A stretch of DNA of 64,000 nt from Proteus vulgaris (GTDB lineage Bacteria; Pseudomonadota; Gammaproteobacteria; Enterobacterales; Enterobacteriaceae), in assembly GCF_023100685.1 (NCBI RefSeq), contig NZ_CP090064.1, positions 2,976,001 to 3,040,000 of the forward strand. The letters run 5' to 3'. The position numbers and the translations under genes are program-made. This document shows, in pieces, positions 1-64,000 of this stretch (within the stretch, counting starts at the first letter, position 1; each line of letters opens with the position of its first letter). Below the pieces are notes generated by a model. The model saw only the letters and a program-made list of their open reading frames with translations, ran no database searches and was not told the origin of the DNA.

Positions 1-1
1 T

Positions 2-580
2 GAACTCTCTTTTGAGTTGAACTTCTATGCGGAATGTATTCCATACCAACGTCGCTCTTGGCGAGAAGAAGTACTTGATGGCACTGTAGACTTAGTCTTT
101 GCTGTTGGTGGAGATCAAAACCCAGTATCGTCTTTAAAATTTGAAACTATAGGTAAAAGTAGGCTCGTTATTATTTATGGAGAGCCATTAAGATCATCTT
201 TAAAAAATATTGACGATTTTAGTCTTGAACAATTGGTTTCTTATAAACATGTTTATTGTTTACCTTGGTCTCAAGATGATAATGAACTTGATAGGCAATT
301 ACGTAGAAGAGGACTATTTAGAACGATCGGATTTAAATGTCCTGAATATGCACAAGTTATACCCGCTATTAATAGCAGCCCATATATAGCTGTTGTGCCT
401 GAACCATGGCTAGAATATCAATCACTCAAACATACCGTTTATAAAATTAAGCTCGTTGATAGCCTTGCTGTAGGGCATTTATTTATGATGAATAGAAAAT
501 CAATGTTGCCGTGGAAGAAAAAAATTGTATCGTCACTTAAAGCGAAAGTTGCGGTGTACTATAAACCGACTGATCAATAA
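2..580 (+). CDS. LysR-type transcriptional regulator, C-terminal part (5' end outside window)
   Basis: The open frame runs in from the window edge (first full codon at base 2) and encodes about 192 residues ending at a TAA. The visible part looks like a LysR substrate-binding domain: an early segment of the type 'VDLVFAVGG' (the usual D-x-x-I/V strand before the effector cleft), then a paired strand 'KSRLVIIYG' and a late 'YIAVVPEPW' strand typical of subdomain II re-entry. The N-terminal winged helix-turn-helix lies outside the window, so DNA target and effector cannot be inferred. A TTG at 17 could be mistaken for a start, but the frame continues upstream. Followed by a convergent phosphatase gene. 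Family call is fairly secure; specific identity is not. Confidence 0.7.
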   Translation, partial: ELSFELNFYAECIPYQRRSWREEVLDGTVDLVFAVGGDQNPVSSLKFETIGKSRLVIIYGEPLRSSLKNIDDFSLEQLVSYKHVYCLPWSQDDNELDRQLRRRGLFRTIGFKCPEYAQVIPAINSSPYIAVVPEPWLEYQSLKHTVYKIKLVDSLAVGHLFMMNRKSMLPWKKKIVSSLKAKVAVYYKPTDQ

Positions 581-633
581 CAATATGTAGAGATTTTACA
601 AAAAAAAATTCACATACTAGGCAAAAGATAAAA

Positions 634-655
634 GTCGTTATTTAACGACCTTTAT
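634..655. terminator. Small hairpin between convergent genes
   Basis: Inverted repeat gtcgtt-attt-aacgac, with A-rich sequence on one side and T-rich on the other, so it could terminate either the LysR gene (+) or the phosphatase gene (-). The stem is only 6-7 bp. Confidence 0.45.
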
Positions 656-729
656 TAACTATAACTACCCATCCTCATTTAATTACTCCTTATCACAATT
701 AATACTATTTGTGTTTATACATAATAAAT

Positions 730-1317
730 TTAATAGGCCTTACCACAATCGTCCGACACATCATTTAACCCTTGTTGTCTTTGTTCAAAGATGATACTTT
801 TTTTATCACCTTCTCGGATTATTTTTAAGATATAAATACTATCAAAATCACTACTCTTCCATTTAGGGATTAATTTAGGATCTCCCCCTTCTTTCTTTAT
901 GATATCTCGTGCCACTTTGACTAAATTATCATGCTCCCATGCAATAAAAATAACTGAGTTTTCATATTGCTGGCTTAACAGGTCTTCACGTAACTCTTTT
1001 ATCTCTTTAGCATGATAATGAAGATGGATAGGTAATGACATTTTAATAGCAATAGGAGAGATAGTTTGAAGTGAACGTAATGAATTACCTAACTTACTTT
1101 GTTTAGGCGCCGCCGCGAATAATGCGTCAGGTTTGCCAAATTGATTGATAAGTACATCAGGTAAAGCGAGGGCTCTATTTAATCCTTTACAGGTCAGTTG
1201 CCCACTTTCATTATCAGGTTTTTCACCATGTCTTATAAAAACGAGTGTTTGATCTGAATACGCCATATGACTAAACCCTAAAATAAATACGCTCAAAAAT
1301 ATAAATACACTGCGCAT
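730..1317 (-). CDS. Exported histidine phosphatase family protein
   Basis: A 195-aa protein with an N-terminal signal peptide (hydrophobic residues about 4-20, cleavage likely after the AYS region) followed at once by the catalytic 'FIRHGEKP' motif of branch-1 histidine phosphatases (phosphoglycerate-mutase fold). The RHG histidine is the phospho-acceptor in this superfamily; a second conserved histidine is plausibly in 'AWEHDNL' (about residue 130). The export signal suggests a periplasmic phosphatase, but the substrate is unknown. Transcribed alone, convergent with the LysR fragment and divergent from the chemoreceptor. Confidence 0.75.
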   Translation of the reverse strand: MRSVFIFLSVFILGFSHMAYSDQTLVFIRHGEKPDNESGQLTCKGLNRALALPDVLINQFGKPDALFAAAPKQSKLGNSLRSLQTISPIAIKMSLPIHLHYHAKEIKELREDLLSQQYENSVIFIAWEHDNLVKVARDIIKKEGGDPKLIPKWKSSDFDSIYILKIIREGDKKSIIFEQRQQGLNDVSDDCGKAY

Positions 1318-1764
1318 ACAGCGTTACCTTTAAGTCAGTTAAGTATAAGAAGTATGGAGAGTTATATATTTAACACTAGCCATACACTTACCTGTGCGGC
1401 TCACTCAGTTTATCATAGCCGAAAATTTTTCAGAGACGATATCTTCTTAATCTTCAAGATCAAATTAACATACATAAAAACAAGGCAAACAATTGTTAAC
1501 AAAAAATAAAGAATATCTTGAGCTCTTATTAATTAACTCTCAATTTTATAAAATTGAATGAAAATTAAATACTAAGCACATTTAGATAAAAAAAGGGAGG
1601 AAATCTCTTTTTCACACTAAAAATAGTGTGTTAAAAATCAATGCAAGTCTTTTTATCTGCCTTTATTTCGTTTAATGACTAAAGTTCTGTCACTGCTTAC
1701 CGATACTGTCTTTTCTTCAATAAGTTACTAATACTTATTAATTATTATTTATCCAGGGTTAAGC
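1318..1764. other. Intergenic region between divergent phosphatase and chemoreceptor genes
   Basis: A 447-bp AT-rich gap. It holds a perfect 7-bp inverted repeat CACACTA-aaaa-TAGTGTG (1613-1630), a possible operator or small hairpin, and the sigma28-type promoter listed separately. No other coding sequence was seen. Confidence 0.6.
1680..1706 (+). promoter_or_regulatory. Sigma28 (FliA)-type flagellar promoter
   Basis: TAAAGTTC, an 11-bp spacer, then ACCGATAC, against the enterobacterial FliA consensus TAAAGTTT-N11-GCCGATAA: 7/8 and 6/8 matches at exact spacing. It lies about 60 bp upstream of a chemoreceptor ATG, where a class 3 flagellar promoter is expected. Confidence 0.75.
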
Positions 1765-3315
1765 ATGTTCTTTAAAAACGTTAAAATTCGTACCAAGTTA
1801 ACTATCGCATTTACAACATTGGTAATGTTAATTATGTTAGGTTCTAGTTTTGCATTAATAGGATTGAATAGTGCAAATCAAGATATTCATGATGTCGTTG
1901 ACGATATCTATCCAGCCACAGTAAAAGCCAATTTGCTAATTAATAATTTCAATGAATTTATTATCTTTCAGCAACTCACCATGCTAGATGAGCAAGGAAG
2001 TTTAGCCTCTGAACAAGAGAGTAAAAAAGCTGAGATCACCGCCAAAGTTGCTCAATTACTAAAAGAGTTAGAAGAAACGGCTCACGATGATGAGTCAAAA
2101 AAAATACTCGCTGAAGTTTATGAGATCCGTCAGAAATATATCACCTCTCAAAATTTTGTAGTAAAAGCATTTAACGAAAATAATCGGCACGCCGCTGTTA
2201 ATGAATTAATCACCAAAACAGCAGGTATTCAACTTATGTATCGCGATAAACTTTTGGAATTTATTGCGTTACAAAATCAAAAAATGAATGCGGCAGGTGA
2301 AGCTGTTGAACGCGATTTTATTGAGAAGAGAGTATTTTTAGTATTATTAACACTTATTAGCATTATTTTGGGTAGTGTTTTAGGGTGGTTTATTACGAAA
2401 GGCATTACTCGCCCGTTAGATGAAGCTGTGAACTTTGCTAAAGCGATTGCTAATGGTGATTTAACACAAGAAGTAAACACTAATTATCATGATGAAGCAG
2501 GAATGTTATTGCAAGCGCTTGCTGAAATGAAAAAACATCTATTAGATGTTGTGCAAAATGTACAAAACGGTGCTGAAAACATTTCATCTGCCGCTGAGCA
2601 GATCACAGCAGGTAGCCAAAATTTAGCAGCAAGAACAGAAGAACAGGCAACTTCCGTAGAAGAAACGGCAAGCTCAATGGAGCAAATGACGTCAACGGTT
2701 AAAAATACTGCAGAGCATACTCTTGATGCGATTAATGTTGCTGAAAAAACAGAAATTGCCGTCCATCATAATGGTGAAATGATGCTTCAGTTAACGGAAA
2801 AAATGAGAGCAATCAATAATTCATCATCTCAAATGACAGACATTATTAACTTGATTGATTCCATTGCTTTCCAAACAAATATTCTTGCACTTAATGCTGC
2901 GGTTGAAGCGGCAAGAGCTGGCGAACATGGTAAAGGTTTTGCCGTTGTCGCAAGTGAAGTCAGATTACTAGCACAAAAAAGTGCTGATTCAGCAAATGAT
3001 ATACGTACACTGATTGAAAATTCATCAACCCAAACACAAGAAGGGATGGATTTAGTGGAACAAGCCGAATTACAGATCCAAAAAATGATCACAGATGTTG
3101 AAGAAATCAGTGCATTATTACGAGAAATTGGACAAGCAAGTAATGAGCAAAGTGATGGTATTTCACAAATCAACAATGCCGTAAGCCAGCTTGATTCAAC
3201 AACGCAACAAAATACAGGATTAGTGGAAGAGTCGGTTGCTGCCGCGGGTTCACTCAATGAACAGGCGCTCAATCTTAACAAATTAGTGAACTACTTCCAG
3301 ATCACTCGCGCCTAA
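1765..3315 (+). CDS. Methyl-accepting chemotaxis protein
   Basis: A 516-aa transmembrane chemoreceptor. It has a short cytoplasmic start, TM1 (about residues 12-34), a roughly 155-residue periplasmic four-helix-bundle sensor, TM2 (about 189-211), a HAMP linker (ITRPLDEAV..., about 212-265) and a long signalling coiled coil. The hairpin tip is '[25 protein letters not shown]' in type, the near-invariant CheA/CheW contact region. Glu/Gln-rich methylation stretches flank it ([17 protein letters not shown]). The C-terminus ends ...NYFQITRA, without the NWETF-type pentapeptide that tethers CheR/CheB, so this is probably a low-abundance or assistance-dependent receptor. The ligand cannot be read from sequence. 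A FliA-type promoter upstream ties it to the flagellar regulon. Confidence 0.93.
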
Positions 3316-3339
3316 TTCACGTTTATATTAACTTCATAT

Positions 3340-3375
3340 AAAGGTCACTTAACGTCATATTTAAGTGGCCTTTAT
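3340..3375 (+). terminator. Terminator of the chemoreceptor gene
   Basis: Arms aaaggtcactta / taagtggccttt (one G-U pair) with an 8-10 nt loop, followed by a T-containing run, 25 bp after the stop codon. Confidence 0.65.
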
Positions 3376-3509
3376 ATCAACGCTCCTCTCAAGCAACCGT
3401 ACAAAAATAATAAATTATTACTACAAGGCATACTTATTAGACACAACTGCCATGTAAAAATAGCCATTACACAGCTTCGATCCATCTTTAATTCCAATTT
3501 ACAGTAACT

Positions 3510-3550
3510 AAAAAAGGAACCTAGCTCACACTTTGGTTCTTTTTTTATTT
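3510..3550 (+). terminator. Orphan intrinsic terminator (possible sRNA 3' end)
   Basis: Arms aaaaaaggaacc (3510-3521) and ggttctttttt (3535-3546), one G-U pair, 13-nt loop, then a run of T. It is a second strong terminator about 140 bp beyond the chemoreceptor terminator with no annotated gene ending there, so an unannotated short transcript in 3376-3550 is possible. Confidence 0.55.
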
Positions 3551-4380
3551 GTCATTTTATCAACGATGAAATACAGACAATTTTCCTAATATCAGACAGG
3601 TTGTTGTTAACTCTCCCATTCTTTTAGAAAAAAAATACGGTCTCAAATGTTAAATCCTAAAACATCACTAACATAATCGCTGATTTTTGTTATCAAAATA
3701 GGGCTATTTGATGATGGGTAGAATCTTTTCATCATTAATATTCCCACAATTAATTACCCACAATAATGCCATTAGTTGTGAAACAAATACTGATAACGAA
3801 AAAGGAAAAAAAGGAGCTATGGTTACTTTCCATCAAAAGAAAATACCTCATTAGAGGTTATTACGTAGTTAACGCTACAATGATTATCTGTACACTCATT
3901 TTCGGTCATCTTTTTTCATCTTAATTATTTGTATGACAATTACCAAGGTGAAATTTATATCTCTTCAAAAAATGAGCCCAATAACTTCAAAAACATTTCA
4001 TTTTTTCCCTTTTCTTTAAAAATCCATTAAAACTCTCTAAAATGGTAAACAAACTGGTTTAATAAGGCATTCCCTATTATTAAAAATAAATATATTGTCT
4101 ATTTTTTTGTGATAAAAAAATAAAAAATATAGCTATACCTTTTTTTCTATATGATCAAGATCACTCTATCTATACTATTATGTGAGTGAATTTAAAAAGA
4201 ATCATTCTCATTTATTAATTATTCTTCTCATCAAGTATTTGTTATCTCTATGATTTGTATTACAAATAAAAATCTCATAAAACTGAACAATCATGCGACT
4301 TAAGCATCAAAAAGAAGTTAATCATTGATTATAAATTACATTAAAAATTATTTAAACAGTTAATGCAAAAATATAAAATA

Positions 4381-4740
4381 AGTATAATTAAAAATAAAAT
4401 AATAAATTAAAAAAATAATTAAAATAAAAGCAAATAATATAAATAACTTTTAATTTAAAAATTAAACAATATAAAATAATAAAAATACAAATAAAAAACA
4501 CTAAAAATTAAAAACAAAACAAATAATAAAAATAGAGTCATTGATAAAATAAAAATAAAAAACAATTAATATTTAACTTCAAACCATCACTAATAAAAAA
4601 AAATAAAATAAAAACAAAAAAACAATATTAAATTTATTACAAATGAAATTTAAACACTTTTAAAATAATTAAACAAAGAAAATTTAAAAAACAAAAAATA
4701 AATGAAATATAAATAAAAGATAATTTTTATTTTATTTACT
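4381..4740. other. Extremely A-rich, G-depleted tract
   Basis: In these 360 bases the + strand has 9 G and 24 C (about 9% G+C), and A clearly dominates over T. A-runs alternate with short TAA/TAT steps. There is no open frame or exact tandem unit. Such DNA is intrinsically curved and is a preferred substrate for H-NS-type silencers. Its function here is unknown. Confidence 0.7.
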
Positions 4741-5260
4741 AATAAAGTAAACACAATTAAAATACATTAATTTATTTTAATATTCAGCGTGGTTATTATA
4801 GTTGTTTTTATCATAAAAAATGACATTTGCTGTCTACTTTCACTGTTCTGTTACATGACTGGAACCATCAATATCGTTCTTTTTTTCATCAAAAACCAAT
4901 TTGATAACAACATTAATAACTCAATTACATTGATGAACATCAAAAAACTCGACAATTAACAAGCAAATAATGAGAAAAAAGGAATTTTTTTATATTTGTC
5001 ACACAATTGATTTTATTCTATTACATCTCAATAAATATTCCCTACAATAGCCAACTAATCTAACCTGACAATTTCCTAAGTAATGATACCTTTCATTGTT
5101 TAGGTTAGTAACTATCTTTTTTTATTTATGATTTATCGTTTCAGCAAAGTAGAGCATTAATAAAACCTAGTACCCTACACAATTATATAATGACCAACTT
5201 ATAGGTTTGCCAACGCAGTTATAAACGATAAAAATTGCAAACTTAAGGATAAAAATAATC

Positions 5261-6787
5261 ATGTCAGACTATCTCTCATTCTTATTAGGTATAGTACCTT
5301 TAGCGGTTTTGATTTTTATGATCTTAAAAATGAAATCAGCCGTTCATCATGCCGTACTAGTTTCTTTAGTGATAACTGTTGCACTTGCTATTTTCCATTG
5401 GAACAACACCATTCAATTTGCCTCTGTTTCTGTGCTTTATGGCGCAATAAAAGGATTGTGGCCAATCATTATCGTGATCCTTGCTGCTATTTATAGTTAT
5501 AACCTAATGTTAAAAACAGGGGGGATGGAAGTACTTAAAGATGTGCTTGCAGGAATAAGTGATGATAAACGAGTGCAAGTTTTGCTTATCTCATGGTGCT
5601 TTGGGGGATTTCTTGAAGCGGTTGCGGGGTATGGTACTGCAGTTGCCATTCCTATCGGTATTTTAATTGCACTTGGGTTTGATCCTTTTAAAGCCGCTGT
5701 TGCCTCTTTAGTTGCCAATACCGTTCCTACTGCTTTTGGTGCAGTGGGTATCCCAGTTTCTATTTTGGCGCAAAACACTGGGCTTGATGTATTAGTGTTG
5801 AGTAAAACCATCATTATTCAGTTGGGATTATTCAATATCCTTTTACCTTTTGTCATCGTAGCCATTGCGGGTGGTGGCATTAAAGCAATTAAAGGTGTCG
5901 GATTTATTACCTTAATGTGTGGTATCAGTACACTAATCCCTCAATATATCGTTGCAGCCAATTTAGGTGCTGAATTACCGGCGTTTGCAGGTAGCTTAGT
6001 CAGCTTAATTGTCGTTATTTTCCTTGCTAAACGCATGAAAAACAGTGGTGACAAACAAAAAAATGTCAAAAAGCACACTGGAAAAGAGTTGTTAGTAGCA
6101 AGTTCTATTTATCTGTTTACCTTTATCTTTATTTTAGCATGTTCACCTTTATTTCCTGCGATACAAAGTATGGCGGGGGCTATTTCCACAAAGATCCCGT
6201 TTGTATTAAGTGAAACACAAACTGAATATCAAACCATTGCTTGGTTAAGCACACCAGGTGTGTTGATTATTTTAGCTAGCTTTGTAGGGGGAACCATTCA
6301 AGGTGCTAGCGTTTCAACACTTATCTCTGTGCTTGTTAAAACAACTATCCAACTGAAAAACTCGATTATTGCTATCACTGCAATTGTGGCAATGGCAACA
6401 GTCATGGATTTCAGTGGCATGATTGGCAGTATTGCTGAAACCTTGGTCGATTTTACAGGTGCAGGATTTATCTTTATTGCCCCAGTGATCGGTGCATTGG
6501 GAACATTTGTAACTGGCAGTGACACTAACTCCAACGTGCTATTTGGTAAATTACAAACCAGTGCTGCAGCTAAACTTAATATTGACCCATTCATTCTGGC
6601 TGCCGCCAATACCTCTGGCGCAACGGGCGGTAAGATGATCTCACCTCAAAGTATCGCCATCGCTGTTTCAGCGACAAAAATGGATGGCCAAAGCAGTGCC
6701 ATTATGCGTGAAACCTTAAAATATTGTATCGCCTATATCGTTATTCTTGGGGCTAAGATCGGCATTATTTATCACTTAATGAACTAA
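5261..6787 (+). CDS. lldP: L-lactate permease (LctP family)
   Basis: A 508-aa polytopic inner-membrane protein with about 12-14 hydrophobic segments and the LctP hallmark 'FGGFLEAVAGYGTAVAIPIG' (about residues 114-133), plus later conserved 'TGSDTNSNVLFG' and 'ISPQSIAIA' segments near the C-terminus. LctP permeases import lactate (and often glycolate) with protons. It is slightly shorter than E. coli LldP (551 aa). It heads a run of four same-strand genes whose other three members encode the LutABC L-lactate dehydrogenase complex, so lactate is the likely substrate. The 120-bp gap to lutA contains no obvious strong terminator. Confidence 0.9.
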   Translation: MSDYLSFLLGIVPLAVLIFMILKMKSAVHHAVLVSLVITVALAIFHWNNTIQFASVSVLYGAIKGLWPIIIVILAAIYSYNLMLKTGGMEVLKDVLAGISDDKRVQVLLISWCFGGFLEAVAGYGTAVAIPIGILIALGFDPFKAAVASLVANTVPTAFGAVGIPVSILAQNTGLDVLVLSKTIIIQLGLFNILLPFVIVAIAGGGIKAIKGVGFITLMCGISTLIPQYIVAANLGAELPAFAGSLVSLIVVIFLAKRMKNSGDKQKNVKKHTGKELLVASSIYLFTFIFILACSPLFPAIQSMAGAISTKIPFVLSETQTEYQTIAWLSTPGVLIILASFVGGTIQGASVSTLISVLVKTTIQLKNSIIAITAIVAMATVMDFSGMIGSIAETLVDFTGAGFIFIAPVIGALGTFVTGSDTNSNVLFGKLQTSAAAKLNIDPFILAAANTSGATGGKMISPQSIAIAVSATKMDGQSSAIMRETLKYCIAYIVILGAKIGIIYHLMN

Positions 6788-6907
6788 TTAATAAGGAAAA
6801 GGGAATGAGCTTATTCCATTCCCTTCTCCTCTTATAACGAAGCAATAAAAAGAATTTTATCTTTAGTAAAAATGACAACATCTGAGCGATGTTTTGGAGT
6901 TCGATTA

Positions 6908-7627
6908 ATGAAAGTTAATTTTTATGCGACCTGTCTTGGTGATGTGCTGAAAGCAGATTCAGCCAGAGACACCGTCTTGTTACTTGAGAAATTAGGTTGC
7001 GAAGTACTATTTCAAGAGCGCCAAGGTTGCTGTGGTCAACCCGCACTTAATAGCGGTTATGTCAATAACGCAAAGCCTGCCATGAAATCGTTAATTGAAA
7101 CATTAGAAGTAAATGACTACCCGATTATTTCCCCCGCTGGCTCCTGTACTTATGCCATAAAAGGCTACCCAACTTATCTTGCTGATGAACCACAATGGGC
7201 ATTACGAGCACAAGGTGTTGCCGATCGTCTTATTGATTTAACCAGTTTTATTGTTAATACCTTGGGTGTTGTCGATGTTGGTGCCCGTCTTCCGGGTAAA
7301 GCGGTTTATCATCCATCATGCAGTTTAACCCGAAAACTGGGTGTTGTTAGTGAGCCTTTAACACTATTAAAACACGTTGAGGGTCTTGAAATGTTACCTT
7401 TTGCTAATTCAGAAACCTGTTGCGGTTTTGGTGGAACATTCTCTGTAAAAATGTCTGAAATTTCAGGCGAAATGGTAACCGAAAAAGTAAAACATATTAT
7501 GGATGTTAGTCCTGATTATGTCATTGGTGCAGATACGAGTTGCTTAATTAACATACAAGGCCGTCTAAGCCGTGAAAAACGCCCTGTAAAAGTGTTGCAC
7601 ATTGCACAAGTTTTAATGAGCCAATAA
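6908..7627 (+). CDS. lutA: L-lactate dehydrogenase complex subunit LutA/LldE (YkgE)
   Basis: A 239-aa soluble protein with two CCG-type iron-sulfur/heterodisulfide-reductase motifs: 'GCCGQPALNSG' near residue 36 and 'ETCCGFGGTFSVKM' near residue 175. It follows E. coli YkgE closely through most of its length (for example 'PIISPAGSCTYA'). The start at 6908 (MKVNFYATCLGD) is chosen over an in-frame ATG 36 bp upstream because it matches family N-termini and is preceded at 8 bp by GGAG. Together with LutB and LutC it oxidises L-lactate to pyruvate as a cytoplasmic flavin-independent Fe-S complex. It is 11 bp from lutB, so certainly co-transcribed. Confidence 0.92.
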   Translation: MKVNFYATCLGDVLKADSARDTVLLLEKLGCEVLFQERQGCCGQPALNSGYVNNAKPAMKSLIETLEVNDYPIISPAGSCTYAIKGYPTYLADEPQWALRAQGVADRLIDLTSFIVNTLGVVDVGARLPGKAVYHPSCSLTRKLGVVSEPLTLLKHVEGLEMLPFANSETCCGFGGTFSVKMSEISGEMVTEKVKHIMDVSPDYVIGADTSCLINIQGRLSREKRPVKVLHIAQVLMSQ

Positions 7628-7638
7628 GGGAGCCTGCT

Positions 7639-9060
7639 ATGTCTATCAAAACCAGTGATATCGATTTCAGACCTCGCCTAGAACATGAAATGAAAGACAC
7701 AATCATGCGTAATGCGGTCGTTATGGCACAAGAGCGCATTGGGGCTAACCGTCAAATCATGGTCAAAGAGCTGGGGGATTGGGAAGAATGGCGAGATCGC
7801 GCTGAACAAATCCGTAACCATGTTCTTGAAAATTTAGATGCTTATCTCTATCAATTATCTGAAAAAGTAACAGAAAACGGAGGTCATGTTTATTTTGCTA
7901 AAACAGCAGAAGATGCCTCTCGTTACATTTGTGACGTTGCCAAAAAGAAAAACGCGAAGAAGATCGTAAAATCTAAATCAATGGTCACCGAAGAAATTGG
8001 GATGAATAAAGCCTTACAAAATGAAGGCATTGAGATCATCGAAACTGACCTTGGCGAGTATATTCTTCAATTAGATAACGATCCACCGTCTCACATCGTC
8101 GTTCCAGCAATCCACAAAGATCGTTATCAAATTCGCAAAGTCTTAAATGAAAAACTCAATTATGAAGGCAGTGAAACGCCTGAAGATATGACACTTTTCA
8201 TTAGACAACGTATAAGACAAGATTTCCTCTCTGCTGATATTGGCGTTACTGGTTGTAACTTTGCGGTAGCTGAAACAGGCACAGTCTGTTTAGTCACCAA
8301 CGAAGGTAATGCCAGAATGACCACCACGTTACCTAAAACCCATATTGCTGTTATGGGTATGGAGCGTGTGGCACCGACATTTGAAGAAGTTGATCCATTA
8401 ATTACGATGTTATGCCGTAGCGCAGTTGGTTCTCGTTTAACCAGTTATAACACTTGGGTGACTGGTCCTCGTGAAGCCGGCAATGTTGATGGTCCTGAAG
8501 AATTCCATTTAGTAATTGTGGATAATGGCCGTTCTGAAATTTTAGGCTCACAATTTAAAGATATTTTACGCTGTATCCGTTGTGGTGCTTGCCTTAATAC
8601 GTGCCCTGCTTATCGTAATATTGGTGGCCATGCTTATGGTTCAATTTATCCAGGTCCAATTGGTGCGGTCATTTCTCCACTACTAGGGGGTTATAAAGAT
8701 TTCCACGATCTCCCTTACGCTTGTTCATTATGTAATGCATGTAATGTGGTTTGCCCAGTCAAAATTCCTTTAGCTCAGTTAATTTTAAAACATCGTCGAG
8801 TGATGGCTGAAACCGGTTTAACACCGAAAGCAGAACGCCGAGTCACAGGTATGTTTAACTACCTCAATTCACACCCCGCACTTTGGAAAGTGGGAATGAA
8901 TGTTGGTGCGAAAATGGCGGGATTAATGATCAAAAATGGTTCTACACCAATCAAAATCAGTGTTCTTAATGATTGGATGGAGTCACGAGATCTCCCTAAA
9001 CCGGATGGCTATAGCTTCCGTAGTTGGTTTAAACGCCATAAAGCAGAAGGAAAAAAATAA
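7639..9060 (+). CDS. lutB: L-lactate dehydrogenase complex iron-sulfur subunit LutB/LldF (YkgF)
   Basis: A 473-aa protein (E. coli YkgF is 475). The N-terminal two thirds are the LUD domain shared with LutC ('VTGCNFAVAETGTVCLVTNEGN', about residues 200-221). The C-terminal third carries two ferredoxin-type 4Fe-4S motifs, CxxCGxCxxxCP (about residues 312-323) and CSLCNACxxVCP (about 362-373). It is the electron-transfer subunit of the LutABC lactate-oxidising complex. A clear Shine-Dalgarno (AAGGGAG) precedes the ATG. lutC starts one base after its stop codon, indicating translational coupling. Confidence 0.94.
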   Translation: MSIKTSDIDFRPRLEHEMKDTIMRNAVVMAQERIGANRQIMVKELGDWEEWRDRAEQIRNHVLENLDAYLYQLSEKVTENGGHVYFAKTAEDASRYICDVAKKKNAKKIVKSKSMVTEEIGMNKALQNEGIEIIETDLGEYILQLDNDPPSHIVVPAIHKDRYQIRKVLNEKLNYEGSETPEDMTLFIRQRIRQDFLSADIGVTGCNFAVAETGTVCLVTNEGNARMTTTLPKTHIAVMGMERVAPTFEEVDPLITMLCRSAVGSRLTSYNTWVTGPREAGNVDGPEEFHLVIVDNGRSEILGSQFKDILRCIRCGACLNTCPAYRNIGGHAYGSIYPGPIGAVISPLLGGYKDFHDLPYACSLCNACNVVCPVKIPLAQLILKHRRVMAETGLTPKAERRVTGMFNYLNSHPALWKVGMNVGAKMAGLMIKNGSTPIKISVLNDWMESRDLPKPDGYSFRSWFKRHKAEGKK

Positions 9061-9061
9061 T

Positions 9062-9766
9062 ATGTTAAACGAACAAAACCGTAATGAATTTTTGCAAACT
9101 ATTGCTGAAAAATTAGGGCGTCCAATTGCGCATAAACCGCAACCACAACCAACTCCAGTGAATAATTTAGCTAAAACACGTTTAGCTAATCTGAGTCAAG
9201 ATGAATTGTGCAAAGAATTTACCGATTTTGCACAAACCCAAATGGTGAAATGTGTTGTTAGTAAACCAGAAGAGCTCATTAATAGCTTAATTGATCTCTG
9301 TGAAAGCTATGATTGTAAAGGCTCAGTGGTAATAAGTGGTGATGATCGCCTAAATGCACTAGGTGTAACAAAAGCTATCAGTGAAAAATACGAAACCTAT
9401 ATTTGGAACCCAGAACTTGGTCATGAAAATATTATTCATGCGGAACGCTCTCAAATTGGAATTGTATTTGCAGAAGCGGGTCTGACTGAATCTGGAGGGA
9501 TTGTCTTATTTTCTTCACCAGAAAAAGGACGTGCTGTTAGTTTATTACCTGAAACATCAATTGTTATTCTACGTAAAAGTGATATTTTGCCTCGAGTAGC
9601 TCAAATTGCTGAACGTTTACATAAAATGGCACAAGAAGGCGTAAGAATGCCGTCTTGTATCAATTTAATTGGTGGTGCAAGTTCTACAGCAGACATTGAA
9701 TTGATTAAAGTATGGGGGGTTCATGGCCCTGTTCATGCGGCTTATTTGATCATAGAAGATTGTTAA
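9062..9766 (+). CDS. lutC: L-lactate dehydrogenase complex subunit LutC/LldG (YkgG)
   Basis: A 234-aa LUD-domain protein with the family segment 'GIVFAEAGLTESGGIVLFSS' (about residues 137-156) and C-terminal 'GGASSTADIELIKVWGVHGP'. The start at 9062 is preferred over an in-frame ATG at 8936 inside lutB: it gives the normal family length, sits one base after the lutB stop, and has AGAAGG upstream. It is the third subunit of the lactate dehydrogenase complex. No lactate-responsive regulator gene accompanies the operon in this window. Confidence 0.92.
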   Translation: MLNEQNRNEFLQTIAEKLGRPIAHKPQPQPTPVNNLAKTRLANLSQDELCKEFTDFAQTQMVKCVVSKPEELINSLIDLCESYDCKGSVVISGDDRLNALGVTKAISEKYETYIWNPELGHENIIHAERSQIGIVFAEAGLTESGGIVLFSSPEKGRAVSLLPETSIVILRKSDILPRVAQIAERLHKMAQEGVRMPSCINLIGGASSTADIELIKVWGVHGPVHAAYLIIEDC

Positions 9767-10246
9767 TTCAATATAAATCAACAATAAAAAGTACGATAAC
9801 TAAATAACTTAAAGTCATGGTCAAAGGATTGACCAACATAAAAAGGTATATAACACCTTAGAATTACTGATAAAGTTCCCATTTTCAGATGGGAACTTTG
9901 ATCTACACAATCAATGTGAATAATTTTTCTCAATTTTTTCAGCTCAATACATCACCTTCAACAACCCAATTTTCAAAGAATTTTCAATATTATTGACTGA
10001 TAAGTTAATATCATATTAATACAAGTGTTACATCCTCCCTTTAATACTGATAAAAAATTCTTTCAAAAAAAGCTTATTATTTTAATATTTATACTATTAA
10101 AAAACATAAAATAATGTCTAGTTTGAAATCTGATATTAATAAAAACTACCTATTTATAATATTAATAATACTCTTGTTTTATTTATTCCATCATTAATAA
10201 AACATAAAGATATTTTAACTTTCAAAATATAAAAAGGTATTAAAAA
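9767..10246. other. Intergenic region between lutC and the 181-aa orphan gene
   Basis: A 480-bp AT-rich gap holding the hairpin at 9872-9899. The last 200 bp, upstream of the orphan gene, are especially AT-rich. No further gene or recognisable operator was seen. Confidence 0.6.
9872..9899. terminator. Perfect hairpin downstream of lutC
   Basis: AAAGTTCCCAT and ATGGGAACTTT form a perfect 11-bp stem with a 6-nt loop, 105 bp after the lactate operon. No T-run follows on either strand, so it may be an operon-end stabilising hairpin rather than a classic intrinsic terminator. Confidence 0.5.
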
Positions 10247-10792
10247 ATGAGAATATCACAAATAAATCAATCCCCTAGCATCAAAGACCCAGAAACGACA
10301 AAAACGACAAATATATTAATAAAAAACACTAATTTAAAAATGGGGAGTAATCAACAAAAAATAGAAACATTACGAGAGAAAATATTGTTAGATACCGAGC
10401 TAAGTAAAAAGTTAATCAGTGTCTTAGTTAATCATCTTATCGAAATTACAAACCAACAAATTAAGAACGAAAAAACAGAAGCTAATCTCTATTCAGAAAA
10501 ACAAATCAAACTCTTAGGCACCAAAAAAAATAGTATTGATAATAACTTTAAGAAATTAGAAGAAAAACACCAAAAAGCATTTGAATTTACCACACAAAAT
10601 ACAGATGAAATCATACCTAAAATGAATAAAATTCATGACGAAACAATAAAATTAAAAGAAAAAATTATTGAAGAAGTTGATATTTATTTTAGCTCTGATG
10701 ATAAAACTCTTCCAGATAGACTTGGGATTCAGAATTTATCAATGACCAAAATAAATAATTTATTAACAGCTACAAAAAATAAAGATAATTAA
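10247..10792 (+). CDS. Hypothetical protein, helical, Lys/Glu/Asn-rich
   Basis: 181 aa; not recognised. It has no signal peptide, membrane segment or cysteine. The first 20 residues (MRISQINQSPSIKDP...) are polar, Ser/Ile/Asn/Gln-rich and probably unstructured. Residues about 35-140 are heptad-like helices rich in Lys, Glu, Asn and Leu, probably coiled coil. Codon choice is extremely AT-biased (AAA, AAT, ATA, TTA), more so than the neighbouring lut genes, suggesting acquired DNA. Transcribed alone, with a strong terminator behind. The N-terminus resembles those of type III secretion substrates such as ExsE, which matters because an ExsA-like regulator lies elsewhere in the window, but this is only a hint. 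The ATG at 10247 has just a weak ribosome site. Confidence 0.6.
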   Translation: MRISQINQSPSIKDPETTKTTNILIKNTNLKMGSNQQKIETLREKILLDTELSKKLISVLVNHLIEITNQQIKNEKTEANLYSEKQIKLLGTKKNSIDNNFKKLEEKHQKAFEFTTQNTDEIIPKMNKIHDETIKLKEKIIEEVDIYFSSDDKTLPDRLGIQNLSMTKINNLLTATKNKDN

Positions 10793-10818
10793 TTTAAATA
10801 GTCGTTATCTTATTATTT

Positions 10819-10855
10819 CAATAAAGAAAGGTTAATAACCTTTCTTTATTTTAAA
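10819..10855. terminator. Strong bidirectional terminator
   Basis: AATAAAGAAAGGTTA / TAACCTTTCTTTATT form a near-perfect long stem just after the 181-aa gene, with A before and T after, so it can function on both strands. Confidence 0.75.
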
Positions 10856-11037
10856 TAGTATTTAATAATTTAAGTAATTACTCGACTATTTAATAGTTCA
10901 ATGTTTTTTCTTTAAGATAAAATAATCTCAATGTAAATTACACCATTTTCCTTATCATACTGATAGAAAACCCGCTTTTTTTGCAGTAATCTCATGTCAT
11001 TCTTATTGGCAAAATCGCCAGAAAATCATCCAATGGT

Positions 11038-11391
11038 ATGAGCATAATGTTCTACAAATTTACACCTATCATTCTTCTGATAATTTCTAATATTTTTATG
11101 ACGTTCGCTTGGTATGGTCATCTAAAATATGGCAATAAACCTCTGATCATCGTCATTCTTCTAAGCTGGTTGATCGCATTTGTTGAGTATTGTTTTGCTG
11201 TGCCTGCAAATAGAATTGGCCATAATTACTACAGCGCAGCAGAATTAAAGACCATACAAGAAGTGATCACATTAACGATTTTTGCTATTTTTTCTGTCAC
11301 TTATTTAGGCGAAAATTTCACATTAAATCACTTTATTGGTTTTCTTTTAATTGGTGCAGGCGCCTTATTTATTTTTAAAGGCCCTTTTTAA
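11038..11391 (+). CDS. DUF486 / DMT-like small membrane protein
   Basis: A 117-aa protein with four predicted membrane helices (about residues 8-25, 35-53, 76-92, 98-114), matching the DUF486 family ('YGHLKYGN', 'SWLIAFVEYCFAVPANRIG', 'YLGENFTLNHFIGFLLIGAGALFIFK'). The family is related to the EmrE/DMT drug-metabolite transporter fold; a substrate is not established. No strong Shine-Dalgarno is seen. A second ATG at 11047 could also be the start. Confidence 0.8.
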   Translation: MSIMFYKFTPIILLIISNIFMTFAWYGHLKYGNKPLIIVILLSWLIAFVEYCFAVPANRIGHNYYSAAELKTIQEVITLTIFAIFSVTYLGENFTLNHFIGFLLIGAGALFIFKGPF

Positions 11392-11753
11392 GTCCCCTCT
11401 ATAAATAAACAATATAGCTCATTTTTCAACCTTATTTGTCTATGCTTTTTTATGCCTTATCAAAAATGATAGGGCTTCTTTTTATTTAAAACCTCAATTT
11501 TTGATTATTTTTAATACTATCTGGGATGTGCTTTTTACAAGTGTTAAATAATAAAATCACTTATCATTAAGTCATATAGTCTACATAGCTATTTTTTACA
11601 AAATAATAGTCTATTTTGAAATAAATATATTCTGCATACAGAAACATTTCTCTTGAAAAATATTTTTCATTCGGCGCATAATGATTGCTCTAGGAGAAGC
11701 ATCGTTTCTCTACCTTTATTTTTGCTTCTCTTAAACAACGGCACCTTTAAAAC
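11392..11753. other. Intergenic region upstream of the YkgJ-family gene
   Basis: A 362-bp gap. A terminator hairpin (GCCTTATC-aaaaat-GATAGGGC, 11454-11475, followed by TTCTTTTTATTT) ends the DUF486 gene. The remainder is AT-rich promoter-type sequence without other recognisable signals. Confidence 0.6.
11454..11486 (+). terminator. Terminator of the DUF486 gene
   Basis: 8-bp stem with one G-U pair, 6-nt loop, T-rich tail; 63 bp after the stop codon. Confidence 0.7.
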
Positions 11754-11795
11754 GTGCTTTTTGTCATTTTAACGTCAGATAAAATGGTATCTGGT

Positions 11796-12179
11796 ATGAG
11801 CAAACATTCTAATGATTTTATTTATATGCAGGATAATCCCTGTATGCATTGTGGCGCTTGTTGTGCCTATTTTAGAGTTTCGTTCTATTGGGCTGAAATG
11901 GTGAGTGGAGGAGGAGTTGTTCCTGATGAGTTAACTGAGCCACTTACTCCTTTCCTCTCTTGTATGAAAGGCACAAATTCTAAAAAACCGCGCTGTGACA
12001 AACTTATTGGAGAAGTGGGTGAGTGTGTAAGTTGTTCTATTTACGAACAGCGCCCTTCCCCTTGTCGTGAGTTTCAACAATCTTGGGTAAATGGTGTTCC
12101 TAATGAAGCATGTGATCGTGCTAGAGCTGCTTATGGTCTACCACCATTAACACGCACTACGTTACCTCACTCTGCGTAA
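11796..12179 (+). CDS. ykgJ: YkgJ family cysteine-cluster protein
   Basis: 127 aa from the chosen start. Eight cysteines are arranged as CMHCGACC (about residue 15), then SCM, RCDK, CVSC and PCREF, the pattern of the YkgJ/CxxCxxCC family (putative zinc/iron-chelating domain). 'FRVSFYWAE', 'CREF' and '[16 protein letters not shown]' agree with E. coli YkgJ. The frame extends upstream to ATGs at 11754 and 11784; 11796 gives the length closest to homologues, but no start has a good ribosome site. Biochemical function is unknown. Confidence 0.85.
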
Positions 12180-12182
12180 GAC

Positions 12183-12208
12183 ATCAGAGGGGTTAAGCCC
12201 CTCCTGAT
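12183..12208 (+). terminator. Hairpin after ykgJ
   Basis: GAGGGG-ttaa-gCCCCTC core with extended arms ATCAG/CTGAT and one bulge, immediately after the stop codon. Only a weak T tail. Confidence 0.5.
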
Positions 12209-12289
12209 CATTTAACACTATCCAATCTATTTGTTTTTATAAAAAATAAAATTACATCATAAAAAATCATTATTAAATAATACGTTAGT

Positions 12290-12317
12290 TTGACTTTATT
12301 TTTAAATAACCTAATAT
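12290..12317 (+). promoter_or_regulatory. Sigma70 promoter of the micro-operon
   Basis: TTGACT, 16 bp, TAATAT: a near-consensus promoter reading into the two tiny frames at 12392 and 12484. Transcription would start near 12324. Confidence 0.7.
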
Positions 12318-12391
12318 ATAAGGTAATGAATTAATAACGTGTCTTTTGTGAGGTTTTTTATTTAAAAATAGCAATAAATTTGGAGGGCATT

Positions 12392-12481
12392 ATGATCAGT
12401 AGCTCTTTTTTTATCCTTTTCCTTTCTTTTATCTGTTCTACTGCTGTCGTTAGTATGTTACTCGGTGGCTTAGAGGAATAA
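12392..12481 (+). CDS. 29-aa small membrane peptide (unannotated)
   Basis: ATG at 12392 is preceded by a textbook GGAGGG eight bases upstream. The 29-residue product begins MISSSFFILFLSF and ends MLLGGLEE: a single hydrophobic helix (about residues 6-24) with an acidic tail and no basic residue, the design of a small inner-membrane protein. It has its own promoter (12290-12317) and an operon-end terminator (12521-12556), and nothing else lies between. It resembles none of the small E. coli membrane proteins I could recall. It could be an accessory subunit of a membrane enzyme, a stress peptide or a type I toxin; the lack of positive charge argues against the toxin option. Confidence 0.65.
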   Translation: MISSSFFILFLSFICSTAVVSMLLGGLEE

Positions 12482-12483
12482 TT

Positions 12484-12522
12484 ATGAATATTTCTGATGA
12501 AAATATTCTTTCCCAGAAATAA
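12484..12522 (+). CDS. 12-aa peptide frame coupled to the 29-aa gene
   Basis: ATG two bases after the stop codon of the 29-aa gene; the GAGG encoding its terminal Glu codons serves as ribosome site at 7 bp. The product is MNISDENILSQK. The TAA runs into the terminator stem. It may be translated by coupling, or may only serve to carry ribosomes to the terminator. No function can be assigned. Confidence 0.35.
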   Translation: MNISDENILSQK

Positions 12523-12556
12523 TGCCCATACTTTACATAAAATTAGTATGGGCATT
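12521..12556 (+). terminator. Terminator of the micro-operon
   Basis: AATGCCCATACT / AGTATGGGCATT, 12-bp perfect stem, followed by ATTTTACTT. Transcript length from the predicted start would be about 230 nt. Confidence 0.75.
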
Positions 12557-12660
12557 ATTTTACTTATCGTTTAGTTTTTAGATTTATTTTGTTGTTATTA
12601 CTTCTATTTTATTTTTTATAAAAATTAAAAGTTTCTATTTTCTCTAATACCTGTTTTTAT

Positions 12661-13248
12661 TTAGTAAACAAAATGCCCCGTTATTTTCCATGAAAATAAA
12701 ACATCTTCGGCAACTTGTCCAAAGCCAATATTATGCATGACAAGATAACGTTGATTGTCCCAACTCTTTTTATTTACCACGATACCAATATGAGGACGAC
12801 CGTTGTCTAAACGCCAACTAACGATATCACCGGGTACATAATCTTCTGCATTTTTGGTAATAGGCTTTACTTTGCCTTTTCGTGAGAAAAAAACCTCCAA
12901 ATTAGGCACTCTGCGATGATCTATATTTGTATCTGGCTTATTCAATCCCCACATCCGTTTACTCGGATAAGCTGAAAAATTTGCCTTAATATCTTCATGC
13001 AGTAATTTTTGTAGATCGATATCAATTCCACGATAACTACGAATAATAACGTCGCTACAAACCCCTTTATAAGCAGGAACATCACCATTTGGGTAATCTA
13101 TTTTGCGATAATCAGAGTCATAGATTACGGCTCTTGGTAAATCGGCGGCATATTCCACCAGCTTTTTATTTTGCTCTGCCGTTATTGCTTTGGCACTTGA
13201 AAAAGGAATAATCAATAGAAGCAAAAAGCTGGGTACCGTTATTTTCAT
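12661..13248 (-). CDS. DUF1287 family exported protein
   Basis: A 195-aa protein with a clear signal peptide (MKITVPSFLLLLIIPFSSAKA) and DUF1287 features: 'YKGVCSDVIIRSYRG' (Cys about residue 64, the likely catalytic position of an NlpC/P60-like fold), 'DIDHRRVPNLEVFF' type segment, 'YVPGDIVSWRL' and 'HIGIVVN'. E. coli YijF belongs here. A role in cell-wall peptide cleavage is plausible from the fold but unproven. The start at 13248 was chosen over one 30 bp upstream because it opens directly on the signal peptide and follows GGAG at good spacing. Confidence 0.82.
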   Translation of the reverse strand: MKITVPSFLLLLIIPFSSAKAITAEQNKKLVEYAADLPRAVIYDSDYRKIDYPNGDVPAYKGVCSDVIIRSYRGIDIDLQKLLHEDIKANFSAYPSKRMWGLNKPDTNIDHRRVPNLEVFFSRKGKVKPITKNAEDYVPGDIVSWRLDNGRPHIGIVVNKKSWDNQRYLVMHNIGFGQVAEDVLFSWKITGHFVY

Positions 13249-13372
13249 TATATAATCTCCATGAAAAGTTAAATCCATTATCTTTAAAGAAGGGATTGGG
13301 TGATCTGTTTATACTGATAAAACACAGTATAAAAATATAAGTGGAATCTTAATTCATTTTTAAATATAACAT

Positions 13373-13408
13373 AAAAAAACCGAGCTACTTTTTACAGTAA
13401 GCTCGGCT
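13373..13408 (-). terminator. Terminator of the MFS gene
   Basis: On the minus strand, CCGAGCTTACTG... pairs with ...AGTAGCTCGG and is followed by six T. Located 45 bp after the MFS stop codon. Confidence 0.75.
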
Positions 13409-13451
13409 GATAATAAAATGAAAGAGAAAAAGATCAAAGTAAGAGAAATTG

Positions 13452-14642
13452 TTAGTTCAACACAATATGGCTTTTGCGCCGTAAGCTGGCAAAAAGCATA
13501 TAAATCGCTGTCACTAATAACACCACAAAGAAGAAGTTCATAATGCCATTATTAGCAGCTTGAGCCATAAACATTCCTGCACCTAAAGGTCCAATGGCAG
13601 AACCAATGCTATAACTTAATAACATGATTTGTGTGATTGCAACAATATAGCTTGCATTAACATGATCACACGCCAAAGTGATAGCGATAGGATAAAGTGC
13701 AAAAGAAGACATTCCCAATAACGCCAGTGCTATTATAAGCACCATATAATCGTTAGAAAGATAAGTCAGCCCCATAGCAAACACGCCCACTAAACACATC
13801 ATCGCTAATAACAACGTTTTGCTGATAGCCACAGACAACTTACTAATAACAGGCTGAATTACCATTCCACCTAAAATAATTGCTGCCATCAACACACCTA
13901 TTTGGTCTGTTGTAAATTGCCCTTGGTTTAATGCTAAGGGCATCATGCCATAAATGCTGCCCATCACCACACCAGAGACCATACAGCCCACTAAAGCGGC
14001 TTTATTTAAACGGCGCATTTGTTTAAGTGATAAACTTTTATGGTCATGCCCTTGGGGTTGCCCTTGTTTAAAAAACAGAGGCGGCAATACTGCAATTAAT
14101 AACAAGGCTAATACCGTCATAAACGGAATTGCACCTTGTGTGCCAATTGCACCAATCGCTAACTGTCCTAATGTTGTGCCACCATACAGCGAGGTCATAT
14201 AAAAACCTAAGCGTTTAGCCCGCTCTTTAGGATTATCGCCAATTAATAACCATGACTCGACCACAACAAAAATACCAGCAACCGCCATACCACCAATAAA
14301 ACGAAAAACCATCCATGCTGATAAATAAGGCATTAAAGGTAATATACCGACAGTCACTGCCAGTAATAATAAAAATACGACGAAAGAAAGACGATGCCCT
14401 ATTCTTGCAATAATAGGTTCTATCATCACTGAACCTATTAATAATCCGATAAAATAAATACTTGCTAACCAGCTAGCATAGAGTGTATCCATTCCAAAAC
14501 TGTCCATAGACAGTGGAATTAAACTCATTAAATAGCCTGACGCGATAGCAAATACCGTTAACCCAGCTACAGGTACTAGTGTACTGTCGCCTTGATGTAC
14601 CAAAGTAGTGTTCTGTTTCACTACCCTCGTCTCCACAATCAA
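13452..14642 (-). CDS. MFS transporter, YcaD-like
   Basis: 396 aa with 12 predicted membrane helices. It resembles the YcaD subfamily of major facilitator proteins: loop 2-3 motif 'EPIIARIGHR', 'VVESWLLIGDNPKERAKRLGFYM' at the end of the first half, and 'GSIYGMMPL' and 'ALLGMSSFALYPIAI' in the second half. The substrate of the subfamily is unknown. Monocistronic, with its own terminator and a perfect 11-bp inverted repeat 45 bp upstream of the start that could be an operator. Confidence 0.85.
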   Translation of the reverse strand: MIVETRVVKQNTTLVHQGDSTLVPVAGLTVFAIASGYLMSLIPLSMDSFGMDTLYASWLASIYFIGLLIGSVMIEPIIARIGHRLSFVVFLLLLAVTVGILPLMPYLSAWMVFRFIGGMAVAGIFVVVESWLLIGDNPKERAKRLGFYMTSLYGGTTLGQLAIGAIGTQGAIPFMTVLALLLIAVLPPLFFKQGQPQGHDHKSLSLKQMRRLNKAALVGCMVSGVVMGSIYGMMPLALNQGQFTTDQIGVLMAAIILGGMVIQPVISKLSVAISKTLLLAMMCLVGVFAMGLTYLSNDYMVLIIALALLGMSSFALYPIAITLACDHVNASYIVAITQIMLLSYSIGSAIGPLGAGMFMAQAANNGIMNFFFVVLLVTAIYMLFASLRRKSHIVLN

Positions 14643-15013
14643 AACGGTTGATAATGCGCTGTTTTCTCGATGCCTGATAGAGGCAATTCTTTTATCTAGG
14701 AGAGATAAAAGAAACTAAGGTGAAAACAGTGGATGGCGTCCCTAAATTCAGGAGACGCGAATATAGCGCTTAAACTGCCATAAATAAAATTATAAAATCT
14801 AATGCCAACAAACAATTTTATTTATATCAATCACGATTATCGTCTTTTCCTACAAAAAAGAAATAGCTTGGTTAAGATATTTATTTTAATAAAAAGATAA
14901 GTCTTTCTTATTAAAATTATTACGGATAAATACGTATTAAATAAAATAAGAAATTGTTATAGCTACCCTATTGTTATCGAATAGGATAGCTAAACTTAAA
15001 GAAGTTATGGTGT
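14643..15013. other. Intergenic region between esterase 3' end and MFS start
   Basis: A 371-bp gap. Besides the inverted repeat it has a hairpin AGCTACCCTATT/AATAGGATAGCT (14961-14991) that probably terminates the minus-strand esterase gene. No other gene. Confidence 0.55.
14687..14713. repeat. Perfect inverted repeat upstream of the MFS gene
   Basis: TTCTTTTATCT-aggag-AGATAAAAGAA: perfect 11-bp arms, 5-nt spacer, centred about 58 bp upstream of the MFS start codon. No T tail, so a dimeric regulator's operator is more likely than a terminator. Confidence 0.55.
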
Positions 15014-15871
15014 TTATTTCATGCTTTTTTCTAAAGCAATATTGATGGCATCAGGAATTGAACCACCATGGCCTTTACCTTCAAATAGATAAAATTCACA
15101 CTGTTTTCCTTCATCCAATAAATATTGGCATAACTGGCGTTGCGTTAACCAACTACTGCGCTCTTGATAATTTTTTTGTTGTTCTTCACTTAATTTACTT
15201 AAATCTGGTTTTTCTTCTCTTTCACCTAGCGTTATTGCAATGGAAATGTCATTAGGAATAGCCTGCCATTGCTCTTTTTTTACCCACTCACCGTTTCCCC
15301 ACCATAAAGAAGGGCTTGCTGCTATATAACGTTGAAATGTATCTGGATGATTAAATAAAACGTACAACGTAAATACACCACCAAAAGAGTGACCAAAAAG
15401 AGATTGCTGGGTAACTGAAATATTCTCTTTCGCAAGCTGTTCAAACACATAAGGCCTGACTTGCGTTAGGATAAAATGATAAAAACTCTCTGCATTTCCA
15501 CCACCGCCAAATGCCTCACCTTTTACACTTGGCGTATAATCATGCGTTCTTTCTGTAATAAAATAGGCCTTATCTCCCACATAGCCCACACTAATAATCG
15601 CAGGTAATGGGCTATTTTTTTGTTTTATGGCTTCATTGACCATCAATGGAAATTGCGCATTACCATCAACACCATAAATTAATGTGGTCTTTGTTGTATT
15701 TTTAGGTACAGCAAGAAAAAGGCGATATTGTTTGCCTTCATAAGCGACTTCTTTTTGTGTGATTTGATAATAAGATTGTGCTTGATCTTCAATCTTAGGC
15801 ACTTCTTGGTTTGGTCTGGCTTGAGCAACCGCAGATAACATAATCATTCCACATAACATTAGTATTCGCAT
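15014..15871 (-). CDS. Periplasmic alpha/beta-hydrolase, siderophore esterase-like (IroE/Fes family)
   Basis: A 285-aa protein with signal peptide (about residues 1-18) and an esterase D/IroE-type alpha/beta-hydrolase core: nucleophile elbow 'GHSFGG' (Ser about residue 161) and terminal catalytic-type 'GKGHGGS' (His about residue 268). The oxyanion-side 'YGVDGNAQFP' matches periplasmic IroE. It lies 115 bp downstream of a catecholate-type TonB receptor behind Fur-like sites, so hydrolysis of a tri-catecholate siderophore in the periplasm is the likely role. A bidirectional hairpin separates the two genes, so it may have its own promoter. Substrate identity is inferred from context. Confidence 0.8.
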   Translation of the reverse strand: MRILMLCGMIMLSAVAQARPNQEVPKIEDQAQSYYQITQKEVAYEGKQYRLFLAVPKNTTKTTLIYGVDGNAQFPLMVNEAIKQKNSPLPAIISVGYVGDKAYFITERTHDYTPSVKGEAFGGGGNAESFYHFILTQVRPYVFEQLAKENISVTQQSLFGHSFGGVFTLYVLFNHPDTFQRYIAASPSLWWGNGEWVKKEQWQAIPNDISIAITLGEREEKPDLSKLSEEQQKNYQERSSWLTQRQLCQYLLDEGKQCEFYLFEGKGHGGSIPDAINIALEKSMK

Positions 15872-15939
15872 AAATCAGACACTCTGTCAGTAATATAAAA
15901 AGGTGAACAGTTAAACTGAAAATAATAGAAAGTGATAAA

Positions 15940-15974
15940 AAAATAAACCCCATATAAATACGGGGTTTATTTCA
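15940..15974. terminator. Terminator after the TonB receptor gene
   Basis: AAATAAACCCC-gtatttatat-GGGGTTTATTT type hairpin with T-runs on both strands. Confidence 0.7.
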
Positions 15975-15986
15975 ATTTAGACTCAA

Positions 15987-18023
15987 TTAGAAACTATATT
16001 TAATGTTCGCCCAATAACGACGTCCTTCATCAACTACCCAGTTACCGCCTTTATCATTCACAGCAGGGCCTGTTTCATCTGTAATATTTAATACCGCAAA
16101 GTTAAACATGGTATTTTTATTAAAGTTGTAGGTCATCCCTAAATCAAAGGTTGTGTAGCCACTACGATAACGCGCACCTGTGTAACCATTACGTTGAGCT
16201 GCCCAAATTTGTTTGCCCGTATAAGCCGTATTGGCATAAAAACTGGTCGCTTCATCAAACTGCCAATCAACACGCGCGTTGGCACTGTGTTTAGGTGTTA
16301 AATCTAATGGATAGCCTTTTAGTGATTCACCAGAGCCTAGTTTTTCATCATCACTTTTACGTTCTGAATCAATATAGGTGTAGTTAGCATTGACATGCCA
16401 GCTTTCTGTAATTGGGAAACCAACCGCAGTTTCAATCCCTTTAATATTGGCTTTACCCACATTATCGTATTGGTACAGTTTTAAACCTGTAATTGGATCT
16501 ATTTCACCTGAGTCATAGTTCGTTAACTTATCTTTAAAATCAGTATTAAAGAAAGTCACACTCGCAGTCACACCATCCCCATTATCATAACCAATACCAA
16601 TTTCTTGGCTGACTGATGTTTCAGGTTTTAAATCACGATTACCGTACATAATTGCACGGCCTTTTTCTGTTGAAGTGCCATATTCAGGGCTAATTTCACG
16701 CAGGCTTGGCGCTTTAAAAGCTTTCGCCACGCCCCCTTTTAAGGTGAATTCATCCGTTAAATGATAAACGGCATAGGCTCTTGGGCTCCAATGATTACCG
16801 TAATACTCGTGATCATCAAGGCGCACACCGCCGGTTAACGCGAGATTGTCTGTTACGCTATATTCATCTTCAAGGAATAACGCTTTTTGATCCGCTGTAA
16901 TAGTGGATTGTTTAATGCCTGAGCCAGTAGATGATTCATCTTTTAAGCGCGAGTATTGATATTGACCACCAAAGGTCATCACGTTATCAGGTAAAAATGC
17001 AGTAAATTTCGCATCAAAAACGGTGTTAGTGATTTCAGGACGACGATCTTCGTAATACTCTTCACGCTCCTTCGTCGTTTTATCAATCATTTCTGTTTTG
17101 GTAATACGCTTAGTTTGTTCTTGATACACACTTAATTCTGAATGCAGAATATCAAACTGATTTTTATAAGTTAATGCCCAGTGATTACGGTCATTATTGG
17201 TTTCTAACATTTTATTTTCATCCGCTTTGCCGCCACGGATAGTAAATTCACTCATGGATTTACCTGGAGTCGTTGTACGCTGTAACGTATTGCGGCCTGC
17301 TTCTAATAAAATGGTTTGATTATCAGTTGGTGTAAATGCCAATTTCGCTGTAATGTTTTTATTGTCATTACGACCTTGGCCATAAGTAATTTTATCTTCT
17401 GCACGTAAGTAGCTACTGCCATAAAGCTGTAAGCCTAGTTTATCTTCAATTAAAGGCCCTGAAAGATAAAAATCACCATTAATAGAATCGCCAGCATCAC
17501 GGTTATGTTGCAACGTACCGCCAAGTGCAACAGAGCCATGCCACTCTTTTGTTACTGGTTTGGTGATGATATTGATAACACCACCCATTGCATCAGAGCC
17601 ATATAGTGATGACATTGGTCCGCGGATAACTTCTATGCGTTCGATCGCATCTGCGGGTGGAATAAAACCACCTTCATAACCACCACTCCCATTTGGGCGC
17701 GACTCGCGGCTATTTTGACGGCGGCCATCAACTAAAATAAGCGTGTATTCACCTGGCAAACCACGCATCGTGATTTCTTGTTTATTGGCATTACCGTTAA
17801 TGCTAACACCTTCAACCCCTTTTACAGCATCAGCTAAATCATGAACCGGTTTCTTTGCAAGTTGTTCTTTGCTAATCACGGTGATACTTGCTGGTGCATC
17901 TGTAATTTGTTGAGCAAACCCTGATGCTGATACAACAAGTTTTTCTTCTTTATTTTCTTGTGCATACAGCGGGTAAGAGGCAGATAAAATACAGGCTGTT
18001 AAAACACCCATTTTAAAGTTCAT
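15987..18023 (-). CDS. TonB-dependent siderophore receptor, catecholate (FepA/IrgA/CirA) type
   Basis: A 678-aa outer-membrane protein. It has a signal peptide (about 1-21), a TonB-box-like 'EKLVVSA' (about 27-33), a plug domain with 'ITMRGLPGEYTLILVDGRRQNSRESRPNGSGG' type sequence (the FepA/CirA-like signature) and 'RIEVIRGPMSSLYGSDAMGGVINIIT', then a 22-strand barrel ending ...YWANIKYSF with C-terminal Phe. Two Fur-like boxes lie just upstream. Together with the downstream esterase it forms a catechol-siderophore uptake unit. The exact ligand cannot be fixed from sequence. Confidence 0.92.
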   Translation of the reverse strand: MNFKMGVLTACILSASYPLYAQENKEEKLVVSASGFAQQITDAPASITVISKEQLAKKPVHDLADAVKGVEGVSINGNANKQEITMRGLPGEYTLILVDGRRQNSRESRPNGSGGYEGGFIPPADAIERIEVIRGPMSSLYGSDAMGGVINIITKPVTKEWHGSVALGGTLQHNRDAGDSINGDFYLSGPLIEDKLGLQLYGSSYLRAEDKITYGQGRNDNKNITAKLAFTPTDNQTILLEAGRNTLQRTTTPGKSMSEFTIRGGKADENKMLETNNDRNHWALTYKNQFDILHSELSVYQEQTKRITKTEMIDKTTKEREEYYEDRRPEITNTVFDAKFTAFLPDNVMTFGGQYQYSRLKDESSTGSGIKQSTITADQKALFLEDEYSVTDNLALTGGVRLDDHEYYGNHWSPRAYAVYHLTDEFTLKGGVAKAFKAPSLREISPEYGTSTEKGRAIMYGNRDLKPETSVSQEIGIGYDNGDGVTASVTFFNTDFKDKLTNYDSGEIDPITGLKLYQYDNVGKANIKGIETAVGFPITESWHVNANYTYIDSERKSDDEKLGSGESLKGYPLDLTPKHSANARVDWQFDEATSFYANTAYTGKQIWAAQRNGYTGARYRSGYTTFDLGMTYNFNKNTMFNFAVLNITDETGPAVNDKGGNWVVDEGRRYWANIKYSF

Positions 18024-18051
18024 AGTGGTTCCCTGAAATTATAACAGTTAT

Positions 18052-18107
18052 AGTAATGAGAATGATTAATATTATCTTAATCAAATATTCATGAGAATGA
18101 TTTTCTT
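18052..18107 (-). promoter_or_regulatory. Two Fur-like boxes upstream of the TonB receptor
   Basis: Two copies of the core ATGAGAATGATT (18057-18068 and 18090-18101) lie 30-80 bp upstream of the start codon; both resemble the inner part of the Fur consensus GATAATGATAATCATTATC. Confidence 0.75.
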
Positions 18108-18191
18108 TTCATATTTAGTGTTTTTTTTTAATCTGTATCAAAGTAAATCAGCACCATTTTCGCTAGGCCATTTTGTAAACAATTTCAGATG

Positions 18192-18226
18192 TAAAAAAGC
18201 AGAAGGTATTAACCCTCTGCTTTCTT
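18192..18226 (-). terminator. Terminator of sglT
   Basis: On the minus strand, AAAGCAGAGGG...CCTTCTGCTTTTTT: 11-bp stem with one mismatch, then six T. Confidence 0.65.
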
Positions 18227-18278
18227 CTTTTGTAGGATATTTTTAGATTTAACGGATCAACAAATCATCACGCTGTTA

Positions 18279-19913
18279 TTACCAGAACACAGCATAAAGT
18301 ACACATAATATAACCATGATGGCATAGGAAGCGATGTTGAATCCGCTTTGTGTTTTAAAGGTCTTATCTGTTAATGCAATCGCCCCTACGCTGTCATCTG
18401 TTTTCGTTGAGGTTAAGCTCACTAAACCAATCACGACAGTTGTAAACATAAAGGTGTACATCATTTGATCGAGGAATGGCATACCTAAAGGCATTAATTT
18501 TAGGAATAGAGCAAATGGTATAGATAAAACCACACCAATAATTGCACCTTTTGCGTTTGTTTTTTTCCAGAATAAGCCTAATAGGAATACAGCTAAAATA
18601 CCTGGGCTTACTAAGCCAGTATATTCTTGAATATATTGGAATGCCTGATCGATACCACCCAATAATGGTGCGATAAAACAAGCAATAATCAGAGCAACAA
18701 CCGCACTAATACGCCCCACATTCACTAAGCGTGTTTCAGAAGCTTTAGGTCCAACATATTCTTTATAAATATCCATCGTGAAAATAGTCGCGATAGAGTT
18801 AAGCATGGATGCTAAAGACGAAACAATAGCCGCCGCAAGTGCTGCAAAAACAACGCCTTTTGCACCTACAGGCAAGAACTGTGTTAACCAAGGATAGGCT
18901 TTGTCAGCTTGTGCTAGCGTTGGAATATGCTGTGGAGCCATTGTGCCTAACCCTGCCATTAAGTCTGGATTAGTAGTAATAACAAATGCAGCAATCCCCG
19001 GAACAACGACAAGAACAGGAACAATTAATTTTAAGAATGCAGCAAACACTAGTCCTTTTTGTGCTTCATTTATAGATTTAGCAGCCAAAGCACGCTGAAT
19101 AATGTATTGGTTAAAACCCCAATAATAAAGGTTAGCAACCCATAAACCACCAATTAGCACAGCAATACCCGGTAAGTTCATAAACTGCGGATTATCTTTT
19201 TCTAAGATCATTTTAAAGTGATCGGGCGCGGCTTGTGTCATTTTGCTTAAGCCTTCCATGATCCCGCCATCACCACCGATATAGCTGACAGCTAATACCG
19301 TAGTAAATAAACCACCGAGAATAAGGAAGAATACTTGCACCACGTCTGTCCACGCAACGGCAGAAAGGCCACCATAAAGTGAATAAACAACGGCAAATAA
19401 TGCCAAACCAATAATGGCATACATCATTGGTACACCTAAAATGGTTTCTAGTGCCAATGAGCCTAAATAAAGTACAGATGTTAAGTTAACAAAGATAAAT
19501 AATGCGAGCCAGAATACTGCGAGGATCGTTTTTAGGTTACGGTTTTTAAATCGATTCTCAACAAATTCAGGAATGGTATAAATACCTTTTTCGATAAATA
19601 CAGGTAAAAAATACTTCGCCACAATAATCAGTGTCAGTGCAGCCATCCATTCATAAGAAGCGATAGCAAGACCAATGGAGAAACCAGAACCTGACATACC
19701 AATAAATTGTTCTGCTGAAATATTAGCGGCAATAAGCGAAGAACCAATTGCCCACCAAGGAAGGGTTTTACCTGCTAAGAAATAGTCCTTTGTTCCTTTT
19801 TTCTCACCATCCTTTGAACGAGAAACCCACAATCCTAGACTAATAATGATGACAACATAGAGGGCAAAAATTGCATAGTCTATTGTGCTTAATCCAACAC
19901 CTTCTGTATGCAT
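18279..19913 (-). CDS. sglT: Sodium/galactose symporter (SSS family, vSGLT-like)
   Basis: 544 aa with about 14 membrane helices and very high similarity to Vibrio vSGLT along its length: 'FLAGKTLPWWAIGSSLIAANISAEQFIGMSGSG' type TM1 (containing the Asn/Gln sugar-binding positions), 'YTIPEFVENRF', 'NLYYWGFNQYIIQRALAAKS' and 'IQEYTGLVSPGILAVFLLG'. It imports galactose or glucose with sodium across the inner membrane. It is the outermost gene of the gal cluster, and two GalR-type operators lie upstream (19955-19970, 20144-20159), so it should be induced with the Leloir genes. Confidence 0.95.
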   Translation of the reverse strand: MHTEGVGLSTIDYAIFALYVVIIISLGLWVSRSKDGEKKGTKDYFLAGKTLPWWAIGSSLIAANISAEQFIGMSGSGFSIGLAIASYEWMAALTLIIVAKYFLPVFIEKGIYTIPEFVENRFKNRNLKTILAVFWLALFIFVNLTSVLYLGSLALETILGVPMMYAIIGLALFAVVYSLYGGLSAVAWTDVVQVFFLILGGLFTTVLAVSYIGGDGGIMEGLSKMTQAAPDHFKMILEKDNPQFMNLPGIAVLIGGLWVANLYYWGFNQYIIQRALAAKSINEAQKGLVFAAFLKLIVPVLVVVPGIAAFVITTNPDLMAGLGTMAPQHIPTLAQADKAYPWLTQFLPVGAKGVVFAALAAAIVSSLASMLNSIATIFTMDIYKEYVGPKASETRLVNVGRISAVVALIIACFIAPLLGGIDQAFQYIQEYTGLVSPGILAVFLLGLFWKKTNAKGAIIGVVLSIPFALFLKLMPLGMPFLDQMMYTFMFTTVVIGLVSLTSTKTDDSVGAIALTDKTFKTQSGFNIASYAIMVILCVLYAVFW

Positions 19914-19954
19914 AATATTTTCCTTTCAGACCCATAGAGAGAATAGATTTTTAA

Positions 19955-19970
19955 TGTAAACGTTTTCACA
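19955..19970. promoter_or_regulatory. GalR-type operator upstream of sglT (proximal)
   Basis: tGTAAACGTTTTCACa, 42 bp upstream of the sglT start; matches the GalR/GalS palindrome GTGTAAnCGnTTACAC in both half sites with one arm imperfect. Confidence 0.8.
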
Positions 19971-20143
19971 ATCTTTTTCCGTTACTCCCTTCACAATTTT
20001 GTCGCTTATGTTACGTAAATGCATCTAAAAATAAAAAACAAACGATTACTATGACGAGAAAAGCCAAATTATCACTAAAAATCCTCTCTTAATATTTATC
20101 CAAGAAGAAAGTATCTTAAAATGAAATTTAAAAAAACATTAAA

Positions 20144-20159
20144 ATGATAACGATTACAC
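20144..20159. promoter_or_regulatory. GalR-type operator upstream of sglT (distal)
   Basis: ATGATAACGATTACAC, centred 190 bp from the proximal operator. The pair could support DNA looping. Confidence 0.7.
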
Positions 20160-20239
20160 AGATTAAGTAAGAATGGCTTTTAAGGTGATGATGATCCTCA
20201 TTAAGAGGATCGACAATATTATAAAAATAAGTGATGTGG

Positions 20240-21250
20240 TTAAGAGAGATGGCTAAGATTAAAAACAGAATTACGTTGAACTAAAGTAGGTGAAAAAATA
20301 CGTTGTTTTTGTTCGAGGACTTCACCTTTAGATAGTCTAATAGCCAACGTAGCAGCCTGTTCGGCCATCATTTGTACCGGATAACGCACGGTTGTTAAGC
20401 GAGGATGGATATAACGAGCAATTAATACATCATCAAAACCAATAACAGAGATTTTTTCAGGTACAGGGATCTCATTTTCATCGAGAACAGACAAAGCACC
20501 AGCAGCCATAAAATCGTTGTAAGTCACTACGGCTGTAAAATCGATTGATTTCGTTAACAGGTGCATCATTGCTTTTTCACCGCCTTCACCTTCAGGCTCA
20601 CCATACTCAATATAACTTTCGGGCAATATGATGTTATTGGCTTCAAGAGCAGCCTTATAACCCGCAAGGCGTTGAGTAGTATCCTCAATATGATGCGTGG
20701 AAGAGATATAAGCAATCTTGGTGTGCCCTTGGCGAATAAGATGTTCTGTTGCCATCCATGCCCCTTTGTAATTATCTAAAGCGACACAGCGTTCCGCAAT
20801 TTCAGGAATAAAGCGGTTAATCAGTACCATACTTTTGACTTCATGAGCATAAGCTAGTAATTCTTCATCAGAGAGTGCTTTTGAGTGGATCACTAAACCA
20901 TCACAGCGACTATTAATTAGCAACTCTATAGATTGACGTTCGTCTTGTGCATCATGATAGCCATTACACACCAAAATATGTTTTCCCGCTTGTCTTGCCA
21001 CATTATCAACCGCTTTCACCAATGTGCCAAAAAAGGGATCAGAAACATCATGGACTAAGACACCTAAAGTTTGTGTACTTTGACTGACCAACGCTCTAGC
21101 CGCTGCATTAGGTCGATAACCTAGTTTTTGCATTGCCGCATTAACTGTTTCTACTGATGTCTTACTTGCTTTCGGCGAGTTATTAATGACTCTTGACACC
21201 GTAGCAACAGAAACTCCCGCTTCTTTTGCTACATCTTTGATAGTCGCCAT
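20240..21250 (-). CDS. galR: Galactose operon repressor (GalR/GalS, LacI family)
   Basis: 336 aa. N-terminal LacI helix-turn-helix 'MATIKDVAKEAGVSVATVSRVINNSPKAS' type, hinge 'YRPNAAARAL', and periplasmic-binding-like effector domain with 'VSDPFFGTLVKAVDNVA', 'VTYNDFMAAGA' and 'ISVIGFDDVLIARYIHPRLTTVRYP'. All agree with E. coli GalR and GalS, which cannot be told apart here. The start at 21250 is preferred over 21268 because family N-termini begin MATI and GAGGTGG lies directly upstream. It should bind the operators found near sglT, galE and its own upstream region and be released by galactose. Confidence 0.93.
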   Translation of the reverse strand: MATIKDVAKEAGVSVATVSRVINNSPKASKTSVETVNAAMQKLGYRPNAAARALVSQSTQTLGVLVHDVSDPFFGTLVKAVDNVARQAGKHILVCNGYHDAQDERQSIELLINSRCDGLVIHSKALSDEELLAYAHEVKSMVLINRFIPEIAERCVALDNYKGAWMATEHLIRQGHTKIAYISSTHHIEDTTQRLAGYKAALEANNIILPESYIEYGEPEGEGGEKAMMHLLTKSIDFTAVVTYNDFMAAGALSVLDENEIPVPEKISVIGFDDVLIARYIHPRLTTVRYPVQMMAEQAATLAIRLSKGEVLEQKQRIFSPTLVQRNSVFNLSHLS

Positions 21251-21399
21251 ATCCACCTCATGGATCACCTTTCTTCATTATCAAAAAATAACGGGTTGTT
21301 AATCTAAGACTAAAGAAAAAAGGAAATAATAAAATTTAAGTGGCTTGATTATCAGCGAAGAAGTGAAATTTAAAAAGTAAAAAGATCAAATAAATAGTG

Positions 21400-21426
21400 A
21401 AAAGGAAAGCGTTTACACTTTCCTTT
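21400..21426 (-). terminator. galM terminator hairpin that contains a GalR-type operator
   Basis: AAAAGGAAAG / CTTTCCTTTT form a 10-bp stem just after galM. The loop-proximal half and loop read GTGTAAACGCTTTCC on the minus strand, a good match to the GalR operator GTGTAAnCGnTTACAC (centre 21410.5). The site lies about 160 bp upstream of galR and could serve autoregulation. Confidence 0.6.
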
Positions 21427-21431
21427 TATTG

Positions 21432-22502
21432 TTAAGAGTAAAACTTATAGATAGTTTGGCTATTCCATGGCGTATTCGCAGGTAAAACACCTTGATTTTC
21501 ATGCCATTCAGGATGATTCGGCCCATCAGGAAAGTATTGTGTCTCTAAAGCTAATCCAGAATAATTACCATAACGGCGACTTTTTCCTTTTATTCCAGCT
21601 AAAAAGTTACCTGTATAGAATTGAACAGAAGGCAGAGTAGTAAAAACATCCATTTTAAGCTCGCCCTCAGGTGCAATGACTGTTGCAATAGGTGCTTTAT
21701 CGTCGATAGCCTGTTTATCTAAAATAAATGCATGATCATAACCACTCGCTGCTTTTTGACACTCATCAACCATAAAATCAAGACCGATGCGTTTTAATTT
21801 ACCAAAATCAAATCCTGTTCCTACAACGCTCACAAACTCTCCAGTAGGAATATTGCCTTCACCATTTTTCAAATAATGAGAAGCGCAGATTTTTAAATCG
21901 TGCTCAAGCGCTGTGCGTTCAGTGTGTTCACCTGCAAGGTTAAAATAGGCATGGTTAGTTAAACTAAGTGGCGTGGTTTTATCACTTATTGCCTGATAAT
22001 CGATACAAACTTCATTATTATCAGTGAGTGTATAAGTCACACTAGCTTTGAGTGTACCGGGAAAACCTTGGTCACCATCATTTGAAATCAATGAAAAGGT
22101 CACTGATTGAGATGATTGTGCCGTGATCCCCCAACGACGATGACTGAAGTTTTGTTTACCACCATGTAATGTGTTTTTACCTTCATTAGCACTGATTTGA
22201 TATTCTTGCCCTTCTAATACGAATTTTGCACCAGCAATACGATTGGCAAAACGCCCTACTGTGGCCCCCAAATAAGCTGTTTGCTGTTTATGGGTATTCA
22301 TATCTGCAGAGCCTAACAAAACATCTCGACGGTATCCATTAACAGGTACAATACAAGTTAACCAAGTCGCACCAATATCCATTAAAGAAATCGACATACC
22401 AAAACGATTTTTAAGCACGACCACTTGTGCAGGATTTCCGTCTGATGCAGGTTGTGCAGTCATTTGTTCTGGCTCTAGAAATCGCATTTCATTAGTCGCC
22501 AT
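21432..22502 (-). CDS. galM: Aldose 1-epimerase (galactose mutarotase)
   Basis: A 356-aa cytoplasmic mutarotase interconverting beta- and alpha-D-galactose, supplying GalK. Family segments: 'GATVGRFANRIA', 'LHGGKQNFSHRRW', 'SNDGDQGFPGTL', 'LTNHAYFNLAGEH' with the catalytic His (about residue 180), and 'LALETQYFPDGPNHPEW' with the catalytic Glu (about residue 317). Its ATG overlaps the galK stop (TAATG), so the two are translationally coupled. Confidence 0.95.
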   Translation of the reverse strand: MATNEMRFLEPEQMTAQPASDGNPAQVVVLKNRFGMSISLMDIGATWLTCIVPVNGYRRDVLLGSADMNTHKQQTAYLGATVGRFANRIAGAKFVLEGQEYQISANEGKNTLHGGKQNFSHRRWGITAQSSQSVTFSLISNDGDQGFPGTLKASVTYTLTDNNEVCIDYQAISDKTTPLSLTNHAYFNLAGEHTERTALEHDLKICASHYLKNGEGNIPTGEFVSVVGTGFDFGKLKRIGLDFMVDECQKAASGYDHAFILDKQAIDDKAPIATVIAPEGELKMDVFTTLPSVQFYTGNFLAGIKGKSRRYGNYSGLALETQYFPDGPNHPEWHENQGVLPANTPWNSQTIYKFYS

Positions 22503-23662
22503 TATTTTGCCTCCGAATAGCCCGCCCCTTGGCTTGCAGAGCAGACATAAATAGTTTCTTTCAACCCTGTTAAGGCTTCATATTGCGCTTTAACAGAGTC
22601 AACGACCTTATCCACTAAATCTGGTGTCACTAATGCTACGACACAACCGCCAAATCCACCACCAGTCATTCTCACACCACCACGATCACCGATCACCGAT
22701 TTCACGATTTCAACCAATGAGTCAACCTCTTTGACTGTGATTTCAAAATCATCACGCATTGAGTGATGTGATTGCATCATTAATTGACTCAATGTGGTTA
22801 AATCACCACGACGTAAAGCTTCTGCAGCATCTAATGTACGACTATTTTCAGTAATAACATGGCGTGCCCGACGATAAACCACATCACTCATTACTGCTTT
22901 TTTAGCGAGTAGATCCTCTAATGTGGCATCTCTTAATGCAGTCACATTTAAAATATGAGCAACCTCTTCACACTGTTGGCGACGGGTATTGTATTCGCTA
23001 TCAACTAAGCCACGCTTTTTATTGGTATTGATAATCATCACAACCATATTTTCGGGCATCGTTACGGCTGACGTTTCTAGTGAACGACAATCGATTAATA
23101 GTGCATGATTTTCTTCACCACAAGCCGAAATAAGCTGATCCATAATGCCACAGTTACAGCCAACAAATTGGTTTTCTGCTTTTTGGCCATTTAATGCAAT
23201 CTCTTTTTGGCTAATAGGTAATTGATAAAGTGTTTTAAGCGTTTGACCAATAGCCACTTCTAACGCAGCGGAGGAGCTTAATCCCGCGCCTTGAGGGACA
23301 TTTCCTGATATTGCGATATCCATACCATGAAAAGAATAATTGTCTTTTTGTAGAAAATGAATAACACCCCGAACATAATTCGCCCACATTTTATTAGGTA
23401 AAAATTCAATGGTGTTATCGAGGCTAAATTCATCAACCTCATTTTGGTAATCAACTGCAATCACTCGAATAATGTTATCTTCTCGTTTTGCTGCGGCGAC
23501 GACCATTTGATAATTAATAGCACAAGGTAAAACAAAACCATCATTATAATCAGTGTGTTCACCAATAAGATTTACTCTTCCTGGCGCTTGAATAAAATGT
23601 GTAGGCGCATAACCAAAAATAGATGTAAATGAACGAGTCACATTATTAATAAGTGCCTGCAT
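22502..23662 (-). CDS. galK: Galactokinase
   Basis: 386 aa (E. coli GalK 382). GHMP kinase with the galactokinase signature '[22 protein letters not shown]' (about residues 28-49), ATP-binding '[16 protein letters not shown]' (about 128-143) and C-terminal '[14 protein letters not shown]'. It phosphorylates alpha-galactose to galactose-1-phosphate, the first committed Leloir step. 131 bp separate it from galT, longer than usual; the gap has only a short hairpin (TCATTAT-gtaa-ATAATGA). Confidence 0.97.
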
Positions 23663-23793
23663 AATAAATCCTTAGCTTAAAATTAAGTAATAAAATCCCA
23701 CCACATCATTATGTAAATAATGAGATGTTTGGTTTAATTTATTTGGTGCGCAAAAAGCAGATTAACTAAAATACCTTGCCATATTGCAGGTTA

Positions 23794-24849
23794 TTAACGT
23801 TGCTCTTTATAATGAATGTCACTTAATTGACGTAAATTATTTGCCGCTTGTTCTGGTGTTAGGTCTCTTTGCGATTCCGCCAGCATTTCATATCCCACCA
23901 TATATTTACGCACAGTGGCTGAACGTAATAATGGCGGGTAATAAAGTGCATGTAATTGCCAATGATCGGTATTTCTGCTGTCTTTAAAAGATGGCGCAAA
24001 ATGCCACCCCATTGAATAAGGGAAAGAGCAATGAAATAAATTGTCATAACGGCTGGTTAGTTTTTTCATTGCAATAGCCAGATCATCGCGTTGAGCGCTA
24101 TTTAACTCATTCATTCGACGAATATGCGTTTTAGGTAATAACATTGTTTCATAAGGCCAAGCTGCCCAATAAGGCACTATTGCCAGCCAATGCTCAGTTT
24201 CAACAACGGTTCGGCTTGCGTCTTTACATTCAGCATCAACATAATCAATTAATAAATTACGCCCGTATTTTTCAAAATACGTTTTCAAATGTGTATTTTT
24301 TTTCGCTAGTTCATTAGGTAAGAAATCACTCGCCCAAATTTGCCCATGAGGATGCGGTTGGGAACATCCCATTGTTTCACCTTTATTCTCGAACACTTGA
24401 ACCCAAAGGTATTCTTTACTGAGCTCTTCTATTTGGTTATCCCAAGTATCGACAATTTTACGTAAGCTACTTAAAGGCAATTCAGGTATTGTTTTTCCAT
24501 GATCAGGCGAAAAACAGATAACGCGACTAATTCCTCTTACTGCTTGTGTTTGAAATAAAGGATTTGATGAAGGATCAACATCATATTCATCTTGTAATAA
24601 CGCGGAGTGATCGTTATTAAAGACATACGTTCCGGTATAATCTGGATTTTGATCACCAGAAACACGTATATTATTTGGGCACAAATAACAATGCGGATCA
24701 TAAGAGGGAAGGGTCGCAATCTGAGGTTTTTCATCTTTACCATTCCAAGGTCGTTTCGCTCTATGAGGTGAAACCAAAATCCACTGATCAGTGAGTGGAT
24801 TATAGCGACGATGAGGATGTTCAACAGGATCAAAAATCAGTTTTGACAT
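23794..24849 (-). CDS. galT: Galactose-1-phosphate uridylyltransferase
   Basis: A 351-aa HIT-superfamily enzyme: zinc-site cysteines in 'HCYLCPNN' (about residues 52-59), catalytic '[13 protein letters not shown]' (the HPH active site with nucleophilic His, about residue 167), and second zinc/iron-site histidines in '[25 protein letters not shown]'. It exchanges UMP between UDP-glucose and galactose-1-phosphate. Second gene of the galETKM operon, 45 bp after galE. Confidence 0.97.
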
Positions 24850-24894
24850 AACCTTCTCTCTTATTTATTCAAGATTATCTGAATACTGTAAATC

Positions 24895-25917
24895 TTATTT
24901 CAGATAACCATTTGGGTTTTGTGACTGCCAACGCCAAGCATCAGCAGCCATATCATCAATTGAACGAATGGCTTTCCAATGCAAATCTCTCTCTGCTTTT
25001 GCGGGGCTTGACCAACATTCAGCGATATCACCAGGGCGGCGAGCTTGTAGTTGATAAGGGATCGGTTTACCACTGGCTTTACGAAATGCTTCAATCATTT
25101 CTATCACGCTCGTGCCGTTGCCCGTTCCTAAATTATAAATATGAAGACCCGCTTTTTTACCTAATGCATTTAACGCAGCGATATGGCCATCCGCCAGATC
25201 CATAACATGAATGTAATCACGAACGCCTGTGCCGTCTTTTGTTGGGTAGTCATTACCAAACACAGCAACGTGTTCACGACGACCAATAGCGACTTGAGAA
25301 ATATATGGCGTTAAATTGTTTGGAATACCTTTAGGATCTTCTCCCATCGTGCCTGATGGATGGGCACCAACAGGATTAAAGTAGCGCAGTAAACTGATAG
25401 ACCAGCTCTCATCAGCAACATATAAATCAGATAAAATACGCTCAACCATATATTTACTGGTGCCATATGGATTGGTTGTACCACCAACAGGTGAATCTTC
25501 ATTAATAGGTACAGATTGAGGATCTCCATAAACCGTTGCTGATGAGCTAAAAATAATACTTTTAACACCAGCATCTCGCATACAGCGCACTAACACCAAT
25601 GTGCCATTAACATTGTTGTCATAATATTCAATCGGCTTTTGAACAGATTCACCTACTGCTTTCAATCCCGCAAAATGAATAACAGATTGAATTGTATGTT
25701 TAGCAAAAATTGATGCTAATAATTGATCATTACGAATATCACCATTGTAGAACAGTGGGCGTTTACCGGTTAATGCTTCAACGCGGTTAAGCACTTCTTC
25801 ATTCGCATTGCTAAGGTTATCTAAAATAATTGGGGTCATACCAGCTTCAATCATTTGAACGCAAGTATGACTACCAATATATCCCATGCCACCTGTCACT
25901 AATATTTCCACATTCAC
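24895..25917 (-). CDS. galE: UDP-glucose 4-epimerase
   Basis: 340 aa, extended short-chain dehydrogenase: NAD-binding 'GGMGYIGSHTCVQM' (GxxGxxG at about residues 9-15), catalytic Ser in 'FSSSATVYG' and the YxxxK dyad in 'YGTSKYMVE' (Tyr about residue 150). It interconverts UDP-galactose and UDP-glucose, feeding both the Leloir pathway and LPS/capsule sugars. First gene of the operon. Two GalR-type operators upstream, 131 bp apart, recall the OE/OI looping pair of E. coli gal, but both lie upstream of the coding sequence here. Confidence 0.97.
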   Translation of the reverse strand: MNVEILVTGGMGYIGSHTCVQMIEAGMTPIILDNLSNANEEVLNRVEALTGKRPLFYNGDIRNDQLLASIFAKHTIQSVIHFAGLKAVGESVQKPIEYYDNNVNGTLVLVRCMRDAGVKSIIFSSSATVYGDPQSVPINEDSPVGGTTNPYGTSKYMVERILSDLYVADESWSISLLRYFNPVGAHPSGTMGEDPKGIPNNLTPYISQVAIGRREHVAVFGNDYPTKDGTGVRDYIHVMDLADGHIAALNALGKKAGLHIYNLGTGNGTSVIEMIEAFRKASGKPIPYQLQARRPGDIAECWSSPAKAERDLHWKAIRSIDDMAADAWRWQSQNPNGYLK

Positions 25918-26020
25918 CTCTTTTGATTCAATTCAACGGAAAAGAGCAAGACGGTTTCTGTTCACTGACACAGAGTTTAACAAGATCAACAAAATAATTT
26001 CGTGATCAAACCGACATTTA

Positions 26021-26036
26021 ATGTAAACGTTTACAC
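26021..26036. promoter_or_regulatory. GalR-type operator of galE (proximal)
   Basis: aTGTAAACGTTTACAc: a perfect 14-bp palindrome, 105 bp upstream of the galE start. Best operator in the window. Confidence 0.85.
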
Positions 26037-26151
26037 TCTTTTCGCACACGCTTATATTTTATAAAAACCTTAATTTAGAATTGTATTACAGTAAGTTAAT
26101 AAAGCATGTAATACATCCCACCTCTTTATCACTAAAAACAATACCTAGTAA

Positions 26152-26167
26152 AAGTAAACGATTACAT
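26152..26167. promoter_or_regulatory. GalR-type operator of galE (distal)
   Basis: AAGTAAACGATTACAT, centred 131 bp from the proximal operator, a spacing close to whole helical turns and suited to looping. Confidence 0.78.
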
Positions 26168-26342
26168 CCAAATTAATCTGTTAATTACATGATAAAACTG
26201 ACATTCAATACGTTTTATCATACCTTATTAAGCTCCCCGCTAATATGTTTAAGCGGAGTAAGAACACTCCCCCTCTAGATAATTCGGGGAAAAACGAGTC
26301 AACGACTACATACAATAATCACCATTAATAAGCACATTGAAT

Positions 26343-26459
26343 ATATACTCTAAATAATTCAAGTCACAGCTAGGCGACAAGTAAATGAGTTGCTAGGAGC
26401 ATGTATTAGTATGTGACTAGTACGAATAAACGCATGTAGTTTGAAGTATGACGAGTATT
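26343..26459. repeat. Enterobacterial intergenic repeat element (about 117 bp)
   Basis: Read on the minus strand it runs from ATACTCGTCATACTTCAA to ACTTGAATTATTTAGAGTAT, with CACATACTAATA and CTCATTTACTTGTCGCC inside. This closely matches the abundant short intergenic repeat of Yersinia, Serratia and Photorhabdus genomes of the form ATACCCGTCATACTTCAA...TTGAATTATTTAGGGTAT. The two ends are imperfect inverted repeats. I know no agreed name for it and do not assign one. It is non-coding and probably mobilised in trans long ago. Confidence 0.65.
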
Positions 26460-26476
26460 GAAGTATGACAAGTATT
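26443..26476. repeat. 17-bp tandem duplication of the repeat-element end
   Basis: GAAGTATGACGAGTATT directly followed by GAAGTATGACAAGTATT (one mismatch). The second copy ends 4 bp before the ghrB ribosome site, so the element end has been duplicated into the ghrB leader. Confidence 0.75.
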
Positions 26477-26490
26477 GAATGGAGAACATA

Positions 26491-27450
26491 ATGAAACCGA
26501 TTGTCTTGCTCTACCAAAACCTGCCCGAAACACTGTACAAAAAACTGTCTAACTTTGCTGATATCAAACAATTTAATACGCTCTCTTTAGACTCGAATGA
26601 TTTTCGTTCAGCACTTGCCAATGCTTCTGGATTACTAGGCGCTGGTGGCAATATTGATAAAAATTTTATAGACCACGCCCCTCATTTAAAAGCGGTTTCA
26701 ACCGTTTCGGTTGGCTATGATAATGTTGATGTTAACGCACTAACTAAACGCAATATAAAGCTAATGCACACGCCAACCGTACTAACAGACACCGTTGCTG
26801 ACACTATGATGGCATTAGTGCTTGCTGTATCAAGACGTATCCCAGAGCTCGCAGATAATGTTAAACAAGGCTTATGGGTCAAAGGTATCACACCAGATTG
26901 GTACGGTACTGATGTTCATCATAAAACCATGGGTATTCTTGGTATGGGCCGAATAGGCAAAGCATTGGCACAACGCGCCCACTTTGGTTTTAATATGAAT
27001 ATTCTTTATCACTCAAGGACAGAGTATACTGATGCAAATGACCGTTTTGATGCTAAGTATTGTGATTTAGATACGCTACTACAGCAATCTGATTTTGTGT
27101 GTATCACCTTACCATTAACACCAGAAACACATCATTTAATAAGCCAAAATCAGTTTTCGATGATGAAGCCCGACGCTTATTTAATTAATGCAGGTAGAGG
27201 AGCTGTCGTTGATGAAAAAGCATTAATTAATGCGCTAGAACAAAAAGAAATTGCAGGTGCTGGACTTGATGTTTTTGAAACAGAGCCACTGTCGCTGTCA
27301 TCACCTTTATTGAGCATGAAAAATGTGGTTGCCGTTCCACATATTGGATCTGCGACAAAAGAAACTCGCTACGCAATGGCCGAATGTGCGGTAGATAATC
27401 TGATTGCGGCACTGAGTGATAACGTAAAAGAAAACTGCGTTAATTTCTAA
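26491..27450 (+). CDS. ghrB: Glyoxylate/hydroxypyruvate reductase B (2-ketoacid reductase)
   Basis: A 319-aa D-2-hydroxyacid dehydrogenase close to E. coli GhrB: 'ISVGYDN'-like '[14 protein letters not shown]', '[30 protein letters not shown]' Rossmann motif (GxGxxG about residues 152-157), catalytic Arg in '[10 protein letters not shown]', Glu in 'FETEPL' and His in 'VPHIGSAT'. It reduces glyoxylate and hydroxypyruvate with NADPH. The start at 26491 (MKPIVLLYQ) is chosen over an in-frame ATG 12 bp earlier; GGAG lies 7 bp upstream. Ends in a bidirectional terminator. Confidence 0.93.
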
Positions 27451-27478
27451 AGTAGTAAATAGATCTTTTTGAGGTACA

Positions 27479-27512
27479 AAAAAGGTAATGGAAATTTACC
27501 ATTACCTTTTTA
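27479..27512. terminator. Bidirectional terminator ghrB / CDF transporter
   Basis: AAAAAGGTAATGG-aaattta-CCATTACCTTTTT: 13-bp perfect stem between convergent genes with A and T flanks. Confidence 0.8.
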
Positions 27513-27525
27513 TTATATTTTTAAT

Positions 27526-28440
27526 TTAAGCGGGATCTACGTGAGCCATCACACTTAATATCTGCTTATTTTGCAAAACATTATTGCGAGCACTAACGAC
27601 AATCTCATGGCTTTCGCTAACAGTAAGATCCCCTTTTATTTCAAGATGTACATCTACCAATAAATAATCACCTGAACGGCGGGTTTTTAAATCATGCACA
27701 CCTTGCACACCTGGGGTTGTAATCAGCTTCTGTTTAATTTCTTCCAAGGTTTCTTCATCTGCCCCTCTATCCATTAAATCTTGCAAGGCTTGATAAGTAA
27801 AACGCCATCCCATACGGCCAACAAATAAACCTACAATTAATGCTGCAAGCGGATCGAAGAACTTAAATCCAGCAAGACTACCAAGAATACCAATAGCAAC
27901 AACTAATGAAGAGGCGGCATCTGAGCGCGCATGCCATGCATTCGCGACCAGCATATTAGAATCTACTTTTTTAGCGACACCAAGCATGTAACGAAAAAGC
28001 CCTTCTTTGGCCGCTAACGCTAATAAAGCAACATACAATGCAACGCGATGGACTTCAGGAATAGTTGAGGGATCTAAAACTTTATGGATTGCAGAAACCA
28101 CCATGCCTAAGCCGACAATTAATAAAATAGTTCCAAGGATAAGTGAAGCTGCGTTTTCATAACGCAGATGACCATAAGGGTGATCTGCATCAGGTTGTTT
28201 TTGACTGCCTTTATTAGCAATTAAAACAACAAAATCAGCAATAAGATCAGAAAGTGAGTGAATACCATCTGCAATTAAGCCTTGAGAGTGTGAGAAAAAA
28301 CCTACGGTAATTTGCCAAATGGATAAAAAAATATTAACAAAAATACTCACTAACGTGCTTTTTTTAGCTGCTTTAAACTTTTCAGACTGCGTATTACTAG
28401 CCCGATCCAACTCAATATCATCAATGTGATTATGTGTCAT
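27526..28440 (-). CDS. Cation diffusion facilitator (CDF) family metal transporter
   Basis: 304 aa from the chosen start. Six membrane helices with the CDF metal site HxxxD in TM2 ('DGIHSLSDL', about residues 58-66) and DxxxH-like residues in TM5 ('HARSDAASS'), a conserved 'DADHPYGHLRYENAA' loop and a C-terminal cytoplasmic ferredoxin-like domain ('GVQGVHDLKTRRSGDYLLVDVHLEI'). Exports divalent metal (Fe, Zn, Mn or Co cannot be distinguished); it is not the FieF sequence type. The frame runs upstream to an ATG at 28503, but neither start has a good ribosome site; MTHNHIDD at 28440 is nearer to homologues. A Fur-like GATAATCATT lies upstream at about 28696. Confidence 0.85.
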   Translation of the reverse strand: MTHNHIDDIELDRASNTQSEKFKAAKKSTLVSIFVNIFLSIWQITVGFFSHSQGLIADGIHSLSDLIADFVVLIANKGSQKQPDADHPYGHLRYENAASLILGTILLIVGLGMVVSAIHKVLDPSTIPEVHRVALYVALLALAAKEGLFRYMLGVAKKVDSNMLVANAWHARSDAASSLVVAIGILGSLAGFKFFDPLAALIVGLFVGRMGWRFTYQALQDLMDRGADEETLEEIKQKLITTPGVQGVHDLKTRRSGDYLLVDVHLEIKGDLTVSESHEIVVSARNNVLQNKQILSVMAHVDPA

Positions 28441-28975
28441 AATAATAATCTTATTTGGTTTTAAATAGCCTACTCTATTTATAATAGCTAAATAGAGTTC
28501 CATAGGTTATTTCAGGTTCCATAACTCATTGGTGAGGATAAAGGACGACTCTGAATAACAATCCAGTTTAGGGACTAAGATTGCTGTCCAGACATCATAT
28601 TGAGATGTCATTACCTATTAATATGCCATATTTAATTCTTTATGTCTCTTATTTTTACTAATAAAATCTTATAGATACAGAACAATAATATAATTGATAA
28701 TCATTCTTTTATGCATTTTCTCTTTGAGAACAAGGTAAAGATTTTTTATTTTTAAGACGATATTATTAATTGCTTTTCTGTCAGTAAGTTAAGGTGTATA
28801 ACTTATTTTAATTATATTTTTGATATTATTTCAGCCAGTATTTACTTTTTTATGATTTATAATGTAAAGCAGTAAATAATCATTCTCACTCTTATTTAAA
28901 ACACAGATCACAGCTATTTTTCACTATTATGTAATAATAGTAAATATTTTAAACTAACGCTAAGTGAGGTTTGTA
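28441..28975. other. Divergent leader region of CDF gene and usp gene, with several hairpins and Fur-like sites
   Basis: Within 28465-28610 are three inverted repeats: CTCTATTT/AAATAGAG (28472-28499), a compound GGAC...CAATC/GATTG...GTCC stem (about 28542-28590) and GACATC/GATGTC (28591-28609). They suggest a folded leader of the minus-strand transporter transcript. Fur-like cores GATAATCATT (about 28695) and AATCATTCTCA (about 28878) follow; the latter is about 90 bp upstream of usp. No known riboswitch class was recognised. Confidence 0.5.
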
Positions 28976-29413
28976 ATGTATAAGAAAATCCTAGTTCCTA
29001 TTGATATTTTAGAAGATGAACTTTCTCAGGAACTGATCGCTCACATTGAACAAATTGCAAAGGTGGGTAAACCTGAGATCCACTTCCTCACCGTTATCCC
29101 TAACGCCGAACTTTTCTTTGGTATTGAATTTGCGGCTATTCCTGAAAAATTCAAAGATTCATCAGAACGCACTCGTCTTGCTTTTGTCGCACTACAAGAA
29201 ATGATCAAAGATGCGAAAATTCCTGATGAGCAAATTATATGTAATGTGGGTGTTGGTAATGCAAAAGATGAAATTTTAGAATATGCCCGCCACATTGACG
29301 CTGATTTAATTGCGATTGCTTCGCATCGACCTAATGTTTCATCCTACTTATTAGGTTCAACAGCATCATCTATTGTACGTCATGCAAAAATGTCAGTTTT
29401 AGTTATCCGTTAA
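28976..29413 (+). CDS. uspF: Universal stress protein, UspF-like
   Basis: A 145-aa Usp fold: N-terminal 'KKILVPIDI' strand, 'EIHFLTVIP', and the C-terminal nucleotide-binding type 'IASHRPNVSSYLLGSTASSIVRHAKMSVLVIR', which contains the G-x2-G-x9-G/S-like loop of ATP-binding Usps. Closest by eye to E. coli UspF (same 'ASHRP...YLLGS' phrase). The start at 28976 is preferred to an upstream GTG since AGTGAGG stands 6 bp before it. A Fur-like half-site is about 90 bp upstream. Confidence 0.85.
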   Translation: MYKKILVPIDILEDELSQELIAHIEQIAKVGKPEIHFLTVIPNAELFFGIEFAAIPEKFKDSSERTRLAFVALQEMIKDAKIPDEQIICNVGVGNAKDEILEYARHIDADLIAIASHRPNVSSYLLGSTASSIVRHAKMSVLVIR

Positions 29414-29432
29414 TCTGTCACTTCAATAATAA

Positions 29433-29466
29433 CAAAGCCCTTTGTTTCAATAACAAAGGGCTTTTA
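29433..29466 (+). terminator. Terminator of usp
   Basis: AAAGCCCTTTGTT-tcaat-AACAAAGGGCTTTT: 13-bp stem with T tail, 20 bp after the stop. Confidence 0.85.
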
Positions 29467-29499
29467 GTAAATTAAGGTCGTTTTAAATAAAGCTAGCTG

Positions 29500-29979
29500 T
29501 TATTTTTTAACTGAATCTTGGACAGTATCAGCAGCAGACCAAATACGGTATTTCACATCAACGTCTTTTGGTGCATAAATAACAATAGGTAATTTGCTGT
29601 TATAACGAATGAAGGCATCAGAGCCCATATTGGCCTGAACAAAAGCATCTTTCTTCGTGTTATCCGCACAACCCATCATAGTAGACATTGGGCCATTTAA
29701 ATCACTAACAACATAATAGCTATAGCCCCAACCTTCTAAATTCTTTTCATCTAGTTCAGCACCAAACCACTGATGATTACAATCTACTTTTAGCTCTTTA
29801 CCAACGATTAGCTCAACTTGGTAATTACCTTCATTATCTTTTTGTTCTAACTCGATAACATGACGAACTTGATTTTCTTGAGCTTTAGGATAAGGCGCAA
29901 CTTTATCTAAACTGTCGGTAGCTTGTGCACACGCAGATAAAGACATAGCTGCTACTAAAGATAATATTACTTTGTTCAT
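29500..29979 (-). CDS. eco: Ecotin, serine protease inhibitor
   Basis: 159 aa. It follows E. coli ecotin: 'VAPYPKA', 'VELIVGKELKVDCN', 'LEGWGYSYYVV', reactive loop 'MSTMMGCAD' (P1 Met, flanked by the conserved Cys that closes the disulfide to the DCN Cys), and 'RYNSKLPIVIYAP..VDVKYRIW'. Inhibits trypsin-fold proteases including neutrophil elastase. The start at 29979 puts GGAGAAAG just upstream and opens on the signal peptide. That peptide reads ...MSLSACAQA: LSAC is a lipobox, whereas E. coli ecotin is soluble. It may be a lipoprotein here, or be cut after AQA. Confidence 0.95.
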   Translation of the reverse strand: MNKVILSLVAAMSLSACAQATDSLDKVAPYPKAQENQVRHVIELEQKDNEGNYQVELIVGKELKVDCNHQWFGAELDEKNLEGWGYSYYVVSDLNGPMSTMMGCADNTKKDAFVQANMGSDAFIRYNSKLPIVIYAPKDVDVKYRIWSAADTVQDSVKK

Positions 29980-30243
29980 CACTTTCTCCATTTTTACAGC
30001 GAACACTTCGCTGTTAATAAAATTAGTCAGATGTTTTTATTGCTCATTATCTGAATACTAATATTTTTAGTGCTTGAATGCTAACATCTTAGTAAATATC
30101 ACTATGAGAGGATAATTCTGAATGTTTTAAAAAGAAAAATCATGTTTTTTTATGAAATGTAAATTTGTGATACTCCACCATGCAGATATCCAATCTATGA
30201 TTATACTGAAATAGAGACCCAATTTCTTTTCATAGGAGGTTAT

Positions 30244-30459
30244 ATGTTCTCAGATCAACAAGCCCTTGTTTCTCAATTAAGAAACAGTGATCCTCTCTTT
30301 CAGGCTCTCTACGATAAACATCATCGACTCAATCAAGAAATTGCAAAATTAGAAGGCCCTAATGGAGCAGGCTATAATGATGAAGTGGTCAAACTAAAAA
30401 AAGAAAAACTTCATCTCAAAGATGAAATGCAAAAAATACTTCAGAGAAGTGAAAAATAA
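30244..30459 (+). CDS. ydcH: YdcH family protein (DUF465)
   Basis: 71 aa, helical hairpin with the DUF465 pattern: 'RNSDPLFQALYDKHHRLNQEIAKLE' then 'EVVKLKKEKLHLKDEMQKIL'. Perfect Shine-Dalgarno AGGAGG six bases before the ATG. Small cytoplasmic protein of unknown function common in proteobacteria. Terminated by a strong hairpin at 30470-30498. Confidence 0.88.
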   Translation: MFSDQQALVSQLRNSDPLFQALYDKHHRLNQEIAKLEGPNGAGYNDEVVKLKKEKLHLKDEMQKILQRSEK

Positions 30460-30469
30460 TGTTCTTTTT

Positions 30470-30498
30470 AAAGCGATGATAGATGTCATCGCTTTTTA
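30470..30498 (+). terminator. Terminator of ydcH
   Basis: AAAGCGATGA-tagatg-TCATCGCTTTTT: 10-bp stem plus T run. Confidence 0.85.
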
Positions 30499-30569
30499 TG
30501 ATTAAAAGCAAAGATATCACCCCATAAAGATGCATAATTAATGTATCTTTTGTTTTTTAGGGGTTCAAC

Positions 30570-30809
30570 ATGTCATCGATCCACGGTCATGAAGTTTTAC
30601 AAATGATCCTTTCTTCAGATACCGCTTTTACCAAAGCGTCACTTATTGATGCTATTCATCAGCAATTTGGCAATGACTCTCGATTTCATACTTGTTCAGC
30701 TGAAAATATGACAGCAACTGAATTAGTTGATTTCTTAGAAAAAAAAGGGAAATTTATTCCTGCTGAAGGTGGTTTTACGACAAGTGAAAATAAAATTTGT
30801 CGCCATTGA
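30570..30809 (+). CDS. yecH: YecH family metal-binding protein
   Basis: 79 aa, nearly collinear with E. coli YecH: 'SSIHGHEVLQMI', 'RFHTCSAENMTATELVDFLEKKGKFIP' and terminal 'ENKICRH'. Conserved His/Cys residues (HGH, HTCSAE, CRH) are the presumed metal ligands. The function is not established. Confidence 0.9.
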   Translation: MSSIHGHEVLQMILSSDTAFTKASLIDAIHQQFGNDSRFHTCSAENMTATELVDFLEKKGKFIPAEGGFTTSENKICRH

Positions 30810-30928
30810 TAAATATACAATTTAAAACTCGATTGCCAGTGATTTCCTTTTCTAGTTAATGTGCTTTTAACTTTAAAAAATAAAAGACCATTATTTCTGG
30901 CAATCGTAAGGACTTTATTTATTGAACT

Positions 30929-31174
30929 TTAATCATCATCTGTTTGTAACCAAGAATCATCTTCCCAAACACTTTGAATAAGTTCCATAATATGTTCGTG
31001 CTTAGTTTCATCTTTTATGCCTGTAACTTGAATTGAGTTCATGCTACTAAAAGCGATACGAAACTGCATATCTGGGTATTCTGGAATAATCTTTTTTCTT
31101 AGTTCGTGTTCTAAAAGCGGAAATAATGAGTCGGTTATCTTAGATTGTTTATTAAATAAAATTTCCACACGCAT
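30929..31174 (-). CDS. dinI: DinI-like SOS protein
   Basis: An 81-aa protein matching DinI in length and pattern: N-terminal 'MRVEILFNKQSKI', central 'YPDMQFRIAFSSMNSIQVTGIKDE' and C-terminal acidic helix '..IMELIQSVWEDDSWLQTDDD', the part that mimics DNA and contacts RecA in E. coli DinI. It modulates RecA filament stability and coprotease activity. A LexA box lies 25-45 bp upstream of the chosen start (31174); an alternative start at 31186 adds four residues. Confidence 0.88.
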   Translation of the reverse strand: MRVEILFNKQSKITDSLFPLLEHELRKKIIPEYPDMQFRIAFSSMNSIQVTGIKDETKHEHIMELIQSVWEDDSWLQTDDD

Positions 31175-31199
31175 TGGTTTCACCATTTAAAGGCAAATA

Positions 31200-31219
31200 A
31201 ACTGTATATAAATACAGTA
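31200..31219 (-). promoter_or_regulatory. LexA (SOS) box
   Basis: aaCTGTATATAAATACAGta: perfect CTGT-N8-ACAG core with AT-rich centre, directly upstream of dinI. Confidence 0.9.
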
Positions 31220-31312
31220 TTATATTCTAGGAAAAAAGAAAAGCCTTTTTACTAAAATTTTTTCATCATTGTTCATTAAATAATTTTTTAGCGTCTCTAT
31301 AGGCTTAATGAT

Positions 31313-31333
31313 AAGATGCATAATAAATACACC
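31313..31333 (+). promoter_or_regulatory. Candidate NsrR operator upstream of ygbA
   Basis: AAGATGCATAATAAATACACC. The left half matches the NsrR 11-bp half site AAnATGCATTT well; the right half is weaker. The E. coli orthologue of the gene is NsrR-controlled. Sits 20-40 bp before the start codon. Confidence 0.55.
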
Positions 31334-31352
31334 ATTGCTAAGAGAGAAAGAT

Positions 31353-31703
31353 ATGTCAGGAAAAAGAATTTCTCGTGAGAAACAAACCATTCAAAAAATG
31401 GTTTCTCTTTATGCAAAATCACACCCTGAAACCGACTCAGATTATTATCAAAAATTAATCGATTACGCCTACAACAGATTAGATAAATGTCGCTATGGTG
31501 AAGACAAACCCGCCTGTAAGCAGTGTCCTATCCATTGTTACCAACCTATAAAAAGAGAAACCATGAAACAAATCATGCGTTGGGCTGGTCCACGGATGCT
31601 GATTTATCATCCAATTTTGGCAATACGTCATCTTATTGATGATAAAAAACCGGTACCTCCGCTTCCTGAAAAAAAGCGTACTATTCGTTCAACTGAAAAA
31701 TAA
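31353..31703 (+). CDS. ygbA: YgbA family protein (nitrous oxide-stimulated promoter family)
   Basis: A 116-aa cytoplasmic protein with the family's cysteine cluster 'KCRYGEDKPACKQCPIHCYQP' (four Cys, about residues 46-63), then 'KQIMRWAGPRMLIYHPILAIRHLID'. Members are induced by nitric oxide; function uncertain. Start at 31353 (GAGAGAAAG upstream) rather than 31308, since the shorter form fits the family. Its last 23 bp overlap the 3' end of the convergent acetyltransferase gene. Confidence 0.85.
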   Translation: MSGKRISREKQTIQKMVSLYAKSHPETDSDYYQKLIDYAYNRLDKCRYGEDKPACKQCPIHCYQPIKRETMKQIMRWAGPRMLIYHPILAIRHLIDDKKPVPPLPEKKRTIRSTEK

Positions 31704-32238
31704 AGTCAGATTTATTCAATCGATATAAAACATGTTCCGCTAAAGGGTGAGTTTTATCTAATGCGGGATGAAAGAAGTTATCAAATTGATGCATACCTAA
31801 TTTTTGCATCACACCTTGAGACGGAAGGTTTGGAACAGCAGTAAAAGCAACAACTTCATCTAGTTTCATCGTTTCAAAAGCAAATTTAAATACAGCTAAA
31901 GCGGCCTCATAAGTATATCCCTTACGCCAATGCTTTTGTCCTATACGCCAGCCAATTTCTACACAAGGACTAAAAGGTAAAGAGGCAGCTGGAATATTTA
32001 ACCCAACAAAGCCAATAAATTCTTGGATTTCTTTTAATTCAACCGCCCACATTCCCCATCCATTTTGCTGAATAAATTTTTCACGGATAGTCTCAACCAT
32101 TTTATCGCTTTCTAATTGAGATAAAGTGCAAGGAAAGTAACGCATCACTTCAGATGAGGAGTTAACTTCATAAAAAAATGGCGCTTTATCACTTTCACGC
32201 CATTCTCGTAAGTGTAGTCTAGGAGTCTCTAAATTCAT
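31681..32238 (-). CDS. GNAT family N-acetyltransferase (RimJ/RimL type)
   Basis: 185 aa, acetyltransferase_3 pattern: 'LETPRLHLREWRESD' at the N-terminus, 'GFVGLNIP', acetyl-CoA-binding 'IGWRIGQKHWRKGYTYEAALAVFKFAF' and 'NLPSQGVMQKLGM'. RimJ-type GNATs acetylate protein N-termini or small amines; the specific substrate is unknown. Convergent overlap with ygbA. Confidence 0.88.
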   Translation of the reverse strand: MNLETPRLHLREWRESDKAPFFYEVNSSSEVMRYFPCTLSQLESDKMVETIREKFIQQNGWGMWAVELKEIQEFIGFVGLNIPAASLPFSPCVEIGWRIGQKHWRKGYTYEAALAVFKFAFETMKLDEVVAFTAVPNLPSQGVMQKLGMHQFDNFFHPALDKTHPLAEHVLYRLNKSDFIFQLNE

Positions 32239-32312
32239 CGTTATTCTCTATTTATACAGAGCTAAGGTAATATCGATAAAATAGGACAAGCAAAAAATAA
32301 TGAAAAGAAGAC

Positions 32313-33002
32313 TTATTTTTTATTTTCTTTTAGTTGGTTTTCTACAGGTGCCGTTACTTTATCTTTATTTACATTAGCACTTTCTTTGATTGAAACCACT
32401 CGTTGTTGAGCAACGGATTTAGCTTGATGTTCAACTTGCTCTGATTGCCCTGTAAAAATACCACCACGCTTAATAGACATACTTCCACAACGACTGGTAC
32501 CACGTAACTCACCATGCTCTAAAATATCTAGATTATTTGCAGCACAAATGCCTTTAACAAAACCATCAATAATAATATCAGGCGCAGTTAATTCACCTTC
32601 AACTTGTCCTGCATGCATAACACGAATAACACCATCTTTGACATTAATATTTCCTGATACTTTACCCCAAATTTGGATATCGCCATCGACATTAATATCA
32701 CCTTGGAATACCGTTCCTTTCGCAATAATAGTATACAGTTTCTGCTCTGGCATCGGTTTTTTCTCTTCTGTTATGACTGGTGTAACAGGTTCTGCTACTT
32801 TTGGTGTTTCAGTTTTACGACTAAACATAGCGGTTTTTTTTAACCTCAAAGTCATGGAATAAATAATAATGCTAAAAATTAGGATCAAGATAATCAAAAA
32901 CTCTCCTGCCATTTTAGAACGCCAAAAGGCGATTAATGCAAGAGTCCAAATTATCCATATCCCACTAAATATAATATTTCGCAGTGTCCGCTTATTCTCC
33001 AT
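32313..33002 (-). CDS. ccmA: Bactofilin CcmA, cell-curvature/swarming membrane protein
   Basis: 229 aa. Two N-terminal membrane segments (about residues 9-27 and 33-51), a linker, then a bactofilin/DUF583 beta-helix core (about 90-190) with repeating hydrophobic steps such as 'GTVFQGDINVDGDIQIWGKVSGNINVKDGVIRV' type, and a charged C-terminal tail. P. mirabilis CcmA is a known integral membrane protein whose alteration causes curved cells and swarming defects; bactofilins polymerise without nucleotide. It stands alone, with a 1-kb gap upstream. Confidence 0.85.
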   Translation of the reverse strand: MENKRTLRNIIFSGIWIIWTLALIAFWRSKMAGEFLIILILIFSIIIYSMTLRLKKTAMFSRKTETPKVAEPVTPVITEEKKPMPEQKLYTIIAKGTVFQGDINVDGDIQIWGKVSGNINVKDGVIRVMHAGQVEGELTAPDIIIDGFVKGICAANNLDILEHGELRGTSRCGSMSIKRGGIFTGQSEQVEHQAKSVAQQRVVSIKESANVNKDKVTAPVENQLKENKK

Positions 33003-34000
33003 AATTAGCTATACCCTACCTCCCTGACAATAAATACACTTATGCATTCACTATTTTAATAAATTTACGCTAAGCATGATGCCAGTAATAAGGCTATTAT
33101 TACCTTTTAGTTTATTGATTTGTCCCTTAAGAGAAATTGCATAAATAGAATAAAGCTATAAAGCTATTTATTTAAATAACCCAAATTTAATGTAAGTAAC
33201 TTGTAAAAACATCACTCTTTTTTAGATAAATATTTTTTAATACAAATTAACATCATATGTACATACTTATCTTTTTATTTAGAAAAAATATTTAAATTTA
33301 ACAAGCTCTTCTCTATTTGCTTCTACTGAAAATCTGAGACTATAGTCGCATAAATGAAAAGCAGTGAGAAAAAGAACTACCTCTTCTTAATAAGAACAAA
33401 CTTATTTTTTATTAAATTTTTGTTTTCCATTTTATAGAACTTATAAAAACGCAAGTTATAATAACGGAACGTTATTTAAAATAAATGAAATTAATTTAAT
33501 CTTAAGTTTTCTTACACACAAAAAACGCTCAATTAATCTAAAAAAACAGCAACAAATCGATATCAAATAAACTACAATTAAAAAACAAAGAATATAGTTA
33601 CATTTTAAATACACTTACTATCTCTTTACACTGTAAAGAAAAACAATAAATCCAACTATTTGTTATACAATACATTTAATAATAAAAAAATAAAGTGTAA
33701 ATTATTTATTACATAAATATGTTTAGCATCCTTTATTGTTACTGATTAAATTTTTTCTATCTTTAATTTTCTTTTGCAAATCATTAATAACATCTTAAAA
33801 TCAACAATGCTCCTTATCTTAAATTAGCAATAGAAATTCAATGTCTAATATCTAAAAAAAAACCACATCAAATTAAAGAAAACATTCTTTTTTTTATTTT
33901 TAATAGCATTTAAATAATAAAGAAGTGTTTTTATAAATACTATTATATTTATTTTTATAAAAACACAGTGATACTTATATAATGATTTTTTGGGCGAAAA
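33003..34000. other. 1-kb AT-rich gap upstream of the ExsA-like gene
   Basis: Divergent spacer between ccmA and the AraC-family gene. It contains an inverted repeat AATAACG-gaa-CGTTATT (33460-33476) and the palindrome GACTATAGTC near 33340. Otherwise homopolymeric A/T runs. No coding frame of substance. Typical of a silenced, possibly acquired locus. Confidence 0.6.
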
Positions 34001-34837
34001 ATGAATACCATACAATGTGATAATAAAAACCAATATGATTGCTTGATTCAAAAGAAATCTTATTTTTATCCACAATATCAAATACTAGAAAATGAACAAA
34101 AAGCACTCTTTATAATACGAAAAAACACACTTATTTTACAAAACTGCACTGATACAGTAACAGTTAATCAAGATCAGATTATTTTTTTACAGCAAGGTAA
34201 TTACACAATAAAAACACCCGCTACAGAACCAGCAGAGATTATTTACATACCTCTCTCTGATGATTTTTTAAGAGATTTCACATCAAAATACAATGATATT
34301 CTGAGTCAAATAGAAAGAGATGAGGATTTTTCGAGTGCATTTATCTGTTTCCAAAATTCGCCTCTTATACAGTTTTGTAGTAATGGTTTTGAATATATTA
34401 CTATTCACTCTTGCCCTGAAACATTTACACAGTTACGAATTGAAGAACTTTTAATCCTTTTGCTTTCAACAGAACAAGGCTCAGATTTAATGGCATTATT
34501 GCGCCAACTCAGTCACCGCCAAATCGATCGTTTAAAACTGTTTATGGAAAAAAATCACTTAAAAAATTGGAAACTCAAACAATTTGCTCGTGAATTTGGT
34601 ATGGGATTAACAACATTTAAAGAGCTTTTTAACCATGTCTATGGAACGTCCCCAAGAACATGGATTTGTGAAAGAAGGATCATTTATGCACATCAGTTAC
34701 TACTTACCACTGAAATGAGTATCGTTGATATATCAATGGAATCTGGTTTTTCAAGTCAATCTTACTTTACACAAAGCTACCATCGTCGTTTTAACATGAC
34801 ACCGAGCAAAGCGAGAAATCTTAGATTAAAATTATAA
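34001..34837 (+). CDS. AraC-family regulator, ExsA/LcrF-like type III secretion activator homologue
   Basis: 278 aa, the length of P. aeruginosa ExsA. The C-terminal ~100 residues hold two helix-turn-helix motifs and agree with ExsA almost word for word: 'LRQLS.R...RL.LFMEK..L..WKL..F.REFGMGLTTFKELF..VYG.SPR.WI.ERRI.YAHQLLL...MSIVDI.ME.GFSSQSYFTQSY.RRF...PS.AR'. The N-terminal self-association/ExsD-binding domain is recognisably related too (a 'WIPLS..FL..F....D.LS..ER'-like pattern, a '...LRIEELL.L' helix). ExsA activates T3SS promoters and is held inactive by ExsD; an ExsD-like gene follows at once. No secretion genes are adjacent, and possible target promoters were not identified. ExsA or LcrF/VirF orthology cannot be separated without a tree. 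Confidence 0.88.
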   Translation: MNTIQCDNKNQYDCLIQKKSYFYPQYQILENEQKALFIIRKNTLILQNCTDTVTVNQDQIIFLQQGNYTIKTPATEPAEIIYIPLSDDFLRDFTSKYNDILSQIERDEDFSSAFICFQNSPLIQFCSNGFEYITIHSCPETFTQLRIEELLILLLSTEQGSDLMALLRQLSHRQIDRLKLFMEKNHLKNWKLKQFAREFGMGLTTFKELFNHVYGTSPRTWICERRIIYAHQLLLTTEMSIVDISMESGFSSQSYFTQSYHRRFNMTPSKARNLRLKL

Positions 34838-34903
34838 AAAATCCGGTCGATTATCATAATATAAAAAAGCCATTCATCGTTAGAATGCTTAGAATTTATT
34901 CTT

Positions 34904-35797
34904 ATGAGTGAGTTGTATATCGTGATAAAAGAACATAAATTCCCTCCCCAACCTCATTATTATGACTACTTAGCATTACTAAAAAAAATGATGGCTGGCA
35001 ATGATAAAAAAACTGTAGATAGACTATTTAACCTACAGTTTTCTTTGCATATCAATGAAAATATTACTAACGAATACAATATAAACGAGCAACAGATAAA
35101 AATATTATCTCGCGTACTATGCCGTGAAAGTTTAGATAGCTTATTACAATCCACTTGGTTTTTACGGAAAAAACATTGCTTTATCGCTATTACTAAAGAG
35201 GATATTCGCGACATCATTGAGATTTCCCGTTCTTTTCATCCACCGCGGTTATATTCTGCTTTTACTGTAATGGATTGGGATCAGTCATTAAGAGCAACCG
35301 TTAATATCAATGAGCATATGCGCTTAATTCAAGCCATTATAAAACCACTTTTTATTTGGTGGGCTCAACATATTACACCTCAATTATTCACCCTTTATGA
35401 AACAAAAAAAGAGCTTGAGCTTCAAATTAAGCAATGTGAAAACATTAAGTCATTTGAAAAAAAACAATTATCAAATATAAAAGACTCTTTTCTATCTTTA
35501 GATGATATCAATATTAAACTTAGTACAGATAATGTTAGATTGATTGTCATTAATGACTTATTACAAAAAAGTATTCAGTTACTCTTAGAACATTGGGAGA
35601 CCGAACCAGTCTTTAATATTGAAATAACTAATACATTAGATTATATACGTAATGTGACACCGAATTCTGAACTATTAAAACCTTTATGGGAGATTTTAAA
35701 TAGTATTCCAGAGGCTCCTGAAAATTGTCATATACTAAAACATTGGTTATTAGAAAGGGATCTTTGTTTAAAGAATGATCTATTTTTATGGAAATAA
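34904..35797 (+). CDS. ExsD-like anti-activator
   Basis: 297 aa (P. aeruginosa ExsD 276). Soluble and helical. Two blocks match ExsD: 'INEQQIKILSRVLCRESLDSL' with 'STWFLRKK...ITKEDIRDII' (about residues 61-106), and the C-terminus 'LWEILNSIPEA...LKHWLLERDLC..ND.FLW', against ExsD's '..LWQPL...AWLHERNLC..DHFYW'. A central coiled coil (about residues 165-205, 'KKELELQIKQCENI') fits ExsD's coiled-coil arm. ExsD sequesters ExsA until ExsC releases it; neither ExsC nor ExsE is visible here. 66 bp downstream of the exsA-like gene, same strand, as in Pseudomonas. No clear ribosome site. Confidence 0.72.
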   Translation: MSELYIVIKEHKFPPQPHYYDYLALLKKMMAGNDKKTVDRLFNLQFSLHINENITNEYNINEQQIKILSRVLCRESLDSLLQSTWFLRKKHCFIAITKEDIRDIIEISRSFHPPRLYSAFTVMDWDQSLRATVNINEHMRLIQAIIKPLFIWWAQHITPQLFTLYETKKELELQIKQCENIKSFEKKQLSNIKDSFLSLDDINIKLSTDNVRLIVINDLLQKSIQLLLEHWETEPVFNIEITNTLDYIRNVTPNSELLKPLWEILNSIPEAPENCHILKHWLLERDLCLKNDLFLWK

Positions 35798-35803
35798 ATA
35801 AAA

Positions 35804-35836
35804 ATCAGCTCTTCTTTTAAAGAAAAAAGAGCTGAT
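35804..35836. terminator. Hairpin between the ExsD-like gene and the coiled-coil gene
   Basis: ATCAGCTCTT and AAGAGCTGAT, perfect 10-bp arms, A/T-rich loop, separating two convergent genes. Confidence 0.65.
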
Positions 35837-35840
35837 ACTA

Positions 35841-35871
35841 TCATTTAATCATTTAATCATTTAATCATTTA
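35841..35871. repeat. Tandem octamer TCATTTAA, 3.9 copies
   Basis: Four head-to-tail copies of TCATTTAA (last truncated by one base) end exactly at the stop codon of the minus-strand coiled-coil gene. A simple-sequence tract of this type can vary by slippage, though it lies outside the coding sequence. Confidence 0.85.
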
Positions 35872-38685
35872 TTTAACGTCTAAAACTTCAATTGTCACAA
35901 TAGACATTGATTCCGGTGGTACTTGTCCAGGAACACCATTTTTCCCATAGCCACCACCTGGTTTTATATAAATTTTAGCTTTACCATTGATACCAGCTTT
36001 AGCAATAAAGGTATTCAGTGGTAATGGTAGTTGGCGGTAAGGTAAAGTAAGTGGTTTAGCTTTATCATAATTAAGCGTTACAGTCCCGTCAGTTAACTCT
36101 TCATGCATCGTAAATATAACCGTTTTACCTGCAATTGAATCAACAGGTTTACCCTGTTTTAAAATTTTAAAATAGGTATTATCGTCATACTGTATATAAT
36201 TTTGTTTTTGAATCTCAGATAGAATAGACTTATTGCGTTGAGCATTATCTTTACCAATAATTGAATAAGCATAAGCAAGTTGCCCTGCGATCATTTGCCC
36301 TTCACCTGCTATTTTCTCAAGCTGCTCTTTCAATGTTTTATTTTCTTTTAATACATTGCTTGTCTCAGTATTAGCTTTCGCTAATTCAGCTTCTTTTGCC
36401 TTAATTTTCTCGTTTAATTGCGTACTCTTTTCTTCTAAAGATTGAGTTAATGCACGTTGAGTTTCAAGCTGTTTAGTGATATCAAGCATCTCTTTTTGGG
36501 TGTCAGCTAATGTCTTTTCTTGCTGTTTTGATTGCCCAATTGCTTCTGTTTGCTGTTGCTTTAACACACTAATTTGCTGTGTGCTTTCTATATTTTGTTT
36601 TTCTAATTGTGCTTTTACATCAGCTAATTGATTACTTAATTTATCAACAGCATTTTGTTTTTCAGTAAGCTGCTTTTCCAATAATGCAGAGGCCTTGGCA
36701 CTTTCTGTTTGACTCACTGTTAATTGTGCTAATGCAATATTACTTTCTTTAAATTGCGTATCTAATGCTTGATATTTAGCTGACAATTCATTTTGTGCTT
36801 TTTCTAATTTAGCAATTAAATTATTTTTATCTGTAATTAAATTATCAACCGCTTTTTCACCTGCAGATAAGTTTTTTTTCAGGTCAGCTAATTCTGTTAT
36901 TTTACTCTCTAATTGTAATTTTAATTCTGGTATAGCTTTCAGCTTTTCATCAGCCTGCTCTTTTTGCTGTTGAACAGCTAAAAGTGAGTTATTAAGTTGA
37001 GTTTGTTCTTGGTTATTCTTTTCAACTTGTGTTTTTAATTGTGCTATCTCTTGACGTTGTTCATCAACAAGTTTGTTATTAGCATCTTGTTGTTTTTCTG
37101 CATCTGCTACTTTTAATGCAAGCTCTTTAGATAAATCTTCACGTTCTGATGTGATTTTCAATAATGTACTTTGTAGTTTCTCTATCTCTTTTTTCGCAGT
37201 ATTATCTTTTAATAAAGATTGTGCCTGCACAAACTGAGATTGAATATCTTCTTTTTCTTTTTTAATGGTTGCTAATTGGCTCTGTACATCAGCCAGTTGC
37301 TTGGCCAAATTAGTTTGTTCATTGGTTATTGTCGATAACGACTTTTCTAATGCTATTATTTCTTTATTTTTTACAGCTTCTAGCTTGGCTAATTCTTGTT
37401 CTTTTTGTTCACGACTACCTTGGAGTAATTGTTCAGCTTGTACATATTGAGCTTGGACATTTTCTTTTTCTTGCTCGATTTTAGTCAATAATGTTTGTTT
37501 TTCATTTAATTGACTTAATAGTTTTTCTTGTTCGGCTTTCGTACTCTCAAGTAACTTTTGTAACTTATCAATTTCTTTTTTAGCACTATCATCTTTTAGT
37601 AGCGCTTGAGCCTGCAAATACTGAGATTGTAATTGCTCTTTTTCTTGCTCAAGTTGAGTAAACTTCACTTCTAAATTTTTAAGTGTTTCTGATTGTTTTT
37701 CGAAATCTTGTTGTTGTTTTGCTAGCTCTGTGTTTTTTGCAGTTGTTGCACTTAACACGTTTTCTTTATCGGCTAATTGCTTAATTAATAAATCACGTTC
37801 TTCTTTTGTTTCTTTCAGGTCTGTTTGTAGCTTGGCAACAGCTTGTTTCAATGTATCATCATTGAGTAAGTTATTTGCAGTCGCTAATTTTTCTTCTGTT
37901 TCAGCCAGCGATAGTTCCAATTGCTTAATTTGGTTATTCGCATTTTGAAGTTTTTCTAAATGTTCCTTTAACGCTAGTGTTTGCTCTGTATATTTCTGAT
38001 ACAGAGTTTGATATTTATTTCTTGTGTCGGCTAAACGATTCAACAACGTTTTATTAAAAAGAGGTTGTTTATGATCGAGCACAGAGCGATTAAATTGATA
38101 TACAAAATGGAAAGGAATTGCAGTCACAGAATAAAATGTGCCTGGAATAATATCTAATAATAAATTTTGATTTTGTTGAGGTTTTGAATAGCTTTCTTTC
38201 GAATAAAGCGCTAATGGATTATAGACCGTCGCATTATTTCTATACTGATATCGATTAAGATCTTCGGGTGTAAACTGAGGTTTAATCGGAACAAATGAGA
38301 GTAATGGGGTCAAATAACGAGTATTATCACTCTTAAATTTAGAATAATCTGAAGGTAAGACTGGGCAATTTTCAGCCAGCGTGATATCAGGTGTCTTTAC
38401 AGGCTCGACAACCTGATTATCTATTTCTGCTGGTGTAGAAGGCTTAACTCGTTGCTCTGGCTTGTTTTGTTGAGATACCGTTGTTGTACGGTTTACTCCA
38501 CGATTAGCCTGACCAGTTCTCGTTGACGATGAAATTGTAGCAGATGTTTTAGGCTCAATTTTAATTGGCTCTTGCGTTTCAAAATAACGATCAAAATCTT
38601 CAATAACAGAATTAAACTCATTATTGGCAAACGACAGTGTTGGAAACAGCATAAAAGCGAGACAAACACTCTGCTTTAATTTCAT
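35869..38685 (-). CDS. Exported giant coiled-coil protein with C-terminal FKBP-like domain
   Basis: A 938-aa protein not recognised as a whole. Signal peptide (1-20, ...TLSFA). Residues 21-105 are low-complexity, Thr/Pro/Gln-rich. Residues 105-215 form a small Tyr/Pro-rich domain. About 220-800 are continuous coiled coil, with at least four imperfect repeats of the type '[IV]Q[AS]Q[YF][VL]QAQ.LLKD..AKKEI.KLQ'. About 830-938 resemble an FKBP-type prolyl isomerase ('NTYFKILKQGKP', 'FIAKAGINGKAKIYIKPGGGYGKNGVPGQVPPESMSIVTIEVLDVK'), with the Tyr of the YGKxGVPG motif kept. Probably periplasmic or envelope-anchored through its partner lipoprotein gene 5 bp upstream. Mip-like foldase and structural tether are both possible. 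Confidence 0.75.
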   Translation of the reverse strand: MKLKQSVCLAFMLFPTLSFANNEFNSVIEDFDRYFETQEPIKIEPKTSATISSSTRTGQANRGVNRTTTVSQQNKPEQRVKPSTPAEIDNQVVEPVKTPDITLAENCPVLPSDYSKFKSDNTRYLTPLLSFVPIKPQFTPEDLNRYQYRNNATVYNPLALYSKESYSKPQQNQNLLLDIIPGTFYSVTAIPFHFVYQFNRSVLDHKQPLFNKTLLNRLADTRNKYQTLYQKYTEQTLALKEHLEKLQNANNQIKQLELSLAETEEKLATANNLLNDDTLKQAVAKLQTDLKETKEERDLLIKQLADKENVLSATTAKNTELAKQQQDFEKQSETLKNLEVKFTQLEQEKEQLQSQYLQAQALLKDDSAKKEIDKLQKLLESTKAEQEKLLSQLNEKQTLLTKIEQEKENVQAQYVQAEQLLQGSREQKEQELAKLEAVKNKEIIALEKSLSTITNEQTNLAKQLADVQSQLATIKKEKEDIQSQFVQAQSLLKDNTAKKEIEKLQSTLLKITSEREDLSKELALKVADAEKQQDANNKLVDEQRQEIAQLKTQVEKNNQEQTQLNNSLLAVQQQKEQADEKLKAIPELKLQLESKITELADLKKNLSAGEKAVDNLITDKNNLIAKLEKAQNELSAKYQALDTQFKESNIALAQLTVSQTESAKASALLEKQLTEKQNAVDKLSNQLADVKAQLEKQNIESTQQISVLKQQQTEAIGQSKQQEKTLADTQKEMLDITKQLETQRALTQSLEEKSTQLNEKIKAKEAELAKANTETSNVLKENKTLKEQLEKIAGEGQMIAGQLAYAYSIIGKDNAQRNKSILSEIQKQNYIQYDDNTYFKILKQGKPVDSIAGKTVIFTMHEELTDGTVTLNYDKAKPLTLPYRQLPLPLNTFIAKAGINGKAKIYIKPGGGYGKNGVPGQVPPESMSIVTIEVLDVK

Positions 38686-38690
38686 AGTAA

Positions 38691-39191
38691 TTATTCACCT
38701 AGTTTTTTCAATGTCGAATTAACTGACATAATCGACAGATAGCGAACTTTTGCACACAAAACTTCTGTTTTTGATTCAATACTCATTTTTAGTAAATCTA
38801 AGCTATCTTTACTTGCAGTACCTTGAACACTACGGTACATCGCATTAATTTCACTAATTTCTTTAAATGAACTCATCATGGATTGATAGTCCGATGGAGA
38901 AAAAGTTTTTAGAGAATCAAGTTGTTTAATACAAGCGCTTTGTGGTGCTAATCCTAATTTTCTTGCATCTACGCCACTGTCAACAGCCCCTGCTGTAGGT
39001 GTCATAGAAATCGGTTGTGCTGTTGCTACTGGCTGAGTCACAGCAACGGGCTGTGTTGCTGGAGCTTGCGCCTGTGCTGGCGTCTCAACTGGACGTGTTT
39101 GATCTGACCAAACACACCCAGACAAAGCGAGAATGCTGGTTGTTATAAATACAGCAAGGACATTCTTTTTATTTTGTAATAAGGACATCAT
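38691..39191 (-). CDS. Lipoprotein, operon partner of the coiled-coil protein
   Basis: 166 aa with a lipoprotein signal: basic N-region, hydrophobic core and lipobox 'LSGC' (Cys about residue 26), then a Pro/Ala/Gln/Thr-rich linker (about 30-70) suited to spanning peptidoglycan or periplasm. A helical domain (about 80-166) holds two further cysteines. No Asp at +2, so outer-membrane sorting is expected. Its stop is 5 bp from the start of the 938-aa gene, so the two act together. Function unknown. Confidence 0.75.
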   Translation of the reverse strand: MMSLLQNKKNVLAVFITTSILALSGCVWSDQTRPVETPAQAQAPATQPVAVTQPVATAQPISMTPTAGAVDSGVDARKLGLAPQSACIKQLDSLKTFSPSDYQSMMSSFKEISEINAMYRSVQGTASKDSLDLLKMSIESKTEVLCAKVRYLSIMSVNSTLKKLGE

Positions 39192-39627
39192 TTTTCCTTA
39201 ATCCCGATCAGACTTAAATAAGAGCATATGAGTTGTCGCATTTTAAGCCATTTTATTATAATTTTCTATTACCTACTGCATACTAAATAAATAGGCTAAC
39301 ACTCAAGGTTGCAATGAGTGCTCCTATCATTTCATTTATTTTTTCTCAAAACACTACCTACATCACACTAAAGATGTCATTTTTTGAATATCGGATTTAT
39401 TTAGTAAAAATGTTGTCATATAAACTGGTTATTTTTTATTTCAGTAAAATAATACCAGATAATAATAAAAATAATAATACTAATTTTATCATTTATTTAC
39501 ACCATTTACGTGTGAAAATTAAGCTTATATTTTGTTATCGTTCTTTAACGACTAAGATAAAATCAAGAAATGAATATCAGATATTGTCACTGATATTTTT
39601 TCTATCCTTCAATATAGGAGAACTAAA
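39192..39627. other. Divergent intergenic region lipoprotein / FMN reductase
   Basis: 436 bp, AT-rich. An ATG-initiated 105-codon frame (39314-39631) crosses it but lacks a ribosome site, has no family resemblance and overlaps the reductase start; treated as non-coding. GGAG lies 7 bp before the reductase ATG. Confidence 0.55.
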
Positions 39628-40176
39628 ATGAATCATTTTAAAATAGGTATTGTTGTCGGAAGTTTAAGAAAAGATTCGTATAATAAACAAACAGCAAATG
39701 CATTAGTTAAGTTATTTCCTAAAGAGTTTAGTCACGAATTTATCGATATCGGTAATCTTCCTCTCTATAATCAAGATGATGACAATAATACACCTTCTGT
39801 TGTTATCAGTTTCAAGCAACACATAAAAGAGTGCCAAGGCATTATCTTTGTCACACCAGAATATAATCGTTCTATTCCTGGTGTCCTCAAAAATGCGCTT
39901 GATCAAGCATCTCGCCCCTATGGAATGAATGCTTGGGATAAAATTCCTGCGGGTATTATCGGTGTTTCAACCGGTAATATTAGTACAGCTATAGCACAAC
40001 AGCATCTACGTAACTCGTTATCTTTCTTAAATATGCCGACCTTAAATCAGCCTGAGTGTTATCTGAAGTGGTATGATGGGATGGTTGAAGATGGAGAATT
40101 TTCTGAAAAAACAGCACATTTTATGCAAAATTGGGTTGATGCTTATGTCGCTTTTGTAAAACAAAATAATCAATAA
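39628..40176 (+). CDS. NADPH-dependent FMN reductase (ChrR/YieF-like)
   Basis: A 182-aa flavodoxin-like reductase: FMN-phosphate loop 'GSLRKDSYNKQTANAL' (about residues 11-26), 'FVTPEYNRSIPGVLKNALDQASRP' (about 75-98) and 'AGIIGVSTGNISTAIAQQHLR'. Enzymes of this family reduce quinones, chromate or azo dyes using NAD(P)H. Monocistronic, ended by the hairpin AAAAAGAGC...GGCTCTTTTT (40188-40224). Confidence 0.9.
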   Translation: MNHFKIGIVVGSLRKDSYNKQTANALVKLFPKEFSHEFIDIGNLPLYNQDDDNNTPSVVISFKQHIKECQGIIFVTPEYNRSIPGVLKNALDQASRPYGMNAWDKIPAGIIGVSTGNISTAIAQQHLRNSLSFLNMPTLNQPECYLKWYDGMVEDGEFSEKTAHFMQNWVDAYVAFVKQNNQ

Positions 40177-40684
40177 TCAATACCACTAAAAAGAGCTTTG
40201 TTTTTAATACATGGCTCTTTTTATTTTCATTTTTTGACCATTAAAAAAAATAAAGTGTTCTATTTCTCATCTATGAATAAATCACCACTGATAGAAGTTT
40301 TAATATTTACTGAATAATATAACCACCTCATTTTAATATTAAACAACACATCAAGACTAATTTAGACCATCCTGAAAAGACGCACATTACAATTATAATG
40401 AAAATGCTTACTATATAAGCAAAAGTAAAGTAGTTTAAATAAAAACAGAGACAAGATCAAAATACACCACATCGCTCAGTCACATCAAAGTTCGAAAATA
40501 TCAATAAACTTCTATCGATATTTATTGGTGGAATTTAGAATTTGATAATTATTTCTAATAATTTATATTAGATTAGAATATTAGGCATAATGTGCGATAC
40601 ATCTCTAAATAATATGCTTCCATAATTGTGATAAACAAAAAAATTACCTATATTACTCATCCATTAAATACTGGCAGGTAAACC
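40177..40684. other. Intergenic region before the first IraP-like gene
   Basis: 508 bp. After the reductase terminator nothing but AT-rich sequence was recognised; it should contain the promoter of the small gene at 40685. Confidence 0.55.
40188..40225 (+). terminator. Terminator of the FMN reductase gene
   Basis: AAAAAGAGC and GCTCTTTTT arms, about 18-nt loop, T tail; 11 bp after the stop. Confidence 0.7.
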
Positions 40685-40894
40685 ATGGATAAAAATTTAA
40701 AAGAAATTGAGTGTGAAATTGCGGCACTGAAAATTGTTATCAAATCTTTACTTTCCACGCTAAGTGATAAACAACGAAGAGATATGCTCGGCAATATATC
40801 TATTGTAATTGAAGATACATCAAATCGATATCCTCAGCTTAATGAAGTTATTAACTTAACAGAGCAATATGTAAAAAAACTCACTCAAGCTTAG
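40685..40894 (+). CDS. IraP-like small protein (copy 1)
   Basis: 69 aa. The pattern 'E.EIAALKIVIKSLLSTLSDKQRRDML...' then 'LTEQYVKKL' resembles the RssB anti-adaptor IraP ('..QVEALEIIVTAMLRNM...QQRLI', '..LLRDYVKKLLKH') and, less well, DUF2594/YecF. IraP stabilises sigma-S by blocking RssB. It pairs with a paralogue 296 bp downstream (about 47% identity by hand alignment). AGGT precedes the ATG. The IraP assignment is tentative. Confidence 0.55.
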   Translation: MDKNLKEIECEIAALKIVIKSLLSTLSDKQRRDMLGNISIVIEDTSNRYPQLNEVINLTEQYVKKLTQA

Positions 40895-41190
40895 TAAAGA
40901 GAGTTATTCAAATTTATATTTCCCAAAATATTATAGGGTGCATATTGCATCCTACTTATTTTGTTAAATAGAATATGCTTTAATTTCTTCCTGTTAATAT
41001 AGCATTAAGTGAAATTTATTAACTTATTGCTCCCTAGCTCAAATATTCCTAATTTTATTTTTCAGCAAAAACATCACAAAACTCTTGTTCTTTTTGACTG
41101 ATTTATTTTTTCCTTGGTTTTACTTAAACAATTAATTAATATAAAAAATAATTAATCATACAGTAATATAGCATTGTTTTTGAGGGTCAT

Positions 41191-41394
41191 ATGGAAAAAA
41201 AAGTTATCAATATAGAGTATGAAATTGCAGCATTAAAAGTAGTATTAAAGGCATTGTTATTGACTTTAACAGACAAACAAAAAGAAATCGCAATTCAAGA
41301 TATAAACAAAACCGTCAATGATGCCTATATCAATCATCCTCAATACAAAGATGTTATAACCAAGACAGAACAATATATAAAAAAAATGATCTAA
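41191..41394 (+). CDS. IraP-like small protein (copy 2)
   Basis: 67 aa, paralogue of the gene at 40685: shared 'EIAALK.V.K.LL.TL.DKQ' and 'VI..TEQY.KK' blocks at the same positions. Good ribosome site GAGGG 5 bp before ATG. The 296-bp spacer between the copies and its own AT-rich upstream sequence suggest separate promoters, hence possibly different inducing signals. Same tentative function. Confidence 0.55.
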   Translation: MEKKVINIEYEIAALKVVLKALLLTLTDKQKEIAIQDINKTVNDAYINHPQYKDVITKTEQYIKKMI

Positions 41395-41806
41395 AAAGTT
41401 GGCGCTATATCATCCATACACCTCTTTTTATTATTATTTATTTTGAGGTAAATTATATTAGCGCCTTTAAAAATTAAAATCATCTTAAAGATAACGTAAT
41501 CAATGATTGATTGATTATAAAAAACAAAATAGAAAATATTCTGTAATTTATTAAAAATAAAATAAATGAATTAATTCCTTATAAATAGCCTATTTTATAA
41601 AATTTTTTTAACTTTCAGATGGATTGAGAAAAATTATCATCATATTGATACTTCATCAATGACTGATTGGTTAGCTGATTGAGTAATTATCTTATCAATA
41701 TTGAATAAATATAGAATAATATATATACCTTTGTTTATTTCATCTATGCGCCTAACGAGTAAAAACTTACCACCTTAGACACATGATTTATGGACGTATT
41801 TTGATA
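41395..41806. other. Intergenic region between IraP-like copy 2 and chemoreceptor 3' end
   Basis: 412 bp of AT-rich sequence between convergent genes. Only a widely spaced inverted repeat ATATTGATA/TATCAATAT (41642-41650 and about 41693-41701) was noticed. No gene. Confidence 0.5.
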
Positions 41807-43369
41807 TTAATGATGCACTAGATTGAATTTTTTTACTGATAATTGTAGTTCTTCGGTCTGTCTTTCTAACGAAATGGCAGCTGCTGAGACCTGTTCAACC
41901 AAAGAGGCATTCTGTTGTGTTACGCCATCCATTTGAGTAATTGCTACACTCACTTGACCAATTCCTTTACTTTGTTCCTCTGATGCAATAGTGATTTCTT
42001 TCATTATTGAAGTGACCTGCTTTACTCCAGTCAAAATATCTTCCATTGTTTTTTCCATATCACTCACTAAACTGGCACCTTTTCTTACACGCGTTGTGGA
42101 ATCAGCAATAAGGACTTCAATCTCTTTAGCGGCTTTTGCGCTATCTCCAGCTAAATTGCGCACTTCATTAGCGACAACCATAAATCCTCGCCCATGAGCT
42201 CCTGCTCTTGCAGCTTCAACTGACGCATTTAAAGCCAGTATATTTGTTTGAAATGCAATGTTATTAATGACAGTGATGATATCTGCTATTTTACTTGAAC
42301 TGTCAGAGATCCCATCCATTGTTGTTACAACTAATTCAGCTAATTCATTACCTTTTTCAACAGTCATTGATGCGACTTCAGCCAATTCTCTCGCTTGATA
42401 AGCATGTTCCATATTTTGGTTAACGGCAGCTGTGATTTCTTCCATACTTGCGGCTGTTTGCTCTAGTGCCGTCGCTTGTTCTTCAGTACGAGACGCCAAA
42501 TCATTATTCCCTTTGGCAATTTCAGATGCACCTCGATAAATACTGTCACTTCCCTGACGGATAGTGCTTACTGCCTCATGTAAACTATTTTGCATTCCAT
42601 TCAATAATGGTATTAATCGCCCAGCACAGTTATTACCAAAAGGCTCGAGTGGCTGACTCAAATCACCTTCTGTAATTTTCACAAAATGTTGGCGAATACT
42701 TTCGAGTGGTTTTTGTAACATTGACACTAAATAACGATCAGTTAGGATCAGAATAATTCCTCCTAAAATAGCGCTAATGATAATAACGATTTGTGTCACT
42801 TCGATAAGCTCATCCACTTCTGCAATGGTTCTATCAATTTTTATATTTGCGGCATTATTAAAGTTTTCACTCACATTACCCAATTCACGGCTCAACGTAG
42901 GCGTTACATTTTTTGCATGGTGTTCATATTGCTCAATAGTGCCATTGAGCGCTAACTCCATTTGCTTTTTTACTCCTTGCTCAAAAAGCGTTTGCCATAC
43001 ATCCATTAGCTCTTTTGATACTTTTGCATCCATCGGCCCCGGAGAAACAGATTTCATATATTCAATCTGTTTTTCCATGTTCTCCATTGCGATTTGTGCT
43101 TGTGCAAAGTCAACTTCTTTACCCTCTGCTTTTTGTTCAACCAAACGATTAAGCCGCGAAGTAAAACGAAAGTATTGGTCATTTCCCTGACTGAGTGCGG
43201 CCATTTGCTTTATTATTTGATTATCAGCCCGATTGCCTTCAGATATTTGTGATAGTGACCATGCGCTATAAAGACTCACACTGCCAAATAACACACATAA
43301 AGCCCCCAGTATGATTATCATCATCAGACGAATAGTAATGTTACGAAGTTTCTGCATCGAATTTCTCAA
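41807..43369 (-). CDS. Methyl-accepting chemotaxis protein (Tar/Tsr type sensor)
   Basis: 520 aa. TM1 (about residues 14-36), a TarH-type periplasmic four-helix domain, TM2 (about 192-212), HAMP (about 213-268), methylation helices ('[21 protein letters not shown]') and signalling tip '[38 protein letters not shown]'. Ends ...KKFNLVHH, with no CheR/CheB docking pentapeptide. The start could be 43357 ([11 protein letters not shown]). Ligand unknown. A sigma28-like promoter lies about 45-70 bp upstream. Confidence 0.92.
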
Positions 43370-43410
43370 CTAACAAGATAAAGTAAGCCCAATAGGGCGT
43401 AATGTACTCT

Positions 43411-43437
43411 TATCGACACTTTTTCAATTTATTTTAA
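43411..43437 (-). promoter_or_regulatory. Candidate sigma28 promoter of the second chemoreceptor
   Basis: On the minus strand TAAAATAA, 11-bp spacer, GTCGATAA. The -10 matches GCCGATAA at 7/8; the -35 keeps only TAAA. Confidence 0.55.
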
Positions 43438-43683
43438 TTTTTTACTAAAGTTTTTTATAAATTGGTTTTTTATTTTCTATACATAAAAAGAGTTAGTTAA
43501 GAGAAGCAAAAATGTTACTTATGTATCATTTTTTATAATTTAATATAAAAAACAAAAAACACCGTAAAATCAACTAACTATAAATTTAGTGACTTAAATA
43601 ACAAATAAGAAGTGTTAAAGAAATAAAAAGATAATTTGGGGAGGAAATAAATTTTGGAATATTCTTAATTTAATCAATTAATA

Positions 43684-43718
43684 AAAAACACCTCAAGTTA
43701 TACGTGACTTGAGGTGTT
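43684..43718 (-). terminator. Terminator of the haem-type TonB receptor gene
   Basis: On the minus strand CACCTCAAGT-cacgtata-ACTTGAGGTG followed by TTTTTTA; 10-bp perfect stem. Confidence 0.82.
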
Positions 43719-43730
43719 CGTATTTAATAG

Positions 43731-45995
43731 TTAGAAAGTGGTTTCTATCCCAAATCTAACAGTACGTCCTGGAATTGGCATATAAATAACCGTACCAGGA
43801 TCAAATGTATAACGATCCGTTAAGTTATCAATATTAAATGTGAAGTTGATGTTTTTTCTTAATGCGTACTTACCAAAAAGATCGACAGTCGTTGATGAGT
43901 ATAATTTCTGAACAGGAGCAGCCGCCGTTCCAACTAACCATTTTTGAGGATAATCTTTTCCTGAATTATAACGAACCCTAACACCTGTTTGTAATTTTTG
44001 ATCAAACATTTTGATACCCGCAATTCCGGAGAAAATTTTCTCTGGTGGTATTCTTGATGGCGATAATCCCCATGCAAAGCCAACAGAATTACAGGCTGAT
44101 TCAAGACGACCTAATTCCATTTCAGCTTTTGAACATAAATTAGCTTTATTATAGAAAGTCGCATCAACGGAACCGAAAAGATAATTTGAATCATATTTTA
44201 ATTCAACTTCATAACCTGATAATTTAAATTTATCGTAATTCTTAGTAATAACGTAAGACTCAGGATAATATCCACCATTTGGATTTACCCCTTGAGAAAG
44301 ATAATTCTTAATATCATTGTTGAAATAAGCAATACGTAATGACGTATTATCTTCATCAAAAATAAGATTATCTTTATCTAAATGGATACCGACTTCGAAA
44401 GATCGTGCATTTTCAGGTTTAATCGGATACTTAGGGTTATAAGAATATGTTTGATCTGATACAGAGCTTTCAAATAAACTTGGTTCTCTATAAGTATCTG
44501 AATATTTACTATAAAGATCTAAGTCTGGTGTCACATGGAAACGGATCTCACCAAAGAAATCATTTTTAGGCCCATATGTTGTTGTTTTTCCAGCGATATG
44601 ATCTTCAACTTTAAATGAATGAATACGCCAACCGCCCAATGTATCAATCCATTCACCTTTATAAGCAATATTGGTAAACAATGAGCTCGTTATCCCTTTT
44701 GCATTCCGATTTGCAGGAGGAAGCTCTTTACCTGGCGTTGTACCCTCAGGACTCCAATTAGATTCATATCTTTTGGTTAATGGTTTTGTCGTTTGGGTCA
44801 TATACTCAATACCATAAGTGATATCTATTGGCTGATTCGCAAACTGAGATGTATTTTCTATATTAAAACCAATACGTTCATCATTGTATTTATGTTTATA
44901 TTGATTTCCATTATGAGCAGTAACATCATCCGTTAAGCCATTTCTTTGATTAAATCTCCCTTTTGTCCACCAAACACCGACATTCATATCCACTAGAATC
45001 GATTCTGGTTTATAAGAGTAATTTACAGATGTTGTATCTATTTTGGCGCTACCGAGTGTCCATTGAGACATTTTTCCATCATATTGATACCAATAAGCGG
45101 CAAGAACTTCACCCGCCTTTTGTTCATGGTGACGATAATTAATTTCTAGGCTGGAATCAGCATTAAAATAGATATTGGATTTCAATAAAGTTGACTGGCT
45201 TTCATAACTGGTATTAACGACTTCCTGACCTGGTTTAATCGGCGCATCCGTCTGTTTATATTTATCATACCCATGTTTACCCGCAATAAAGTTACCTTGC
45301 GTACGGTCACTATAAGCGATTAAAAAGTCGAATTTATCATTTCTATATGCCACACCAGCAGTATAAGAACCATTATTAAAATGGGTACTTTTTAAATCTG
45401 TTGATGGCTGATAACTACCTTCATTTTCTTCACTCGAACTCACTGTTGGTCGCACATTATTATTATAGAGACTGCCTTTAAACAGAAAGCCGACTTGATC
45501 CCCTTGAGGGATAATGCTATTTGCTGAAATCGTTTTTAACTTAACGGTTCCGCCTATCGCTCCCCCAGAGAATTTACTCATGGAAGCGCCTTTTTCTATT
45601 TCAATAGAATCAATTAAGTCTGAATCAATATATGTTCGGTCTGCACTTCCTTGATAACCTCGCCAAGTATTGGTTGATTGTAGACTTCCATCAATAATGA
45701 TAGGAACACGGCCATTTCCTTGTAATCCGCGAATACCAATATCAAGTGCCCCAGCTTCATTTCTAGAGTTATTGCTTTGAAGCGATGTTTCATTAGCAAA
45801 GATATCTGAATTAGTCGTTCCTCTTATCGTACTAATGTCTTTTGTATTAATATGCTTAATATCTGTTTTAGTTTTATTTGCGGTAACAACAAGTTTGTCT
45901 TCTTGATTTGCTGGCGTATTTTGGCTGGCTAAAGATGACGTTGATATGCATAAAATAACCAAGGTTATTATATTTTTCTTTGCTTGAAATATCAT
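43731..45995 (-). CDS. TonB-dependent receptor, haem/haemoglobin-receptor type
   Basis: 754 aa. Signal peptide (about 1-23), TonB box region 'EDKLVVTA' (about 32-39), plug with 'DIGIRGLQGNGRVPIIIDGSLQ' and 'IEIEKGASMSKFSGGAIGGTVKLKT', and a barrel ending ...VRFGIETTF (C-terminal Phe). The 'PGRTVRFGIE' end and 'GLxGxGRVPIIIDG' plug phrase fit haem/haemoglobin-type receptors, but the FRAP/NPNL signature of classical haem receptors was not found ('FRAP' region reads TYREPSLFE), so the ligand is uncertain. Fur-like palindromes lie about 205-245 bp upstream. Confidence 0.85.
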   Translation of the reverse strand: MIFQAKKNIITLVILCISTSSLASQNTPANQEDKLVVTANKTKTDIKHINTKDISTIRGTTNSDIFANETSLQSNNSRNEAGALDIGIRGLQGNGRVPIIIDGSLQSTNTWRGYQGSADRTYIDSDLIDSIEIEKGASMSKFSGGAIGGTVKLKTISANSIIPQGDQVGFLFKGSLYNNNVRPTVSSSEENEGSYQPSTDLKSTHFNNGSYTAGVAYRNDKFDFLIAYSDRTQGNFIAGKHGYDKYKQTDAPIKPGQEVVNTSYESQSTLLKSNIYFNADSSLEINYRHHEQKAGEVLAAYWYQYDGKMSQWTLGSAKIDTTSVNYSYKPESILVDMNVGVWWTKGRFNQRNGLTDDVTAHNGNQYKHKYNDERIGFNIENTSQFANQPIDITYGIEYMTQTTKPLTKRYESNWSPEGTTPGKELPPANRNAKGITSSLFTNIAYKGEWIDTLGGWRIHSFKVEDHIAGKTTTYGPKNDFFGEIRFHVTPDLDLYSKYSDTYREPSLFESSVSDQTYSYNPKYPIKPENARSFEVGIHLDKDNLIFDEDNTSLRIAYFNNDIKNYLSQGVNPNGGYYPESYVITKNYDKFKLSGYEVELKYDSNYLFGSVDATFYNKANLCSKAEMELGRLESACNSVGFAWGLSPSRIPPEKIFSGIAGIKMFDQKLQTGVRVRYNSGKDYPQKWLVGTAAAPVQKLYSSTTVDLFGKYALRKNINFTFNIDNLTDRYTFDPGTVIYMPIPGRTVRFGIETTF

Positions 45996-46350
45996 TTAAG
46001 TAATGCCTTTCACTTATCAACTATCAATCGTTTTATATCATCAAGTAATTTGATGAATGTTAAAAACCCATCTGTCATTTATCTAATAAATTTGAATAAC
46101 TATTAGCTTTTTGAACAATGAATGAAAACAAAATAACTATATTATTTATAGGGTTATATTCCTTTAATGGCTTATTTTGGGAATAGAAATATACTCCAAT
46201 GATAATAATTATCAATATAATAATAACTATTATTATCATCTAGTTAACATTTAGATTTTTATTCTGAACATTTGGCTTATTGGTTTGATAAAATAAATGA
46301 AAATAGGATTTGAATAGTGAGTATTGAGATGATATTGAGGGAAGATAAGT
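45996..46350. other. Upstream region of the TonB receptor, next to glyU
   Basis: 355 bp: receptor promoter region with the Fur-like palindromes at 46198-46240, then AT-rich sequence up to the tRNA 3' end. No gene seen. Confidence 0.55.
46198..46240 (-). promoter_or_regulatory. Fur-like palindromes upstream of the TonB receptor
   Basis: AATGATAATAATTATC (46198-46213) and GTTATTATTATC on the opposite arm (46226-46238) form overlapping GATAAT-type palindromes resembling tandem Fur sites. Confidence 0.65.
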
Positions 46351-46424
46351 TGGAGCGGGCGAAGGGAATCGAACCCTCGTATAGAGCTTGGGAAGCTCTC
46401 GTTCTACCATTGAACTACGCCCGC
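46351..46424 (-). tRNA. glyU: tRNA-Gly (anticodon CCC)
   Basis: Minus strand, 74 nt, with acceptor stem GCGGGCG/CGCCCGC, D arm with AATGGTAGA, anticodon stem GAGAGC/GCTCT with loop carrying CCC (46390-46392), T arm GAGGGTTCGATTCCCTT, discriminator T and encoded CCA. Essentially identical to E. coli glyU. It decodes GGG. Confidence 0.97.
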
Positions 46425-46529
46425 AGTTGGTTTTTCCAATTATACGCTCACCTAATCGAACAGCAATCCCCTTCTTATTTAAGTGATTATTTAATCATCA
46501 TGAAAAATATAAACTATTAATAATAAACA

Positions 46530-46557
46530 TAAAAAAGCCACCTATTGGTGGCTTTAA
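46530..46557 (-). terminator. Terminator of lysS
   Basis: AAAGCCACC-aata-GGTGGCTTTTTT on the minus strand, 33 bp after the stop. Confidence 0.88.
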
Positions 46558-46588
46558 ATTAATTATTATTCTAATTAAGAAGTAACAA

Positions 46589-48103
46589 TTATTTATTAGG
46601 ACGCATTGCCGGGAATAAAATGACATCACGGATAGTATGACTATCAGTAAATAACATTACCATACGGTCAATACCAATACCTAAACCTGCTGTTGGCGGT
46701 AATCCATGTTCTAATGCCGTAATATAGTCATGGTCAAAGAACATAGCTTCTGCATCACCGGCTTCTTTTTGACGAACTTGATCTTCAAAACGTTCAGCTT
46801 GGTCTTGTGCATCATTAAGTTCTGAGAAACCATTACCAATTTCACGACCACCAATAAAGAATTCGAAGCGGTCAGTGATAAATGGATTATCGTCGTTACG
46901 ACGAGCTAATGGTGAAACTTCTGCCGGGTATTCAATGATAAAAGTTGGTTGAATTAAGTGGCTTTCTGCAACTTCTTCAAAAATTTCACACTGAACACGG
47001 CCTAAGCCCCAGCTTTTCTCAATCTTAATACCAATAGATTGGGCAATAGCAACTGCTTTATCCATATCATCAAGATCAGCCATTACAGTTTCTGGACGAT
47101 ATTTGCAGATAGCTTCTTTCATGGTTAATTTGGCAAATGGCTTGCCAAAATCAAACTCTTGGTCGCCGTATTTCACTAACGAAGAACCCAGTACATTTTC
47201 AGTTAATGTACGGAATAATTCTTCCGTTAATTCAATTAAGTCACGGTAATCTGCATACGCCATATAGAGTTCCATCATAGTGAACTCTGGGTTATGACGC
47301 GGTGATACACCTTCATTACGGAAGTTACGGTTGATTTCGAATACGCGATCAAAACCACCGACAACTAAACGTTTTAAATATAACTCAGGTGCAATACGCA
47401 GATACATATCAATATCTAACGCATTATGGTGAGTAATAAACGGACGCGCACTTGCTCCACCAGGAATGGTTTGCATCATCGGTGTTTCAACTTCCATAAA
47501 GCCTTTGTTCACCATAAATTGACGAATACCCGCCATAACTTGTGAACGAATTTGGAAAGTTTTACGTGATCCGTCGTTAGAGATCAGATCTAAATAACGC
47601 TGACGATAACGCATTTCTTGGTCAGCTAAACCGTGGAATTTATCTGGTAACGGGCGCAGTGCTTTAGTTAATAAACGCACTTCTGTACAGTGAACACTTA
47701 ATTCACCTGTTTTCGTTTTAAAAACACGACCACGAGCACCTAAGATATCGCCAAGATCCCATTTTTTAAATTGCTCGTTGTAGATGCCTTCTGGCAAATC
47801 ATCACGAGAAACATAAAGCTGAATGCGACCACCCATGTCTTGCAATGTAGCGAAAGATGCCTTGCCCATAATACGGCGAGTCATCATACGACCTGCAATA
47901 GCAACTTCCACATTCGCTGCTTCTAACTCTTCTGCACTCATTGCATCATACTTTTGATGTAATTCGTCAGACAGTGCATCTCTGCGGAAATCATTTGGGA
48001 ATGCGTTACCATTATCACGTAAAGCGGATAATTTTTCGCGGCGTGTTTGCAGTTCGTTATTTAAATCAGGTGCCTGCTCCGCACCTTGTTGCTGTTGCGA
48101 CAT
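46589..48103 (-). CDS. lysS: Lysyl-tRNA synthetase
   Basis: 504 aa (E. coli LysS 505). Class II synthetase with N-terminal OB-fold anticodon-binding domain ('[19 protein letters not shown]'), motif 2 '[23 protein letters not shown]' and motif 3 '[13 protein letters not shown]' at the C-terminus. The start at 48103 (MSQQQQG) agrees with homologues; its ribosome site GAGG overlaps the prfB stop codon, as in the E. coli prfB-lysS operon. An in-frame ATG four codons earlier is rejected. Confidence 0.97.
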
Positions 48104-48111
48104 GTTTTTCC

Positions 48112-49210
48112 TCACAGGCCCGCTTTTAAGCTAGCTTCAATAAATTTATCAAGATCACCGTCTAACACTGCTTGTGTATTACGCGTTTCCACACCAGTGC
48201 GTAAATCTTTAATGCGTGAATCATCAAGAACATAAGAACGAATTTGACTACCCCAGCCAATATCGGACTTGTTATCTTCCATTACTTGCTTGTCTGCATT
48301 TTTCTTCTGCATTTCTAGCTCGTATAACTTCGCTTTCATCTGCTTCATTGCCTGATCTTTGTTCTTATGCTGAGAGCGATCGTTTTGGCATTGAGTGACA
48401 AGACCTGTAGGAACGTGGGTTATACGTACCGCAGATTCTGTTTTGTTAACGTGCTGTCCACCCGCACCTGAAGCACGATAAACGTCAATACGTAAATCAG
48501 CTGGATTGATTTCAATATCAATATTGTCATCAACTTCAGGGTAAATAAAGGCTGAGCTAAATGAGGTATGGCGGCGACCACCTGAATCAAATGGGCTTTT
48601 ACGAACTAAGCGGTGAACACCTGTTTCTGTACGTAACCAACCATAAGCGTACTCACCAATAATTTTGATAGTCGCTGATTTTAATCCTGCAACATCACCG
48701 TCAGATTCTTCAATAATTTCAGTTTTAAAGCCTCTTGATTCAGCCCAACGTAAGTACATGCGCATCAGCATACTTGCCCAATCTTGCGCTTCTGTACCCC
48801 CAGAGCCGGCTTGTAAATCAAGGTAGCAAGCCGCACTGTCATATTCACCTGAGAACATGCGACGGAATTCTAATTGCTCAAGCTTTTTATTTAACACACC
48901 TAATTCAGCAATAGCTTCGTTAAATGTTTCTTCGTCATCAGCTTCAACCGCTAATTCAAGTAAACCAGAAACGTCTTCTAGTCCTTGGTCTAATTGGTCG
49001 ATAGTTTCTACAATAGCCTCAAGAGATGAACGCTCTTTTCCCAATGCTTGCGCCCTTTCTGGCTCATTCCACACATCAGGTTGTTCTAATTCAGCGTTAA
49101 CTTCTTCTAAACGCTCTTTCTTGGCATCATAGTCAAAGATACCCCCTGAGAACATTTGTTCTTTCAGAGACTTCTTCAATTTGGTGTTTTACTGGGTTGA
49201 TTTCAAACAT
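48112..49210 (-). CDS. prfB: Peptide chain release factor 2 (programmed +1 frameshift)
   Basis: Full gene begins at ATG 49210: 25 codons ([10 protein letters not shown]...NVLRGYL) end at an in-frame TGA (49135-49133). Slipping +1 at CTT-TGA-C continues into 340 codons, giving 365 aa, the E. coli length. A six-base AGGGGG (internal Shine-Dalgarno) lies three bases before CTT. Domain motifs: 'RKSPFDSGG' (SPF, recognises UGA) and '[10 protein letters not shown]' (GGQ, peptidyl-tRNA hydrolysis). The frameshift is autoregulatory: scarce RF2 favours slippage. A plain ATG-to-stop reading would wrongly start at 49179. Confidence 0.97.
49132..49147 (-). promoter_or_regulatory. Programmed +1 frameshift site of prfB
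   Basis: AGGGGGTATCTTTGAC on the minus strand: internal Shine-Dalgarno, slippery CTT, stop TGA with unfavourable C context. Same core as in E. coli. Confidence 0.97.
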
Positions 49211-49381
49211 GCTTTTTCGTCTTTATGTTGTTTTCAAAAACAATTGGAATAAATTTTGAACCGCATATTGTAACGGATATATCCACGGGTTTATAGCATT
49301 TATATACAATTGTCTACTCAATAGTTGTTGCCATAACAACGTTTTACTTTATATCACAATAAATTGCTTAAATTATTCGTA

Positions 49382-51115
49382 TTAACAAGGCCAAATGTGC
49401 TCAACAAGCAGTTGCGCATTTCTTTGCCCTCTAAATTCATTCACATCTAATCGATAAGCTAATTCAACGGTTTTAATACTGTTATCAGGCCAAATATTGA
49501 TATCAACATTAAATGCAATAGCATCAATCATCAGATGACTATTTACAGGCTGAAGCATCATTTTTAAATGCTTACTACCGACAATACGTTGTTGCAACAA
49601 CGTAAATTTGCCGTCAAATAATGGCTCAGGGAAAGCTTGCCCCCATGGGCCTGCTTCTCTTAGCATTTCAGCGATAGGTAGCGATAATTGATTTTCCGTT
49701 AGTTCACCATCAGATAAAATAACACCTTGCAACTGCTCGTCAGAAACCAATTCAGACATTAAAGACGAAAAATGACGCTGAAATAGCGGGAATTTATCTT
49801 CTTCAAGTGAAAGCCCAGCAGCCATTGCATGTCCACCAAACTTCAGCATCAAACCTGGGTTTAAAGTATTTAATCGTTCTAACGCATCCCTGAGATGTAC
49901 ACCACTGATTGAACGACCAGAACCTTTTAATAGACCGTCACCGCTAGGTGCAAAAGCAATAACAGGACGATGTAGTTTTTCTTTAATGCGAGACGCTAAA
50001 ATACCCACAACACCTTGATGCCATTCTGGATGATAAATTGCTAAACCATTCGGCAAGACATGTTGAGTGCCCATAAATTGACGGAAAATAGTGGAGGCTT
50101 CTTCTTGCATACCCGCTTCAATTTCACGGCGAGTTTGATTTAAACCATCAAGTTCATTAGCAATTTCACGGGCAGAACCAATATTATCCGTTAAAAGTAG
50201 AGCAACACCGACAGACATGTCATCAAGACGCCCTGCAGCATTTAAGCGTGGCCCTAAAGAAAAACCTAAGTCACTGCTTACCAGCTGAGATAGCTCTTTA
50301 CGAGAAACCTCAGTAAGTGCTTTTATCCCTACACAACAGCGACCAGCTCGAATACGACGTAACCCCTCATAAACAAAAATACGGTTATTTTCATCAAGAG
50401 GAACAACATCCGCCACAGTTCCTAATGCAACTAAATCGAGAAAATCAGCCATATTAGGACGAGCTAAATTGTGTTGCTCAAACCAGCCTAATTTTTCTAA
50501 TTCAGCTCGCAATGCCGTCATTAAATAGAAAGTAACACCAACGCCAGCTAATGATTTAGATAAGAAATCGCAATCAGCCAAATTAGGGTTAATAATCGCA
50601 TCAGCAGCAGGCAATGTTTGCCCCGGCAAATGGTGGTCTGTTACTAGGACTCGAATACCGTATTCATGGGCAGTCTCCACACCTTCAAAAGATGAAATAC
50701 CATTATCAACTGTGATAATGAGATCAACCCCTTTTTTTGCAACATCATGAACAACTTGAGGGCTTAAGCCATAACCATCATCAAAGCGATTAGGAATATG
50801 ATAGCTTACTTGCTTAAATCCCATTTGGCGTAATGCTTTGATAGCCAATGCTGTACTGGTTGCACCATCGGCATCAAAATCACCAACAATCACGATACGA
50901 GATTGCTGTTTTAAAGCCTCAATGAGCAATGAAAGTGCCGTTTCAATTCCTGTTAATGCTTGGTAATGAAGTAAGCCTTTTAACGATCGTTCTAGTTGAA
51001 CTTCGGATGTTATTCCACGATTAGCATAAATCTGTCGTAATAAAGGATCTAAATTATTTGGCAATTGAGTTGCCTGCGCAATTCGACGACGTAGTGTCGG
51101 TTCAATAGTGACCAT
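49382..51115 (-). CDS. recJ: Single-stranded-DNA-specific 5'-3' exonuclease RecJ
   Basis: 577 aa (E. coli 577). DHH phosphoesterase motifs: 'VGDFDADGATSTAL' (about residues 76-89), 'TVDNGIS' and 'VTDHHLPG' (DHH about 159-161), then DHHA1 'GPRLNAAGRLDDMSVG' and 'KGSGRSISGVHLRDAL', 'KFGGHAMAAGLSL', and C-terminal OB domain. Mn/Mg-dependent nuclease in RecF recombination, mismatch and base-excision repair. 9 bp downstream of dsbC, likely one xerD-dsbC-recJ(-prfB-lysS) transcription unit as in E. coli. Confidence 0.96.
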   Translation of the reverse strand: MVTIEPTLRRRIAQATQLPNNLDPLLRQIYANRGITSEVQLERSLKGLLHYQALTGIETALSLLIEALKQQSRIVIVGDFDADGATSTALAIKALRQMGFKQVSYHIPNRFDDGYGLSPQVVHDVAKKGVDLIITVDNGISSFEGVETAHEYGIRVLVTDHHLPGQTLPAADAIINPNLADCDFLSKSLAGVGVTFYLMTALRAELEKLGWFEQHNLARPNMADFLDLVALGTVADVVPLDENNRIFVYEGLRRIRAGRCCVGIKALTEVSRKELSQLVSSDLGFSLGPRLNAAGRLDDMSVGVALLLTDNIGSAREIANELDGLNQTRREIEAGMQEEASTIFRQFMGTQHVLPNGLAIYHPEWHQGVVGILASRIKEKLHRPVIAFAPSGDGLLKGSGRSISGVHLRDALERLNTLNPGLMLKFGGHAMAAGLSLEEDKFPLFQRHFSSLMSELVSDEQLQGVILSDGELTENQLSLPIAEMLREAGPWGQAFPEPLFDGKFTLLQQRIVGSKHLKMMLQPVNSHLMIDAIAFNVDINIWPDNSIKTVELAYRLDVNEFRGQRNAQLLVEHIWPC

Positions 51116-51124
51116 AAAACGTGA

Positions 51125-51832
51125 TTACTTCTCTTTTTTATCTAATAATTCAATAAGGTTTTGAGCAGAAATATATCCACCATAAATACTCGCATTAGGT
51201 AACACAATAGCAGGCGTACCTTGAATTCCCATCATGGTGCCTAATTTAAAATGTTCATTAATATTGATTTTTTTACATTCATCAATGGGAATAATTTTGT
51301 CACCTTTAAATGCACTGTCTAACGATTTATTAGGGAAACCGCTACACCACACAGCATTCATTTCTTTACTCACAATATTATTGCCAACACCATTACGAGG
51401 AAATGCTAAATAGCGTACCGTTATTCCCTGTTTATTCAGTTCAGGTACTTCTTGGTGAAGTTTTTGACAGTAAGGACAACTAATATCAGTAAAAATGGTG
51501 ATCACATGGCGTTCATTACGCGCTTTATAAACGATCATTTCATTTTTAAGTGAATCTACTTTTTTCATAATAACTTGATTGGCAATACTAACAGGCTCAC
51601 CGCTGCTGATATTATAAATAGGGCCTGCTGTTAGGTATTTACCATCGTCAGTAATGTAAAAAATACCTTTATCGGATAACACTGCATTTAATCCAACAAT
51701 CGGAGTTGGTTGAATGCTTTCTGCTTTAATTTGCATTTTAGCCAGTTGCGCTTCAATAGAAGCATTGTCAGCAAGCACAGGCATTGACACCATGCTTAAT
51801 AGTATTGGCAACCAGAGTAATTTCTTTTTCAT
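51125..51832 (-). CDS. dsbC: Thiol:disulfide isomerase DsbC
   Basis: 235 aa. Signal peptide (about 1-21, ...SMPVLA), N-terminal dimerisation domain, and a thioredoxin domain with the active site 'FTDISCPYCQKLH' (CPYC about residues 119-122), cis-Pro in 'GTPAIVLPN', and a second, structural cysteine pair (Cys in 'VWCSGFP' and 'DECKK'). Periplasmic V-shaped dimer that reshuffles wrong disulfides, recycled by DsbD. 33 bp after xerD. Confidence 0.95.
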   Translation of the reverse strand: MKKKLLWLPILLSMVSMPVLADNASIEAQLAKMQIKAESIQPTPIVGLNAVLSDKGIFYITDDGKYLTAGPIYNISSGEPVSIANQVIMKKVDSLKNEMIVYKARNERHVITIFTDISCPYCQKLHQEVPELNKQGITVRYLAFPRNGVGNNIVSKEMNAVWCSGFPNKSLDSAFKGDKIIPIDECKKININEHFKLGTMMGIQGTPAIVLPNASIYGGYISAQNLIELLDKKEK

Positions 51833-51865
51833 TTAAATTCCTATTTAATGCCAGCGTGTTGGTGG

Positions 51866-52804
51866 CTATCCCCTTGGATGATGTTGCTGATGAAGCACTT
51901 TCAAGCGCTCTGTTGCAACATGGGTATAAATCTGTGTTGTAGAGAGGTCACTGTGCCCCAATAACATCTGTACAACACGCAAGTCTGCTCCATGATTTAA
52001 AAGATGTGTTGCAAATGCATGGCGCAACACATGGGGTGATAACTTTTCAGTATCAATTCCAGCAATCACAGCATAATGTTTTATCCGATGCCAGAAAGTT
52101 TGTCGTGTCATTTTCTGCCCTCTTAGGCTAGGAAAAACAATATCGTCTGTTTTTCCTTGCATTAAAGTGGGTCTTCCATATTGCAGATATTGCTCTAACC
52201 AGTAAATAGCCTCTTCCCCTAAAGGGACTAATCTTTCTTTATCGCCCTTACCGATCACTCTTAATACACCTTGCCGTAAGCTGATATCAGAAAGAGATAA
52301 TCCCACTAATTCAGACACACGAAGCCCACAGGCATAAAGCACTTCAAGCATTGCTTTATCACGTAATTCTAATGGCTCATCAATACAAGGCGCATTGAGT
52401 AAATCATCCACTTGCCGTTCACTTAAATCTTTAGGTAAGCGTTTCGGCAATTTTGGGGTTGAGAGCAATGCACTAGGATCATCTAAACGTAATTTTTCAC
52501 GATAAAGATATTGAAATAATCGACGCATTGTACTGAGCAAACGAGCAGCACTACTGGCTTTATAGCCTTCATCAAGACGCGTTGCGAGAAAGGATTGTAA
52601 ATCCAAGGTGGTCACAGATAACCAATCCAATTGATGATGTATAAGCCATTGACCTAATGCTTGTAAATCTAAACGATAAGAACTGAGTGTATTGGCTGAT
52701 AATCCTTGCTCTAACCAAATATTGTCGAGAAATTGCTCAATGATAATATCTGTATCTTCATGAGTCTGCGTTGTTTTTTTTGTCGATAATTTGGTTTGTG
52801 GCAC
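51866..52804 (-). CDS. xerD: Site-specific tyrosine recombinase XerD
   Basis: 312 aa. N-terminal SAM-like core-binding domain ('IEQFLDNIWLEQGLSANTLSSYRLDL') and catalytic domain with Arg in 'CGLRVSELVGL', Lys in 'VIGKGDKERLVPLG', 'HVLRHAFATHLLNHGADLRVVQMLLGHSDLSTTQIYTHV' (HxxR, H and nucleophilic Tyr near residue 293). It is about 14 residues longer at the N-terminus than E. coli XerD. Resolves chromosome dimers at dif with XerC and FtsK. Divergent from fldB. Confidence 0.95.
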   Translation of the reverse strand: MPQTKLSTKKTTQTHEDTDIIIEQFLDNIWLEQGLSANTLSSYRLDLQALGQWLIHHQLDWLSVTTLDLQSFLATRLDEGYKASSAARLLSTMRRLFQYLYREKLRLDDPSALLSTPKLPKRLPKDLSERQVDDLLNAPCIDEPLELRDKAMLEVLYACGLRVSELVGLSLSDISLRQGVLRVIGKGDKERLVPLGEEAIYWLEQYLQYGRPTLMQGKTDDIVFPSLRGQKMTRQTFWHRIKHYAVIAGIDTEKLSPHVLRHAFATHLLNHGADLRVVQMLLGHSDLSTTQIYTHVATERLKVLHQQHHPRG

Positions 52805-52912
52805 AGTCTTACTCTCCTGCTCTTTAGTTTATTGCCTTTACATTATGCCTTATAAAACTTTTTTTCTGATACAATAGTGACCTTTATTGGCAAAAATATC
52901 CTAAAAATCTTT

Positions 52913-53431
52913 ATGAAAATTGGTCTATTTTACGGTTCTAGCACCTGTTACACCGAAATGGCAGCAGAAAAAATTCGTGATATTCTCGGTGAAGAGTTCG
53001 TTGATCTTCATAATGTTCAAGAGTGTGATATCACGCTTATGGAGCAATATGACATTCTTATTTTAGGTATTCCCACTTGGGATTTTGGCGAGATCCAAGA
53101 AGATTGGCTCAATATTTGGGAAACATTGCCAACATTAAATTTAAAAAACAAACTTATTGCAATGTATGGAATGGGCGACCAAATCGATTACAGCGAATGG
53201 TTTCTTGATGCACTAGGTATGCTTTACCATCATTTATTGCCAAGTGGCGTTAAATTTATTGGGTTCTGGCCTGTTGATGGATATGAGTTTGTCAGCCCAA
53301 AACCGTTGTCAGATAATGGTAAGTATTTTGTTGGTCTTGCATTAGATGACGTTAATCAATTTGAAGAAACTGATGAACGTTTATCACAATGGTGTATGCA
53401 AATTTTACGTGAAATAGAAGAAAATCTATAA
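52913..53431 (+). CDS. fldB: Flavodoxin 2
   Basis: A 172-aa long-chain flavodoxin: FMN-phosphate loop '[15 protein letters not shown]' (about residues 7-21), '[15 protein letters not shown]' and '[18 protein letters not shown]'. Electron carrier. The start at 52913 is fixed by family N-termini (MKIGLFYGS) although the frame is open 36 bp further up. xerD-fldB divergence is conserved in enterics. Confidence 0.94.
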
Positions 53432-53434
53432 ATA

Positions 53435-53463
53435 TAATGCCCAGAGATTAAATATCTGGGTAT
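53435..53463. terminator. Hairpin overlapping fldB/ygfX 3' ends
   Basis: TGCCCAGAGAT-taa-ATATCTGGGTA pairs nearly perfectly and includes the last codons of the convergent ygfX gene; possible shared terminator. Confidence 0.55.
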
Positions 53464-53855
53464 TGCATTAATAATTGCGAAAAATTACGCCATTCATTTT
53501 CAGTCATACTATCAAAAGCGACCCATAACGTGATTTGTTTTTTATTCAAAATAGAGGTCAGTGTTATTCGAGTACCAAATCGACTAATCCAAGGGCGCTT
53601 TGTTATTTGCCACTCATGAAGTTTCCATTGCACTCTATTGCCATTCAGTAAAGCAAAATCGCCTTTGATTCGACTAATGTTTTTTTGCGTAAAATACCAG
53701 CTTCCAATCAAAAATAGTAATAAAGGCACCCAAATATAAATAAAATCAGGAGGCCATGGATATAGCAATAAGCCTATTTCGAAAGCAACATAAATTGCCG
53801 TTGAAAAGAGTTGTGTAAACCATGACACTGTAAGATGCGATTTCCATAAGATCAC
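53448..53855 (-). CDS. ygfX: YgfX/CptA family membrane protein
   Basis: 135 aa. Two membrane helices (about residues 12-32 and 38-56) followed by a soluble beta-rich domain ('VQWKLHEWQITKRPWISRFGTRITL', 'WVAFDSMTENEWRNFSQLLMQYP'), the layout of E. coli YgfX, the toxin-like partner reported for SdhE/CptB. In E. coli ygfX overlaps sdhE; here the genes are 466 bp apart with an intervening terminator, so co-expression is lost or reduced. Confidence 0.8.
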   Translation of the reverse strand: MILWKSHLTVSWFTQLFSTAIYVAFEIGLLLYPWPPDFIYIWVPLLLFLIGSWYFTQKNISRIKGDFALLNGNRVQWKLHEWQITKRPWISRFGTRITLTSILNKKQITLWVAFDSMTENEWRNFSQLLMQYPDI

Positions 53856-54321
53856 GAGTTATATTAACTCCTGCTTTAGTTCTATACCGATATAAATAGC
53901 GTTAAAGAATAACCTATTTATAATGTAACTTCTTTTTTAACCTTGTAAATAGTTTACCTTATATTTTAGATTTAATTTTTTATTATTTTTGACTTTTTTA
54001 TACTTAATCAAAAAAACACAATTTAATAATAAGTACGTAATTTTTATTCTTTTTTAATTACTGTTTTAATAAAATGAGCATACCTGATTGACTAAATATT
54101 CAGAAGATAATCGTGAAAAAAAATCATTTAAACGGTAATTTATAGAGATAACACGCATTTTTATCGTAAACTTGTTCTTTATTTCATCACATTTTAGAAC
54201 ATGACTAATATTATTTTTTATATAAAAATAAAAAAACGCCTTTATTGGATAATAAAAGCGCCATTTATAATCAACAAAAAATTATTATTTAGCCTATCGC
54301 TGATTTTATACGTTTTTTTTA
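53856..54321. other. 466-bp AT-rich insertion between sdhE and ygfX
   Basis: Homologues have these genes overlapping. Here the gap contains long A/T runs, an sdhE terminator (about 54225-54270) and promoter-like sequence for ygfX. No frame with a family match and no terminal repeats marking a mobile element were seen. Confidence 0.65.
54225..54272 (-). terminator. Terminator downstream of sdhE
   Basis: Minus strand GGCGCTTTTA...TAAAGGCGTTTTTTT: 6-8 bp stem with wobble pairs, then seven T. Confidence 0.6.
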
Positions 54322-54603
54322 TTAATATTTATCAACGATCTCTGCCATTCTCGCCCTATTACGCTCTTGGATTAACTTCACCATATAATAGAGCGATTCA
54401 TCGTCAGGACGACCATGGTTCATTAACCAGTTAAATAAATCAGGATCTGCACATTCGAGTAAACGAACAAAAAGCGCTTTATCGTTATCAGATAACGTAT
54501 CGTACTCATTTTCGAAAAAAGGCATGATAGAAATATCCAGCTCGCGCATTCCACGGCGACATGCCCAGTTAATTCGTGCTTTATTCTCTATATCGATAGT
54601 CAT
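54322..54603 (-). CDS. sdhE: FAD assembly factor SdhE (CptB/YgfY)
   Basis: 93 aa with the flavinylation signature '[24 protein letters not shown]' (RGxxE core, about residues 16-21) and '[18 protein letters not shown]'. Helps attach FAD covalently to succinate dehydrogenase SdhA and fumarate reductase FrdA. Divergent from ygfZ, as in other enterics. Confidence 0.93.
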
Positions 54604-54861
54604 ACTCTGCTCTTTACATTGTTCAAATCAAGAAATACTACGATTTCTTCCTGCTTCCGATGATAGTCTTATCACGAAATTTTTAACATCAAAATGATCA
54701 CAGTTTGCAGGTTTCGTCTCATAGACACCATATTGAACACACATTTATTGATTATTTGTCAGGTTCATTTTCTGTGCGTTATAAATAATAATGACTTGCA
54801 TTGTCTTGTGACTCTTTTACCATAACTGATGTATCTGATTAATTTAATCGCTGGTGACATC

Positions 54862-55848
54862 ATGACTCAAAATTCGACTCAGGCTAAACGCCCTCATGCG
54901 GCAATCAATTTACCGTTAACACTGATTTCTTTAGATGAATGGTCACTGATAACAGCAACCGGTGCTGACAGTGAAAAATATCTACAAGGCCAATTAACTA
55001 CCGATATTACAGCACTTCCTGCAACCACGCATACACTATCAGCACACTGTGAAGCAAAAGGAAAAATGTGGAGTACATTACGCTTTTTCCATATGCAAGA
55101 CGGCTTTGCTTATATTTTGCGTAAAAATGTCGCACAAAAACAACTGACTGAATTAAAGAAATACGCAGTATTTTCAAAAATAACCTTAGCAGAAAATACA
55201 CAAGCCGTATTATTAGGATTAGCAGGACAAGGCGCAGCTCAGGCTTTAGCTGACTATTTTCCTAATATTCCTCGCAAAGCGAACGAAGTCGTTAATCACG
55301 ACAATACTTATATTCTTCAACTGCCTTTACCTACTGAACGTTTCTTAATTGTCACGGACGAAGAAACAGCAAAAAATCTAGCCACGACATTAAAAGCGCA
55401 AACAAGTGATAGTGAGCAATGGTTAGCTTTAGATATTGAAGCTGGATACCCTATTATTGATACCCCTAATATCGAACAGTTTTTACCTCAAGCAACAAAC
55501 CTACAAGCATTGCCACTGAGCATTTGCTTTAAAAAAGGTTGTTATACAGGGCAAGAAATGGTCTCTCGTGCAAAATTCAGAGGTGCCAATAAACGTGCTA
55601 TGTATCTATTATCTGGTGGTAGTACTGAGTTACCAGAAATTGGCGGTAGTATTGAGTGGCAATTGGGTGAAGATAAATGGCGTAAAACGGGCACTGTATT
55701 AAGTGCTGTACGTATGGCTGACAATACTATTCTTGCAGAAGTTATTATGAATAACGACATGGAAGCTGACAGCGTATTTCGTGTCCAAGGCGATAACATC
55801 AGTCGCTTATCCATTAAACCTCTTCCTTACTCTTTAGAAGAAGAGTAA
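54862..55848 (+). CDS. ygfZ: tRNA-modifying/Fe-S cluster protein YgfZ
   Basis: A 328-aa GcvT-like folate-binding protein with the diagnostic 'KKGCYTGQEMVSRAKFRG' (K-G-C-Y-T-G-Q-E about residues 225-232; the Cys is essential in E. coli) and N-terminal 'GADSEKYLQGQLTTDI'. It supports certain Fe-S enzymes such as MiaB in a folate-dependent way. The start at 54862 is chosen over 54829 on homologue length, with GGTGA upstream. Confidence 0.93.
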   Translation: MTQNSTQAKRPHAAINLPLTLISLDEWSLITATGADSEKYLQGQLTTDITALPATTHTLSAHCEAKGKMWSTLRFFHMQDGFAYILRKNVAQKQLTELKKYAVFSKITLAENTQAVLLGLAGQGAAQALADYFPNIPRKANEVVNHDNTYILQLPLPTERFLIVTDEETAKNLATTLKAQTSDSEQWLALDIEAGYPIIDTPNIEQFLPQATNLQALPLSICFKKGCYTGQEMVSRAKFRGANKRAMYLLSGGSTELPEIGGSIEWQLGEDKWRKTGTVLSAVRMADNTILAEVIMNNDMEADSVFRVQGDNISRLSIKPLPYSLEEE

Positions 55849-55875
55849 CACTTATTTAAATCAGAATGGATTTTT

Positions 55876-56478
55876 ATGACACAACAAACTAATGGGGCTT
55901 TTGGCCCCTTTTCAGAAACTATTAATTTCATTATGGAATTAGATAAACTTAAACGTGTTTATCGTAAAAATAATGTATTAGACAATAGCCGTTCTGAAAA
56001 TACGGCAGAACATAGCTGGCATTTTGCGGTTGCTGCAATGAGTTTCCAACCTTATGCGGGCGATATAGATATGGGCCGTGCTATTCAATTAGCTTTAGTC
56101 CACGATATCGTTGAAATCGACGCTGGTGACGTTATGGTGTATGACGTTGCTGCTCGTGAAGCCATCAAAGAACACGAGCAAAAAGCGGCAAGACGCATTT
56201 TTGCTTTATTACCTTCTCCACAAAGTGAATATTTCCTCAATTTATGGCTGGAATATGATGCGGCTGAAACACCTGAATCTCAGTTTGCTAATATTCTTGA
56301 TCGTGCCATGCCAATGCTGATGAACTTACATAATGAAGGTCAAAGTTGGGTAGAAAATAATATCCGCTTAGAACAAGTATTAGCGCGCAATCTGTTTATT
56401 GAAAAACAGTGGCCAGAGTTTTGGCAATATCTCTACCCTCAATTATTAGAGGCGCAGAAAAAAGGCTGGTTAAAATAA
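55876..56478 (+). CDS. HD-domain phosphohydrolase (HD_3 family)
   Basis: 200 aa. Metal-binding HD pattern: 'ENTAEHSWHFAVAAM' (first His, about residue 46), 'ALVHDIVEIDAGDV' (HD about residues 77-78), and a later Asp in 'ILDRAMPML'. Similar to HDDC2/YGK1-type 5'-deoxynucleotidases rather than to E. coli YfbR by sequence. 27 bp after ygfZ and probably co-transcribed. The substrate is inferred only by family. Confidence 0.85.
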   Translation: MTQQTNGAFGPFSETINFIMELDKLKRVYRKNNVLDNSRSENTAEHSWHFAVAAMSFQPYAGDIDMGRAIQLALVHDIVEIDAGDVMVYDVAAREAIKEHEQKAARRIFALLPSPQSEYFLNLWLEYDAAETPESQFANILDRAMPMLMNLHNEGQSWVENNIRLEQVLARNLFIEKQWPEFWQYLYPQLLEAQKKGWLK

Positions 56479-56485
56479 CAACAAA

Positions 56486-56520
56486 AAATACCGATGGCTA
56501 ACTTAACCATCGGTATTTTA
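56486..56520. terminator. Bidirectional terminator HD gene / gcvP
   Basis: AAATACCGATGG-ctaacttaa-CCATCGGTATTT: perfect 12-bp stem with A and T flanks. Confidence 0.88.
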
Positions 56521-56545
56521 TTTAGGAATATTGTTAGATTAAAGC

Positions 56546-59422
56546 TTATTCGTAATCACTAATTGGCGCACATGAACAATGTAAATGGCGGTCGCCATAC
56601 ACATCATCAAGACGTTTAACCGCAGGCCAATATTTGCTTTGTTTCGTTGCTTCACTTGGGAATACAGCACATTCTCGGCTATAACTGTGTGGCCACTCTT
56701 GCACTAATTCATATTGTGTATGAGGTGCATTAACTAATGGATTGTCATCAATTGGCCATACACCTTTATCTACCTGTGCAATTTCAGCACGAATAGAAAG
56801 CAGAGCTTCAATAAAGCGGTCAATTTCTACTTTACTTTCTGATTCTGTCGGCTCAATCATCAATGTACCCGCAACAGGGAATGACATGGTTGGAGCGTGG
56901 AATCCGTAGTCAATTAAACGCTTAGCCACATCCATTTCACTGATACCGTAATTCGCTTTTAATGGACGAATATCGATAATACATTCATGTGCGACATAAC
57001 CATCAGCACCAGCATAAAGAATGTCATAGTCATTTTTCAGACGTTGCGCGATATAGTTCGCATTTAAGATTGCCACTTGGCTTGCTTGTTTAAGCCCTTG
57101 TGACCCCATCATACGAATATACATCCAACTAATTGGTAATATTGAAGCGCTACCGAACTGGGCCGCAGAAACGGCACCTTGTGTAGTGACATTCTCCATT
57201 TCAACAACAGAATGTCCTGGTACAAATGGCGCTAAGTGTGATTTCACACCAATAGGCCCCATACCTGGACCGCCGCCGCCATGAGGGATACAGAAGGTTT
57301 TATGTAAGTTTAAATGAGAAACATCAGAGCCAATAAAGCCTGGTGTAGTTATCCCTACTTGCGCATTCATATTGGCACCATCAAGATAAACTTGTCCGCC
57401 ATATTGATGAATGATCTCGCAAACTTCACGAATACCTTCTTCGTAAACACCATGTGTTGATGGATATGTCACCATCACACAAGAGAGTTCAGCTTGATGT
57501 TTTTCTGCTTTGGCTTTTAAGTCTGCAATATCAATGTTGCCATTGTCATCACAACCAACAACCACCACAGTCATGCCTGCCATATGGGCAGACGCAGGGT
57601 TAGTACCGTGTGCAGAGCTTGGAATTAAACAAATATGACGTACATTTTCACCACGACTTTGGTGATAACGGCGGATTGCTAATAGACCCGCATATTCCCC
57701 TTGTGCCCCAGAGTTTGGTTGCATACACATTGCATCATAACCGGTTAATGCAGCAAGCCAATTAGCCAATTGCCCAATCATCACCTGATAGCCTTTCGCT
57801 TGATAGGCTGGGCAAAATGGATGTAGCTCTGTAAATTCAGGCCATGTAATTGGGATCATTTCAGCAGCTGCATTTAGTTTCATCGTACATGAACCTAATG
57901 GGATCATGGCTTGATTTAAAGCTAAGTCTTTATTTTCTAAACGATGCATATAACGCATCATTTCAGTTTCACTGTGATAATGATGAAAATTTTCATGTGT
58001 TAACACAGTGTCTTTACGTTGCATAGACACGGGAATAGATGCTGAAGATAAAGCGACTTGTTTATCAAGTGCATCAATATCACCCACCAATGCTTTACCA
58101 CTGATGATCTCAATAAGCTTTGATACATCTTCACGAGTTGTAATCTCACTTAATGTGACACCAACGGCACCCACAATATCAGTACGCAAGTTAATTTCAG
58201 CGTCTTTTGCACGTTGTAATACAGCGGCTTTGTCTGCTGTTTCAACTGTTAAGGTATCAAACCAAGTTTGGTGGCGTAAGACCATACCATTTTGCTGTAA
58301 ACCGGCAGCCAAAATATCTGTTAAACGATGAATACGTTGAGCGATGGTTCTTAACCCTTCTGGCCCATGATAAACCGCATACATAGCAGCAATGTTGGCA
58401 AGTAAAACTTGAGATGTACAGATATTGGAGTTGGCTTTTTCACGACGAATATGCTGTTCTCGAGTTTGCATTGCCATGCGTAATGCACGATTACCCGCGG
58501 CATCACGAGACACTCCGATGATACGACCTGGCATTGCTCGCTTATATTCATCACGACAAGCAAAGAATGCCGCATGAGGGCCACCATATCCCATAGGTAC
58601 ACCAAAACGTTGTGCTGAACCTAATACGATATCAGCGCCTTGATGACCCGGTGCTGTTAATACCACCAGCGCCATTAAATCGGCAGCAACACTAGTAATG
58701 ATTTTACGTTCTTTCAGTTCAGCCAATAACTTACTGTAATCATGAACTTCACCCGTTGTGCCAACTTGTTGTAATAGCACACCAAAAACACCTTCAAGCT
58801 CTAATACCTTTTCCGCTTTATCAACAACAACCTCAAAACCAAAGGTATCTGCCCGTGTTTTTACCACATCTAGGGTTTGGGGATGAATATCATCAGCGAC
58901 AAAGAAACGATCTGCATTTTTTTGTTTGCTTACACGTTTTGCCATCGCCATTGCTTCAGCGGCAGCCGTTGCTTCATCAAGTAACGACGCAGAAGCAAGA
59001 TCCATTCCCGTATAATCAATAGTGACTTGTTGGAAATTCAGCAGCGACTCAAGACGACCTTGAGACACTTCTGGCTGATACGGTGTATAAGCAGTATACC
59101 AGCCCGGATTTTCTAATAAATTACGCAAAATCACTGGAGGTAATACAGAAGGCGCATAACCCATACCAATATAAGAAGTAAATCGCTTATTTTGGCTGGC
59201 GATGGCTTTAAGTTCAGCCAAGGCTTCTTGCTCTGTTGCTCCAGCTCCCACATTTGGTGGAGTATCTAGTTGGATATTATCTGGAACAATTTTTTGGGTT
59301 AATTCATTTAATGAGGAGACGCCAACAGCACTGAGCATCTCTTTAATCTGTTCTGGTGATGAACCAATATGGCGACGAATAAATTCATCACGATACTCTA
59401 ACTGATTTAAAGTCTGTGTCAT
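56546..59422 (-). CDS. gcvP: Glycine dehydrogenase (decarboxylating), P-protein
   Basis: 958 aa (E. coli 957), the fused homodimeric form. PLP lysine in '[24 protein letters not shown]' (about residue 709). N-terminal half carries '[20 protein letters not shown]' and '[33 protein letters not shown]'. Decarboxylates glycine and transfers aminomethyl to the lipoyl arm of GcvH. Last gene of gcvTHP; a strong hairpin sits between gcvH and this gene. Confidence 0.97.
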
Positions 59423-59515
59423 TGCAAGTAATTTCCTGAATTCACGATGAATGGATAGGTAATAGCCATGGCTTAAAGAACGTAGTGATAGCTATAAATA
59501 ACAAGCTAATAAATA

Positions 59516-59550
59516 AAAACGCCCCGGCATGGTTTGACGGGGCGTTTAGT
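59516..59550 (-). terminator. Intra-operon terminator-like hairpin gcvH-gcvP
   Basis: On the minus strand AAACGCCCCG...CGGGGCGTTTTTATTT: 9-10 bp GC-rich stem immediately after the gcvH stop, followed by five T. gcvP begins 94 bp later on the same strand. Confidence 0.8.
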
Positions 59551-59551
59551 T

Positions 59552-59944
59552 TTATTCTTCGCTATCTACCAGCTCTTGATAACCAGCAGCATCAAGTAGG
59601 TCATCTAATTCGCTTTCATTATTTGCTTTAATGCGAAATAGCCAACCTTCTCCGTAAGGTGCGCTGTTTACCAGCTCTGGAGAACCATCTAACTCTTCAT
59701 TTACTGCGATAATTTCACCTGATAATGGTGAATAGATATCTGATGCAGCTTTTACTGATTCCGCTACTGCACAATCATCACCCGCTGCCACTTCTCTACC
59801 CACTTCAGGTAGATCAACAAACACCATGTCACCTAATAATTCCTGTGCATGTTCAGTAATACCGATAGTGTATTCACCATTTCCTTCTGAACGGACCCAC
59901 TCATGAGACTGCGCGTATTTTAATTCACTAGGTATTTGACTCAT
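59552..59944 (-). CDS. gcvH: Glycine cleavage system H protein
   Basis: A 130-aa lipoyl-domain carrier. Lipoylated Lys in '[20 protein letters not shown]' (about residue 65), preceded by '[12 protein letters not shown]'. The true start is 59944 ([16 protein letters not shown]), with GGAGAG upstream; the frame stays open another 78 bp, overlapping gcvT, but that extension has no homologue support. Confidence 0.96.
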
Positions 59945-59978
59945 TGACCTTACTCTCCATTTAAAATAATTGTGCGTG

Positions 59979-61073
59979 TTATACCAATGCTTTACCTGAA
60001 CGAACAAAACCAGGTTTAACAACTTCTACTGGCATTTCACGATTACGCATTAATACAATTGCGCTATCTTTAATACCTGCGGGAACTCTTGCTAATGCAA
60101 TACTAAAGCCTAATGTGGGCGAGAAAGTACCACTTGTAATCACACCTTCTCTTAATTCCCCCAAATCATCAGTAAAGTGTACGGCAGTACCTGCTCGTAG
60201 CACACCTTTCTCTCGCATAACAAGTCCAACAAGTTTATCTGTGCCTGTTGCGCGTAATTTTTCTAATGCTTCTCGACCAATAAATTGACGATCTTCAGGT
60301 GCCCACGCAATCGTCCAGCCCATATTAGCTTCAAGTGGATTAATAGTTTCATCCATCTCTTGGCTATAAAGATTCATTCCAGCTTCTAAGCGTAATGTAT
60401 CTCTTGCACCTAATCCGGCAGGTTTAACACCCACCGCTAATAATTTTTTCCAGAAATTGACGGCTTGCTCTTTTGGCATCGCAATTTCATAACCCGCTTC
60501 ACCGGTATAGCCTGTTGTTGCGATAAACAAATCATCAAGCTCTACACCATAAAAAGGCTTCATAGCTGAAACAACTTGGCGTTGCTGTTCAGTTAATAAA
60601 CGTTGAACCTTTTCTTGTGCGTGAGGGCCTTGAACCGCGATTAATGCCAAATCATCACGAACAGTAATATCAACCACGTAATTTGAAGCATGTTGCTCAA
60701 TCCATGCCAGATCTTTTTCACGAGTAGCGGAGTTCACCACAAGGCGATAGAAAGAATCATCAAAGTAATAGACGATAAGATCATCAATTACACCGCCTGA
60801 AGCATTAAGCATACCGGTATAAAGCGCCTTACCTTTTTCGGTGAGTTTAGCGACATCATTCGCTAATAAATAACGTAGGAAATCTTTAACTTGCGAGCCA
60901 TGTAAGTCAACAATGGTCATATGAGAAACATCAAACATACCTGCATCACGGCGTACATTGTGATGTTCATCTATTTGAGAGCCATAATGCAGTGGCATCA
61001 TCCAACCATGAAAATCGACCATACGAGCACCGCAGGCTACGTGCTCATCATACAACGGAGTCTGTTTTGCCAT
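59979..61073 (-). CDS. gcvT: Aminomethyltransferase (glycine cleavage T protein)
   Basis: 364 aa. Folate-binding aminomethyltransferase: '[28 protein letters not shown]', catalytic Asp region '[13 protein letters not shown]' (about residue 97), '[11 protein letters not shown]' and '[24 protein letters not shown]'. Releases ammonia and gives 5,10-methylene-THF. First gene of the operon, 34 bp before gcvH. Confidence 0.97.
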
Positions 61074-61487
61074 TCTTCCCTCTTTCTACTTTTACTTTAG
61101 ATTATTCAGAGAACGCAATTTGTTAAATATAAAATTAAACTTGATTAGAAATCAGCGTATTAATCACGAGTTTAAGTTTATTTTTAAACAGGGATTTAAC
61201 AAATACGAGCAATTAACGTACAACGCAAACGATACCACCTTCTTGAACTTAGCATTGTCAGAAAAAATAAACCATAAGTTAAAATAGGGTATTGTGTCTC
61301 TCAATCATAATAGAGAGATATGAGTATGCAGAACTAATGATTGCAATTATGCGTATCAGCGCTCATTTTTGGCGAGGAATTCCTGTGAAAAAGGAATTAG
61401 TGCAAAGAATAGACTGAAAAAATAGATTTTTTTAGTTCTATTTCTTCAGTCAGATATAAATAAAAGTAATGTGAAATAAGAGAGGAA
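61074..61487. other. gcv promoter region and ubiI 3' region
   Basis: 414 bp. Nearest gcvT is AT-rich sequence with CTAAT (61141-61149 on the minus strand) and ATTAAT motifs of the kind bound by GcvA. No glycine riboswitch was recognised. A hairpin GACTGAAGAAATAG.../...CTATTTTTTCAGTC (61412-61451) probably ends ubiI. Confidence 0.55.
61412..61451 (-). terminator. Hairpin downstream of ubiI
   Basis: 14-bp arms with one mismatch and a T-rich loop, 37 bp beyond the ubiI stop. Confidence 0.6.
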
Positions 61488-62723
61488 TTAGATTTTTTCA
61501 ACTGAAGTGAAATTTTTATCACTTAACCATTCAGGTAAATCAGAAAGCCCCATTGCTTGTTCAAGTAACTTTGGTTTTACGCCCGGTAAACTATCTGCTA
61601 ACGAAAGGCCGATATCTCGAACCAGCTTTTTAACTGGATTGTTGCCAGCAAAAAGTTCACGAAATCCCTGCATACTGGCTAACATCACGGCAGCCGCATG
61701 TTTGCGACGACGCTCAAATCGTCTCAAATAGAGATATTCACCAAAATCTTTACCCTCTGCTTTTAAGCGACGGATCTCACCAATTAACTCTGCAACATCC
61801 ATAAAACCTAGGTTAACGCCTTGCCCTGCTAAAGGATGAATAGTATGTGCCGCATCTCCTAATAACGCTAAACGAGGCGCTGCAAATTGGCGTGCATAAC
61901 GACCAGTTAGTGGTATTGTCATGCGATCACTGATTAATTCACATTGACCCAAACGCATATCAAATGTCACACCTAATGTGCGCTCAAATAAGGTTTTATC
62001 TGCATTTTTGTAGTGTTCAGCTAGATGGCTTGGTAAAGACCAAACAATAGAACAAGTATGAGGTTCAGAAAGAGGTAGAAATGCTAAAATACCTTCACCA
62101 TGGAAGACTTGGCGAGCAACATTGTCGTGGGGTTGTTCAGTACGAATAGTAGCAACTAAGGCATGATGTTCATAATCCCAAAAAGTCAGAGGAATATCTG
62201 CATGTTTACGTAACCATGAATTAGCACCATCGGCTCCGACAACTAATCTTGCCGTCAACATTTCACCATCATTAAGGGTAATAAATGCATCATTTTCCCC
62301 CCAAACAACACGTTCAATTTGTGTCGATGAATAGAAGGTTATATCACTGTGGCTTTCACATTTTTGCCAAAGCACTTCTCGAATAAGGTTATTTTCGATA
62401 ATAGAGCCTAAATGGCTGAACCCTTCTTTTTGTGCCGAAAATTCAATACGACCAAAACTATCTTGATCCCAAACTTCCATACCTTGGTAAGGCGTTGCTC
62501 GTAAAGCATTTAAGTTTTCCCAAACACCTAATTTTTTCAGCAACATCTCACTGGCAGTATTAATAGCGGATACCCGTAATGAAAAATCATCTTGCGGGTG
62601 AAAATGTTTTGTTACTGGGTGATTTTCTATTATCGCTATACGTAATCCACACCCGTGTAATCCGCTGGCTAATGCAAGCCCAACCATTCCACCACCAGCA
62701 ATAACAACATCAAATGATTTCAT
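61488..62723 (-). CDS. ubiI: 2-octaprenylphenol 6-hydroxylase/UbiI (VisC) FAD monooxygenase
   Basis: 411 aa. FAD Rossmann motif 'VVIAGGGMVGLALASGL' (about residues 5-21), 'VVGADGANSWLRKHADIP' (DG motif), and 'RLALLGDAAHTIHPLAGQGVNLGFMDVAELI' (GD motif, about 286-316). Sequence follows E. coli UbiI ('GMEVWDQDSFGRI', 'PLTFWDYEHHALVATIRTEQPHD'). Introduces the C5 hydroxyl in aerobic ubiquinone synthesis. 201 bp downstream of ubiH, same strand. Confidence 0.95.
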   Translation of the reverse strand: MKSFDVVIAGGGMVGLALASGLHGCGLRIAIIENHPVTKHFHPQDDFSLRVSAINTASEMLLKKLGVWENLNALRATPYQGMEVWDQDSFGRIEFSAQKEGFSHLGSIIENNLIREVLWQKCESHSDITFYSSTQIERVVWGENDAFITLNDGEMLTARLVVGADGANSWLRKHADIPLTFWDYEHHALVATIRTEQPHDNVARQVFHGEGILAFLPLSEPHTCSIVWSLPSHLAEHYKNADKTLFERTLGVTFDMRLGQCELISDRMTIPLTGRYARQFAAPRLALLGDAAHTIHPLAGQGVNLGFMDVAELIGEIRRLKAEGKDFGEYLYLRRFERRRKHAAAVMLASMQGFRELFAGNNPVKKLVRDIGLSLADSLPGVKPKLLEQAMGLSDLPEWLSDKNFTSVEKI

Positions 62724-62924
62724 AATAAAATATCCTAAAAAGCGATTATTTTAGAGCGCGCTGTTCTTTTCTGCTTATTTTTAAAACAAAAAAAATTTAT
62801 AAAGCAACCTATCTATTATTTTAAGTATTGATTGATATTAACAATGACCACTTAAAATAAAAATAGACGTTAAAAAACAGCCTTATAGGTTCGATGAAAA
62901 TTGACCATCAAAGATCAACACGCT

Positions 62925-64000
62925 CTAGTCTGTCCAGCCCAGTGTTTGATGCGCCAATTTATCTCTCATCATTGGGAGCAACTCCATCGTCATTAATCCT
63001 AAGTTGCGAGAAACAATCAGTGGCACACAACGATTTGCAAACACTTTCACCAACCCATCAGTAATAGAGATTGTTTTTTCTCTATCTTGTTGGCGAAGTT
63101 GTTGATATTGATAGAGCACTCGGTAACTACCAATATCAGTATTAGTATTAATCGCTTGAGTGAGCGTATTGGCGAGTGCCATAACATCACGTAAACCAAG
63201 GTTAAAGCCTTGTCCAGCAATAGGATGGAGTGTTTGTGATGCATTGCCTACTAAGGCTAAACGGTGACTGATAATTTGATTGGCTTTTTGTAGCGCTAAA
63301 GGATAGCAATTTCGTTTACCGATATGCTCTATTTTTCCTAAACGCCAGCCAAAGTCACGTTGTAAATGTGCGATGGTTGTTTCATCATCCCACCGTGAAA
63401 TTTCATCCCATTTTTCAATCGGATGACACCACACTAATGAGCTACGTCCTTCACTCATCGGTAGCATTGCTAATGGGCCAAATTCAGTAAAACGCTCGAA
63501 GGCTTTTCCCTCTGGGTTTATTTCTGTTTTGACATTAGCAATTACGGCGACTTGATGATAAGGCTCACGTTGCCATTGAATATGGCATTGGTGGCCTATA
63601 GGCGAATTTGTACCATCTGCTGCAATCAGTAAATCACCTGTTAATTGCGTACCATTATCAAGCGTTACCTCAACGCAGTCTATATTACGCTGAACTTGTT
63701 CAACTTTAGCAGGGCAATAAAGCGTGATATTAGATTGCTTTTTTAGCTTGGCAAAGAGTTGCCGTCCTGCGTCATGCAGCTCAATCACATAACCCAGAGC
63801 GGATATATCATAGTCTTGTGCATGAATATTAACAAAACCACAATGACCTCTATCTGAGACATGAACGTGATTAATGGGGGTAACAAAAGGTTTTAATGTT
63901 GACCAAAGCCCAATTTGTGATAACCGCTTTGCGGTTCCATGGGCCAATGCAATCGCTCTTGCATCAAATCCAGGGTGCCCATTATCAGGCTCTCTTGCTT
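62925..64000 (-). CDS. ubiH: 2-octaprenyl-6-methoxyphenol hydroxylase UbiH (N-terminus outside window)
   Basis: About 358 residues are visible; the gene enters from the right edge. UbiH-type phrases: 'HPGFDARAIALAHGTAKRLSQIGLW' (starting within the last 53 bases, upstream of any ATG), 'HVSDRGHCGFV', 'LIAADGTNSPIGHQC', 'FGPLAMLPMSEGRSSLVWCHP' and 'LALVGNASQTLHPIAGQGFNLGLRDVMALANTL'. The FAD-binding N-terminal GxGxxG is missing only because of the window edge. An ATG at 63947 is internal, not the start. Hydroxylates C1 in ubiquinone synthesis. Confidence 0.93.
   Translation of the reverse strand, partial: AREPDNGHPGFDARAIALAHGTAKRLSQIGLWSTLKPFVTPINHVHVSDRGHCGFVNIHAQDYDISALGYVIELHDAGRQLFAKLKKQSNITLYCPAKVEQVQRNIDCVEVTLDNGTQLTGDLLIAADGTNSPIGHQCHIQWQREPYHQVAVIANVKTEINPEGKAFERFTEFGPLAMLPMSEGRSSLVWCHPIEKWDEISRWDDETTIAHLQRDFGWRLGKIEHIGKRNCYPLALQKANQIISHRLALVGNASQTLHPIAGQGFNLGLRDVMALANTLTQAINTNTDIGSYRVLYQYQQLRQQDREKTISITDGLVKVFANRCVPLIVSRNLGLMTMELLPMMRDKLAHQTLGWTD

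Follow-up and report, generated by a model that had tools for sequence, protein, structure and literature searches.

An orphan ExsA-ExsD pair in Proteus, likely left behind after the loss of a type III secretion island

The textbook account of ExsA and ExsD places them together in a single virulence switch, the ExsCDEA system of Pseudomonas aeruginosa, in which the activator ExsA is normally freed by ExsC. The gene order in Pseudomonas is exsA-exsD, and self-association of ExsD has been reported in Pseudomonas work. The VirF/LcrF activator of Yersinia serves a type III secretion system (T3SS), and we know of no ExsD partner for it. In P. aeruginosa, ExsD binds ExsA 1:1 and stops its dimerisation and promoter binding, and an N-terminal strand of ExsD is part of the contact with ExsA; seven exsD-exsA pairs were found in the same study (PMC7303211). 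The GnC and TGnnA half-sites of the promoter are read by L198, T199 and K202 of the first helix-turn-helix (HTH) motif and by Q248, Y250, T252 and R257 of the second (PMC12648661), and the spacing between the -10 and -35 elements is longer in ExsA promoters (PMC11980564). In Morganella morganii, exsA is counted among the core virulence-factor orthologues (PMC10298637). Our search of the literature on Proteus, Providencia or Xenorhabdus found no paper on an orphan ExsA or ExsD. At NCBI the Proteus protein already goes by the name of “T3SS regulon anti-activator ExsD family protein”, so the annotation is already known; the orphan state, history and retention of the pair appear to be new, as we found no description of them in the literature.

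The window, that is, the whole 64,000-nucleotide stretch of Proteus vulgaris DNA analysed here, belongs to a complete genome of 4.39 Mb. It contains exsA (34001-34837, plus strand), which encodes an AraC-family activator of 278 aa with an ExsA_N domain and two HTH motifs, and exsD (34904-35797, plus strand), which encodes an anti-activator of 297 aa; both open reading frames lie where the first-pass annotation had placed them, on the same strand and separated by a gap of 66 bp. The left neighbour is the bactofilin gene ccmA (32313-33002, minus strand; PF04519, 73 bits), and the right neighbour is a coiled-coil gene with an FKBP_C-like end (35869-38685, minus strand; PF00254, 21.3 bits with a cut-off of 21.1). 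Wherever loci of Proteus, Providencia and G128 were read, this FKBP-like gene adjoined exsA or exsD, and the length of its product differs greatly between genera. When 102 open reading frames of three relatives, all from their T3SS regions, were compared with the window, exsA and exsD were the only matches at E 0.05 and no other gene of the island was found, which bore out the orphan position proposed in the first-pass annotation. ExsE-sized open reading frames of relatives, one of which had no Pfam match, gave no match in the window either. The genome holds no second ExsA (the next AraC match was 44.5 bits) and no second ExsD above the cut-off. A recent mobile insertion of the pair was rejected since the flanking synteny is kept.

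The AraC-type protein was confirmed as ExsA by the ExsA_N domain (PF22200, 90.3 bits with a cut-off of 27), by two HTH models (HTH_18, 80 bits; HTH_AraC, 66.6 bits) and by a match to PDB 4zua, the N-domain of ExsA (E 7e-28). In the phylogenetic tree it joined ExsA and VirF in a clade of 25 rows that excluded six other AraC proteins, with a support of 94/95, which is just below the star level of the tool and comes with a warning of long branches. A placement outside the ExsA/LcrF/VirF clade was looked for and not found. The overall identity with P. aeruginosa ExsA was about 47%, and all seven DNA-contact residues were identical to those of P. aeruginosa in the 10 aligned Proteus rows. Across the 57 rows of the alignment, L198, T199, K202, Q248 and Y250 were invariant, T252 was kept in 56 (the exception is a serine in Pseudomonas fontis) and R257 was either Arg or Lys. 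VirF/LcrF shares both the AraC clade and the DNA-contact residues with Proteus ExsA. Since the contact residues are conserved, the DNA box of ExsA should be unchanged.

The identification of the second protein as ExsD also held. The N-terminal domain PF16806 was matched with 41.9 bits (cut-off 27), and the top sequence match in the PDB was 3fd9, titled ExsD (E 2e-4, residues 60-297). In the Foldseek comparison 3fd9 took ranks one and two with a probability of 1.00 and E values of 1.7e-3 and 1e-2, none of the matches being as good as E 1e-3; the absence of structural likeness, which would have spoken against ExsD, was thus not found, and the solved ExsD was the best fold match. Profile-profile comparison with five related loci gave 99.4%. 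The C-terminal model PF20905 (ExsD_C) fell short of its cut-off of 27 with 21.3 bits, and it is assigned by precomputed Pfam to most of the 53 Proteus relatives. A chance resemblance to ExsA and ExsD was rejected on these Pfam and PDB matches. The N-terminus of ExsD, which ExsA binding requires in Pseudomonas, was poorly predicted in this genome. The codon aligned with its start is no start codon in four of the 20 Proteus genomes (G399, G200, G396 and G082; loci L062, L073, L074 and L076), so exsD must begin elsewhere there. The Proteus pair resembles that of P. aeruginosa in domain make-up, in gene order, in the seven DNA-contact residues and in the fold of ExsD, but differs from it in having no adjoining T3SS genes and no detected ExsC-type (CesT) chaperone in the genome.

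ExsD is rare. The family-level sample of 392 genomes gave 12 with a match, a count that includes a spurious match in G243 and one below the cut-off in G128, and the class-level sample gave 1 of 369; these counts are lower bounds because the Pfam model misses the Morganella-like ExsD proteins (two scanned). The G243 match was rejected, as it scored 23.6 bits, had four stops inside and lay beside prophage-like genes. Strong matches to ExsA_N (at least 86 bits) occurred in 25 of the 392 family-level genomes, and nine further matches were weak (27-39 bits).

The T3SS promoters of G138 and G328 shared a layout of an A-box, GnC, six bases, TGnnA or TACAA, 21 bases and a -10 element, and a matrix was built from six such sites of these two genomes. 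With this matrix, the layout of which was fixed after the Proteus exsA-exsD gap had been looked at, a candidate ExsA-dependent promoter of exsD (34836-34886, plus strand) scored 12.9, a value reached by none of 200 shuffles. Its parts were an A-box (34836-34841), GnC (34846-34848), a weak -35 near 34855 and the -10 element TAGAAT (34881-34886); the TGnnA half-site was degenerate (CATAA). The scores ranged from 11.2 to 15.1 in the gaps of all 20 Proteus genomes, compared with 19.5-24.1 for the training sites, and in five genomes between 0 and 4 of 200 shuffles reached the observed score. Within the 17-kb locus this was the sole place matched in 20 of 20 Proteus genomes, the next being matched in 14; by a stricter scan, one of the 20 (G396) lacked GnC. 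Among window stretches of equal length, 12.9 was reached in 0.3% and 11.5, the median of the 20 genomes, in 0.6%, or in 0.95% when only AT-rich stretches are counted. Scores of 13.0-15.3 were seen at nine other places in the window, so the exsD box is not the best of the window. No significant box was found before exsD in G128, G206 and G343, and in G093 and G280 the matrix found none in the promoters of the T3SS. All 20 Proteus genomes thus carry a weak ExsA-type promoter sequence before exsD, which may be regarded as a candidate box. Promoter data from V. parahaemolyticus implicate ExsA in the control of exsD (PMC4612142), which makes retention of this link in Proteus plausible.

The pair is intact and under selection in Proteus. 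An open frame of exsD was found in 20 of 20 genomes and exsA measured 837 bp in all of them, so the possibility that the open reading frames are not real was rejected. The neighbouring genes a to l were kept in 18 of the 19 other Proteus loci, and the short contig of G082 held e to l; the outermost gene m was missing in G397 and G082. By a simple pairwise count over 12 chosen pairs, with dS near saturation in the widest, dN/dS was 0.043-0.126 for exsA and 0.11-0.32 for exsD; it was higher for exsD in 11 of the 12 pairs, at least twofold in nine. The gap between the two genes was 0.70-0.98 identical, compared with 0.37-0.88 at the fourfold sites of exsA, and was the more conserved in 7 of 7 pairs. 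The first-pass annotation had described a live or relict type III switch, and this was supported: the place is that of a relict and the genes are under purifying selection, which fits a pair that is relict in place and live in function.

The relatives provided the history of the place. Their genus labels are based on ExsA identity or tree neighbours, and the type names of the T3SS (Ysc, Inv/Mxi) on LcrV matches in two genomes and otherwise on our reading of the proteins. The nearest T3SS-bearing relatives, namely G328 and the Photorhabdus-like and Morganella-like genomes, have ExsA-ExsD in the same exsA-exsD order as Proteus. In G328, a Ysc-type T3SS with LcrV (by Pfam) and exsA-exsD starts about 1.5 kb from ccmA, and its gate gene carries two stops. 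The ExsA tree marks G093 and G280 as Morganella-like; in both, exsA-exsD and a Ysc-type T3SS adjoin ccmA and also the genes that flank ccmA in Proteus; LcrV was found by Pfam in G093, and the gate gene of G280 is split into two pieces. Hence these three genomes have a T3SS beside the same ccmA, whereas no other island gene was found at this place in Proteus. In G206 and G343, from the genus of G093, the place holds only exsA, exsD and the remnant of one T3SS gene (42% over 67 residues in G343). An ABC transporter set lies between exsA and ccmA in G206 (L127, 11118-13292) and likewise in G343 (L128), where it occupies the site of the Ysc-type T3SS of same-genus genomes. In G128 the arrangement is that of Proteus, with ccmA on one side, the FKBP-like gene on the other, and exsA and an exsD-like gene between them; the exsD-like gene scored 20.8 bits, below the cut-off, and matched ExsD of G328 by tblastn with E 1e-8. 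The single FHIPEP match of G128 was flagellar by score, so the statement of the first-pass annotation that ExsD occurs only in the ExsCDEA cascade appears to be wrong.

ExsA_N was found in 24 of 24 Providencia-genus and 30 of 30 Xenorhabdus-genus genomes, with one genome of each (G819 and G797) in a shorter frame. In the four Providencia loci read, exsA adjoins the FKBP-like gene and exsD is absent, and the genomes contain, in addition to the flagellar gate gene, a single T3SS-like one. In the five Xenorhabdus loci read, exsA adjoins ccmA and exsD is absent; no T3SS gate gene was found in any of the five Xenorhabdus genomes examined out of the 30, each having a single flagellar-scoring FHIPEP match. 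Across all loci read, exsA was kept in every one and exsD in some. This is most simply explained by a single island beside ccmA in an ancestor, followed by several losses of the island. Because the ExsA tree leaves the order of the genera unresolved, this single ancestral gain is read from synteny and not from the tree. In our view it is likely that an ancestor of the family had a Ysc/Psc-type T3SS island next to ccmA, and that the Proteus locus, where this island has been lost, still holds its true ExsA-ExsD pair in the role of a live regulator under feedback from ExsD. With the machine of the pair gone, the switch probably serves another purpose today.

A later gain of the pair, transferred from another bacterium as a compact regulatory unit, would also place it here without an island. 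In the ExsA tree not all genera of the family come together, and T3SS-bearing Aeromonas and Pseudomonas fall among them; the full T3SS of the Photorhabdus-like G138 has none of the flanking genes of the Proteus locus nearby, as such a gain would allow. However, the flanking sets overlap in Proteus, G128, Providencia, Xenorhabdus, the Morganella-like genomes and G328, so that a later gain would need many insertions at one place, and we regard it as improbable. That the pair is a decaying relict without function, its loss still pending, appears more improbable again. The home island is gone, the dN/dS of exsD exceeds that of exsA, and exsD is absent from the nine Providencia and Xenorhabdus loci described above; yet dN/dS is well below 1 for both genes, the frames are open in 20 of 20 genomes, and the conservation of the gap above the fourfold sites of exsA is not that of decaying DNA.

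The search of the complete genome for T3SS genes that the first-pass annotation had proposed did find a system, at C1:3.88-3.91 Mb, 0.89 Mb from exsA-exsD. By our reading of its proteins it appears to be of the Inv/Mxi type. The pair might control this resident T3SS in trans, in replacement of its own lost targets. The gate gene SctV of the island and exsD were both found in 20 of 20 Proteus genomes, and the intergenic region between the AraC gene of the island and prgH scored at least 11 with the ExsA matrix in 13 of the 18 Proteus genomes examined (of 20), with a maximum of 14.4, which matches the level at exsD. Nevertheless, GnC was seen by eye, with one base of slack, in none of the prgH sites of these 18 genomes, and the -10 part was not conserved. 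The sites coincide with a conserved A-tract/T-tract element, perhaps similar to a MxiE box, that adjoins the AraC gene of the island (C1:3903152) and is better explained by that gene. The AraC protein of the island shares the AraC HTH with ExsA, but it has no ExsA_N match and lies outside the ExsA clade. The best ExsA site in the 37 kb around the island scored 15.0, not above the highest background score of the window, 15.3. Stops or frame changes disrupt SctV in two of the 20 Proteus genomes (G402:C1 and G404:C1), while exsD is open there, and ExsA persists in Xenorhabdus although no T3SS gate gene was found in the genomes examined (5/5). Control of the resident T3SS, which is unlikely on these grounds, was dropped as unsupported by the scan of the island and the prgH sites, and the distant T3SS suggested in the first-pass annotation fared poorly with it. 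Its other suggestion, that the pair was rewired to other targets, remained the better option, but box scans of the window and of the 37 kb at the resident T3SS indicated no target besides exsD.

Returning to the pair as a retained regulator, we lean, with less assurance than for the loss of the island, towards ExsA having become a core regulator of the whole family that is independent of the T3SS, present in all genomes of Proteus, Providencia and Xenorhabdus that were searched and with its DNA-recognition helices unchanged after the loss of the machine it had served; Proteus ExsD would act as an ExsC-free feedback brake. Proteus ExsA would still bind the classical box and activate exsD, and ExsD, by analogy with Pseudomonas, would bind ExsA 1:1 and shut it off. 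By raising ExsD, ExsA would limit itself and behave as a self-limiting activator with negative feedback. The proposed search for exsC homologues found none, as the CesT chaperone model PF05932 had no match in this genome at E 1; the same model does detect the ExsC-like genes of G328 and G138 (52 and 64 bits). Since no ExsC was found, the release of ExsA must come from something else, which might be the ratio of ExsA to ExsD, the self-association of ExsD or a new partner. The targets besides exsD are probably not T3SS genes.

A switch that was kept while its machine was lost allows one to ask what else ExsA regulates, how ExsD works without ExsC, and by what route a virulence regulator is recruited to a new role. 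The family supplies a natural series for this purpose, with a full island, a decaying island, the regulator pair and the regulator alone. Because the recognition helices are strongly conserved, the DNA box can be predicted and the regulon should be findable by DAP-seq or ChIP-seq. The “T3SS regulon” in the database names of the Proteus proteins may mislead.

The leader between ccmA and exsA (33003-34000) agreed with the AT-rich leader of about 1 kb described in the first-pass annotation, with a length of 998 bp and 21% GC. It was 988-1101 bp long with 19-23% GC across the 20 Proteus genomes, and in seven pairs its last 200 bp were 0.73-0.91 identical, compared with 0.28-0.70 at 400-700 bp. An RNA element in the leader was dropped, since Rfam gave no match at E 1 in 32900-36000. 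About 100 bp within 33830-33990, 5' of exsA, were strongly conserved in Proteus (TGTCTAATATCT, an A-tract and AATTAAAGAAAACA); this block ends in a TATAAT-like -10 element and looks like a regulated promoter. Further upstream, the leader contains the perfect palindrome TTTACACTGTAAA (33625-33637), which was kept over the 20 Proteus genomes with C or G at its centre and was the sole match in the window with at most one mismatch, where 0.26 were expected.
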